From contig SFCB01000277.1 of NCBI GenBank assembly GCA_004367505.1, forward strand, positions 1 to 44,551: 44,551 bases of DNA, given 5' to 3'. The position numbers and the translations under genes were made by a program. Below are positions 1 through 44,551 of this stretch, one piece after another (the stretch's first letter is position 1; each line of letters starts with the position of its first letter). Below the pieces are notes generated by a model, which was not told the DNA's origin, searched no databases, and saw only the letters and a program-made list of their open reading frames with translations. Source of the stretch: Chloroflexi bacterium OHK40 (lineage in GTDB: Bacteria; Chloroflexota; Chloroflexia; Chloroflexales; Chloroflexaceae).

Positions 1-495
1 CCATTCACCCAGCGTGTGCGCCGCCTGATCGGCAGTGGGGTCCCCGACCCCCAAGCGGCGCCCCCTCCCGACCCCCCTCCGTCCGAGCCCCCTCCTCCCC
101 CTCCCGGCCCGCGCTTCCTCGACACCGGAGTGCTCTTCGAGTCACAGATCGGCCGCCTCTCGGCTGCCCTGCGCGACCTGCGGGCGATCGATCGCCAGCG
201 CGAGGCCGAGCTGCGAGCACTCCGCGAGCGGGCCGCCATTGCCGACGCCGTCGCCCGCGCTACGCTGGCCGCGCAGATCGCCCCGGCCCTGGCCCGTATC
301 GACGCCCTGATCCACGAGGCGGCGCGATTGCTCCAACCCCTGCCCGAGCTGCCGCCTGGCGCGACGCTCTTCGAGCGCATGCGCGCCCGCCGCACCGCCG
401 CCAGCCTCACACCTACTCAGCGCGACGCGCTGGTAGCCTGGGCCGCCATGCTCGCCGACCTGCGGACCCAGCTGGCTGAACTGATGGAAGATTGA
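1..495 (+). CDS. C-terminal part of an unknown proline-rich / coiled-coil protein (5' truncated by window edge)
   Basis: The frame is open from base 1, so the gene very likely begins upstream; a GTG at 16 is the first in-window candidate start but has no convincing ribosome binding site. The visible part starts with a basic stretch, then a proline-rich linker (roughly window residues 19-35). About 110 residues rich in Ala, Leu, Arg and Glu follow, which look helical or coiled-coil. There is no signal peptide, membrane segment or catalytic motif. It ends in a Leu-rich acidic tail before a TGA at 493. I do not recognise the family. A 93-nt gap separates it from ldhA on the same strand. Confidence 0.6.
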   Translation, partial: PFTQRVRRLIGSGVPDPQAAPPPDPPPSEPPPPPPGPRFLDTGVLFESQIGRLSAALRDLRAIDRQREAELRALRERAAIADAVARATLAAQIAPALARIDALIHEAARLLQPLPELPPGATLFERMRARRTAASLTPTQRDALVAWAAMLADLRTQLAELMED

Positions 496-588
496 GAGCG
501 CGTGGCTCTGGCTCGCCGCAGGCGTGGTAGAGTAGGAATGACCCCGGACACCACGCCGTGAGTAGCGATCGGTGAGAAGGAGCCATCC

Positions 589-1581
589 ATGCGCGTGCTC
601 GTGTACGATACCCACTCATACGACAGGACCTTTCTCGACGCCGCCAACGCCGGACGCCACCAACTCGACTACACCACCGCCCAGCTCGATCACCAGACGG
701 CCGCCCTGGCGGAGGGCTACGAGGCTGTGTGCCTCTTTGTGAACGACTATGCCGATGAGCCGGTGATGGCGCGCCTGGCCGCCGGCGGGGTGCGGGTGAT
801 CGCACAGCGCTCCACGGGTTATAACAATCTCGACCTGGCCGCCGCCGAGCGCCACGGCATCGTCTGTATGCGCGTGGGCTACTACTCGCCCTACGCGGTG
901 GCCGAGTTCGCCGTGGGCCTGCTGCAAACGCTCAACCGCCGCATTCACCGGGCCTACAACCGCACCCGCGAGTTCAACTTCCGCCTGGCTGGCCTGCTCG
1001 GCCACGACATCCACGGCCGCACGGTGGGAGTGGTGGGCACCGGGAAGATCGGGGCGATCTTCGCCCGGATCATGCACGGCTTCGGCTGCCCGCTGCTCGG
1101 CTACGACGTGCGCGAGAACCCGGAGTGCCTGGAGCTGGGCATGACCTATGTGCCGCTAGAGGAGCTCCTGCGCCGCTCCGACATCATTAGCCTGCACGCG
1201 CCGCTGCTCCCGAGCACCCACCATCTGTTCAACGCCGAGACCCTCGCCATGACCAAACCCGGCGTGATGATCATCAATACGAGCCGGGGCGGCCTGATCA
1301 ACACCGAGGCGCTGATCGCCGCCGTGCAGAGCGGCCACGTGGGCGCCGTGGGCCTGGATGTCTATGAGGAGGAGGAGGGCAAGTTCTTCCGCGACCTCTC
1401 GGATCAGGTGATCGACGACGAGGTGCTGGCCCGCCTGATGACCTTCCCCAACGTGCTGCTGACCAGCCACCAGGCTTTCTTCACCTACGAGGCGATGACG
1501 ACGATCGCCGAGACGACCATCCAGAACCTCAGCGACGCCGAGGAGGGCCGCGAGAACAGCAACGTGCTCCGGGCCGGCTAG
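589..1581 (+). CDS. ldhA: D-lactate dehydrogenase (NAD-dependent 2-hydroxyacid dehydrogenase)
   Basis: This 330-residue cytosolic enzyme should reduce pyruvate to D-lactate with NADH, a fermentative redox sink. The dinucleotide fold is marked by G-T-G-K-I-G at 150-155. The catalytic triad of the family can be read: Arg233 in N-T-S-R-G, Glu262 in the D-V-Y-E-E-E segment and His294 in T-S-H-Q-A. The spacing R-to-H of 61 residues equals that of E. coli LdhA (235 to 296). The acidic stretch after Glu262 and the T-S-H-Q-A-F context favour LdhA over other 2-hydroxyacid dehydrogenases. Length is normal. The ATG at 589 has an AGAAGGAG ribosome site 6 nt upstream. Other 2-hydroxyacid substrates cannot be excluded. 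Confidence 0.85.
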   Translation: MRVLVYDTHSYDRTFLDAANAGRHQLDYTTAQLDHQTAALAEGYEAVCLFVNDYADEPVMARLAAGGVRVIAQRSTGYNNLDLAAAERHGIVCMRVGYYSPYAVAEFAVGLLQTLNRRIHRAYNRTREFNFRLAGLLGHDIHGRTVGVVGTGKIGAIFARIMHGFGCPLLGYDVRENPECLELGMTYVPLEELLRRSDIISLHAPLLPSTHHLFNAETLAMTKPGVMIINTSRGGLINTEALIAAVQSGHVGAVGLDVYEEEEGKFFRDLSDQVIDDEVLARLMTFPNVLLTSHQAFFTYEAMTTIAETTIQNLSDAEEGRENSNVLRAG

Positions 1582-1719
1582 ACCCAGAGGCCCTTCCAGC
1601 CCATCAGGAGCGCCGCGCCGCGCTTCGGTGCCCAGCGACTCCCTTGCCCGAATCCTTGTGCCCCCCCCGCGCGGTACATATGGCAGACGATCATGCTGCC
1701 AAGCGCGTGGGGGGCCTCG

Positions 1720-3249
1720 ATGCTTGCAAAAGTCTTCAGCTGTGCCGTTGTCGGCCTGGACGGGATTCTGGTCGAGGTCGAGGTCGATATCGCGCCGGGC
1801 CTGCCCGCTTTCACCGTGGTTGGCCTGGGCGACGCTGCGGTGCAGGAGAGCCGCGAGCGGGTACGCTCGGCGATCCGCAACGCGGGCCTGCACTTTCCCA
1901 TGAAGCGCCTGACGGTGAACCTGGCGCCGGCCGACGTGCGCAAGGCGGGCCCGGCCTATGATCTGCCGATCGCCATTGGCCTGCTGATCGCGTCAGGCCA
2001 GGTGCCAGGCGCGGTGGCGGAGCCCGGGGCAGGCACGGCATTCATCGGCGAGCTGGGGCTCGACGGCAGCCTGCGCCACACCGACGGGGTACTGCCGATG
2101 GCGGCCGTGGCCCGCGCCAACGGCATCCACAGCCTCTACGTGCCTGGTGAGGACGCGGCCGAGGCCGCCCTGGTGGAGGGCCTGCGCGTGCTGCCCGTAC
2201 GTAGCCTGGCCGAGCTCGCCGCGCACCTGCAGGGTGCTGCCACCCTGGAGCTCTTTCTTGCCGGGGCCACCATGGGCAGTGAGGAACCGCGCTACCCGGT
2301 GGACTTCCAGGACATCAAGGGCCAGGAGCACGTGAAACGGGCCCTAGAGGTGGCTGCAGCCGGCGGCCACAACGTGCTGATGGCCGGCACGCCCGGCTCC
2401 GGCAAGACGATGATGGCCCGGGCGCTGCTCTCCATCCTCCCGCCGCTGACGCTGGACGAGGCCCTGGAGGTGACCAAGATCTACAGCGTGTGCGGGCAGC
2501 TACCCCGCGAGACGCCGCTGATCCGCCGGCGGCCCTTCTGCGCGCCCCACCACACCACCTCGGTGGCGGGGCTGGTGGGCGGTGGCAGCGGCCGCGCCCG
2601 CCCCGGGATGATCTCGATGGCCCATCGCGGTGTGCTCTTCCTCGACGAGTTGCCCGAGTTTGGTGCCCGGCTCGAGGTGCTCCGGCAGCCCCTGGAAGAC
2701 CGGGTAGTCACCCTGAGCCGCTCTACCGGCAGTGTCACCTACCCGGCCGCAGTGATGCTGGTGGGAGCTCAGAACCCCTGCCCCTGCGGCTGGCACGGCG
2801 ACGCGGAGCGAGCCTGCACCTGCTCGCCGGCCCTGGTGGCCCGCTACCAGCAGCGCCTCTCCGGCCCCATGCTCGACCGCTTCGACATCCACGTGGATGT
2901 ACCGCGCGTGGCTTACGAAAAGCTCAGCTCCGAGCGCCTCGGCGAGCCATCGGAGAGCATCCGGCGGCGGGTGACGGCCGCGCGTGAGCGGCAGCGGGCG
3001 CGCTTCGCCGGCCAGAGCCGCAGCACCAACGCCGACCTGGGGCCGGCCGAGCTGCGCGTGTACTGCCAACTCGATGGCGCCAGCCAGGCCCTGATGAAGG
3101 CCGCTGTGCGCCAGCTGAACCTCTCGGCCCGCGGCTACCACCGGGTGCTGCGCCTGGCCCGCACGATCGCCGACCTGGCCGGGGCCGAGCAGATCGGCCC
3201 GGCCCATCTGGCCGAGGCCATCCAGTATCGGCCGCGCCGCGCCGACTGA
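1720..3249 (+). CDS. comM: ComM/YifB-family Mg-chelatase-like AAA+ ATPase
   Basis: The protein has 509 residues, the usual family length. The N-terminal ChlI-like domain opens with the family signature M-L-A-K-V. The AAA+ module has Walker A G-T-P-G-S-G-K-T at 223-230 and Walker B V-L-F-L-D-E-L near 305. A short cysteine cluster (N-P-C-P-C-G-W) follows, then the C-terminal Mg-chelatase domain. In naturally transformable bacteria ComM is a hexameric helicase that promotes branch migration during homologous recombination; a similar role here is inferred. An earlier in-frame ATG at 1693 exists, but the ATG at 1720 fits the family N-terminus and has a G-rich ribosome site (GGGGGG) just upstream. 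No other competence gene is in the window. Confidence 0.85.
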   Translation: MLAKVFSCAVVGLDGILVEVEVDIAPGLPAFTVVGLGDAAVQESRERVRSAIRNAGLHFPMKRLTVNLAPADVRKAGPAYDLPIAIGLLIASGQVPGAVAEPGAGTAFIGELGLDGSLRHTDGVLPMAAVARANGIHSLYVPGEDAAEAALVEGLRVLPVRSLAELAAHLQGAATLELFLAGATMGSEEPRYPVDFQDIKGQEHVKRALEVAAAGGHNVLMAGTPGSGKTMMARALLSILPPLTLDEALEVTKIYSVCGQLPRETPLIRRRPFCAPHHTTSVAGLVGGGSGRARPGMISMAHRGVLFLDELPEFGARLEVLRQPLEDRVVTLSRSTGSVTYPAAVMLVGAQNPCPCGWHGDAERACTCSPALVARYQQRLSGPMLDRFDIHVDVPRVAYEKLSSERLGEPSESIRRRVTAARERQRARFAGQSRSTNADLGPAELRVYCQLDGASQALMKAAVRQLNLSARGYHRVLRLARTIADLAGAEQIGPAHLAEAIQYRPRRAD

Positions 3250-3259
3250 GGCCCGATCG

Positions 3260-3718
3260 CTACGAGCCTTCGGAGACGAGTGCCACCAGCAGGAAGGGCG
3301 GATTACCAAGCAGTGGGGGGCCATAGCTGATCACCAGCCCCTGCTCACCGGCAAAGGCCCCCCGTGACCAGCCGATCGTCTTGAGGGCCGGCGTGTCCTG
3401 GGCGAGCTGCGGCTCGGCCTCCCAATCACCACCGATCGCGCTGATCTGTTCCTCGTAGAAGGCCTGAACACGCTCCCAGCTCGTCTCGGCGGGCAGGGTA
3501 TAGAGCTGCATGTCGACGCTGACAGCGCCCTGCCCGAACGACTGGCGTATGCTGTCTGCCACGGTATCGGCCATGGGGTTGCTGCCAGGCTCCAACGGGC
3601 TCGCATCAGGATGCACTGGCAGATCGGCCAGGGTAACCGGCTCACCACCACAGGCTGCCAGGGCGCCGAGGAGGGTGAGCACGAGCAGCAGGCCGGAGAG
3701 CAGACGCACCGAACGCAT
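3260..3718 (-). CDS. Predicted lipoprotein of unknown function
   Basis: The 152-residue product starts with a basic n-region, a Leu-rich hydrophobic core and a lipobox L-A-A-C with the cysteine at about residue 23, so it should be lipid-anchored outside the membrane. The mature part is small and mixed alpha/beta, with a conserved-looking W-E-R-V-Q-A-F-Y-E-E segment of the kind seen in small secreted proteins of unknown function. The start at 3718 has a GGAAAGGA ribosome site; a longer upstream frame to 3781 would bury the signal peptide and was rejected. It converges on comM with a 10-nt gap. I do not recognise a named family. Confidence 0.75.
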   Translation of the reverse strand: MRSVRLLSGLLLVLTLLGALAACGGEPVTLADLPVHPDASPLEPGSNPMADTVADSIRQSFGQGAVSVDMQLYTLPAETSWERVQAFYEEQISAIGGDWEAEPQLAQDTPALKTIGWSRGAFAGEQGLVISYGPPLLGNPPFLLVALVSEGS

Positions 3719-4088
3719 ACGTGTTCCTTTCCGTGCTACTACAGCCGAGCAAAATGATCCCTGGCCGGGAGCCCATTGCACGCGGTTGTGGCCAGAACAC
3801 CGGGATGCCGCTCGGCAAGCTGGCGCAGGCTGCCGAATAACGCCGTCAGAGCCCGCCCGAGGCTATGGAGCATCGCTTCCCCCTTTTTCGAGGCCAATCT
3901 TCGCGGCCGCCACCGACCACGTGCGGTGAGTCTAGCGTGGCTAGCCTGCGGTGTGTTCCCAGAAATGGGGGCGGATGTCCCAGGATGAGTGGGAGCGGGC
4001 CGGGCACGGGGAATCGTGGGGGCGGTGAGCGAGCTGCCGGGCTGAGCCGCGCGATCCTGGCGCGCGCCCTCTCACAGAGGCTTGGGGC
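3719..4088. other. 370-nt intergenic stretch without a recognised gene
   Basis: This lies between the start of the lipoprotein gene and the stop of the STAND ATPase, both on the minus strand. It must hold the lipoprotein promoter, but I cannot pick a clear -35/-10 pair. Short reading frames here lack family features and ribosome sites. No tRNA-like cloverleaf or strong terminator hairpin was seen. Confidence 0.5.
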
Positions 4089-6785
4089 TCATGCGCCGAG
4101 GGCAGCGCCGAGCTGCTCGGTAGCAGCCACTTCGGCGGGGATGTCGAGCTGGCGGAAGCGCTCCAGGGCGCTGCGGATGTGGCGCCGGGCCTCTGCGGCC
4201 GCCCCGGCTGCGAGGTGAGCCTGGCCGAGGGAGCGCTCGGCGTAGGCCACGAGGAAGGGGTCGTTATTTTGCTCGGCCAGCCGTGCAGACTCACCAAAGT
4301 GGCCCAGGGCGCCCGTCGTGTCGCCGCGAGCCAGGTCGATCTGGCCAAGGGTAAAATGGGCGTAAGGCACGGTGGAGCGGTGGCCCATCGCCAGAACCTC
4401 GCCAGCATAGCGCGCGGCGCTCTCCAGGTCGCCGAGCTCGAAAGAGGCTTCGGCCAGGTTGGTTCCAGTGTGGCCGGCAAAATAGTGGTCGTGCACCGCC
4501 GTAAAGAAGGCGTAGGCCGGCGCGCCGATCGCCAGGGCGGCCTGGAACTGCCGTGTCTGCACGTAGATAAAGGCCATATTGCTGCGCATCTTCTCCAGGC
4601 TCACCCGATCCCCCAGGCGCTCAAAGATCGTGATAGCAGCCAGGCCGTGGGCCTCGGCCTCGGCGAGCTCCTGGCGTCGGCCATAGATCCCGGCGAGCCA
4701 GCGCTCGGCCTGGGCGCGCAGTGCGTCGTCATCGAGCTGCTCGGCGAGCTGGCGGGCATGCTGGTAGGAGCTGAGGGCCTCGGCGTAGGCGCCCTCCTCC
4801 TGGCGCAGCATGCCGCGCATGACGGCCAGGTCGAACTCGGCCCGATAGACATCCTGCCAGCCAGCCCGACTGTCGCGGCGGCGTTGGAAGAGCAGGGCGC
4901 GACGCAGGCGCATGGAGACGAGCTGGCTGAGCAGGCGGGTGGTGACATTCAGGCCCTCGGCGTAGCTCTCGAGGGCCTGGTCCGGGTAACCAAGGGCCTC
5001 CTGCATCTCGCCGCGCAGCATCCAGAGGCGGGCGCTCGCCTCGCTCTGATCGGCCCGGTCGGCCTGCTCCAGCTCGCGCAGGGCCTCCTCATACTGGCCG
5101 CTCATCTGGCGCAGCTCGGCGCGGATGATATCGAGCGCCTTGCGCTCCTGGCGGTCGAGCCGCTGCCGTGCGATGGCGGCGAAGATCTGGAGGGCGGCGT
5201 CGGCCTCGCCACGGGCGATGGCGTGGCGGCGCTGGGGGAACCAGACCTGGACCGCCAGCGCCTCTTGGTTGCCACGTACGAAGTGGTAGGCGGCGGCGGT
5301 GTACTCACCCCGTTCCAGACGCACCACGGCTGCCTCGCCGTGGTGCCGCTCGCGTTGCTCGGGCGTGAGTTCGCCCTCGATGATGGCCGCCAGGGCGGGG
5401 AGGAGTGCCACACCACCCTCGCCGTCCCGCTCGACGAGGCGCAGGCGGGTGAGGGCCTCCAGGGTGGTAGGGGCGATGATGCTCTCTGGGGCGTACCCTT
5501 TGTAGACAGAGAGTTGCTGGAGGGCGCGGCGTTCCTCGGGGCGCAGCCGCTGCCAGAGCCGCTGCACGGCGGGGAGAAGCGAGCGGGCCGTATCCTCACG
5601 CTCCAGGCTGACTGCGGTTGCGCTTGCCTCTTCCTCGAGCGCCAGCACCAGATTGATCAGGCGCGGATTGCCGCCGGTGTAGGCGTGGAGCCGCGCGACA
5701 TCCTGAGGGCTTGGCGTGTGGCCGGCGGCCTGCCAGAGCCGCCCGACGTCGGCGGCGGCCAGACCGCTCAACTCCAGATGCAGGTCGCACTCGGGCAGCG
5801 GGCGCTGGCTGATCAGCAGCAGCGGCGCGGCGCCACGGAGCCCCTCGATCAGGCTGAAGAGCTGGGCGTGGCCGGGTGTGAGCAGGCTCAGGTTGGCGCT
5901 CAGCAGGTGCTCCAAATCGTCGAAGCAGAGGATGGGCCGCTGCGCGCCGAGGCTGGTGAGATCCTGGCGCAGCAGGCCAGCGGCGAGGTTCAGGTCGCCA
6001 ACGGCCGAATTGACCGACACCAGGTACTGCCAGAGGTTTGAGGCCCCGCGCTCGTGGAGGAAGGCGCCGAGGGCCACCAGCAGGCTGTTGGCGCCATCGT
6101 TGAACCAGGGCCGCAGCGTGTACCAGAAGGACTCGCGCTCGGGGAGCAGCGCCAGTGCCGTGGCGCCGAGACTCGTCTTGCCTACGCCGCCAGGCCCGGT
6201 GAGGGCGATCGTTCGCCCGTCGCGGAGGGCCTCCCGCAGCGTGGCCAGCTGCCGGTCGTAGCCGAAGAGGCGCTCGGGCGGCTGCGGCCGCTCGGGGCGC
6301 AGGGCCGGGCGCAGGCTATCGAGGAGGACCTCGGCCAGCCGCTTGACCGCCCGATCGAAGTCTCGGTAGTGCTGCGACTTGGAGCCAGGAAGCAGGTGGG
6401 GCTGCTCCCAGATGTCGGAGATATGGAGCGGCTCCAGGTAGTCGTTGAAGCAGCGCAGTTCGAGCACCAGGTAGCTGTAGCGCTGGTCGTCCGGGTCGCG
6501 CCGGGCTTCGACGATGGCTGCCAGCATTGCCTCACGCGAGGCGGGGAGCGGCCCCTCCCAGAGCCTGGCTGCCGCATCGCGGAGCGCCCTGCGCAGCACC
6601 TCGCCCCGCGTCGTGTCGGCGACTGGCCGTGGCAGGTCGCGCAGGGCCCGGCCGAGCACATAGGGGCTCGCCAGGGGCGACTCCCGGCCCAGCCGCTCAG
6701 GCTCGCGGAACAGGCGCAACGCCTGCTTGACGTGGCGCTCAAAGGGCGTCAGGGCGATCGGCTCGGTGCGTGTTGCGGCTGTCAT
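4089..6785 (-). CDS. STAND-type NTPase with C-terminal TPR array
   Basis: The 898-residue cytosolic protein has three parts. Residues 10-165 form a helical N-terminal domain of unknown type that includes a Tyr/Arg-rich segment near 139-141. Residues 173-450 form the NB-ARC/STAND ATPase, with Walker A G-P-G-G-V-G-K-T at 197-204 and Walker B I-L-C-F-D-D at 285-290. From about 480 to the end it is a run of TPR-like helical hairpins with repeated A-x-x-x-Y/L-G-x-A patterns. Such proteins act as ligand- or protein-triggered switches in signalling, regulation or phage sensing. No effector domain is recognised, so the output is unknown. The ATG at 6785 has a GGAGG site 5 nt upstream. It is divergent from the secreted protein at 6951. 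Confidence 0.8.
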   Translation of the reverse strand: MTAATRTEPIALTPFERHVKQALRLFREPERLGRESPLASPYVLGRALRDLPRPVADTTRGEVLRRALRDAAARLWEGPLPASREAMLAAIVEARRDPDDQRYSYLVLELRCFNDYLEPLHISDIWEQPHLLPGSKSQHYRDFDRAVKRLAEVLLDSLRPALRPERPQPPERLFGYDRQLATLREALRDGRTIALTGPGGVGKTSLGATALALLPERESFWYTLRPWFNDGANSLLVALGAFLHERGASNLWQYLVSVNSAVGDLNLAAGLLRQDLTSLGAQRPILCFDDLEHLLSANLSLLTPGHAQLFSLIEGLRGAAPLLLISQRPLPECDLHLELSGLAAADVGRLWQAAGHTPSPQDVARLHAYTGGNPRLINLVLALEEEASATAVSLEREDTARSLLPAVQRLWQRLRPEERRALQQLSVYKGYAPESIIAPTTLEALTRLRLVERDGEGGVALLPALAAIIEGELTPEQRERHHGEAAVVRLERGEYTAAAYHFVRGNQEALAVQVWFPQRRHAIARGEADAALQIFAAIARQRLDRQERKALDIIRAELRQMSGQYEEALRELEQADRADQSEASARLWMLRGEMQEALGYPDQALESYAEGLNVTTRLLSQLVSMRLRRALLFQRRRDSRAGWQDVYRAEFDLAVMRGMLRQEEGAYAEALSSYQHARQLAEQLDDDALRAQAERWLAGIYGRRQELAEAEAHGLAAITIFERLGDRVSLEKMRSNMAFIYVQTRQFQAALAIGAPAYAFFTAVHDHYFAGHTGTNLAEASFELGDLESAARYAGEVLAMGHRSTVPYAHFTLGQIDLARGDTTGALGHFGESARLAEQNNDPFLVAYAERSLGQAHLAAGAAAEARRHIRSALERFRQLDIPAEVAATEQLGAALGA

Positions 6786-6950
6786 CTCGACCTCCGAGCG
6801 GGGTAGCTGCTCGCCGGGCGCGGGTTGGGAAGATCAGTCGCGATCCTGGGAACTTTTTGCCATTGCGAAGGAGTACACTTGGAGTGAACGTCGCGCTTTG
6901 CGGCGATCCGGGGGGAGCGCAACATCGAGCGTTTTTGATGGAGGGGGCCC

Positions 6951-7862
6951 ATGCAGACCGCTTCACGCCGTGGCTTCCGGCGAGCCACCGCGCTTGCCGC
7001 ACTCGTTGCCCTTGCCCTTGCCCTCGTGCCTGGCCCCACCGCGCGGGCGAGGCCCACCACACAGGCCCAGCCCCTCTGGTCGGCCTGGGCGCTCTCCGCC
7101 GACTTCGCCGGGGGCCAGCTGAAGGTGCTCTACAAGGCCTACATCGCCACCTACGACAACCCGCCAATCATTGTCGGGGCCTACGACGAGGAGATCACCG
7201 ACACCTGCGTGACCAGCACCGGCGGGCCGATCAGCTTTGCCGGGGACTACGCGGTCTTCGATGGATCGTACTATATCACCTGCACGGTGCCCTCCTGGCG
7301 CGACTCGGTGCGATCGCTCAACGCGAACTACTGGCCCGTTTACACGCCGACGATCGTAGCCACCGTTGGGGATGGCCCGGTCTGGGCTGCCGCCGACGTG
7401 GTGCTCGACCCGGTGATGTCGAATAACCCGGTGCTCGATGCGAGTGATCTCGGGCTGGCCTTCAACTTGCCGCGCAATGGCGGGAACGCGCGGGCAGTCT
7501 TGAGCCTGAGCAACGGGAACCTCACCTCACCGAACTGGGCAACCAATGATGTCGCGGGCAACCGCATGCTGATCGGCACTTTTGGCCCGGGGATCAGCGC
7601 CTTCCACAAAAGTTACGGCTGGCTGAGCTTCCTGAACCATGCCAACTGGCAGAACTACTTCTCCACCAATGCCAATGGCCTCGTCTTTGCATCCTGGGTC
7701 GAGTCGCCCGTGCGCAGAGACTGGCGGGTGGCGCCCTTTGCCAGCTACACCCTCGCCACCGGCGGAGGCGAGGTGACGATCGGCTACAACCAGAGCACCG
7801 GCAGCTACTTCCGGGGGAAGATCCGCAGCATCCGCGTCGATCCGGGGTCACAGGGGCTATAG
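6951..7862 (+). CDS. Secreted protein of unknown function
   Basis: The 303-residue product has a classical Sec signal peptide: Arg-rich start, Ala/Leu core over residues 13-28 and an A-R-A cleavage motif near 32. The mature chain is rich in Gly, Ser, Thr, Asn and aromatic residues and looks like an all-beta exported protein. Two cysteines, near 86 and 107, could form a disulfide. No catalytic motif or named domain is visible. The ATG at 6951 has a strong GGAGGGGG ribosome site. It converges on fbp with an 11-nt gap, and no terminator hairpin is visible between them. Confidence 0.7.
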   Translation: MQTASRRGFRRATALAALVALALALVPGPTARARPTTQAQPLWSAWALSADFAGGQLKVLYKAYIATYDNPPIIVGAYDEEITDTCVTSTGGPISFAGDYAVFDGSYYITCTVPSWRDSVRSLNANYWPVYTPTIVATVGDGPVWAAADVVLDPVMSNNPVLDASDLGLAFNLPRNGGNARAVLSLSNGNLTSPNWATNDVAGNRMLIGTFGPGISAFHKSYGWLSFLNHANWQNYFSTNANGLVFASWVESPVRRDWRVAPFASYTLATGGGEVTIGYNQSTGSYFRGKIRSIRVDPGSQGL

Positions 7863-7873
7863 AGCCACGCCCT

Positions 7874-9847
7874 TCAGGCCCGCTCGACGAGGCGGCCGCT
7901 GCGATAGGCCTCCACAAGCTTGCGCAGATCCTCGAGCTGGCCGCGAAGCATCGCCCCGATGTCGGTGTCGGCGATCAGGCGGCGGGTGGGGTAGGCGGTC
8001 ACTCGCTCGGTGTGCGGGGTTGGGTCGGAGCCCTCGCGGATCATCGTCGCGGTATCGGTGAAGGGCTCGTGGGCGGCCAGGAGCAACTCGTGGGAGTTGC
8101 CGATCAGGGTGTAGCCGGCAATCCCGGTGACTGGCTGGTAAGCCTCGCTCATCCCGCCGTCGATCACGATCAGGCGGCCACCCGCAAGGAGTGGCCGTTC
8201 GCCTTTGCGCACCTTGACCGGCGTGTGGCCGTTGATGATCCGGCCCAACTCCGGGTCGGCCCCGAAGGCGGCGAGTACGCGTTGACAGAAGGCCTCGTCG
8301 TGACGCAGGGTGTAGTAGGGACCCTTGGGCTCCTCGTGCGTGGCCGGATCGGCCACCACGTAACGCTCGAAGGTCGTCATGCGGCTGCGGCCAAAGAGGG
8401 GCGACTGGGGGCCACACCAGAGGTACCACATCGCGTCCTGGCCGGCCTGACGGGCCTGGGGGTGATGGCCGAAGAAGGCCTCGCGGGCCAGTTGCTCGAA
8501 GCGCTCCATCAGGGCCGGGCCAGCCAGGTGCTCGCCACCGAGGGGGAGGGCCAGCAACTCGCCCTGCTCATCGACCGGCAGGTAGCCGTGGAAGAGCAGG
8601 TTGCCGTCGCGCACCAGAGCCATGGCGCCATAGCTGTAGAGGAAGCGCACGTGCTCGCGGAGTCTGCGGCTGCGGGCGAACTGCTCGCGCAGGTCGGCGA
8701 TCACCTCGGCCTCACCAGCGCTCAGCGCGCTGCGGTCGCCGTCGTCGAGGGTCGGCCAGCGGGTATCGAGCAAGGGATGGGTCGTGCCGTCCAGCACAAT
8801 CGTGCCGGCGGCCAGGTTCACCCGATCGAGTAGCAGCCGGTCGTCCATGGCGTATTCCGGGTGCCGGCGAATGATCTGAGCCTCTAGCTTGAGCTGGATG
8901 ACGGCGATCGCCTTATGCATGCGCGCGATCGTCGCCGGGTCGAACTCTTCAAGCGAGGTACCGGCCCTGGGGCGAAAGCGCGCGCATGGGTCGTCGCCAT
9001 AGAGCTCATCGGCGAAGCGGGCCAGGGAACGCAGGCAGATCCCGTAGCCGTCCACGAGCGTCTCCAGGGTAGCATAGCGCATGGCCAGGCGCACCACGTT
9101 GGCCACCAGGGCCTCGCAGCCAGCCGCGGCGCCCATCCAGGAGATATCGTGGTTCCCCCAGAGAATGGTCACACTATGGTGAGCCATGAGCGCGTCCATC
9201 ACGCGCTCAGCGGCGGGGCCACGGTCGTAGATGTCGCCGAGGATGTAGAGGTGATCTACCACCAAAGTGCGGATGAGGTCGGCGAGCGTACTGATCACGG
9301 CCTCGCCTTCGCCGAGGGCAACGATGGTTTCGACGATACTGCGGTAGTACTGCTCCTTCTGCGTGTGATCGGCCTGGCTCTCGCTGAGCAACTCTTCAAG
9401 GATATAGGCAAGGCGCGGGTCGAGCCGCTTACGCACCTTGCTGCGGGTGTACTTCTGGGCAGCGGTACGGGCCACCCGGGCGAGACGGGCGATCGTCTGG
9501 GCCATCCACGGAGCCGGGTCGGCCAGGGTCGCCAGCACGTGGCGCAGCTTCTGCTCCGGGTAGTAGATCAGCATGGCGAGTTCGAGCTGCTCAGGGGCAG
9601 CAAGCTCATCACCAAAGGTCTGGGCAATCTTACGGCGCACCGCCCCGGAGGCGTGGCGCAGAATATGGTCGAACTGCTCGTAGGCGCCGTGGATATCGGA
9701 GATGTAGTGATCCGTGCCCTTAGGCAGGGCCAGGATGGCGCTCAGGTTGATCATCTCGATGTGGGCGGCGGTGGTGGTGGGGAAGCGGGCACTCAGCAGC
9801 TGGAGCAGCCGCAGCTCCTGGCCGCTGTAACGGGCATGCGATGCCAT
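7874..9847 (-). CDS. fbp: Fructose-1,6-bisphosphatase class III
   Basis: The 657-residue length is typical of the Firmicutes-type (class III) enzyme, which is unrelated to the E. coli type and removes the 1-phosphate from fructose 1,6-bisphosphate in gluconeogenesis. The metallophosphoesterase motifs are visible: D-I-H-G with Asp51 and His53, then L-G-D-I-Y-D-R-G, then W-G-N-H-D-I-S-W. A C-terminal G-H-T-P-V-K motif follows. The start at 9847 is preceded by a strong AAGGAGG site 6 nt upstream, and the frame extension to 9910 is rejected. A TACAAT -10 and an operator-like palindrome lie just upstream. Confidence 0.92.
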   Translation of the reverse strand: MASHARYSGQELRLLQLLSARFPTTTAAHIEMINLSAILALPKGTDHYISDIHGAYEQFDHILRHASGAVRRKIAQTFGDELAAPEQLELAMLIYYPEQKLRHVLATLADPAPWMAQTIARLARVARTAAQKYTRSKVRKRLDPRLAYILEELLSESQADHTQKEQYYRSIVETIVALGEGEAVISTLADLIRTLVVDHLYILGDIYDRGPAAERVMDALMAHHSVTILWGNHDISWMGAAAGCEALVANVVRLAMRYATLETLVDGYGICLRSLARFADELYGDDPCARFRPRAGTSLEEFDPATIARMHKAIAVIQLKLEAQIIRRHPEYAMDDRLLLDRVNLAAGTIVLDGTTHPLLDTRWPTLDDGDRSALSAGEAEVIADLREQFARSRRLREHVRFLYSYGAMALVRDGNLLFHGYLPVDEQGELLALPLGGEHLAGPALMERFEQLAREAFFGHHPQARQAGQDAMWYLWCGPQSPLFGRSRMTTFERYVVADPATHEEPKGPYYTLRHDEAFCQRVLAAFGADPELGRIINGHTPVKVRKGERPLLAGGRLIVIDGGMSEAYQPVTGIAGYTLIGNSHELLLAAHEPFTDTATMIREGSDPTPHTERVTAYPTRRLIADTDIGAMLRGQLEDLRKLVEAYRSGRLVERA

Positions 9848-9881
9848 GGGCGACCTCCTTGTCGGTGCGCGCTGAGCCTGA

Positions 9882-9904
9882 TGCGGGAATGTTTCCGCAT
9901 TGTA
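9882..9904 (-). promoter_or_regulatory. Probable fbp promoter -10 and overlapping operator-like palindrome
   Basis: On the minus strand a TACAAT hexamer (9904-9899) is followed at once by an imperfect palindrome, 9882-9899, whose arms read TGCGGGAA and TTTCCGCA on the plus strand (one G-T mismatch, 2-nt centre). Its position over the expected transcription start suits a repressor site. The -35 is weak. The regulator is unknown. Confidence 0.4.
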
Positions 9905-10400
9905 GCGCACCTGAGCCGGGGTCGCTGCCTGGAAGCGAGGTGTAGCGCCGCCGGGTGGGTCGCGTGCAGGATGTGCAGGTCACGGCTCACGGAGGAGCGT
10001 CGCGGCCCATCCAGGCGTACGCGCGAGGAGGGCCTGGCGCCAGCGGCCGGGCCAGCGTCCTGACCCGCTCCATCCGTCGTCCGACCGATCACTGTACTAA
10101 CTATCGTCAGGGAATCGCCAGGGCAGCACCGGCCAATGGTCCATCGGCCAATGGCGGTAGCACCTACGAAAGTAGGGATCGAGCTTCCTGCTTCTGGCTG
10201 CTACGGGAAACCCCTCGATCTGCTACTAAGATAAGGTACGCAGGTACCATGCCGGCGCACGCTCACGGCTGGCAACAGCACGGCGCAGCACACGCAGCAT
10301 AATGGCTGCGCTGGCAGCAGATCTCACCGCGGAGATGTCGATCAAACGGCCGCAGCCCGGTTTGGTTACGGGTCATTGCGGAAAAGCGGGGGGAACAACC
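9905..10400. other. Divergent intergenic region between fbp and the multicopper oxidase
   Basis: About 500 nt with no convincing gene. It holds two direct copies of CGGCCAATGG (10130-10139 and 10145-10154, 15-nt period), which could be activator sites for the oxidase gene. A locally AT-rich patch at 10220-10236 could contain its promoter, but I cannot define a good -35/-10 pair. Confidence 0.35.
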
Positions 10401-11990
10401 ATGAGCGAGAAGCAGCTGAGCAGGCGACACCTGCTCAAGCTCGGCGCCGCAGGAGCCGGGGGGCTCCTGCTGCACCTGGGCCTTCGTGCCGGGCAACAGG
10501 CCTGGCAGACGAGCGGCCCTTCGGGCCTGGAGCTAGCCCGGGCCGCCAATGTGAACGTTGGTCGCGCCAGGATCGAGAGCCCGAAGGTCAAGCGGTTCGA
10601 GCTACCACTGGCGATTGCGGCGGTGAAAGCACCTGTCAGGAGCGAGGGCGGGATCGACTACTACGAGATCACCGCGAAAGTCGCTCGGCAAGAGGTGCTA
10701 CCAGGCAAGATGACGACCATCTGGGGCTACGATGGCCAGTGGCCTGGTATGACGCTTGAGATGCGCCGGGGTCGCGCCTGTGTGATGACGCTGTACAACG
10801 AACTGCCCGAGGCGATCAGCTGCCACTACCATGGCGGCGTCACGCCTCCGCAGCACGACGGCTACGCCGAAAATATCGTGCTGAACGGCACCGAGTTGCC
10901 CACGCTCATCCAACCCGGGGGATCGTGGACCTACGAATACCCGAACATACAGCCTGCGGCCACCAACTGGTACCACGACCACGGAATCCACCGGACGGCC
11001 TTCCACGTGTATATGGGGATCGCCGGCTTTTACCTGGTGCGCGACGATGAGGAGGCCAGCCTGCATCTGCCCCAGGGCGAATTCGAGGTCCCAATCGTGC
11101 TGCAGGACAGGATCTTTGACTCGGGCGGCGAGCTGGTGTACGACCATAACGGTCACTCCGGCGTCGAGGGCGATGTGCAGCTCGTCAACGGGCGCCCCTG
11201 GCCACGCATGAAGGTCAAGCAGGGGAAGTACCGCTTCCGCATCCTCAACGGCTCCACCTGGCGCCGCTACGATCTCTCGCTCAGCGGTGGCCTCCAGCTG
11301 ATCCAGATCGCCACCGACGCCGGCTTCCTGCGATCGCCTGAGCCACTTAACATGACCAGGCTCTACCCGGCTGAGCGCGGCGATTATATTATCGACTTCT
11401 CCACGCTCGCCCCGGGCACTACCGTGACGCTACGGAACCGCGCCAGGGAAGCTCTCGGCACTACCATGGAGCAGGTGATGCTCTTTGAGGTGGTGGCCGG
11501 GAGTGGCCATAGGGACCCGCTCCCCGTCCGGCTGACCGAGTACCCCGACCTGCGCACTGCTTCGGCGCTTAAGGAGGTGGTGGCGACCCGGGAGTTCGTC
11601 TTCGAGCGCGAGAACGGCTACTACGTCATCAATGGACGGATCTGGGACCGCGAGCGCTTCGATGCGACACCACGCCTCGGGACAAAGGAGATCTGGAGGT
11701 TCACCAACAAGTCGGGCGGCTGGTGGCACCCCGTCCATGTCCACCTGGTCAACTTTCAGCTCCTCGATCGGAGCGACCCAAACGGCAGCAACAAGCGCAA
11801 ACCGCACCGCTGGGAGCTCGGCCGCAAGGATACCGTGGCCGTGCCCGAGAATCAGTCGGTGCGGGTGATCATCGACTGGAACGCCGAAGAGTACCAGCAT
11901 TTCACCGGCCCCTACATGATGCACTGCCACAATGTGGACCACGAAGACCATGACATGATGACCCAGTACCTGCTGCAACCCGAGGCCTGA
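10401..11990 (+). CDS. Tat-exported multicopper oxidase (CotA / bilirubin oxidase-like)
   Basis: The 529-residue protein starts with a twin-arginine signal (S-R-R-H-L-L-K at 7-13 and a Gly/Leu core), so the folded copper enzyme is exported. All four copper motifs are intact: H142-Y-H144-G, W-Y-H192-D-H194, H443-P-V-H446-V-H448 and H508-C509-H510 with H514 and axial Met519. These build a type 1 copper and the type 2/3 trinuclear centre, which couple one-electron substrate oxidation to O2 reduction to water. The layout resembles spore-coat laccase CotA. The ATG at 10401 has a GGGGGGAA ribosome site; earlier in-frame ATGs would mask the Tat signal. The substrate (metal or phenolic) is not predictable. 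Confidence 0.88.
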   Translation: MSEKQLSRRHLLKLGAAGAGGLLLHLGLRAGQQAWQTSGPSGLELARAANVNVGRARIESPKVKRFELPLAIAAVKAPVRSEGGIDYYEITAKVARQEVLPGKMTTIWGYDGQWPGMTLEMRRGRACVMTLYNELPEAISCHYHGGVTPPQHDGYAENIVLNGTELPTLIQPGGSWTYEYPNIQPAATNWYHDHGIHRTAFHVYMGIAGFYLVRDDEEASLHLPQGEFEVPIVLQDRIFDSGGELVYDHNGHSGVEGDVQLVNGRPWPRMKVKQGKYRFRILNGSTWRRYDLSLSGGLQLIQIATDAGFLRSPEPLNMTRLYPAERGDYIIDFSTLAPGTTVTLRNRAREALGTTMEQVMLFEVVAGSGHRDPLPVRLTEYPDLRTASALKEVVATREFVFERENGYYVINGRIWDRERFDATPRLGTKEIWRFTNKSGGWWHPVHVHLVNFQLLDRSDPNGSNKRKPHRWELGRKDTVAVPENQSVRVIIDWNAEEYQHFTGPYMMHCHNVDHEDHDMMTQYLLQPEA

Positions 11991-12083
11991 CTTCCCGTGC
12001 AATCCCCTGGCGCCCTCGCTCGTACCCCACTGGAGCGAGGGCGCGCGCTTGCCCCGCGCGGCCGCATCCGGTATGCTGTCGCT

Positions 12084-12386
12084 ATGACGCACCGGCTTTA
12101 CCTCTGCCACGGGCCCAGCTGTAGCGCCCGTGGCGCCCTGGCCACCCGCCAGGCCCTCGACACCGCCCTCTGGGAGGCCGGCCTGCTCGACACCGTCGAG
12201 CTCCAGAGCAGTGGCTGCCAGGATCACTGCGACCACGGGCCGAATCTGCTTGTCTACCCCGGCGCCTGCCGCTATGCCGGCGTGACGCCGGAGCGCGCCG
12301 CCGCGATTGTTGCGCGCCACGTGCGGGATGGTGTGCCGGTCGAGGAGTGGCTCGCCACCCCCGCGATGCGCCGTGGCACGCGGTGA
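12084..12386 (+). CDS. Thioredoxin-fold (2Fe-2S) ferredoxin
   Basis: This is a 100-residue cytosolic protein. Cys8 and Cys13 (C-x4-C) near the N-terminus and Cys45 and Cys49 (S-G-C-x3-C) match the [2Fe-2S] ligand pattern of the thioredoxin-like ferredoxin family related to the NuoE fold. The G-P-N-L-L-V-Y-P-G segment and the tail V-P-V-E-E-W are also typical. It should carry electrons at low potential; the partner is unknown. The ATG at 12084 begins the family N-terminus; the frame upstream to 11997 looks non-coding. It sits about 100 nt upstream of mrp, which has its own promoter. Confidence 0.82.
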   Translation: MTHRLYLCHGPSCSARGALATRQALDTALWEAGLLDTVELQSSGCQDHCDHGPNLLVYPGACRYAGVTPERAAAIVARHVRDGVPVEEWLATPAMRRGTR

Positions 12387-12419
12387 GGGGTTTCAAAAGC
12401 GCCATCTTTCGAAAATCTC

Positions 12420-12428
12420 TGCTATAAT
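12420..12428 (+). promoter_or_regulatory. Extended -10 promoter of mrp-moaA
   Basis: TGCTATAAT at 12420-12428 is an ideal extended -10 element, and no good -35 is visible at normal spacing. Transcription should start near 12435. That would leave only a few nucleotides before the in-frame ATG at 12438 and supports the later ATG at 12486, which has its own ribosome site. Confidence 0.6.
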
Positions 12429-12485
12429 GCAGACACGATGCCCGGCGTGGTCATGGTTGGTGCGCGCTCAGCCGCGGAGTTTGCT

Positions 12486-13574
12486 ATGGGTCTCTTTTCG
12501 CGGGGTGGCCCGATCACCGAGCAGCAGGTGCTCGCCGCCCTCAGCCAGGTACAGGAGCCGGAGCTCGGCGGCGACCTCGTCTCGCGCCGGATGATCAAGG
12601 GCGTGCGGATTGACGGCGGCGCCGTGAGCTTCACGATCGAGCTGACGACGCCGGCATGCCCGCTGAAGGAGCAGATCCAGCGCGAGGCGGAGGCGGCGGT
12701 GCGGGCGCTGCCCGGCGTGACCGAGGTAGGGATCGAGTTTACCGCGAACACCCGCCGTCCCGCAGGCATCCCCGAGCAAGCGCCGATCCCCGGGGTCGCC
12801 AATGTGGTGGCCGTGGCTGCCGGCAAGGGTGGGGTGGGCAAGAGCACCGTGGCCGCGAACCTGGCAGTGGCCCTGGCCCAGGAGGGTGCCCGGGTGGGCC
12901 TGCTCGACGCCGACGTCTTCGGCCCGAGCATGCCGCTGATGTTCGGTGTGCGGGGCCAGCCCGAGGCCTTTCAGAATGAGCAGGGCGAGGCGATGATGGT
13001 GCCCCTGGAGGGGCACGGCATCAAGCTGATCTCGGTGGGCTTCCTGGTGGATGAGAGCCAGCCGGTGATCTGGCGTGGCCCGATGGTGAGCCAGCTCCTG
13101 CGCCAGTTCCTCTACAATGTCGCCTGGGCCCCGCTGGACTACCTGGTGCTCGACATGCCGCCCGGCACCGGCGATGTCGCCCTGACCCTGGCCCAGAGCC
13201 TGCCGCTCACCGGCGCGCTGATCGTCACCACCCCTCAGGCCGTCGCTACCGCCGATGTGGTCAAGGCCATGGAGATGTTCAAGAAGGTCAATGTGCCGCT
13301 CCTTGGCATCGTCGAGAACATGGCCTACTTCGAGGCCCCCGACACCGGCAGGCGCTACGACATCTTCGGGAGCGGCGGCGCTGCCCGGCTCGCCGAGCGC
13401 CAGGGGGTGCCCCTGCTCGGCCAGATCCCGCTCGGCATGGCCGTGCGGGCCGGGGGCGATACGGGGCAGCCGGCGGTGATCAGCGACGCGCCGGACGCCT
13501 ACGCCGAGCAGTTCCGGGCCCTGGCCCGGCAGCTCGCCGCACGGATCAGCGTGCTGAAGTTTGCCGCTGCCTGA
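12486..13574 (+). CDS. mrp: Mrp/NBP35-family P-loop ATPase (iron-sulfur carrier type)
   Basis: The 362-residue protein has an N-terminal MIP18/DUF59 domain (10-90, with T-P-A-C at 55-58) and a ParA/MinD-like ATPase domain with deviant Walker A G-K-G-G-V-G-K-S-T at 113-121. It also has the G-S-G-G motif of the Mrp family. Family members hold and transfer Fe-S clusters. The C-terminal C-P-x-C cluster pair expected after V-E-N-M is absent: the segment reads Y-F-E-A-P-D-T-G. The Fe-S role is therefore uncertain, though some Mrp groups naturally lack these cysteines. Start 12486 has GGAG 6 nt upstream; an alternative in-frame start is 12438. It is followed 9 nt later by moaA, so the two are probably cotranscribed. 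Confidence 0.85.
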   Translation: MGLFSRGGPITEQQVLAALSQVQEPELGGDLVSRRMIKGVRIDGGAVSFTIELTTPACPLKEQIQREAEAAVRALPGVTEVGIEFTANTRRPAGIPEQAPIPGVANVVAVAAGKGGVGKSTVAANLAVALAQEGARVGLLDADVFGPSMPLMFGVRGQPEAFQNEQGEAMMVPLEGHGIKLISVGFLVDESQPVIWRGPMVSQLLRQFLYNVAWAPLDYLVLDMPPGTGDVALTLAQSLPLTGALIVTTPQAVATADVVKAMEMFKKVNVPLLGIVENMAYFEAPDTGRRYDIFGSGGAARLAERQGVPLLGQIPLGMAVRAGGDTGQPAVISDAPDAYAEQFRALARQLAARISVLKFAAA

Positions 13575-13583
13575 GGTGCTACC

Positions 13584-14645
13584 ATGGCAGAAGACCCGAT
13601 GAAGGGTACCGTACCAGTGACGTTCTATGAGCCGGGGGGCGTCCCACACTATGCCAGCGACACCCCCGCGCTGGACAGCTACGGGCGGCGGATCGACTAC
13701 CTGCGCATCTCGCTTACTGACCGCTGCAACATGCGCTGTGTGTACTGCATGCCCGCTGTGGGCGTGCAGTTCGCGCCCAGGCCCGAGCTGCTCACCAACG
13801 ATGAGTTGCTACTAGTGGTACGCGCCGCCGCCGCCGCCGGGTTCCGCAAGCTGCGGCTCACTGGCGGCGAGCCAACCCTGCGCCACGATCTGGTAGAGCT
13901 CGTGCGGGCGATGAAGGCCACCCCCGGCATCCAGCAGATCGCGATGACGACCAACGCCCTGCGGCTGCGTAAGCTCGCCGGGCCGCTCAAGGAGGCCGGG
14001 CTCGACCGGGTGAATATCAGTATCGACAGCCTGGACGCGGCGAAGTTTCGCCAGCTCACCCGTGGCGGCAACCTCGACGATGTCTGGGCGGGGATCGAGG
14101 CCGCCGACGCCGTGGGCCTGCACCCGATCAAGCTCAACGCGGTGGTGGTGCGGGGCATGAACGACGACGAGGTGCTGCGCCTCGCCGAGCTGACCACCCG
14201 CTACCCCTGGGAGTTTCGCTTCATCGAGGTGATGCCGCTGACCGGTGTGGCCGGGCTCGCCGAGGAAGGCGTGGTGAGCAGCGCCGAGCTGATCGCCCGG
14301 ATCGAGGAGCGCTTTGGCCCCCTGGAGCCCTACGGGCAGGATCCGGCGGACCCGGCGCGGCGCTACCGCATCCCCGGCGCCCCCGGCAAACTCGGCTTCA
14401 TCAGCGCCGTCACCGACCCGTTCTGTGCCACCTGCAACCGCATGCGCCTGACCGCCGATGGCCGGCTGCACCTCTGTCTCCTGCGCGACGACGAGGTGGA
14501 CCTGCGGGCTGCGATCAGGGCCGGCGCCTCGGTGGCGGAGGTTGAGCAGATCATCCGCCACGCCGTCTACCTTAAACCCTGGGGCCACGGGCTCCCCGAG
14601 GGAGTACTGCCGACCCTGCGCGGCATGTCGCAACTGGGTGGGTGA
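13584..14645 (+). CDS. moaA: GTP 3',8-cyclase MoaA (molybdenum cofactor biosynthesis)
   Basis: This 353-residue radical-SAM enzyme catalyses the first step of molybdopterin synthesis, converting GTP to 3',8-cyclo-7,8-dihydro-GTP. The SAM cluster motif C48-x3-C52-x2-C55 and the second, substrate-binding cluster C281-x2-C284-x13-C298 are both present. The chain ends in the conserved double glycine (352-353) needed for activity. The N-terminus D-S-Y-G-R-R-I-D-Y-L-R-I-S is diagnostic. The ATG at 13584 has GAGGTG upstream. It probably forms an operon with mrp. No other moa or moe gene is nearby, but a molybdopterin oxidoreductase lies at 36.4 kb. Confidence 0.95.
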   Translation: MAEDPMKGTVPVTFYEPGGVPHYASDTPALDSYGRRIDYLRISLTDRCNMRCVYCMPAVGVQFAPRPELLTNDELLLVVRAAAAAGFRKLRLTGGEPTLRHDLVELVRAMKATPGIQQIAMTTNALRLRKLAGPLKEAGLDRVNISIDSLDAAKFRQLTRGGNLDDVWAGIEAADAVGLHPIKLNAVVVRGMNDDEVLRLAELTTRYPWEFRFIEVMPLTGVAGLAEEGVVSSAELIARIEERFGPLEPYGQDPADPARRYRIPGAPGKLGFISAVTDPFCATCNRMRLTADGRLHLCLLRDDEVDLRAAIRAGASVAEVEQIIRHAVYLKPWGHGLPEGVLPTLRGMSQLGG

Positions 14646-14721
14646 GCGGGTGAGCGGATCGTCGGGTGACCATGACCGGGATCCGTGACACGTCGCGCGG
14701 ACCTCCACCACAGGTGGCGGT

Positions 14722-14782
14722 CTGGGAGCGCGGGCAGTTTGCCCCCGATGTTTGGATGCGGGCAGGACGCCCGCGCTCCCAG
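14722..14782. repeat. Intergenic foldback element, 14-bp perfect arms
   Basis: CTGGGAGCGCGGGC at 14722-14735 and its exact complement at 14769-14782 enclose 33 nt that can form further small GC hairpins (GCGGGC/GCCCGC). It sits between the convergent moaA and secreted-protein genes. It could act as a bidirectional terminator, though it lacks a T-run, or be a REP-like dispersed repeat. Related but degraded sequence seems present near 34339-34360. Confidence 0.6.
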
Positions 14783-14818
14783 GAACCTGCGCCGACAGAA
14801 CGATGGGTGGGGTTCTCG

Positions 14819-17032
14819 CTAGAACTCCCACCAGACCCAGTGGTACGAACTGACCGGCAGCGGGCGAGGCGGCATCGGCTGCCCCGGCTTCGGCAGCTTG
14901 TCGTTGACCGGGTTGACCGTGGGGCTCCGGGCGTAGATGTAGGCTGGAGCGCCGGCATTCAAATCGAAGGCGGTCTTCACCCAGGCCTGCGCGATCGTCT
15001 GCTGAGCCCAGGGGAAGTCGATACCGAAGAAGCTCGGCATACGCATATTGTTGACCAGTGGCCCGCCGAAGGCAAGGTCGGCCATGTTGCTATTAAAGCC
15101 GAGCAGCATGTGCGCACCCTGGAAGGCGCCGAACCAGTTGCGGATCGGCTCGCTCCCCGCAGGGTAGCCCTGAACCCGGAGGGTCTGGCACGAGGCAAAG
15201 CCGGCCCAGCGCAGCGTCTGGTAGCGGGCATTGCTGCCAGCGAACCAGGTGCTGTCGATGTTGGAAGCCATTGCAAGGCCACCCGCCCCACCATGGCCAG
15301 CATAGTAGACGAAGTCGGCCCGGTCCACACCGTAGGAGCAGTCCGAGCCACTCAGGCCACAATCACGCCAATCACGCTCCCAGGCCGCGCTATTGGACCA
15401 GTAGAAGCGCTGGGTGTACCCGTAGCTCAGCATGCCGCTGCGGAAGCCGTTGGCGTCGGGAACGACGCCCGGCAAGTCCGCGCCGCCTGCCCCGGCCGGC
15501 GGGTAGTCCCAGTTTGCCTCGATGCCGAAGCGGTACGTGGCCTGGGTAAGGATCGCATCGGCGCTGGGCACGACATCCGTGGCAGGCGGCCCAGCAGCGG
15601 GGGCGGCGCCCGAACTGGCCCTGAGCAGCGGAAGATAGCGCGATGGAGCGACAGCGGGCGACAGGCTAACCTGAGCCTCGCGGATCACACCTTCGCCATC
15701 GGTCACGCGCAACACAACACTGACAGGGTCGGGCGCACCGGCCTTGCTCAACACGGGCAGATTGCTCGTCGTGAGTTCGACCGTGCCCGCCGCAGGCAGG
15801 GTGGTCGGCGCGCTTAAGGCCTCGTCATCGCCCGTTAGCCACTGGTAGGTGTAGGGCACCGTACCGTCGCTGATGGTCGCCTGGAAGGTTACCGACGCGC
15901 CGGGGGCGAAGCGGGTGCCACTGTTCGGAGTGGTGATCGTCACCACCGGGCCAAGCCCGCCCGGCCCTGACTCGGCGAGCGGCACGACGATATCGCGCAG
16001 GATGATCGTCTCGCCATTCACCGTCACCTCAATGCCCTCGAACCCGAGCACCGGCTCCATCACCTGCTGGACCACAGACGCGTCGAGCACGTTGTAGTAG
16101 AGCTCCGGCTGGGGCACGTTGATCGTCGTGGCATCGGGGTATGATTCGGCCACCCGTTGCTCCACCTGCGCCCGTAGTGCGTTCGGGTCGGCGATGGGCA
16201 CCTCGCGCGTCAGTTCGAGCTCGCGGCTGAAGAAGGGCATCGCCACCGCTGCCAGGCCCGGCACCGACGAGTCCAAGCTGGGCGCATCACCCTGGTCCGT
16301 CGTGGTGAAGAGCAAGGAGAGGTGGCCCCCCGCCCCGCCAAGTGGCAGCGGCGTACCGTTCGGGTTCCCCACGAACAGGTCAAGGCTCATCGGCACCCGA
16401 ACGACCGCGCCAACCGTTTGCTCCGTTGCCGGGCCAGAGGGGTTGCTCGCGGAGAGCGTCGCGGCCCGGATCAGGTTCGTCTCGTAGAGCGTGTTTTGCG
16501 GGTCGGGGTTGAACGTACAGCCTTGCGGGTTCGGCGTGGCCACACCCTGGAGGAGCTGTGGATTGTTCAGCAGGCGCCCCTGGGTGTCGATAAAACCGTT
16601 GTCGAGCAAAAATTGACAGGCCAGCAACTCGGCCTGCCCCCGGTCGATCGCCCCACGGGGCGACTCGCGGCCAAGCTCACTCACATTAAAGGCGTAGAAG
16701 CCGCCGCTGGCACCGTAGCGGGTTAACAACGACGTCGTATCCGTGTTGGGGACGGTGAAGCGCAGGTTGCCCAGATAGCTCTCGCTCGCCACTCCCTGGC
16801 GGTCGTAGATAGCGCTGAAGCGCTGCGAGAGATCGGAGGTTGACTCACCCGTGACGCTGGGGGCAGTCACCTGAAAGACTGGTAAGGTCTGGCCCTGCTG
16901 GAGCACGAAGTTGTTCGCAGTGACAAAGGGGGGAGGCGCGGAACGAGCGGTGAGCACACCACTGAGGGTGAGCACTAGAGCCATGGCCGGGAGCAGCATA
17001 CGAAGCGGCGGGCGTGAAGAACGTGATGGCAT
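14819..17032 (-). CDS. Large secreted protein with Ig-like domain and C-terminal caspase-like (DUF6345-like) domain
   Basis: The 737-residue product carries a Sec signal peptide (basic start, then L-L-P-A-M-A-L-V-L-T-L, cleavage near A-R-S-A at about 27). Residues 30-340 are of unknown fold. About 360-455 looks like an Ig/PKD-type beta domain (V-T-F-Q-A-T ... Y-Q-W). From about 490 to the end lies a domain with Y-Y-A-G-H580-G and F-A-S-C615-Q-T-L. A His-Gly followed 35 residues later by Cys after a hydrophobic strand is the layout of clan CD cysteine peptidases (gingipain, caspase). The resemblance to DUF6345 is from memory. Start 17032 has an AAAGGA site; the long N-terminal extension to 17317 is rejected. 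Confidence 0.7.
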   Translation of the reverse strand: MPSRSSRPPLRMLLPAMALVLTLSGVLTARSAPPPFVTANNFVLQQGQTLPVFQVTAPSVTGESTSDLSQRFSAIYDRQGVASESYLGNLRFTVPNTDTTSLLTRYGASGGFYAFNVSELGRESPRGAIDRGQAELLACQFLLDNGFIDTQGRLLNNPQLLQGVATPNPQGCTFNPDPQNTLYETNLIRAATLSASNPSGPATEQTVGAVVRVPMSLDLFVGNPNGTPLPLGGAGGHLSLLFTTTDQGDAPSLDSSVPGLAAVAMPFFSRELELTREVPIADPNALRAQVEQRVAESYPDATTINVPQPELYYNVLDASVVQQVMEPVLGFEGIEVTVNGETIILRDIVVPLAESGPGGLGPVVTITTPNSGTRFAPGASVTFQATISDGTVPYTYQWLTGDDEALSAPTTLPAAGTVELTTSNLPVLSKAGAPDPVSVVLRVTDGEGVIREAQVSLSPAVAPSRYLPLLRASSGAAPAAGPPATDVVPSADAILTQATYRFGIEANWDYPPAGAGGADLPGVVPDANGFRSGMLSYGYTQRFYWSNSAAWERDWRDCGLSGSDCSYGVDRADFVYYAGHGGAGGLAMASNIDSTWFAGSNARYQTLRWAGFASCQTLRVQGYPAGSEPIRNWFGAFQGAHMLLGFNSNMADLAFGGPLVNNMRMPSFFGIDFPWAQQTIAQAWVKTAFDLNAGAPAYIYARSPTVNPVNDKLPKPGQPMPPRPLPVSSYHWVWWEF

Positions 17033-17308
17033 CGCCGCATCCTTTCGTCGGTTGCTCAGGGGCACCCCAACCAGTACCAGGCCAGCAGCAGGTGAGCGCG
17101 GTCGAGCGATCGGAGAACTGAGCCATCGGGTATGAGCGAGTATGGCCTCCTTCCGAGAGTCGCCACCGCGCTGGTCCACACCCCGACCATCGCGGCAGGC
17201 TTCCACGTCGCAGGCATCCCGCATGATAGCACCCCCAGCAAGGCCATGCACCGTCCGAGCCGCCCAACCCTGGGGGCTCGGCGTCCTCACTAGCTCCCGC
17301 CCGGCGTG

Positions 17309-17317
17309 TGGTATCAT
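17309..17317 (+). promoter_or_regulatory. Extended -10 promoter of the ketoacyl synthase gene
   Basis: TGGTATCAT is an extended -10 (TGnTATCAT). The start point would be near 17324, leaving a leader of about 29 nt to the ATG at 17353. This argues against the in-frame ATG at 17308. No clear -35 is seen. Confidence 0.5.
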
Positions 17318-17352
17318 GCGCCATTATTCGCACCCATACCCCTGGTGAGTCT

Positions 17353-18762
17353 ATGGCGCGGACGCCGACCAGCCGGCGCGCGGCCCTGCGGGCAGAGCTG
17401 CTGGGCATCCTACGCGGCGCGGAGACTGATGAGCTCGACGCGCGCATCGATGAACTCCTGGCCGAGGTGCTGGAGGAGGCGCCAATCGTTGCGCCACGGG
17501 CCGCGCCCCTCGACGAGCCAGATGAGGACCAGCGCATCGTCGTGACGGGCCTGGGCGTTGTATCGCCCTTCGGCACTGGCATCGCGCCCTTCTGGGAGGG
17601 CCTCGCGGCCGGGCGAAGCGCGATCGGGCGGATTACCCATTTTGACGCCAGCGGCTTCCCCTGCCAGATCGCTGGCGAAGTGCCCGACTTCGAGCCGCAG
17701 GCCTTTCTGGATGCCAAAGAGGCCCGGCGCATGTCACGATCGAGCCAGCTAGCGGTGGCGGCCGCGCGCATGGCGGTCGAGGCGGCAGGCTTGCGGATCG
17801 ATGCCGGTACCAGCGAAGAGATCGGCACGCTGATCGCCTGTGGTACCCTCTCCATGCCCGATGTTGAGCAAGCCGTGACGACGATGGTCCAGCGGGGCGG
17901 GATGAAGATCAGCCCCTTCTTCATCCCGGCCGCGCTGCCCCACATGCCCTCCAGCCAGGTCGCCATCCAGCTCGGCCTGCGGGGCCACACCTCCGCGATC
18001 AGTACCGCCTGCGCGGCGGGCGCCCAGGCGATCGGCGAGGCCGCGGCGGTGATCCGCCGCGGCGACGCCGAAGTGATGCTCGCTGGCGGCACCGAGGCCC
18101 CGATCACCGCGCTCAGCCTCGGGGCCTTCTGCGTGATGCGCGCGCTCAGCACCAGCGGCAACGAGGAGCCCCAGCGGGCCTCACGCCCCTTCGACGCCCG
18201 GCGCGATGGCTTTGTGCCCGGCGAGGGCGCGGCCGTGCTGGTGCTCGAGCGCCTCTCCAGCGCCCGCCGTCGCGGCGCCCCCATTCTCGCCGAGGTGGCC
18301 GGCTATGGGGCAAGCTCCGATGCCTTTCATGTGACCGCACCCGACCCGGAGGGCCACGGCGCTGCCCGGGCGATGCGCAAGGCCTTGCAGAGCGCCCGCA
18401 TCGATCCGCAGCAGGTGGACTATATCAATGCCCACGCGACCTCCACCCCCACCGGCGACATCGCGGAGACCCGGGCCATCCGCCAGGTTTTTGGGGAGTA
18501 CGCCTTCAGTGTGCCGATCAGCGCCAACAAGTCGATGATTGGCCACCTCACCGGCGCCGCCGGGGCCGTGGAGGCCGCCGCTACCATCCTCACGCTTCAG
18601 CACGGGCTCATCCCTCCCACAATCAACCAGGAGCACCCCGACCCTGAGTGCGACCTCGACTATGTGCCGAACGTGGCCCGCCCCGCCCAACTCGCGATCG
18701 CCCTCTCGAACTCGTTCGGCTTTGGTGGCGTGAATGCGGTGCTGGTGTTTCGGAAGCTGTGA
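17353..18762 (+). CDS. fabF: Beta-ketoacyl-ACP synthase (FabF-like) with N-terminal helical extension
   Basis: The 469-residue protein contains a complete thiolase-fold KAS II domain from about residue 60 (I-V-V-T-G-L-G-V-V-S). The catalytic triad is Cys220 in S-T-A-C-A-A-G, His361 in N-A-H-A-T-S-T and His398 in N-K-S-M-I-G-H, with Lys393. The G-F-G-G-x-N motif near the end is intact. It should condense acyl-enzyme with malonyl-ACP during fatty acid elongation. The first 57 residues are unusual: a charged, probably two-helix segment plus a Pro/Asp linker, absent from ordinary FabF (about 410-415 residues) and reminiscent of a docking domain. It stands alone, without acpP or fabG, and is followed 68 nt later by holB. 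Confidence 0.88.
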   Translation: MARTPTSRRAALRAELLGILRGAETDELDARIDELLAEVLEEAPIVAPRAAPLDEPDEDQRIVVTGLGVVSPFGTGIAPFWEGLAAGRSAIGRITHFDASGFPCQIAGEVPDFEPQAFLDAKEARRMSRSSQLAVAAARMAVEAAGLRIDAGTSEEIGTLIACGTLSMPDVEQAVTTMVQRGGMKISPFFIPAALPHMPSSQVAIQLGLRGHTSAISTACAAGAQAIGEAAAVIRRGDAEVMLAGGTEAPITALSLGAFCVMRALSTSGNEEPQRASRPFDARRDGFVPGEGAAVLVLERLSSARRRGAPILAEVAGYGASSDAFHVTAPDPEGHGAARAMRKALQSARIDPQQVDYINAHATSTPTGDIAETRAIRQVFGEYAFSVPISANKSMIGHLTGAAGAVEAAATILTLQHGLIPPTINQEHPDPECDLDYVPNVARPAQLAIALSNSFGFGGVNAVLVFRKL

Positions 18763-18830
18763 GCGCGCCGTGCCACAAGCCCCGGCGTGCCGTGGCCACG
18801 GGCCGCGACGATGATCCACGGTGACGTGCC

Positions 18831-19853
18831 ATGAGCTGGCAGATGATCGGCCACGAGTGGGCGGTGGAGCAACTGCGCCGGAGCATCGGCGCCGGCCGCG
18901 ACACCCACGCCTACCTCTTCGGTGGGCCAGCCGGCGTGGGCAAGGCCCTGCTGGCCCTGCGCCTGGCTCAGGCCCTCAACTGCGAGCAGCGCCCGGGCGA
19001 CCCCTGCCTCGCCTGCCGGGCCTGCCGGCGCATTGAGCGCGGTAGCCATCCCGACGTGCGCGTGGCCGGCATGGCCGCCCAGGCGGCCGGGCTCAAGCCC
19101 GACGAGGCCGCCCGGCAGAAGGAACTGAAGATCGCCACCGTGCGCGAGTGGCAGCGCGACATCGCCCTGCGCCCCTACGAAGGCCGCCGCCGCGTGCTCA
19201 TCCTCCTCGACGCCGAGCGCCTGAGCGAAGAGGCCGCCAACGCGATGCTCAAGACGCTCGAAGAACCGCCACCCTATGCGACGATCGTGCTCGTGGCAAA
19301 CAGCACCGACCTGCTGCCGACGATCGTCTCGCGCTGCCGTGTGCTGCGCCTGCGCCCCCTGCCCCGCCGCCAGGTGGCCGCCGCCCTTGAGGCCCGGGGT
19401 GTAGAGCCGGCCGATGCCGCCCTCCTGGCCGCCTGGAGCGGCGGGCGGATCGGCTGGGCCCTGACGGCGCTTGAGCACCCTGAGGCGCTTGAGCGCCGCG
19501 ATGAGCAACTGGCCGAACTGCTGGCCGTGCATGCCCAGGGCCGCACCGCCGGCATGCGCTGGGCCGAGCAGCGGGCCAGAGAGTACCGCAACGGCGAGCA
19601 GGAGCTCGTCTTCAGCTGGCTGGAGCTCTGGCAGAACTGGTGGCGCGATGTGTTGCTCACCGCCGCCGGATGCCCCGAGGGCGTGGTGAACGTGGACCGG
19701 CGCGAGGCGCTGGAGCAGGCCGCCGCCCGCCACAACCTCGCCGAGAGCTACGCCTTCGTGGCCCGCCTGGGCCGCGCCGCGCAGCAACTGCGCGAGAACG
19801 GCAACCCTCAGCTCGTGCTCGAACATCTCGCCCTCCACCTCCCCGGGCGGTAG
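18831..19853 (+). CDS. holB: DNA polymerase III clamp-loader subunit delta prime
   Basis: The 340-residue AAA+ protein has the P-loop G-G-P-A-G-V-G-K at 31-38. The clamp-loader zinc site is C51-x7-C59-x2-C62-x2-C65. The S-R-C motif (I-V-S-R-C-R-V near 165) is the arginine-finger signature of DnaX and delta prime. In the clamp loader delta prime helps open and place the beta clamp. Length and the N-terminal W-x-x-I-G-H-E motif fit HolB rather than DnaX, which would be longer. The ATG at 18831 follows a short gap after the ketoacyl synthase gene on the same strand, so cotranscription is possible. Confidence 0.9.
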   Translation: MSWQMIGHEWAVEQLRRSIGAGRDTHAYLFGGPAGVGKALLALRLAQALNCEQRPGDPCLACRACRRIERGSHPDVRVAGMAAQAAGLKPDEAARQKELKIATVREWQRDIALRPYEGRRRVLILLDAERLSEEAANAMLKTLEEPPPYATIVLVANSTDLLPTIVSRCRVLRLRPLPRRQVAAALEARGVEPADAALLAAWSGGRIGWALTALEHPEALERRDEQLAELLAVHAQGRTAGMRWAEQRAREYRNGEQELVFSWLELWQNWWRDVLLTAAGCPEGVVNVDRREALEQAAARHNLAESYAFVARLGRAAQQLRENGNPQLVLEHLALHLPGR

Positions 19854-19893
19854 CTCCCCGAGCCCCACACGTTTCGCCCCTGCGTCGCCCTGC

Positions 19894-19919
19894 GCATCCC
19901 GCCGCTCCCGGGCGGATGC
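19894..19919. terminator. Possible hairpin terminator after holB
   Basis: GCAT-C-CCGCC ... GGCGG-ATGC forms a 9-bp stem with one bulged C and a 7-nt loop, about 40 nt after the holB stop. No T-run follows, so termination is only a suggestion. Confidence 0.3.
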
Positions 19920-20171
19920 CGCGCGGCGCCCCTGCGCTCTCCGCTCAGACACTGGCCCGAGCACAGCCGGCGCAACAACCAGGGGCACGCGATCGTCCTA
20001 GGGGCGCAAGACGAAGCAGGCACCTCTCATGACGGGCCACTGATCGCCCGAAAGGACGAATAGCACCCACACTCCGTGACGATGCAGGTGCGTAGGTCCA
20101 ACGGTACACTAGAGGCCGACCACCCGGATCGTGCGGGGTCACGACGCCCCGGTGGGGCGTCGCAGCGGGAT

Positions 20172-20239
20172 CGCTATCCGGCTCCATCATCCTGGTGATC
20201 CACTTAGATCAGGAACCGGAGTAGCGCAAGCGGATAGCG
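20172..20239. other. Foldback element with two competing 3' arms
   Basis: CGCTATCCG (20172-20180) has its exact complement CGGATAGCG at 20231-20239. Extended by one base, CGCTATCCGG can instead pair with CCGGAGTAGCG (20216-20226) with one bulged G. The two pairings are mutually exclusive, as in a conformational switch or small structured RNA. No downstream gene is close enough to assign it to. Confidence 0.35.
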
Positions 20240-20354
20240 TTCTGACGCGCTCCAGCCCTCCGCCGACGCCGCAACCCTTTCGGGAATGGCAGGTGGGACG
20301 CCACCCGCTGTGACACGACGCCGCCCGCAGGCGCCCCGGGATATTGACAGCGCT

Positions 20355-20382
20355 GGTATACTTTGATTGACCAGTCAATCAA
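20355..20382 (-). promoter_or_regulatory. TetR-type palindromic operator with leftward promoter-like hexamers
   Basis: TTGATTGAC-CA-GTCAATCAA at 20363-20382 is a perfect 9-bp inverted repeat, the style of TetR/AcrR-family operators. On the minus strand TTGATT (20382-20377), 16 nt and TATACC (20360-20355) could form a promoter inside it. On the plus strand TATACT lies at 20357-20362. No TetR gene is in the window and no leftward gene is apparent. Confidence 0.5.
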
Positions 20383-20505
20383 CGCTGCGCCAATAGACAT
20401 GCTCCTCTTCGACGAGATTGCGTTGGCAGCACGGCTTCTGCGAGCGCCGGGCACCCACCGCCGTAGCACCTCAGTCACCCGGCGCCTGACCTACTGAGGG
20501 AACGT

Positions 20506-21912
20506 ATGGTACCTCGCCTTGCTCATAGCGGCCCCCCTTTTGCCTCGCAGCCGCCCCTGGCCAACGAGGCCCTGCCGCCGCTGGTACGCCACCGCGTGGC
20601 GCCCCCCCCACTCGACGGACAGGTACTTCAGCGACCGCGCGCGCAGCGGCTGCTGGAGCGAGCCCGCGACCGACGGCTCACCCTCGTCGCGGCGCCCGCC
20701 GGCTTTGGCAAGACCACCATGCTCAGCACGTGGGCGGCTTCCAGCTCCCACCGGGTAGCCTGGATGGCGCTCAGCCCCCTGGAGAGCGACCCGGCAATGT
20801 TCGCCAGCCTGTTGACGGCTGCCGTGCAGCAGGTGGGGGCCCAACCAGCGGCGACGGCGGTCGTGAACGGCGATCCGCTCCCGGAGCCGCAAACGCTGGT
20901 GGCCCTGGCGCTCAACGCCGTGGCAGCACTCGACGAGCCTGTCGCGCTGGTGCTCGACGGTTACGAGGCGGTGGGTAGTGTGGCCACCCAGGCCCTGGTG
21001 GCCTTTATGGTGCAGCACGCCCCGCCCGTGCTGCGTTTCATCATCGCCAGTCGCGGCGAACCCGCGCTCCCGCTGGCCCTGCTGCGGGCCAGGCGCCAGC
21101 TCGCCGAGCTACGCACCGACGAGCTGCGCTGGAACCTGCCCGAGGCCAGCAGCTACCTGAACGGGGTGCTGGGCCTGGCACTCTCCCCCGACCAGATTGC
21201 TGAGCTGCTCAGGCGCACGGAGGGATGGGTGACGGGGCTGCAGCTCGCGGCCCTGGCGGTAAGCAAGCGACCGGAGGAGCTCAGCGCCTTCGGCGGCGCC
21301 CACCGCTTCGTGGCCGACTATTTTGTGGGTGAGGTTCTGGAGCGCCAGCCGGAGCCGCTCCGAAGCTTCCTGCTCCATAGCGCCACGCTGCCCGAGCTGA
21401 GCGGCCCGCTGGTGGAGGCGGCGCTGCTCGAACTGGAGGGCGAGCGTGAAGCCCTGCTCGGCGGCTACCCGAGCGGCGAGGCGGCGCTCGAAGCAATCTC
21501 CCGGCAGGATCTGTTTCTCACCCCTGATGCCAGCCGGCCCGGCCGCTACCGCTACCACACCCTCTTCGCCGAGGCCATGCAGGCCCGGCTCGAGCAACTC
21601 GCTCCCGGGCGCGGCGCGTTGTTGCGCCAGTGGGCCGCCGACTGCCTGGCGCGCGGTAGCCATCACCACGCTACGCCGGCCCTGCGCCTTCCTCAACACC
21701 CCGCCCCACTCATTGAACCGCTCAGCGAGCGCGAGCAGGAAGTGCTGGGGCTGATCGCGGCCGGCAGGCCCAACCGCGAGATCGCCGATCTGCTGAGCAT
21801 TAGCGAGAGCACCGTCAAAACCCATCTGAAGCATGTGTTTGCGAAGCTCGATGCTCGCAATCGCACCGAAGCAGTAGCCATTGGCCGCCGCCTCCGGATT
21901 ATCACACAGTAA
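20506..21912 (+). CDS. MalT/LuxR-family ATP-dependent regulator lacking the usual TPR sensor region
   Basis: The 468-residue protein has a STAND ATPase domain at its N-terminus (Walker A A-P-A-G-F-G-K-T-T at 63-71, Walker-B-like V-L-D-G-Y, and the R-T-E-G-W-V-T-G-L-Q motif typical of MalT). A standard LuxR/GerE helix-turn-helix fills the last 65 residues (L-S-E-R-E-Q-E-V-L ... V-K-T-H-L). Typical LAL regulators are about 850-950 residues, with a long TPR domain between these parts that senses ligand. Here the ATPase joins the HTH by a short His/Pro-rich linker near residue 390. The frame is intact, so this looks like a clean internal deletion. The ATG has GAGGGAA upstream. A strong terminator follows. 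Confidence 0.8.
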   Translation: MVPRLAHSGPPFASQPPLANEALPPLVRHRVAPPPLDGQVLQRPRAQRLLERARDRRLTLVAAPAGFGKTTMLSTWAASSSHRVAWMALSPLESDPAMFASLLTAAVQQVGAQPAATAVVNGDPLPEPQTLVALALNAVAALDEPVALVLDGYEAVGSVATQALVAFMVQHAPPVLRFIIASRGEPALPLALLRARRQLAELRTDELRWNLPEASSYLNGVLGLALSPDQIAELLRRTEGWVTGLQLAALAVSKRPEELSAFGGAHRFVADYFVGEVLERQPEPLRSFLLHSATLPELSGPLVEAALLELEGEREALLGGYPSGEAALEAISRQDLFLTPDASRPGRYRYHTLFAEAMQARLEQLAPGRGALLRQWAADCLARGSHHHATPALRLPQHPAPLIEPLSEREQEVLGLIAAGRPNREIADLLSISESTVKTHLKHVFAKLDARNRTEAVAIGRRLRIITQ

Positions 21913-21928
21913 TTTACTTTTTTACAAC

Positions 21929-21975
21929 CCCCTGTCACAAACGGGATGCAAATACCCGAGTGACAGGGGTTTTTT
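21929..21975 (+). terminator. Rho-independent terminator after the LuxR-type gene
   Basis: CCCCTGTCA (21929-21937) pairs with TGACAGGGG (21961-21969), followed by six T residues. The loop itself can form a second CGGG/CCCG stem. It lies 16 nt after the stop codon and is the clearest intrinsic terminator in the window. Confidence 0.85.
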
Positions 21976-22169
21976 GCGCTTTACACTATCACTCTTTTGT
22001 ATGACTGCATATTATTCTTGCATTCACCCTGCTGATCACACTTTTGAATGGCGATATCATACTATCAAGCGTGATATGATCGCATCAGACAGCACAAAAC
22101 ACCAGGCTAGAAGGCCTGAGCAAGCTGTCAATGGCACCACGCTTGAATCCCAATAAGGAGACCGAGACT
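21976..22169. promoter_or_regulatory. AT-rich leader region with operator-like inverted repeat
   Basis: This stretch is markedly AT-rich compared with its surroundings. It holds the upstream region of the secreted protein at 22170. GCGATATCA (22051-22059) and TGATAT (22072-22077) followed by GAT-CGC form an inverted repeat with a 12-nt spacer. A TATGAT hexamer at 22075-22080 could be a -10, but no -35 fits well. Confidence 0.35.
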
Positions 22170-23006
22170 ATGATGAACGTAACGCGAGCCCGCACCCTGG
22201 CAACGCAAGGGCTGCTCGGCGCGGCCCTGGCCGCCGGCCTGCTGCTGGTTCCGGGGCCGGTTAGCGCGCGCGAGCAGATCAGCGGCGCCGGGCAACTCAG
22301 CATTACCCTGGCGCCCCAGGCCGACACGGCCTCGCGCAGCGACGGCGTCGACACCTACCAGGTTCGGGTCGTCAACCGGGGGGGCGGTGAGGTTGAGGAC
22401 ATTCGCCTGACGGTACCGTTCCAGAGCGCGTACCGGCTGGCGGGGGCCAGCTTCACCCAGGACGACACATGGGTGAGTGCCGTGGGCGACGGCGTCGCCA
22501 CGATTACGATCGAGCAACTGCGCGGCGTGGACGACACCGTCGTGGCGACGCTCAGCTTCGCTGGCCCGGCCAGCGCGGCGAGCAACGCGCTGAGCTCCAG
22601 CGTCACCGCCCGCTGGACCGACCAGAACGACAAGGAGCAGAGCGTTTCGAGCAATCCGCCCACCCAGAGCGTGGTTGCCCTGTCGGCCAGCGCCTCCGGC
22701 AACACGGTAAGCTTCACCGGGGGCGCCTTTGCCTCCTACGAGCCGGTGACGTTCTGGTACACCGCCCCGTCGGGCGCGAGCACGCCGCTGGTGCTCCACG
22801 GTGCCCAGCTGGTGCGGCTGCCCGACACGAACAACGACGACGATGACGATGACGACGAGGCGCTCTCCGAGTTCCTGCCCGCCAGCGACCGGGGCACGGT
22901 GAGCGTGAGCTTCAACACCTCGGGCCTGCCCGCCGGCACCTACACCCTGGCCGCCCGTGGCAACTGGAGCAGCAGCGTCGCCGCCGCCACCTTTGTTGTG
23001 CGGTAG
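22170..23006 (+). CDS. Secreted beta-rich protein with poly-aspartate stretch
   Basis: The 278-residue product has a Sec signal peptide (Arg/Thr start, then G-L-L-G-A-A-L-A-A-G-L-L-L-V, cleavage near V-S-A about residue 31). The next 110 residues resemble a DUF11/CARDB-like beta sandwich, with an R-V-V-N-R-G-G-G-E-V-E-D strand pattern. A second beta region follows. Between them and the C-terminal strand sits a run of seven Asp residues near 227-233, possibly a Ca2+-binding or flexible linker. No catalytic motif is seen; a surface or adhesive role is only a guess. The start has an AAGGAG site, and the ATG at 22173 is an equal alternative. Confidence 0.7.
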   Translation: MMNVTRARTLATQGLLGAALAAGLLLVPGPVSAREQISGAGQLSITLAPQADTASRSDGVDTYQVRVVNRGGGEVEDIRLTVPFQSAYRLAGASFTQDDTWVSAVGDGVATITIEQLRGVDDTVVATLSFAGPASAASNALSSSVTARWTDQNDKEQSVSSNPPTQSVVALSASASGNTVSFTGGAFASYEPVTFWYTAPSGASTPLVLHGAQLVRLPDTNNDDDDDDDEALSEFLPASDRGTVSVSFNTSGLPAGTYTLAARGNWSSSVAAATFVVR

Positions 23007-23055
23007 GGGGCCGTTCCCTCACCGGCCCATCCGCCATCGCTCAGCGGCGAGCGAA

Positions 23056-23096
23056 CCACGGCGCCCCGGATCCATGGTGGATCCGGGGCGCCGTGG
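23056..23096. terminator. Perfect 19-bp inverted repeat between convergent genes
   Basis: CCACGGCGCCCCGGATCCA (23056-23074) is followed after 3 nt by its exact complement (23078-23096). It lies between the convergent secreted-protein gene and nrdJ, so it probably terminates transcription from both sides. It has no T-run on either side. It is far more stable than needed for a simple terminator. Confidence 0.6.
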
Positions 23097-23117
23097 CCTA
23101 CCGGCGAGGAGTGTGCC

Positions 23118-25804
23118 TCAGCACTCGCTGTAGCCGCAGGTGTGGCACTTGCGGCAGCCCTCCTCGTACATCAACGTGGCGTTCTGGCAATCGGGGCAGA
23201 TCTCGCCGGTAGCGGTAGCCTCGCCGCCGAAGGAGCGCTCGAACGATGGCAGTGGCTCGGAGGTGTGGTAGCCATTGCCATTGGCGCTCGGACCGCCCAC
23301 TCCCTCCTTGAGCGGCTTGGCGCTCGCTGGCCGCTCACCGCGCACGTAGTGGTCCTGGAGCAGCTTACCGATCGCGTCGGGCACCGAGCGTACCCGGTCG
23401 GGGCCAAAACCGGCGCTACGGGCGCCACCGATCCCGCGCAGCTGCTCGGCCAGCAGCTTGACGGGCACCCCGCAGCGCAGCGCAAGCGAGAGCAGCCGCC
23501 CGATCGCCTCGGTGAAGGCCATAACGTCCGACCCGGCCCGCCCGATGATTGCAAAGACCTCGAAGGGCTGGCCGTCAAGCTCTGTTACGAAGAGGCGCAG
23601 CTTGCCCAGGGGGGTGACGACAGGGTAGGAGTGGCTGGGCAGCCCATCGGCGGGCACCATACGCGGGGCCAGGGCCTGGGGCGCAGCGGGTGCGACGGTG
23701 GCGGGCGCCTCAGCCGGCGGCTCAGCCTGTGTGGCCGCACTACCCGTGGAGCCCGTAGAGAGCACCTGCCCCGCCCGCGAGCCATCGCGGTAGACGGTAA
23801 TGCCCTTGCAGCCCAGGCTATAGGCCAGCTCGTACGCCTCGCGCACCTGATCCGGAGTGGCCTCGTGGGGAAAATTGATCGTTTTCGAAATCGCGCTATC
23901 AGTGTAATCCTGAAAGGCCGCCTGCATGCGCACGTGCCACTCGGGCGAGATATCGTGGGCCGTCACCCAGACGCGCTGCACCTCGGCGGGCACCTCGGGG
24001 TGGTGGATGTGGCCGGTATCGGCGATCCGCTCCATCAGCGCCTCGCTGTACCAGCCCTCACGCCGGGCCTGGGCCACAAAGTCCTGGTTGATATCGAGCA
24101 TGCGGCTATCGGCCTGGTAGCGCCAGAAGGCGATCGCGAAGAGCGGCTCGATGCCCGAGGAGCAGCCAGCGATAATGCTGATCGTACCGGTTGGGGCGAC
24201 GGTCGTCACATTGCAGTTGCGCAGGCGGCGCATCGGGCGAATACGGCTCCCATCGGGCCGGCGGGCGCAACTCTCGTCGGGGCCCCAGATCGAGCGCTCC
24301 CACTCGGGGAAAACACCCCGCTCGGCGGCGAGCTGCTCGGAGGCCACCTTGCTCTCCTCGTCCACAAAATGCATCACCTGGCGGCCCAGCTCGGTGGCCT
24401 CGCTGGAATTGTAGGGGATGCCGAGCTGCACCAGCATATCGGCCCAGCCCATCACACCCAGGCCGATCCGGCGGATGCGCTGGCTCAACTCGTGGATCTG
24501 GGGGAGCGGATAGTGGTTCGCATCGATGACGTCGTCCAGGAAGCGTGTGCTCTGGTGCACCACCTCGCGCAGGGCCGCCCAGTCCACCTGGCGATCGGGC
24601 GTCACGAACTTGCCCAGGTTGATCGAACCAAGATTGCAGGAGTCATACGGAAGCAGAGGCTGCTCACCACCACGGTTGTTACCACTCTCTTCACGAGAGG
24701 GGCGCGGTCATTTCTGCCGCGCTCTGCACCTTCAGCTATACGTGCAGGTCGGAGCGCATCACCATCTCATGGCTGAGATGCCCCTTGTCGCTCTCTCGCG
24801 CCTTCCCTTGCGGGCTGTGCGTCGGAGTGACCCCACCGGGCTTCCTCCGATATTCGGGGTTTTCCTGACCGATCGCTCGATCAGGCCGCTAGGATTAACG
24901 GATTGGTTGCCTCGTAGCTTCCGAGCGCGGGCACCGGGTTCCACTCATTGGTGCGGTCGATGAAGAACAGGCCCGGCTCACCGGTAGCGTGGGCGCACTG
25001 CACGATCAGGTCGAAGACCATGCGCGCCCGCAGCCGCATCGGCTTCCCTGGCTCCACCAGCACCTCCCCGGTGAGCGGGTGGATGAGGCCCTCGCGCGAG
25101 GCGATCTGCACCTTCCCCGAGCGCGGGTTGATCAGATCGTAGGTCGTGTCCTGCTTGACCGCCTCCATGAACACATCAGTGATCGCGACCGAGATATTAA
25201 AGTTGGTAATCTTGGTCGTATCGCTCTTGCAGACAATGAAGGAGAGGATATCCGGATGATCGCAGCGGAGGATTCCCATATTCGCGCCGCGACGGGTCCC
25301 ACCCTGCTTGATCGCCTCGGTCGAGTGATTGTAGACCTCCATAAAGCTGACCGGGCCGGAGGCCACACCCATGGTCGAGCGCACCACGTCGTTGCGGGGG
25401 CGCAGCCGGGAGAAGCTAAACCCGGTGCCCCCACCGCTCTGGTGGATCAGCGCCTGGTGCTTGAGCGTCTCGTAGATACTGTTGAGGTCGTCGTCAACCG
25501 GGAGCACGAAGCATGCGCTGAGCTGCCCGAGGGGCCGACCGGCGTTCATCAGTGTGGGGCTGTTGGGCTCGAAGAGGCCCTTCGTCATCAGGTGGTAAAA
25601 GCGGTCGCTCCAGGCAGCTACCTGCGCGGCATCGGCGCCATAGCGTCCCTCGATGGCGGCGATCGTATCGGCCACGCGGCGGAACATCGTCTCCGGCGTC
25701 TCAACGACGTCCCCCTGCTCGTCCTTGATCAGGTAGCGCTTCTTGAGTACGGTGCGGGCGATGTCGGTCAGCGCTGCCGGAGCTGCAGCGGTGGTCTCGG
25801 ACAT
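23118..25804 (-). CDS. nrdJ: Vitamin B12-dependent (class II) ribonucleotide reductase, interrupted by an intron
   Basis: Exon 1 is 25804-24898 and exon 2 is 24670-23118; joined they encode 819 residues, the normal family size. The enzyme reduces ribonucleotides to deoxyribonucleotides using an AdoCbl-generated thiyl radical, so it needs no oxygen. The active site N301-P-C303-G-E305 is rebuilt only by joining the exons; the 227-nt insertion splits the Cys303 codon. Cys98 (S-A-C-F-V) and Cys314 (D-S-C-N-L) are the likely redox pair; the C303-C314 spacing of 11 matches the T. maritima enzyme (322, 333). The C-terminus has C-P-D-C ... [12 protein letters not shown], the usual zinc-type thiol tail. 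The start at 25804 has an AAGGAG site. Upstream lie NrdR-type boxes and a DnaA box. Confidence 0.9.
24671..24897 (-). ncRNA. Group I-like self-splicing intron in nrdJ (227 nt, no ORF)
   Basis: Read on the minus strand, the exon ends in CCGU and the intron begins UAAUCCUAGCGG; these fold as P1, CCGUUA pairing with UAGCGG, with a U-G wobble exactly at the 5' splice site. The intron ends in G. Both are group I hallmarks. Next is a P2-like hairpin (intron bases 13-34) with a GCGA tetraloop. Later hairpins are CAUCUCA/UGAGAUG (118-134), a composite stem GCGCU+CUGCAC with GUGCAG+AGCGC (141-179, with CCGAC unpaired), GCGCGG/CCGCGC (about 176-196) and a P9-like CUCUC/GAGAG (199-213). I could not assign P7 and J8/7 with certainty. 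Stop codons are in frame, so an intein is excluded. Confidence 0.75.
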
Positions 25805-25944
25805 GGGCTTGCTCCTTCGCTATGCGATTCCCAGGCTACATCAATGCTTCCGCCCGATCCTTTGACCCAGCGGCGTGTAAAGACGCCTCCCATCTCTCCA
25901 GGCAGTAAGAAGCCTGCCAGAGTTGGCGCCTCGGCAGGCATATC

Positions 25945-25992
25945 GCACTAGATATGGGGCTGGTTGTTTATGTTTACAACTAGATATGGGCG
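25945..25992 (-). promoter_or_regulatory. nrdJ promoter overlapped by tandem NrdR-type boxes
   Basis: Two copies of ACTAGATATGGG (plus strand 25947-25958 and 25979-25990) lie exactly 32 bp apart, the spacing known for paired NrdR boxes. On the minus strand both read CCCATATCTAGT and align with the palindromic NrdR consensus ACACwATATATwGTGT. The 16-mers match at about 11 and 9 of 16 positions. A promoter TTGTAA (25979-25974), 17 nt, CATATC (25956-25951) lies within them. Binding of ATP/dATP-loaded NrdR would block transcription. No nrdR gene is in the window. Confidence 0.65.
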
Positions 25993-26075
25993 GCGAGCGG
26001 CGACAAGGGGAACTATAGCACGGGCATGCCACAGTGTCAAGGCCCATCCTCAGCGCGCCAAAACTGTTGACAACA

Positions 26076-26084
26076 TGTGGATAA
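26076..26084 (-). promoter_or_regulatory. Perfect DnaA box upstream of nrdJ
   Basis: TTATCCACA on the minus strand is the exact consensus DnaA 9-mer, about 85 nt upstream of the NrdR-type boxes and promoter. DnaA is known to act at the nrdAB promoter of E. coli. A chance match of one 9-mer remains possible; I see no second exact copy nearby. Confidence 0.45.
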
Positions 26085-26134
26085 GCCAGTCAGCAGGAGG
26101 CGCACAGGGGCCCCTTCGCAGCACAAGCGCGTGC

Positions 26135-26167
26135 GCAGGCCCTGGATCTTACAACTCCAGGGCCTGC
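26135..26167 (-). terminator. 12-bp inverted repeat at the sbcD stop codon
   Basis: GCAGGCCCTGGA (26135-26146) and its exact complement (26156-26167) flank a 9-nt loop that contains the sbcD TAA. The position fits an intrinsic terminator without a T-run, insulating nrdJ from sbcD transcription. Confidence 0.5.
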
Positions 26168-27417
26168 TGTGCAGTAGCAGGCTGAGCAGGGGGTTCCGGG
26201 GCCAGCAACTCATCGGCGGCGGCGAGGAGGGCGGCGATGCGCTCGGGGGCAAGGGGGGGCTGCTTCTGCCGCAGATAGAGCTCCAGGGCCCGGCGGGGGG
26301 TCAACCCGGCGAGGAGCTCCTGGTCCATCCCGGCGTAGCGGCGACGCTCAGTGCGCTCCACCTGCACGTTCACGGCGGCAACATAGAACGCGCCAGCCTC
26401 GTCGAGCAGGCGGCGCAACTCCTCCTCGCGCAGCAGGGGAGCCTGCTCGCGGGTGGCCTGAAGCTCAATGCGCACCACGGCCTGGCGCAGATCCTGCCGG
26501 GCGATGAGGGTGGCCACCGCGCCAAGCGGGTCGCTCAGGGGGCGCAGATCTTTCTCGATGCTCACGAAGGGCCGGGCCTTGAGCGCGTGGAAGCGCCAGC
26601 TGGCCCGGCCATGGGCGATCTCCACCACCACGCAGCCCTTGGGCTCGTCGCGCTCACCGAAGTCGATCCGCTCGATGCTGCCGGGGTAGACGAGGGGCGG
26701 GTCGCTGCCCAGGGCCTGGTGCTTGTGGATGTGGCCGAGGGCGACATAGGCGATCCCGGGCTGGGCGAGGAGCGTACGAGGGAGCACCAGATCCTGCCCG
26801 AGGGTGATCGCCCGCTCGGCCCCGAGCTGGGCGCCGTCCACGCTTCCATGGAAGGCTAGCACGGCGGGGATGTCCGGGTCGAGGCTGGCGGCCTGCTGCT
26901 CGACGAAGCGCTCGAGACGGCGGCGGAGCTCGTACTCGATCTCGGTGAAGGAGGCGCCGTGCATGTCCTCGCGGGTGAGCAGGGAGTGGCGCGTCACCCA
27001 GGGCAGGGCGATGATCTGCAGCGGGCCGGCGGGGGTGGCGATCAGGTGGCGCTGGGGGCGGTCGGCGATCGTCACCCCTTCGACGCCGAGCGCATCGAAG
27101 ATCTCGACCGAGTGGGCCCGGCCCAGGCTCGGGGAGCTGTCGTGGTTGCCGGTGAGGATGAAGACGGGCACGCCGGCCGAGCGTAGCCGGTGGATGCGCC
27201 TGGCGAACTCGCGCTGATGGGTAGGGTTGGGCGAGCGGTTCTTATACACGTCCCCGGCGATCAGCACCAGGTCCATCCCGGCGTCGAAGCCAATCGCAAG
27301 GGCCTCGTCGAGCCGCTCCAGGTAGTCGATCAGGCGGCTGTGAAGGCCCGTGGCCGGGTCCAGCCGGCCGTAGTTCTCCATCCCGATGTGCAGGTCGGCC
27401 AGGTGCAGGATCTTCAT
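26149..27417 (-). CDS. sbcD: DNA double-strand-break repair nuclease SbcD/Mre11
   Basis: This is a 422-residue metallophosphoesterase. The Mn-binding motifs are in order: D8-L-H10, G-D56-V-Y, G-N91-H92-D93, then A-F-H-G-S and L-G-H-I-H-K-H. These give 3'-5' exonuclease and hairpin endonuclease activity, normally in complex with the SbcC/Rad50 ATPase, for processing palindromes and broken ends. The N-terminus M-K-I-L-H-L-A-D-L-H is diagnostic, and the capping domain follows from about residue 290. SbcC, often adjacent, is not seen on either side here. The ATG at 27417 has a GGAAG site. It lies upstream of and in line with nrdJ, but a hairpin separates them. Confidence 0.9.
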   Translation of the reverse strand: MKILHLADLHIGMENYGRLDPATGLHSRLIDYLERLDEALAIGFDAGMDLVLIAGDVYKNRSPNPTHQREFARRIHRLRSAGVPVFILTGNHDSSPSLGRAHSVEIFDALGVEGVTIADRPQRHLIATPAGPLQIIALPWVTRHSLLTREDMHGASFTEIEYELRRRLERFVEQQAASLDPDIPAVLAFHGSVDGAQLGAERAITLGQDLVLPRTLLAQPGIAYVALGHIHKHQALGSDPPLVYPGSIERIDFGERDEPKGCVVVEIAHGRASWRFHALKARPFVSIEKDLRPLSDPLGAVATLIARQDLRQAVVRIELQATREQAPLLREEELRRLLDEAGAFYVAAVNVQVERTERRRYAGMDQELLAGLTPRRALELYLRQKQPPLAPERIAALLAAADELLAPEPPAQPATAQQALEL

Positions 27418-27549
27418 GGGGCGGCTTCCGCATAGCTATTGCAGGGGACCGGGACGGGGCGCGGCAGGAGCGAGCCGTGCACGCGCCCGAGGGTTACGAG
27501 TGTTATGTCGCCTGTGGCCCAACCCTGGCCATCTCGCCGGCGCCCTGCC

Positions 27550-28146
27550 CTAGAAGACCCAGGCCACCAGGCCCATCACCACGGCTGTGACGATGAAGGA
27601 GATCACGAGCAGGAGCGCGGAGCGGCCCGGGTCGCGGATGTTCATGCTGGATTGTACGGCGAGGTAGGCATAGTAGACCTGGACCACCAGCAGCGCGATG
27701 CTGGCGAGCGCGCCGAGGAGCGCCACCAGGCCGCCGAGCAGGGGGATCCAGACGAGCAGGCTGACGACAAAGGCCAGCGCGGCGCCAACGACGATCAGCG
27801 GTGCCGTGAAGAGCGAGAAGGTGTAGGCCACCTCGTCCCAGCTACCGCTGCCGCCAAAGAAGCTACGGCCCAGGTAGAAGATCAGGCCGGTAAAGACGAA
27901 GAACTGCACGAGCGCGCTGATGAACCCACCGATGAATCCACCCGCACCCGGGGCGGGCGGCCCCGGGAGAAAGCTGGTGATCAGGCCGAGAAGGCCCGAC
28001 ACAATCGCGGCGATCCCTACGTAGATCGCGGCACTGCTGAGGGTGCCGCGCCGCTCGTAGCGCTCGAAGGTTGGCACGCTGGGATTGGCAAGTACATCCC
28101 GGCTCTGCGCGATCATCTCACCCACCGAACCCTGCTGCGTTGTCAT
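27550..28146 (-). CDS. Yip1-domain integral membrane protein
   Basis: The 198-residue protein has a short polar N-terminus, then about five hydrophobic segments (roughly 48-70, 79-102, 117-142, 145-165 and 175-197). The Gly/Pro loops and overall plan match bacterial YIP1-family membrane proteins, whose function is unknown. The ATG at 28146 has a GGGAGGA site; the extension to 28176 is not favoured. It is divergent from the cysteine desulfurase gene, with a 334-nt gap rich in short palindromes. Confidence 0.7.
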   Translation of the reverse strand: MTTQQGSVGEMIAQSRDVLANPSVPTFERYERRGTLSSAAIYVGIAAIVSGLLGLITSFLPGPPAPGAGGFIGGFISALVQFFVFTGLIFYLGRSFFGGSGSWDEVAYTFSLFTAPLIVVGAALAFVVSLLVWIPLLGGLVALLGALASIALLVVQVYYAYLAVQSSMNIRDPGRSALLLVISFIVTAVVMGLVAWVF

Positions 28147-28270
28147 GGCTGTCCTCCCTTCTCCACCGATTCTCACACTTCCGGCTCTGCTAATTGTACG
28201 CGCCGCCGGGACGATTGTTGCGCAGCATGGAGTGACCTACCTCGCTGTGACTCTGGAGCGTCTTTACAAC

Positions 28271-28342
28271 AGCCGGGCTTAAAATGCCCGGTTATCCCAC
28301 ACTATCCCACATGAATCCCTCATTCCTGTGGGTTAAACCCAC
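28271..28342. promoter_or_regulatory. Cluster of operator-like repeats in the divergent Yip1 / cysteine desulfurase gap
   Basis: Three elements sit within 72 nt. A CCGGGC/GCCCGG hairpin lies near 28273-28291. Two direct copies of TATCCCACA follow (28293-28301 and 28303-28311, 10-bp period). Last is a perfect palindrome GTGGGTT-A-AACCCAC (28328-28342). The shared CCCAC/GTGGG core and helical spacing suggest cooperative binding by one regulator. They do not match the DnaA consensus exactly (one extra C). Confidence 0.45.
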
Positions 28343-28426
28343 GATGAACGTCCGACCCGTGGGGAACGCGGGTGTTAACAGTTTTTCGCACATGTGTTCG
28401 CATCGGATCAGGCTGTGTAGACGGAG

Positions 28427-28437
28427 TATACTATAAT
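28427..28437 (+). promoter_or_regulatory. Promoter -10 of the cysteine desulfurase gene
   Basis: Overlapping TATACT (28427-28432) and TATAAT (28432-28437) offer two -10 choices with weak -35s. A start near 28444 would leave a leader of about 37 nt before the ATG at 28481. Confidence 0.45.
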
Positions 28438-28480
28438 GGAGAGGTCTTCATTGCGCGAATGCGCACAGGCTGGAGCTTCC

Positions 28481-29674
28481 ATGAGCGAGCGCATCGTCTA
28501 TCTGGACCACGCGGCCACGACGCCACTCGACCCTGAGGTGCTCACCGCGATGCTGCCCTACTTCACCCAGCATCCGGGTAACCCGTCGAGCATCCACCAG
28601 CTCGGGCGGGCGGCGCTACAAGCGGTGGACGACGCACGCGAGCAGGTGGCGCTGATTCTGGGCTGCGCGCGCCGGGAGCTGATCTTTACAGGCGGTGGCA
28701 GCGAGAGTGTGAACCTGGCCATCAAGGGCGTGGCGCTGGCACGGCAGGCGGCCGGCAAAGGGAACCATATCATCACGAGCGCCATCGAGCACCATGCGGT
28801 CCTGCACGCGGCGGCATACCTGGAACAATTCGGCTTTGAGCTGACAGTGCTCCCGGTAGATCAGCATGGTCTCGTACGCTCCGACGACCTGCGCGCCGCG
28901 CTGCGCCCCGATACGGCCCTCGTTTCGGTGATGTACGCCAATAACGAGATCGGCACAGTGCAGCCGATTGCCGAGCTTGGCGCGATCTGCCGGGCCGCAG
29001 GCGTGCCCTTCCACACCGACGCGGTGCAGGCCGCAGGCGCGCTGCCCCTGGATGTGGAGGCGCTGAATGTAGACCTGCTGAGCCTGACGGCCCACAAGTT
29101 CTACGGGCCGAAGGGCGTGGGGCTGCTCTATGTGCGGCGGGGCACACCGCTCCTGCCGCAGATCAACGGCGGGGCCCAGGAGCGCCGGCGACGCGCCGGC
29201 ACCGAGAACGTCCCCGGGATTGTGGGCCTGGCCACGGCCCTTACGCGCGCCGAGGCTCGCCGCCCCGCCGAGGCGGCCCGCCTCCGGGCCCTGCGCGACC
29301 GGCTGATCGACGGGCTGCTTGCCACGATCCCTGCGAGCTGGCTCAACGGCGACCGGGAACGCCGCCTGCCCGGCAATGCCAACCTGGGATTCGCCTGTGT
29401 GGAGGGCGAGAGCTTGCTCCTCCTGCTCGACCAGGCCGGGATCTGCGCGAGCAGCGGCTCGGCCTGCACGAGTGGCTCCCTGGAACCCTCCCACGTGCTG
29501 CTCGCCCTCGGGCTCGACCCCGACGCGGCCAACGCCTCGCTGCGCTTCTCCCTGGGCCACGGCGTGCACGACGCGGATATCGACTACGTTCTGGCGGCGC
29601 TGCCACCCATGGTCGAGCGACTGCGAGACGTAGCGCCGTGCGCGCCCGCGCGCGATGCGGTAGCCGTTGCCTGA
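28481..29674 (+). CDS. iscS: Cysteine desulfurase (IscS/NifS type)
   Basis: This 397-residue PLP enzyme removes sulfur from cysteine as a persulfide for Fe-S cluster assembly, tRNA thiolation and cofactor synthesis. The N-terminus Y-L-D-H-A-A-T-T-P is diagnostic. The Schiff-base lysine is Lys206 in T-A-H-K-F-Y-G-P-K-G, and the persulfide cysteine is Cys329 in S-S-G-S-A-C-T-S-G-S, a group I (IscS/NifS) context rather than SufS. The ATG at 28481 has GGAG upstream; the in-frame ATG at 28436 overlaps the -10 and is rejected. No iscU, iscR or mnmA is adjacent, so its sulfur acceptor is not shown by context. Confidence 0.9.
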   Translation: MSERIVYLDHAATTPLDPEVLTAMLPYFTQHPGNPSSIHQLGRAALQAVDDAREQVALILGCARRELIFTGGGSESVNLAIKGVALARQAAGKGNHIITSAIEHHAVLHAAAYLEQFGFELTVLPVDQHGLVRSDDLRAALRPDTALVSVMYANNEIGTVQPIAELGAICRAAGVPFHTDAVQAAGALPLDVEALNVDLLSLTAHKFYGPKGVGLLYVRRGTPLLPQINGGAQERRRRAGTENVPGIVGLATALTRAEARRPAEAARLRALRDRLIDGLLATIPASWLNGDRERRLPGNANLGFACVEGESLLLLLDQAGICASSGSACTSGSLEPSHVLLALGLDPDAANASLRFSLGHGVHDADIDYVLAALPPMVERLRDVAPCAPARDAVAVA

Positions 29675-29747
29675 GGCCGCTCAGCAGGGCCTGACCCAGT
29701 AGGCGCGAGCACGCCCGTGAGGCACATCTGCTGGAAGAAGTGACGGA

Positions 29748-31046
29748 TCAGGCGAGCGCCTGCTCCAGCGCCGCGTCGAAGATCGCGAGGCCCCGGGCGA
29801 GGGTGGGCTCGTCGATCGTGAGCGGCACGAGGATGCGGACAACATTGCCGTAGAGGCCAGCCTTGAGCAGGATCAGGCCCCGCTCGCGAGCGGCCACGAG
29901 CATGCGGTCGGCGAGCTCCGGATCTGGCTCGCGGCTCGCGGCGTCGCGCACGAGTTCGATGGCGAGCATGGCCCCAAGGCCGCGCACATCGCCGACGCGA
30001 GGGTAGCGAGCCTGGAGCCCACGCAGATGGGCCTGGAGGCGCTGGCCGAGGGCCTCGGCCTGCTCCAGCACCCGCTCCTGCTCGAAGATATCGAGCACGG
30101 CGAGGGCGGCGGCGCATGCGAGGGGGTTGCCCGCGTAGGTGCCGCCAAGCCCCCCGGGAGCCGGCCCATCCATCACATCGGCGCGGCCCACCACCCCCGC
30201 CAGGGGCAGGCCGCCGGCCATACTCTTGGCCACCGTGATCAGGTCGGGGATCACGCCGCTGTGCTCGATCGCGAAGAGCCGCGCGGTGCGGCCAAAGCCG
30301 CTCTGGATCTCGTCGGCGATGAGCAGGATGCCGTGACGCGCCGTGAGCGCCCGCAGTGCCTGGAGGAAGTCGGGCGGGGCGGGCACAAAACCACCCTCGC
30401 CGAGCACCGGCTCGATGATCACCGCCGCGACACGCTCCGGCGCGCACTGCTGCTCGAACAGCTCGTGCAGACCCTCAAGCGCCCGCTCGCTATCCCAACC
30501 ACGGTAGGCATAGGGAAAGGGCGCATGGTAGACCTCCGGCGCAAAGGGCCCGAAATTCTGGCGGTAGGGCTTCGTCTTGCCGGTGAGGGTCATGCCCATC
30601 AGGGTGCGGCCGTGGAAGCTGTTGGCGAAGGCCACAATGCCGGGGCGCCCGGTGTAGGCCCGGGCGATCTTCACGGCGTTCTCGGTCGCCTCGGCGCCGG
30701 TCGTGACGAAGAGGGCCTTTTTGGGGAAGGCGCCCGGTGCGACGGCGCAGAGCCGCTCGGCGAGGCGGATGTAGGGCTCGTACATCCCCACCTGAAAGCA
30801 GGTGTGGCTCACCCGCTCGAGTTGCTCCCTGACCGCCTGGACCACGCGCGGGTGGTTGTGGCCCACGTTGAGTACGCCAATCCCGCCGACGAAGTCGATC
30901 AATTCGTTGCCGTCTACGTCCCACATGCGCGCGCCCTCGGCCCGCGCCACAACGATCGGGTGGGCGTTCCCGACGCCCCGGGCCACGTGCTCTGCCCGCG
31001 CCGCGAGCAGGCTCGCCGTGCGTGTCGCTGGGTTCTGCATGGTCAT
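29748..31046 (-). CDS. gabT: 4-aminobutyrate aminotransferase-like class III PLP transaminase
   Basis: The 432-residue length is typical. The PLP motifs are present: G-A-E-A-T-E-N-A at 117-124, F-H-G-R-T near 144-148, D245-E in L-I-A-D-E-I-Q-S-G-F-G-R-T, and the Schiff-base lysine Lys274 in T-V-A-K-S-M-A-G-G. The segment Y-H-A-P-F-P-Y-A-Y-R-G after F-G-P-F is characteristic of GabT rather than ornithine transaminases. It should transfer the amino group of GABA to 2-oxoglutarate; related omega-amino acids are possible. Start 31046 (AAAGG upstream) is chosen; the frame runs open to 31508 only by GC bias. No gabD is nearby. Confidence 0.85.
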   Translation of the reverse strand: MTMQNPATRTASLLAARAEHVARGVGNAHPIVVARAEGARMWDVDGNELIDFVGGIGVLNVGHNHPRVVQAVREQLERVSHTCFQVGMYEPYIRLAERLCAVAPGAFPKKALFVTTGAEATENAVKIARAYTGRPGIVAFANSFHGRTLMGMTLTGKTKPYRQNFGPFAPEVYHAPFPYAYRGWDSERALEGLHELFEQQCAPERVAAVIIEPVLGEGGFVPAPPDFLQALRALTARHGILLIADEIQSGFGRTARLFAIEHSGVIPDLITVAKSMAGGLPLAGVVGRADVMDGPAPGGLGGTYAGNPLACAAALAVLDIFEQERVLEQAEALGQRLQAHLRGLQARYPRVGDVRGLGAMLAIELVRDAASREPDPELADRMLVAARERGLILLKAGLYGNVVRILVPLTIDEPTLARGLAIFDAALEQALA

Positions 31047-31293
31047 CTGGCTCAACCTTTCTCCAGGAAATCTGCTAGTGGCCGGCCACCCTGATCGGGT
31101 GAGGGCAAGACTCGCCGTGGGGGGGCAGCGGAGCCACGATCCACCGACATCACCGTGGTGAACGACTCGTCGTCCAGGCCGGATGGTTGTTTCCCGATGG
31201 GCCCGGGCGCGTGGGCGTCCCGCCTGCTTCCAGCCGGGTCGGGCGAGCCGCCCGCGCCCCCGGCAACTGGCAAGGGTCTTCCGGACGGCTGCA

Positions 31294-32106
31294 CTAGCGC
31301 TGGCACACCGGGCAGAAGAAGGTGAGAGCCTGGCCGATCCTGGTACGAGCGATCGGGGTGCCACAGCGAGGGCATGGCTCCCCGTCGTGCATGTAGATAC
31401 TGCGGTCCTGGCGGGCCCGCCCGCGCACGCCGCGCAGGTCGGGCATAGTGCCGCGCATGGCGATGCCCTCGGCCACCACCGCGCGCGCTGCGCCGTGGAG
31501 CCGCGCAAGCTCCTCGGCGCTCAGGGAGCCTGCCACCCGCCGCGGGTCGATCCGGGCCTCCCAGAGGCTCTCGTCTGCGTCGCGGATGCCGAGCCCCGCT
31601 ACGATCTTCTGATCGACCAGCGCCGTCTTCAGCACCCCGCGCCGCCCGGACAGCCGCGCCGCCAGATCTCTGGCGGTAAAGGCCGGGTCGATCAACTCGG
31701 GCCCGAGCTCGGCCAGCCTGAGCCGGGCCGCAACTTCCTCGGTCGGGCCGGCGGCCACGCGCGCGAAGCCCTTGCGGTCTCGCAGCCAGAGATCCTCGCC
31801 ACCCTCCAGGGCGATCACCAGCAGGGTCTGCGGATCGGGTTCTGTGCCAGCGGGCATAAGCCGCAGCGTACCGTGGAGCATCATGTGCATCGCCAGGGTC
31901 ACGCCGCCGCTGAGGGCGCAGAGGATGTGCTTGGCCCGCCGGTTGGCGTCTTCCATGCGCCGCCCAGCCAGCAGCGCAGCGAAGGACTCGGGCTCAGGGA
32001 AGCGCATCACTGCGGGGAACAGGACCCGGGCCGACTCGATCCGCCGCCCCACCACCAGCGCGCAGAGATCACGCACAAAGATTTCGACCTCGGGGAGTTC
32101 TGCCAT
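31294..32106 (-). CDS. Divergent Fpg/Nei-family DNA glycosylase-like protein with Ala in place of the catalytic Pro
   Basis: The 270-residue protein shows the Fpg/Nei plan: N-terminal A-E-L-P-E-V-E, Lys59, a helix-two-turn-helix segment (155-190) and a zinc finger with C245, C248, C265 and C268. These enzymes excise oxidised bases using the N-terminal Pro left after Met removal. Here that residue is Ala (codon GCA). The usual Asn of the G-I-G-N-I-Y motif is Ile174, and the zinc-finger Arg of G-R-S-T is replaced (G-Q-A-L). It may use an alanine amine, as human NEIL3 uses Val, or be a non-catalytic DNA binder. Start 32106 fits the family N-terminus. It lies 60 nt after nadE on the same strand. 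Confidence 0.75.
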   Translation of the reverse strand: MAELPEVEIFVRDLCALVVGRRIESARVLFPAVMRFPEPESFAALLAGRRMEDANRRAKHILCALSGGVTLAMHMMLHGTLRLMPAGTEPDPQTLLVIALEGGEDLWLRDRKGFARVAAGPTEEVAARLRLAELGPELIDPAFTARDLAARLSGRRGVLKTALVDQKIVAGLGIRDADESLWEARIDPRRVAGSLSAEELARLHGAARAVVAEGIAMRGTMPDLRGVRGRARQDRSIYMHDGEPCPRCGTPIARTRIGQALTFFCPVCQR

Positions 32107-32166
32107 CGCGGTCGTTGCCCTCCCTGGTAGCCGCATCAGCTCCCCGGGAGCCACTCCTCTGCCTCC

Positions 32167-34221
32167 TCACCCCGGCACGTTCGCCCTCAGCTCATCGAGC
32201 CACACCCGGGCCTCCGAGTCGCTCGGGGCACGCCAATCGCCACGGGGCGAGAGCGAGCCACCGGAGCCAACCTTCGGGCCATTGGGGACCGCCGAGCGCT
32301 TGAACTGGCTGATCTGGAAGAAGCGGAAGAGGAAGACCTCGAGCCAGCGCTTGATCGTCGGCAGGTCGTAGGCAACCCGCTTGTGCTCGGGCAGCCCCTC
32401 GGGCCAGGCCCCCCGAGCCGCGTCGCCCCAGGCGGCATGGCTCAGGTAAGCCACCTTGCTGGGGCGGAAGCCGTAGCGGGTGATGTAGTAGAGGTTAAAA
32501 TCCTGCAGGGCATAGGGGCCGATCTTCGCCTCGGTGCTCTGAGCCGGGCCATCGCTCTCCCCGTCGCCCGGCACCAACTCGGGTGAGATCTCGGTATCGA
32601 GAATGGACTGCAGAGTCGCGTTGGCGACCGCATCGAACTGGCCAGTGCGGATCACCCAGCGGATCAGGTGCTGGATGAGCGTCTTGGGCACGGAGGCATT
32701 GACATTATAGTGCGACATATGGTCGCCCACGCCATAGGTGGCCCAGCCAAGCGCCAGTTCGCTCAGGTCGCCCGTGCCGAGCACCAGGGCATCGTGCAGA
32801 TTCGCGAGGCGGAAGAGATGGGAGGTGCGCTCGCCGGCCTGCACGTTCTCGAAGGTCACATCGTAGAGCGGCTCGCCCCTGGCGTAGGGGTGGCCGATAT
32901 CGGCGAGCATCTGGAGCGCCGAGGGGCGGATATCGATCTCGCCCGCGCTCACCCCGAGGGCCTCCATGAGAGCGTGGGCGTTGCCCCTGGTGTGCTCGCT
33001 GGTGGCGAAGCCGGGCATGGTGTAGGCGAGAACGTTGGCGCGCGGCAGCCCCAGGCGATCCATCGTCCTGGCGGCCACGATCAGGGCCTGGGTGCTGTCG
33101 AGGCCACCGGAGACGCCGATCACCACCTTTTTGATCCCGGTGGCGCTCAGGCGCTTCAGCAGACCGTGGACCTGGATGTTATAGGCCTCGTAGCAGCGGG
33201 CATCGCGGGTAGCCGGGTCGTTTGGCACATAGGGGAAGCGCTCCACGGCGCGCATGAGCGGGAGCTCGCCCTCAGGCGGCACGAAGAGGAAGGGCACGCG
33301 GCGCATGCGGCGGAGGGCCTCACGCTGGTCGGCGGCAGAGTCGGCGAAACTGCCCAGGCGCATCCGGTCCTGCTGGAGGCGCTCGAGATCCACGTCGGCG
33401 AGGATGAGTTGTTCATCATCGGCGAAGCGGGCCGACTCGGCGAGGAGCTCGCCATTCTCGTAGATCAGGGCATGGCCGTCCCAGGCCAGATCGGTGGTAC
33501 TCTCGCCGGGGCCAGCGGCGGAGTAGAGGTAAGCGGCGACACACTTGCCCGACTGGCCGGCGCAGAGCGCCCGGCGGTAGTCGGCCTTGCCGATGGTAAT
33601 ATTGCTGGCGGATAGATTGCAGAGCACCGTCGCGCCGGCGAGAGCGGCGAAGGTGCTGGGGGGAAGCGGCGTCCAGACATCCTCACAGATCTCGGCGTGA
33701 ACGAGCAGGCCTGGCGTGCCCTCAGCCACATAGATCAGGTCGGCGCCGAAGGGCACCCGAGCGCCGAGCAGCTCGATCTCCGGGGAAAGGGCATCGCGGG
33801 CGGCGGCGAACTGGCGCTTCTCGTAGAACTCGCGGTAGTTGGGCAGGTAGCTCTTCGGCGCTACGCCAAGCACGCGGCCTGCGTGGATGGCGACGGCGCA
33901 GTTGAAGAGGCGGCCCTCGTGGCGCAGGGGGGCACCGACGATCAGCAGGGGGCGCAGCTCCCGCGAGGCCTCGACCACGCTTGCCAGCGCGGCGCAAGTG
34001 GCGTCGAGCAGGGCATCCTGGTGGAAGAGGTCGTCGTTGGTGTAGGCGGAGAGGCCTAGTTCGGGGAAGATCGCCAGCGCGGCGCCGGCGCTGTGGGCGC
34101 GGCGGGCCAGGGCGATGGTGCGCGCCGCGTTGAAGGGCGGGTTCGCCACCCGCACGGCGGGCACACCCACGGCGACGCGGGCGAACCCATGAGCATAGGG
34201 GGAGTGAAACGGGGTTGGCAT
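32167..34221 (-). CDS. nadE: Glutamine-dependent NAD+ synthetase
   Basis: This 684-residue two-domain enzyme performs the last step of NAD synthesis. The N-terminal nitrilase-type glutaminase has the triad Glu54 (F-P-E-L-G), Lys123 (P-K-S-Y-L-P-N-Y) and Cys179 (A-E-I-C-E-D-V-W), which releases ammonia from glutamine. The C-terminal synthetase has the PP-loop S-G-G-L-D-S-T at 371-377, which adenylates nicotinate adenine dinucleotide. Length matches the long glutamine-dependent form (about 680 residues). The ATG at 34221 lies about 6 nt after an extended -10, so the mRNA is probably leaderless. It likely shares a transcript with the Fpg-like gene downstream. Confidence 0.93.
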
Positions 34222-34227
34222 AGTGTC

Positions 34228-34255
34228 ATTGTAGCACTAATTCCGCGTGGCGCAA
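34228..34255 (-). promoter_or_regulatory. nadE promoter (extended -10, leaderless start)
   Basis: TTGCGC (34255-34250), 16 nt, then TACAAT (34233-34228) preceded by TGC. The predicted start base falls on the A of the nadE ATG, and no ribosome binding site exists upstream of it. Confidence 0.55.
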
Positions 34256-34338
34256 GGGGGATGGGAAGTCACGGTCTGCGGGGAAGCACCGTACCAACCC
34301 GCGCCCGGTCCGAGAAGGAAGCGGCAACGGGAATCCCC

Positions 34339-34360
34339 GCGCGGGCAGGCGTCCCGGGCG
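34339..34360. repeat. Possible degraded copy of the intergenic GC foldback element
   Basis: The sequence here (GCGCGGGCAGGCGTCCCGGG) resembles one half of the element at 14722-14782, which has GCGGGCAGGACGCCCGCG. It lies in the 202-nt gap between azlD and nadE. The match is partial and the GC-rich composition makes chance similarity likely. Confidence 0.25.
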
Positions 34361-34423
34361 CAACCCCGGCGACCCCACCGGCACGTGGAGGCGTCTGTAC
34401 GAGCGGGAGGCGGAACCCCACTA

Positions 34424-34738
34424 CTACCCTGTTGCCAGCCTGAGCCCCCAGTAGACCAGCATCCCCACCACGATCGTCGCCACCACACTACGGGTATGCC
34501 AGGCGGCGAGGGCGCCCGCCAGCCCCGCGAGCAGCGGCAGCCCGGCCACGAGCCGTGGTTCGGGCCCTGCGCTCACCAGCAGCGGCCGCAACGCAAGGGC
34601 AGCGAACACCGCCACAGGCACGAAGCCCAGCCAGCGACCGAGCCAGGTGGGGAGCGCGCCGCGCATCAGCAGCAGCGGCAGCGCCCGGGTAGCGAGTGTA
34701 ACGAGGGCCATGCCGAGGATCGCCAGCCAGATCGTCAT
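34424..34738 (-). CDS. azlD: AzlD-family branched-chain amino acid exporter subunit
   Basis: This small 104-residue membrane protein has three to four hydrophobic segments and the family feature T-R-A-L-P-L-L-L near 17-24. AzlD works with AzlC to export branched-chain amino acids. Its ATG overlaps the azlC stop codon (ATGA), typical of translational coupling. The 4-nt overlap and the size identify it; a much longer frame through this region is a shadow of azlC. Confidence 0.85.
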   Translation of the reverse strand: MTIWLAILGMALVTLATRALPLLLMRGALPTWLGRWLGFVPVAVFAALALRPLLVSAGPEPRLVAGLPLLAGLAGALAAWHTRSVVATIVVGMLVYWGLRLATG

Positions 34739-35487
34739 GGCGCCCCTCCCGGCGTCGGGTCCGCCCCTGCCAGCCCACGGTTCCGCGCCAGAAGCGCGCC
34801 CAGGGCGCTCCCGAGCAGCCCGGCGAGGAGCACATACCAGCTTCCCGGCAGCCAGAGGGCGCCTGCCACGGTAAGCAGGGCGGCGGCGAGGGCGGCCAGG
34901 CGGTTGGCCGGCTCGCGCAGGAGCGGCACCAGCAGCCCGATGAACGTCAGCGGAAAGACCAGATCGAGGCCGAGGGCCGCCGGGTCGGGGATGGCGCCAC
35001 CGAGGAGCACACCCGCCACGGCGCTGAGCGGCCAGATCGTGTACAGACTGAGGTTGCAGCCGATCTGAAAGGCGGCGCTGCCCCGGCCCTCCAGGAAGCG
35101 GGCGACCCCCACCGCGTAGGACTCGTCGGTGAGTTGGGCGGCCAGCAGGAGCCGCTTCCAGCGCCCGACGCCCCGCAGGTGGGGCGCCAGCGAGGCCGAC
35201 ATCAGCAGGTGGCGCGCATTGACCACCAGGGTGGTGACGGTGATCGCCAGGGGTCCGGCCCCCGCCGCCACCATACCCACGGCGATGAACTGGGCCCCGC
35301 CCGCAAAGACGAGCAACGACATAGCCACCGTCTGGGCGGGGGAGAGCCCGGCGGCCACGGCGCTCACGGCGTAGATCATCCCGAAGGGGGCGGCGCTCAG
35401 CCAGAGCGGCAACATCGCCAGGTAGCCCGCCCGCAGCTCGCCACGCCACGGCGGAGCCGTAGCCGGTTGCGTAAGGGTATTTGCCAT
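34735..35487 (-). CDS. azlC: AzlC-family branched-chain amino acid exporter
   Basis: The 250-residue inner-membrane protein has about seven hydrophobic segments. The signatures P-F-G-M-I-Y, F-A-G-G-A-Q-F and N-A-R-H-L-L are visible; the last is characteristic of AzlC. With AzlD it forms a transporter that exports branched-chain amino acids or analogues in bacteria such as B. subtilis and C. glutamicum (BrnFE). The ATG at 35487 is the first in-frame choice fitting the family. It is divergent from the M50-like gene at 35628. Confidence 0.88.
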   Translation of the reverse strand: MANTLTQPATAPPWRGELRAGYLAMLPLWLSAAPFGMIYAVSAVAAGLSPAQTVAMSLLVFAGGAQFIAVGMVAAGAGPLAITVTTLVVNARHLLMSASLAPHLRGVGRWKRLLLAAQLTDESYAVGVARFLEGRGSAAFQIGCNLSLYTIWPLSAVAGVLLGGAIPDPAALGLDLVFPLTFIGLLVPLLREPANRLAALAAALLTVAGALWLPGSWYVLLAGLLGSALGALLARNRGLAGADPTPGGAP

Positions 35488-35627
35488 GGGGTGATCCTAC
35501 GGTGCGGCCGCCCGGGCGTCGAGGGACAATCGGGCCAGGGGCGAGGTAGACAAGGGGCCACGCCTGCAACAACAATAGCCACCCGGGCGTCTGTCCAGCA
35601 GGTTCGCCGTGCAGCCCGGGAGCATTT

Positions 35628-36350
35628 ATGCGCGCACCCATCCACACCGACCCCGCCGCCAGGGCCGTCGCGCCGGCTCGGGTGATGCTGCTGGCCGCGC
35701 TGGCGGCCGTTATGGTGGGCTGGCTGGGCCCCCTGGCCTACCCCTTCCGTTTGCTCACGACCCTGGTACACGAGCTCGGGCACGGTCTGGCCGCGCTGCT
35801 CACGGGCGGGGCCTTCCTGCGCTTCGTGGTCTTCCCCGACGGCTCAGGGGTGGCCTACACGTCAGGCGGCCTGCGCTGGCTGATCGTGCCCGCCGGCTAC
35901 CTGGGCGCGGCCCTCTTCGGCGCCGGCCTGATCGCCCTGGGGCGCAGCCCACGCCGCAGCCAGATCGCCCTTGGCGCCCTCGGGATTGCCCTCATCCTGC
36001 TCACGCTGCGCTACGCCGGACCCACACTGCTCAGTGCGCAGGCCCTCGGCGGCCTACTGACGATCGCGGCCGGGGCGGGGCTCGGCACCCTGCTACTCCT
36101 CGCGGCCCTGCGGGCGGGCCCGGCAGTCGCCCTCTTCCTGATCAACCTGCTGGCCTTCCGCGTTGGCCTGAGCGCCCTCGGCGACCTCGGGGCACTCATC
36201 GGAGCGCCGGCCGCCGGCCCCGTCCAGAGCGACGCCCAGGCGATGGCCGCCATGACCCTCATCCCCGCGCCCGTCTGGGCCATCCTCTGGGCCCTCGTCG
36301 CCGGCCTGGCCCTCGGCTGGGCGCTCTGGCGCACCTGGATGCGGCGGTAG
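35628..36350 (+). CDS. M50B-like zinc metalloprotease membrane protein
   Basis: The 240-residue protein has about six hydrophobic segments. The zinc motif H48-E49-L-G-H52 sits at the end of the second helix, and P-A-G-Y-L-G near 89-94 matches the second M50B motif, although the usual downstream Asp ligand is not obvious. M50 enzymes cut substrates inside the membrane, as in site-2 protease signalling; the small M50B-like group is poorly studied. The ATG at 35628 has a GGGAG site. An overlapping frame in another phase (from 35609) is a shadow. A regulated substrate is not apparent from the neighbours. Confidence 0.72.
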   Translation: MRAPIHTDPAARAVAPARVMLLAALAAVMVGWLGPLAYPFRLLTTLVHELGHGLAALLTGGAFLRFVVFPDGSGVAYTSGGLRWLIVPAGYLGAALFGAGLIALGRSPRRSQIALGALGIALILLTLRYAGPTLLSAQALGGLLTIAAGAGLGTLLLLAALRAGPAVALFLINLLAFRVGLSALGDLGALIGAPAAGPVQSDAQAMAAMTLIPAPVWAILWALVAGLALGWALWRTWMRR

Positions 36351-36405
36351 CGCTCCGTCCGCGCTCCTCGGCTGCCAACTATGGAGCCACACGTGGAAGC
36401 CCGTA

Positions 36406-36414
36406 TGGTACAAT
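36406..36414 (+). promoter_or_regulatory. Extended -10 promoter of the molybdopterin oxidoreductase gene
   Basis: TGGTACAAT is an extended -10. The start point would be at about 36421-36422, on an in-frame ATG at 36422, while a second ATG at 36449 has a good GGAG site. Either leaderless or conventional initiation is possible. Confidence 0.5.
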
Positions 36415-36448
36415 TGCCCGCATGAGCCTCAGGATGTGGAGCGAGAGT

Positions 36449-38539
36449 ATGGCCACAAGCAGCGCGCGCACCCGCGTCCGGGGCGCATGCCCCCACGATT
36501 GCCCCGACACCTGCGCGACCATCACTGAAGTGCAGGGCGGGCGCGCCGTCAGGTTCTACGCCGACCCTGAGCACCCGGTCACGCGGGGCTGGCTCTGCGC
36601 CAAGGTGCGCCCCTATCTTGAGCGAGTCTATAGCCCGGACCGGCTGCTCTACCCGCTGCGCCGGGTTGGCCCCCGGGGCGCCGGGCGCTGGGAGCGCGTG
36701 AGCTGGGACGAGGCGATCGGCGAGATCGCGGCGCGCTGGAAGGCGATCATCGCGGAGTACGGGCCCGCCGCCATCCTCCCCTACTCATACAGCGGCACCC
36801 TCGGCCTCCTCCAGACGGCCATCACCGACGCGCGCCTCTGGGGGCGCATGGGCGCCAGCGGCCTTGAGCGGGCAATCTGCTGCGCCGGCGCCCACGCCGC
36901 CGTCGCCGCGACGCTTGGGGCCCGCCACAGCGCTGACTACGCCGATGTACGGCATAGCCGCCTGGTGCTGATCTGGGGCCATAATCCGGCCTCAACCGGC
37001 CCCCACTTCATGCCCTTCCTGCGCGAGGCCCAGAAGGCTGGCACCTATGTGGTGGTGATCGATCCGCGCCGCACCCTTACCGCCCGCTCCGCCGACGAGC
37101 ATATTCAGCCCAGGCCCGCCACCGATGCCGCCCTGGCCCTGGCGCTGATCCACGTGATCTTCGCCGAGAACCTCCACGACGAGCCATGGCTGGAGGCCAA
37201 CAGCGTGGGCTGGCGCGAGCTGCGCGCGCGCGCCGCCGAGTACCCGCCCGCCCGCGCCGCCGCGATCACTGGCGTGCCCGCCGAGACGATCATCGGCCTC
37301 GCCCGACGCTATGCCACTACCAGGCCCGCCCTGCTCAAAACCGCCGATGGTGTCCAGCGTCACCAGAACGGAGGTCAGACGTTCCGGGCCCTGCTCTGCC
37401 TGCCAGCCGTGGTGGGCCAGTATGGCGTACGCGGCGGCGGCCTGGGCTACTCCACCGGCGGCTATGCCCTCTGGGACGGCGAGGCGCTGGGCCATGCGAG
37501 CGAGTGCCAGCCGGTGCCTCGCTTCGTCAATATGAACCGCCTTGGCGCCGCCCTCACCGGCGAGGTGCAGAACCCGCCGATCAAATCGCTCTTCGTCTAC
37601 TGCGCCAACCCCGTCGGCTCCTCGCCCAACGCCGGCCTGATCGTTGAAGGGCTCAAGCGCGACGACCTCTTTACGGTGGTCCACGAGCAGTTCCTCACCG
37701 ACACGGCCGACTACGCCGATATCGTGCTGCCCGCCACCTCGCAGCTGGAGCACGTTGACCTGCACCGTCCCTACGGCCACCGCCACCTCCAGTATAACCA
37801 CGCCGCCATCCCCCCCCTCGGCGAGTGTAAGAGCAACTGGGACGTGAGCCGGCTCCTCGCCACCGCCATGGGCTATAGCGAGCCATGGCTCCACGAGAGC
37901 GCCGAGGAGGCGATCCGTGGCGTGCTTGATGCCTCCCGCGAGCGCATCCCGTACCTCCAGGGCATTACCCTGGAGCGGTTGCAGGCCGAGGGCACGGTGC
38001 CCCTTCACTTCACCCCTGAGACGGAGGTGCCCTTCGCCGACCTGCGCTTCCCCACGCCCTCCGGCAAGGTTGAGCTTTTCTCCGCCGCCATGGCCGCCCG
38101 GGGGCTCGACCCGCTCCCCCACTATGAAGAGCCGGCCGAGTTCGCTGCCGCCAGGGCGCGCGGTGAGCACGACGGCCTGGTGCTGATCTCCGGCGCCTCC
38201 CACCACTTCGTTTCTTCGAGCATGGCCAATCAGCCGAGCCTGCAGCGCAAGGAGGGCGAGCCCTTCGTGGAGCTCAACCCCGCCGACGCGGCGGCCCGTG
38301 GTATCGCCGACGGTACCATGGTGCGCGTCGAGAGCCGTCGCGGCTGGTGCGAACTGCGCGCTGTCGTCACCGACGATGTGCCCCCCGGTACGGCGGTTGC
38401 CCCCAAGGGCCCCTGGGCCAAATACTCCCGGCGTGGGCGCAACGTCAACTGGACCACCCCTGACGCCCTGGCCGACCTGGCTGGCCAGAGTACTTTCCAC
38501 TCCAACATGGTGCGGGTGCGGCCCGCCGTGGAGGCGTAG
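36449..38539 (+). CDS. Molybdopterin (bis-MGD) oxidoreductase with N-terminal [4Fe-4S] site
   Basis: The 696-residue protein belongs to the DMSO reductase superfamily. Cys14, Cys18, Cys22 (C-P-H-D-C-P-D-T-C) and Cys50 (W-L-C-A-K) bind the [4Fe-4S] cluster. The central domains bind the two pterins (W-G-H-N-P, V-I-D-P-R-R-T, C-A-N-P-V). A Cys-rich I-C-C-A-G segment near 146 lies where the metal-ligating side chain is usually found. The C-terminal D-V-P-P-G-T-A domain closes the fold. No Tat signal, electron-transfer subunit or membrane anchor gene is adjacent, so it may be a soluble single-subunit reductase or dehydrogenase; the substrate is unknown. An upstream in-frame ATG at 36422 is an alternative start. 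MoaA at 13.6 kb supplies its cofactor pathway. Confidence 0.85.
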   Translation: MATSSARTRVRGACPHDCPDTCATITEVQGGRAVRFYADPEHPVTRGWLCAKVRPYLERVYSPDRLLYPLRRVGPRGAGRWERVSWDEAIGEIAARWKAIIAEYGPAAILPYSYSGTLGLLQTAITDARLWGRMGASGLERAICCAGAHAAVAATLGARHSADYADVRHSRLVLIWGHNPASTGPHFMPFLREAQKAGTYVVVIDPRRTLTARSADEHIQPRPATDAALALALIHVIFAENLHDEPWLEANSVGWRELRARAAEYPPARAAAITGVPAETIIGLARRYATTRPALLKTADGVQRHQNGGQTFRALLCLPAVVGQYGVRGGGLGYSTGGYALWDGEALGHASECQPVPRFVNMNRLGAALTGEVQNPPIKSLFVYCANPVGSSPNAGLIVEGLKRDDLFTVVHEQFLTDTADYADIVLPATSQLEHVDLHRPYGHRHLQYNHAAIPPLGECKSNWDVSRLLATAMGYSEPWLHESAEEAIRGVLDASRERIPYLQGITLERLQAEGTVPLHFTPETEVPFADLRFPTPSGKVELFSAAMAARGLDPLPHYEEPAEFAAARARGEHDGLVLISGASHHFVSSSMANQPSLQRKEGEPFVELNPADAAARGIADGTMVRVESRRGWCELRAVVTDDVPPGTAVAPKGPWAKYSRRGRNVNWTTPDALADLAGQSTFHSNMVRVRPAVEA

Positions 38540-38659
38540 GCGGGCACCTCCGACGCTGCTCCGGGCGGTGCCACAGCGAAGCCCTGCCCCGCTCTTTATG
38601 CGCGGGAGCGGGAGCCAGGGGGTGCGGGCACGATGCACACCATCGGGCCAGCTGTGATA

Positions 38660-41600
38660 TCACGGGATGCGGCGTAACACCACCAGCGTCACGTCGTCGA
38701 AGGGGGGGCGGCCCTGGCCGTGGCGCTCCACCGCCGCAGTGATCGCCCGCACGATCGCCTCAGCCGGCTCGCTGTGGTGGTTGGCGATCAGCGCCCGCAG
38801 CCGCTCGACGCCAAAGGGCTCCAGAGCATCGTCCACCGCCTCGGTCACCCCGTCGGTATAGCAGACGAGCACATCACCGGGTGCCAACTCGGCCTCGGCC
38901 TCGCTGAGCTGGATCTCCTCCAGCACGCCCAGGGCGATCCCGGGGGTGCGCAACTCGGCGAAGCTTCCATCGGCGGCACGGTAGTGCAGCGGCGGGTTGT
39001 GCCCGGCGGAGGTGTAGCGCAACCGGCCACTCGCCAGATCGAGCTGGGCGTAGAAGAGTGTCACAAACATTCCCGACTCGGAGTCGCGCGTGATCCAGCG
39101 GTTGGCCCGCTCCATGGCAGCGGCCGGCGGCGAGCCGTCAAGGGCCGCCGCGCGCACCAGTGAGCGCGAAAGGGCCATAAAGAGCGCCGCAGCCACGCCT
39201 TTGTCGCTCACGTCGGCGATGACGAAGCCGAGCGCGCCGGGCCCCTGGCCTGGTTCGCCCGCCGGAGCGACGACACTCGGCGCGGGCGCGTCAAGCCGCC
39301 CACCCCCGCTCCCGCCCTGGCCAGGCCGCCAGGGATCGCCGGGTAAGGCCAGCCGGGCCGCTTCCAGCCGCGCGGTCCCTACCGCGCCTGGCTTCCGCGC
39401 CGCTCTATCGCCGCGCCGCACCGGCAGCTGCCAGAAGTCGTAGAAGTCGCCACCCACCAGACGCGCCGAGCGCCAGGCGGCATCGATCTGCCAGCCCTCC
39501 AGGCGCGGCGAGTGGGCCGGCAACAGCGCCGTCTGGATGTCGCGGGCAACCCGCAACTCCTCCTCCAGGCGGGCGGCGGCGTCGGCCTCCAGGGCAAGCA
39601 GCAGGCTCTCCAGCGAGGCGGCCACCTGGCGGGCGGCGCCGGTGCAGAGGTTCGTGCGACGCTCGTCGAGCCGCAGGTCGGCGGCGTCGTAGTCGAGCAC
39701 CAGGGCGCCCAGCAGGCCAAGGCGGGAGACGAGTGGCAGCGCCAGCAAGGTGCCGCTGCCTGCGGCGGCGATCACCTGGGGCCAGTCGCCCGCGTGGGCC
39801 TGGGCCTCGTGCAGCACGAGAGTGCGTGAGCCATCGGGATCGCCGGCCTCCCGGAGCCGCGCCAGGAGCGGCGCGTGGGCTACGTGCATGGGCTGGCCGA
39901 GCAGCAGGGCGCGCAGCTCGGGCCGCAGCCCGTAGATCGCGCGCATGGTGAATGCCTCGTCGGCCCGGTTCCAGAGCAGCAGGTAACAACGCTCGCCGCC
40001 GATCAGCATGGGCGGGAGTCGCACCGCCGTCGCCAGCAGGTCGTCCACGCTGCTCGCGCGGCCAATATTCTCGGCCACCTGCAGCAGCGCGTTGAGCGTC
40101 CAGGCCTCTTCCTGCTGGGCCCGGTAGGCATTGGCACTATCGATCGCCACGGCGATCTGGTCGGCCAGCGTGCGCATCACGAAGAGATCGTCGGCATCGA
40201 AGTCGTCCGGGGTGTCGCTCTGCACATCGAGCACGCCGACAACCTGGTCGCCTACGCGCAGCGGCACTGCCAGCTCCGAGCGGGTAGTGCGGCTATCGCG
40301 GATGTAGCGCTCGTCGCGCTGCACATCGCCCACGAGGATGGGGCTGGCGGCCTGGGCGGCGTGGCCGACGATGCCCTGGCCGATGGTGAGCGGCAGGGCG
40401 AGGAGCTGGGCCAGTTGCTCCCCGGTGGCAGTCGAGGCGCGGAAGCGGATGTGCGGGTCGCCGGGATCGATGGTGAAGATGTGCACCGGATGGTAGCCGA
40501 AGCGCTCGCGGATGAGCCGCACCACCGAGGGCAGCAACTGCTCCATGTCGAGGATGGCCGTAATGCGCTCGCTGACCTGCTGGATGGCCTGGAGCTGCAC
40601 GGCGCGCACATTGGCCTGGCGAAAGGCGCGGGCCCTGGTAATTGCCACGGCGGCCTGGTCGGCCACGAGCGAGAGCAGGCGCAAGTCGTTGGCGCCAAAG
40701 GCGGCGGGGGTATAGCTCTGCACCGAGATCGAGCCGATCACGGTATCGCCGGCGATCAGTGGCACGTAGATCCCGGAGCGGGGCGGGCGTTCGCTCTGGT
40801 AGCGGGGCCGGGCGGGGAGCTGATCCATCTCCTCGGCGAAATCCTCCACCAGGAGCGCCTTGCCGGTCTGGCGCATCCAGCCGATCAGCCCATCACCGGC
40901 CGCCAGGTCCACCGTGAGCCGCGGCAGGCGCACCCGATCCTGTACACGTACGACCAGCGTGTAGAGATCGCCCTCGAAGAGCCCGAGGTGGAAGGACGAG
41001 GTGTCGATAATCTTGCTGGCCTCGCGGTAGATCAGCTCGCAGAGGGTATCCACATCGAGCTCGCTGCGGATGATCGCGCGGCTGGCCTCGTTGAGCAGCG
41101 CCAGCTCGCGCACCGAGCGGCGCTGGCTGGCCAGGTTGAGGGTGGCGCGACGCACCGCTCCGGCGGCGGCGATCAGGGCCACCCCGGCGAGCAGGAAATA
41201 GAGCCCACCGAGCCGGGTGTAGATCGCGGCGCCGAGCAGCGCGAGGGGGAGGGGGGCCAACTCGGCGCTGAGCAAGAGCTTCCAGGTGCTGCGCCACCAG
41301 GTTGCCACGCCGCTGCGCCCGCCCTGGAGGGCCTCGCGGCCAATGCGGGCAAGCTGCAGCACCGCCACGTAGGCCGGGATGCTCCACGCGAGCAGCGCCA
41401 CGGGGTCCAGCGTCTGCGGATCGTACTGGGGGGTGCCGGTCGCAACAGAGGCGAGAGCGGCACCGGCGAGAATGGCGGCTGCGCGGGCGCCGCCCCGGAG
41501 GAAGGGCCGGGCCACCAGGAGGTGCAGGCTGCGCGGGCGGTTATAGATGAAGATCAGCAGCGCCCCAGAGATCGCCCCCTCGACGGCACCGATCAGCGCG

Positions 41601-41830
41601 GCGGGGGCGGGGCCGAGGGCGAGGGAGGCGGTGAGCAGCACGATCCCGCCGAGGCTATAGGCATCGGCGGGAGGGAGTCGGAAACTCAGCGTGTCGACGG
41701 CGAGTGCAAGGGCGCCAAAGAGGATCAGGGCCGCGAGCGGGGTGGAAGGCTGCGGAGTAGCAAGCAGCCAGGCCCAGCCGAGCCCCCCGACGGCGAGGCA
41801 GTAGAGGATGAGCAGGCGCTCGCGGCTCAC
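38660..41830 (-). CDS. Membrane-bound GAF-GAF-GAF-SpoIIE (PP2C) phosphatase
   Basis: The 1056-residue protein starts with about six to eight hydrophobic segments (to about 235). Three GAF-like sensor domains follow (about 250-400, 420-575 and 590-745), then a SpoIIE-type PP2C serine phosphatase (760-1056) with G-G-D-F-Y-D near 790, I-A-D-V-S-D-K-G near 865 and T-D-G-V-T-E-A. Such enzymes dephosphorylate STAS anti-anti-sigma proteins. An insert of about 45-50 Gly/Pro/Ala-rich residues splits the metal motifs. The start is GTG at 41830, overlapping the RsbW-STAS stop by 4 nt, so the two are translationally coupled. Ligands of the GAF domains are unknown. Confidence 0.85.
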   Translation of the reverse strand: MSRERLLILYCLAVGGLGWAWLLATPQPSTPLAALILFGALALAVDTLSFRLPPADAYSLGGIVLLTASLALGPAPAALIGAVEGAISGALLIFIYNRPRSLHLLVARPFLRGGARAAAILAGAALASVATGTPQYDPQTLDPVALLAWSIPAYVAVLQLARIGREALQGGRSGVATWWRSTWKLLLSAELAPLPLALLGAAIYTRLGGLYFLLAGVALIAAAGAVRRATLNLASQRRSVRELALLNEASRAIIRSELDVDTLCELIYREASKIIDTSSFHLGLFEGDLYTLVVRVQDRVRLPRLTVDLAAGDGLIGWMRQTGKALLVEDFAEEMDQLPARPRYQSERPPRSGIYVPLIAGDTVIGSISVQSYTPAAFGANDLRLLSLVADQAAVAITRARAFRQANVRAVQLQAIQQVSERITAILDMEQLLPSVVRLIRERFGYHPVHIFTIDPGDPHIRFRASTATGEQLAQLLALPLTIGQGIVGHAAQAASPILVGDVQRDERYIRDSRTTRSELAVPLRVGDQVVGVLDVQSDTPDDFDADDLFVMRTLADQIAVAIDSANAYRAQQEEAWTLNALLQVAENIGRASSVDDLLATAVRLPPMLIGGERCYLLLWNRADEAFTMRAIYGLRPELRALLLGQPMHVAHAPLLARLREAGDPDGSRTLVLHEAQAHAGDWPQVIAAAGSGTLLALPLVSRLGLLGALVLDYDAADLRLDERRTNLCTGAARQVAASLESLLLALEADAAARLEEELRVARDIQTALLPAHSPRLEGWQIDAAWRSARLVGGDFYDFWQLPVRRGDRAARKPGAVGTARLEAARLALPGDPWRPGQGGSGGGRLDAPAPSVVAPAGEPGQGPGALGFVIADVSDKGVAAALFMALSRSLVRAAALDGSPPAAAMERANRWITRDSESGMFVTLFYAQLDLASGRLRYTSAGHNPPLHYRAADGSFAELRTPGIALGVLEEIQLSEAEAELAPGDVLVCYTDGVTEAVDDALEPFGVERLRALIANHHSEPAEAIVRAITAAVERHGQGRPPFDDVTLVVLRRIP

Positions 41831-42570
41831 GCACGTCCCTGGCCAAAGGATGAGCGGGCCTCGTCCACGGTCGCGTGGATGGCGAAAACCTGAGTGAAGC
41901 CAGTGAGGGTGAACACCTCGTGGACTTGCGGCTGGAGGGCGGCGAGGCGCAGCTCGCCGCCCAGAGTCATCAACTCCTTGCGGATCAGCAGGAGCGCCCG
42001 CAGACCGCTGGAGGAGAGGAAGCTGACCTCACCGAGATCGAGCAGTACGTGGCGGGCGCCACGATCGATCTGGGCGTGGATCTCCCGGTTGAGCTGGGGG
42101 GCCGTCACCGCATCGACCCGGCCCTTAATCGGCATCACGACCACATCGTCACGGGGGTTGGCGGTAATATACTTGACCATCGTCAGCACATTGCCGCCCT
42201 GCGGGTTAAACTCGAAGCGCACTTCGTCCATCAGCCGGGTGATCAGGTAAAGGCCCAGACCGCCAACCTGGCGCTCCTCAAGCGGCGAGGTGATATCAGG
42301 CTCGGGCACACTCCCCGGATCGAACTGTCGACCGTAGTCGCGCAGGGTGACGGTAAACCGATTATTCTCGCAGCTCCAGCTCAGCGTAAGATCGCCCGGG
42401 GCGTCCGCGTCATAAGCGTGCTGGATGACATTCGTGGCAGCTTCGTCAACGGCGAGCTGCACCTGCCATGTCGCGCGCTCATCAAGGCCGGCGCGCTCGG
42501 CCGCCTCGGTCACGAAGGCGCTGATCTTGGCGAGGGCATCGAGGTCGGCGGTGAGGGTGATGCTATCCAT
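41827..42570 (-). CDS. RsbW-like anti-sigma kinase fused to a STAS domain
   Basis: The 247-residue protein joins two partners normally encoded apart. Residues 1-135 form a HATPase_c_2 kinase domain (N-box D-E-A-A-T-N-V-I-Q-H-A at 42-52, D-Y-G near 78, G-L-G-L-Y near 104). Residues 140-245 form a STAS domain with the phosphoacceptor-type S-S-G at 187-189. RsbW-type kinases phosphorylate STAS antagonists and bind sigma factors. The fusion could regulate itself or lock the two in fixed ratio. It lies between the STAS gene and the SpoIIE phosphatase in one operon. No sigma factor gene is in the window. Confidence 0.85.
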   Translation of the reverse strand: MDSITLTADLDALAKISAFVTEAAERAGLDERATWQVQLAVDEAATNVIQHAYDADAPGDLTLSWSCENNRFTVTLRDYGRQFDPGSVPEPDITSPLEERQVGGLGLYLITRLMDEVRFEFNPQGGNVLTMVKYITANPRDDVVVMPIKGRVDAVTAPQLNREIHAQIDRGARHVLLDLGEVSFLSSSGLRALLLIRKELMTLGGELRLAALQPQVHEVFTLTGFTQVFAIHATVDEARSSFGQGRA

Positions 42571-42660
42571 ATCAGTCGTCAGCCGTCAGGGGCCAGTTGT
42601 CAGGTGTCACAGGAGGCGCGCCCCAGCACCTGACCCGGGAGTGATGGCTGGCTCCGCAGG

Positions 42661-43011
42661 CTAGAACGAGCCCACCGCCTCAACGGTATCGCCGTAGAGC
42701 TCGAAGAGTGAAGTGAACCCGGTGAGGTCGAAAACCTCTTTGATCTTCGGGGGCAGGTTCGCGATCCGGATGTCACCCCCTTCAAGATCGGTAATCTTCC
42801 ACTCGCGAGCGCGCTTGCGGGCCTCGATCAGCACCCGCAGGCCCGGGCTGCTGATATACTCAAGCCGGGCGGCGTCGAGCACGATCCGGTAGCGCCCTTC
42901 ATCGAACAGCGCCTCGATCTGCTGCCGCAGCTGGGGCGCGGTGGCCGCGTCGATCCGGCCAGCGATCTCCAGCAGATCAACCCGGTTCATCCGACGGTGG
43001 GTGATCTCCAT
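42661..43011 (-). CDS. STAS-domain anti-sigma factor antagonist
   Basis: The 116-residue protein is a single STAS domain (SpoIIAA/RsbV type). The helix-start motif Y-I-S-S-P-G-L-R has Ser54/Ser55 as likely phosphoacceptors, and G-R-I-D-A-A-T-A-P near 18-26 matches the family. When unphosphorylated it would bind the RsbW-type kinase and free its target; the SpoIIE protein in the same operon would dephosphorylate it. Start 43011 has a GAGGAGGG site. It is the first gene of the operon, 90 nt upstream of the fusion gene. Confidence 0.87.
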   Translation of the reverse strand: MEITHRRMNRVDLLEIAGRIDAATAPQLRQQIEALFDEGRYRIVLDAARLEYISSPGLRVLIEARKRAREWKITDLEGGDIRIANLPPKIKEVFDLTGFTSLFELYGDTVEAVGSF

Positions 43012-43054
43012 TCCAGCCCTCCTCAAACGGCGCGGCTCCGCTAGCGTGCGTTAT

Positions 43055-43158
43055 ATCAAACCCTGTTTGATTCGGATGCACGACGTTGGATTGTGCAGGA
43101 GCCAGCGGCCCCTCCGTGCATCCCCGCCACTGCACACGCTCAAGCCGGATTTGATACT
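43055..43158 (-). promoter_or_regulatory. Structured leader of the partner-switching operon
   Basis: Between the -10 and the STAS start lie a perfect hairpin ATCAAAC-CCT-GTTTGAT (43055-43071) and a 9-bp inverted repeat GGATGCACG (43074-43082) / CGTGCATCC (43115-43123). The motif TATCAAA recurs near 43152 on the minus strand. The leader of about 147 nt could form RNA structure, or hold operator copies. Confidence 0.4.
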
Positions 43159-43165
43159 GTTCACA

Positions 43166-43174
43166 ATTATAACA
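43166..43174 (-). promoter_or_regulatory. Extended -10 of the STAS / RsbW-STAS / SpoIIE operon
   Basis: TGTTATAAT on the minus strand (TG at 43174-43173, TATAAT at 43171-43166) is a strong extended -10 in a local AT-rich patch. No good -35 is seen. Confidence 0.55.
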
Positions 43175-43266
43175 TAAGCGATTGGTGTGCGGTCCGAGGG
43201 AGGGGGCAGGGGACGTATCGCCATGCGGCGTCCACCCCACATTCACCACATCGATTGCGCAGGATG

Positions 43267-43299
43267 GTCAGAGGGCGCCCACGAGGGGCGCCCTCTGAC
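43267..43299 (-). terminator. 14-bp hairpin after the HEAT-repeat gene
   Basis: GTCAGAGGGCGCCC (43267-43280) pairs exactly with 43286-43299 around a 5-nt loop. It begins 27 nt after the HEAT-gene stop on the minus strand and should separate that gene from the signalling operon. It has no T-run. Confidence 0.6.
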
Positions 43300-43325
43300 T
43301 ATCCCGTACCATCATCGTGCCCGCT

Positions 43326-44417
43326 CTAGGCTACCAGGGGCTCGGAGGGGTGACGGGCCGGATTCAGGGGAAGGGTGGCGCGGATTTTGCGCAGGCGAGT
43401 AAGGGCGTCGACGGCAGCCTCGTGGACATTGGCGTCCGGGTCTTCCATGGCGCGGGTGAGTGCGTTGAGCACCGCAGTGGTGGCGGCCGAGGTGCCGATG
43501 CGACCGAGGGCCCGCGCGGCGGCCTCGCGCGTGTAGGCGTCGGGGTCGCCCACAAGTGCCGTGAGGCGAGCGATCAGTTCGGGGGTGCCAGCGAGCTCGC
43601 CGAGCTGGCCAAGCGCGATCGCGGCGGCTGAGCGCACAAAGCTGTCCTCGTCGCTGAGGCAGAGGCTCAGATGATCGATCAGCTGGGGCGAGGCGATCCG
43701 GTCGCGCAGCGAGCCGAGCGTACGGGCAGCCGCAAAGCGCGTCTCCAGGTCGCAGTCGTAGAGGGCCACCCGGGTGAGGGCCTTCACCAGGGGCGCGGGC
43801 GGTGTGCCGGCGAACTGCCCGAGCATCCGCGCGGCGGCGGCCCGCACGTGGGAAGCGCTGTCGGCCAGCCCATCGTGGAGCAGCACCAGATCCGCCGCGC
43901 TGTAGCGACCATTTCGCGAGCGCAGGCTGCGGATCGTCTCGTAGCGCGACTGCCACCCCGGATCGTGGAGCAGCCGGCGCAGCTGGGTAAACTCACCGGT
44001 GCTGAAGTTGTCGAGCTCGGCCAGCAACGTCACGCGGAGCCACTCGTCGCGGGTGCTGTTGAGGCGCTGGCGAGCCAGGTGGATCACGCCGAGGCTTACG
44101 ATCAACTGCTCGACGGCGGCGCGCAACTCGGCGCGGGTGCGCAGTTCGCGCTCGATCAGGTGCGAGACCTGGTAGCGCATCTGGCTGGCGCGGCGCACGA
44201 TCTGGTCGGCCCCGGGACCCCTGGTAATCTCGGCGAGCGTAAGCACTGCGGCCACCGGCTCGCGCTGGAAGGCCTCCAGGAAAGGCTCGAGCATACGCAC
44301 GGCAAGGTAGGCCAGCACCGTTCCTGTACCGGCGATCTGGATATCTTGCCGCGGATTGCGGGCGAAGCTGCCGAGCCGGTCAGCGATGCGCGTCCGCCAG
44401 ATTTCCTGGTCAAACAT
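43326..44417 (-). CDS. HEAT-repeat protein of unknown function
   Basis: The 363-residue cytosolic protein has a helical N-terminal region (1-130), then about five HEAT/PBS-lyase-like repeats (roughly 165-335) with the pattern V-R-x-A-A-A-x-A-L-G-x-L/I-G. Such arrays form curved protein-binding scaffolds; some act on phycobilin or cofactor attachment, others are generic. No catalytic motif is seen. The ATG at 44417 is the first in frame. It lies upstream of the partner-switching operon on the same strand but is separated by a strong hairpin, so a functional link is only suggested by location. Confidence 0.72.
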   Translation of the reverse strand: MFDQEIWRTRIADRLGSFARNPRQDIQIAGTGTVLAYLAVRMLEPFLEAFQREPVAAVLTLAEITRGPGADQIVRRASQMRYQVSHLIERELRTRAELRAAVEQLIVSLGVIHLARQRLNSTRDEWLRVTLLAELDNFSTGEFTQLRRLLHDPGWQSRYETIRSLRSRNGRYSAADLVLLHDGLADSASHVRAAAARMLGQFAGTPPAPLVKALTRVALYDCDLETRFAAARTLGSLRDRIASPQLIDHLSLCLSDEDSFVRSAAAIALGQLGELAGTPELIARLTALVGDPDAYTREAAARALGRIGTSAATTAVLNALTRAMEDPDANVHEAAVDALTRLRKIRATLPLNPARHPSEPLVA

Positions 44418-44480
44418 AGGGGTTCTGCCGGGCCGTAGCCGCTTGCAACCTGATCACTATCCTTGCACTTTTAACCACCG

Positions 44481-44551
44481 CTATGCGGCAAGCTGTCGAA
44501 CAATGCTGGCGAAGGCTTCCTGATGCTGAAACTGCTGGCGCAGCCAAGTGA
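44481..44551 (-). CDS. C-terminal end of an unknown protein (truncated by window edge)
   Basis: One minus-strand frame entering from the right edge runs about 22 residues (W-L-R-Q-Q-F-Q-H-Q-E-A-F-A near the edge) to a TAG at 44481. The composition is protein-like, and it ends 63 nt before the HEAT gene on the same strand. Too little is visible to name it. Confidence 0.35.
   Translation of the reverse strand, partial: TWLRQQFQHQEAFASIVRQLAA

Follow-up and report, generated by a model that had tools for sequence, protein, structure and literature searches.

A clade of natural Fpg-like proteins in Chloroflexales with alanine at the position of the catalytic proline

The window analysed here, the whole stretch of 44,551 nucleotides of contig SFCB01000277.1 from Chloroflexi bacterium OHK40, carries on its minus strand a gene (31294..32106, with the ATG at 32106 and the stop at 31294) that encodes a protein of 270 amino acids starting with MAELPEVE. 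This protein is a member of the Fpg/Nei superfamily, with Pfam matches that exceed the cut-off in each of three domains: 87.8 bits for the N-terminal domain of Fpg, 69.4 bits for H2TH and 41.1 bits for the zinc finger of Fpg. The second codon, GCA (32101..32103, minus strand), places alanine where the catalytic proline is expected; this substitution had been claimed in a first-pass annotation of the same DNA, and it is confirmed by the open reading frame and by the alignment to Bst MutM. The frame also contains a GTG, 48 bases upstream of the ATG (ORF 32154..31294), and a wrongly assigned start is ruled out because initiation at this GTG would not yield proline, and the resulting N-terminal extension is not kept in the other members of the clade described below. 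The two findings that the annotation had named as fatal to its claim, relatives carrying the same gene with Pro2 and a second start giving proline, were both sought among these sequences, and neither turned up.

The upstream neighbour (32167..34221, minus strand), which, from its sequence, we take to be an NAD synthetase (NadE), adjoins the Ala2 gene also in two related genomes, G030 and G006. In these two genomes, the presumed NadE and the Ala2 gene are separated by a small gene (L085 11279-11707; L087 732-1160) that encodes a CxxCH motif and, by eye, resembles cytochrome c; the window has no such gene there. A conserved operon is ruled out: the presumed NadE is next to the gene only in the window, G030 and G006, and the neighbours in the other clade members are unrelated, so that the gene context points to no pathway.

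By sequence, tree and predicted fold, the nearest known family of the window protein is Fpg, in trees that contained no NEIL3 row. Among solved structures, those closest in sequence are chains of Bst MutM, and the same protein is the top match of the AlphaFold2 model (seven-row alignment, mean pLDDT 91.1, pTM 0.85) in Foldseek and VIA-align, with an E-value of 5.8e-31 for 1r2y and, for both 2f5q and 1r2y, a Z score of 34.3 and an rmsd of 1.8-1.9 over 268 residues at 37% identity, compared with a Z score of about 26 for E. coli Nei. The structural alignment begins at residue 2. NEIL3 is absent among the 50 structural matches listed for the model, which is uninformative in either direction. The protein nevertheless falls below the cut-offs of both NCBIfam Fpg equivalog models (200.5 versus 212 and 199.9 versus 203.3); on the Nei models, it reaches 87.6 versus the cut-off of 252 for PRK10445 and 63 versus the cut-off of 400 for Nei2.

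The Ala2 protein belongs to a small clade. Searching 61 genomes, those of the window and of 60 relatives, yielded six more sequences, 52 to 74% identical and all with Ala2, and a profile made from these seven sequences identified an eighth member, in G069, among 158 genomes of the class, with a wide gap between the clade members (at least 405 bits) and the next protein (263 bits). The support of the clade in two trees is 100/96 and 100/99. Its distribution in the order Chloroflexales is patchy, with members in 8 of the 82 genomes, namely 4 of 41, 3 of 6, 0 of 9 and 1 of 26 in the families f1, f2, f3 and f4, respectively. The profile detected no additional member in 400 genomes spread across the phylum, where the nearest protein, in G223, has Pro2. 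An N-terminal pattern search, which detects only the exact starts M/V/L-A-E-x-P-E-V-E (V or A in the 400-genome scan), matched 10 of the 158 class genomes, that is, the eight clade members and two unrelated genes; the slightly looser form matched 12 of the 400 phylum genomes, with an Fpg-like protein at the match only in G000 (the window's genome), G192 and G208. Membership in a virus-borne group was considered and rejected, a scan of viral contigs having returned three stretches with the pattern and no relative among them. In the titles and abstract openings that made up the searched literature, no mention of a natural Ala2 Fpg was found.

Beyond residue 2, the clade carries a signature of its own, counted in a single MAFFT alignment against 57 comparison rows; most of these come from Chloroflexota, Bst MutM and E. 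coli Fpg are among them, and the set does not represent Fpg as a whole. E. coli Nei (L095) was aligned and excluded from the counts; left out of the alignment were L076 and L078, which have no N-terminus, L042, a near copy of L043, and the distant sequences L040, L041 and L077. Residue 2 is Pro in all 57 comparison rows versus Ala in all eight clade members. The pair Ile175-Tyr176 of the H2TH domain, equally invariant among the 57, is Arg-Asp in 8 of 8 members, so that residues 174-176 of the window protein (31579..31587, minus strand) read Ile-Arg-Asp compared with Asn-Ile-Tyr in Fpg. Four residues of the loop that holds 8-oxoguanine (oxoG), Bst 221-224, are deleted in every member and in none of the comparison rows, at approximately 31438..31449 (minus strand) in the window, although the position of the gap may move by a residue or two. 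Met77 is replaced by Leu throughout the clade (Leu also occurs in 8 of the 57 rows); Arg112, an Arg in 55 of the 57, is Lys in three members and Leu in five; and the Phe114 position holds Phe in three and Tyr in five. PDB titles name MutM mutants at M77, R112, F114 and N174, as well as the inactive E3Q. In the cited part of a study of Fpg (PMC5422863), the Thr220-Tyr224 loop of the Bst enzyme touches O6 of oxoG and, in Lactococcus Fpg, recognition of the opposite C falls to Arg109, with the amides of Ile172 and Tyr173 holding the catalytic Glu; by the numbering match made in this analysis, Arg109 is Arg112 and Ile172/Tyr173 are 175/176. The Arg-Asp pair, the trimmed oxoG loop and the lost opposite-base Arg are thus features of the whole clade, and all three had been overlooked in the first-pass annotation.

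The equivalents of Glu3, Glu6, Lys60 and His74 (Bst numbering) are retained in 8 of 8 members, and the four zinc cysteines are intact in all seven members that cover them. In the alignment to Bst MutM, the residues of the window protein opposite Pro2, Glu3, Lys60, Asn174 and Arg264 are Ala, Glu, Lys59, Ile174 and Ala, respectively, and its zinc finger (residues 242-270; 31297..31383, minus strand) keeps the four Cys and has the Arg of the GR(S/G)T motif replaced (GQALT). The presence of the zinc cysteines, Glu3 and Lys59, reported earlier, is therefore borne out, and the reported changes of the H2TH Asn and of the zinc-finger Arg hold for the window protein but not for the clade: Asn174 is retained in 7 of 8 members, with Ile only in the window protein, and Arg264 is retained in four of the seven members reaching this position, being lost in G000, G030 and G016. 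We take Lys60, His74, Asn174 and Arg264 of Bst MutM to be phosphate contacts. To judge from the alignment, the loss of Arg264 in three of the seven members and of Asn174 in the window may have made the binding of DNA weaker in the lineage of the window protein, so that the window copy may be weaker than the other members.

These losses, of which Ala2 would be one among several, together with the presence of the gene in so few genomes of the order, are what decay of the gene would be expected to leave, and yet this explanation is very unlikely. The reading frame is open in 8 of 8 members, one of them ended by a contig edge, the zinc site and the active-site residues are intact, and dN/dS between the window gene and that of G030 is about 0.26 (dN 0.187, dS 0.71), well below 1. 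The Ala2 gene is under purifying selection. The Pro2 Fpg genes of this genome pair give a dN of 0.153 and a dS of 0.94, near the values of the Ala2 gene; synonymous sites are saturated in all seven pairs that include G016. A sequencing error or a recent mutation at codon 2 is ruled out as well because Ala2 is present in 8 of 8 members and is encoded by three different codons: the window has GCA, G046 has GCG, and the remaining six share GCC.

A conventional Fpg with Pro2 is present beside the Ala2 copy in seven of the eight member genomes (G000, G030, G016, G006, G049, G052 and G069); the sole member genome in which the search gave no Pro2 Fpg is G046, which is 86% complete. In the window's genome, this second Fpg starts with MPELPEVE, is encoded on another contig (G000:C229), is 42% identical to the window protein and scores 305.9 and 281.7 on the two NCBIfam Fpg models. 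The Pro2 Fpg of G006 (L079, G006:C222:12700-14000) is in two pieces in different frames, the result of a frameshift or of an assembly error. Given the coexistence of the two proteins in most of these genomes, the Ala2 copy would be free to specialise.

Alanine at position 2 is not confined to this clade. A second Chloroflexota family, f20, has an Ala2 protein (L035/L109, L106), and an Ala2 copy is present in all six Acidimicrobiia genomes analysed (L036-L039, L042, L043), which were picked with the MAELPEVE pattern as bait and each of which has three to six matches to the Fpg/Nei family. In G510, the one f20-type genome searched by Pfam family, the sole other match is a divergent VPELPEID protein, and a pattern search across 100 genomes from the class to which G506 belongs detected such an Ala2 protein only in G506 itself. 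The f20 Ala2 proteins are otherwise Fpg-like, with Asn-Ile-Tyr, Arg112 and the full oxoG loop (the L035 gene is at 4001-4813). In all five Acidimicrobiia Ala2 rows counted, the Lys and the His of the active site have been lost; L042 and L043 are missing the first zinc cysteine pair as well. The Ala2 groups are separate on the trees, and parsimony requires three Pro-to-Ala changes, although the AU tests do not reject a single common origin of all Ala2 proteins (p 0.19 for one clade of 15 Ala2 rows and p 0.221 for one of the ten Chloroflexota rows).

What would a protein with this combination of residues do? The reading preferred here, which we consider about equally likely to prove right or wrong, is that the clade is an Fpg paralogue that functions as an active, mainly monofunctional glycosylase with substrates other than 8-oxoG opposite C. 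For the clade proteins, we infer the removal of the initiator Met, catalysis, monofunctionality and the range of substrates. Removal of Met1 would expose the primary amine of Ala at the N-terminus; this amine would either attack the damaged, flipped-out nucleotide at C1' or help the base to depart, Glu3 would protonate O4' of the sugar, and the damaged base would leave. Because the alanine imine would be carried on poorly to beta-elimination, an AP site would be released for an AP endonuclease, with the strand left mostly uncut.

This scheme of excision via Glu3 and the Ala amine, with release of AP sites, is suggested by published data on Nei2, NEIL3, hNEIL1 and Fpg, taken here from portions of the respective papers. 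The P2A mutant of Mycobacterium smegmatis Nei2 excises 5-hydroxyuracil like the wild type (32.5 versus 32.4%), has an AP lyase activity of 3.3 versus 93.8%, and remains able to rescue psoralen sensitivity; the glycosylase is lost in E3A and in K51A (PMC11323726). NEIL3, with its Val N-terminus, is mainly, not wholly, monofunctional (PMC5727206, PMC11323726), and the V2P change restores coupled incision (PMC5727206). In hNEIL1 P2G, Gly2 forms a bond to C1' through its primary amine, and Glu3 protonates O4' (PMC10164570), and calculations on Fpg favour protonation of the sugar by Glu (PMC4445063). The first-pass annotation had proposed that the alanine amine could be used as NEIL3 uses its Val, a suggestion that fits the cited NEIL3 and Nei2 P2A data but remains an analogy, the protein being nearest to Fpg; taken as a whole, that reading of the Ala2 protein is partly supported.

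The same data bear on the possibility that the clade has retained a bifunctional glycosylase/lyase, in which the Ala amine would form a Schiff base and support beta-elimination nearly as well as Pro does. The bond between a primary amine and C1' in hNEIL1 P2G (PMC10164570) and the description of Val2 NEIL3 as primarily rather than wholly monofunctional (PMC5727206) are in line with such an activity, whereas the residual 3.3% lyase of Nei2 P2A (PMC11323726) and the dependence of coupled action in NEIL3 on V2P (PMC5727206), as given in the cited parts of these papers, make it improbable. Nor does a non-Pro terminus guarantee excision, given that, in the portions cited, Nei2 P2C has no 5-hydroxyuracil glycosylase activity (PMC11323726) and an activity of about 10% on Fapy-dG is quoted for Fpg carrying P2G or P2T (PMC10164570). 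The lack of a common gene context and the patchy distribution of the clade also count against the preferred reading. The clade could consist of pseudo-enzymes that are maintained by purifying selection and excise no base, binding damaged or AP-site DNA so as to shield it or to recruit repair. The loss of Pro2, compounded in the window's lineage by that of Asn174 and Arg264, agrees with such a role, as does the absence of Lys and His from the five Acidimicrobiia Ala2 rows. All eight Chloroflexales members, however, retain Glu3, Glu6, Lys60 and His74, and Glu3, the change of which abolishes excision by Nei2 in the cited part of that study (PMC11323726), is of no evident use to a pure binder; the pseudo-enzyme explanation thus appears somewhat unlikely.

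If the preferred reading of a mainly monofunctional glycosylase is carried further, the Ala2 proteins would represent a natural prokaryotic P2A subfamily in which the NEIL3-like step to a monofunctional glycosylase was repeated in Fpg, the base pocket was rebuilt for a new lesion (through the Arg-Asp pair, the trimmed oxoG loop and the lost opposite-base reader), and Pro was changed to Ala up to three times in bacteria. This broader proposal is tentative, possible rather than probable; candidate lesions include hydantoins, crosslinked or bulky bases and damage in single-stranded DNA. The work on mutants and on NEIL3 has left a debate on whether the N-terminal proline of Fpg/Nei proteins is required for base removal or for strand cutting alone, and a natural, conserved Ala2 clade that has Glu3 offers a direct test: base excision by its members would mean that, in nature, the glycosylase step can do without the proline. 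The changes that co-vary with Ala2, in turn, point to the parts of the protein that set the substrate range.

Among the known systems, mammalian NEIL3 shares with the clade a non-Pro N-terminus, by analogy only: the residue is Val2 in NEIL3 compared with Ala2 in the clade, no close sequence relation is seen, and the 270-amino-acid window protein has no room for the C-terminal extension described for NEIL3 in the cited part of PMC5727206. Mycobacterium smegmatis Nei2 P2A likewise combines Ala2 with the retained Glu3 and Lys, and the clade is predicted to be, as this mutant is, a glycosylase without lyase; the mutant, however, is a laboratory variant of a Nei2, whereas the clade is natural and Fpg-like. 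The f20 and Acidimicrobiia Ala2 proteins resemble the clade in their MAELPEVE or VAELPEVE start and differ from it in other respects, those of f20 keeping Asn-Ile-Tyr, Arg112 and the full loop, and those of Acidimicrobiia being without Lys and His. In the engineered MutM loop-deletion complexes (PDB 3gq3 and others), the oxoG loop is removed and the fold is kept, according to the PDB title; these proteins have Pro2, and the deletion in the clade is natural and smaller, at four residues. The closest comparison is with Fpg/MutM itself (Bst MutM, PDB 1r2y, 2f5q), from which the clade differs by Ala for Pro2, Arg-Asp for Ile-Tyr, Lys or Leu for Arg112, Leu for Met77 and an oxoG loop shorter by four residues, with the window protein below both Fpg equivalog cut-offs, and with which it shares the full-length fold, Glu3, Glu6, the Lys, the His and the zinc finger.
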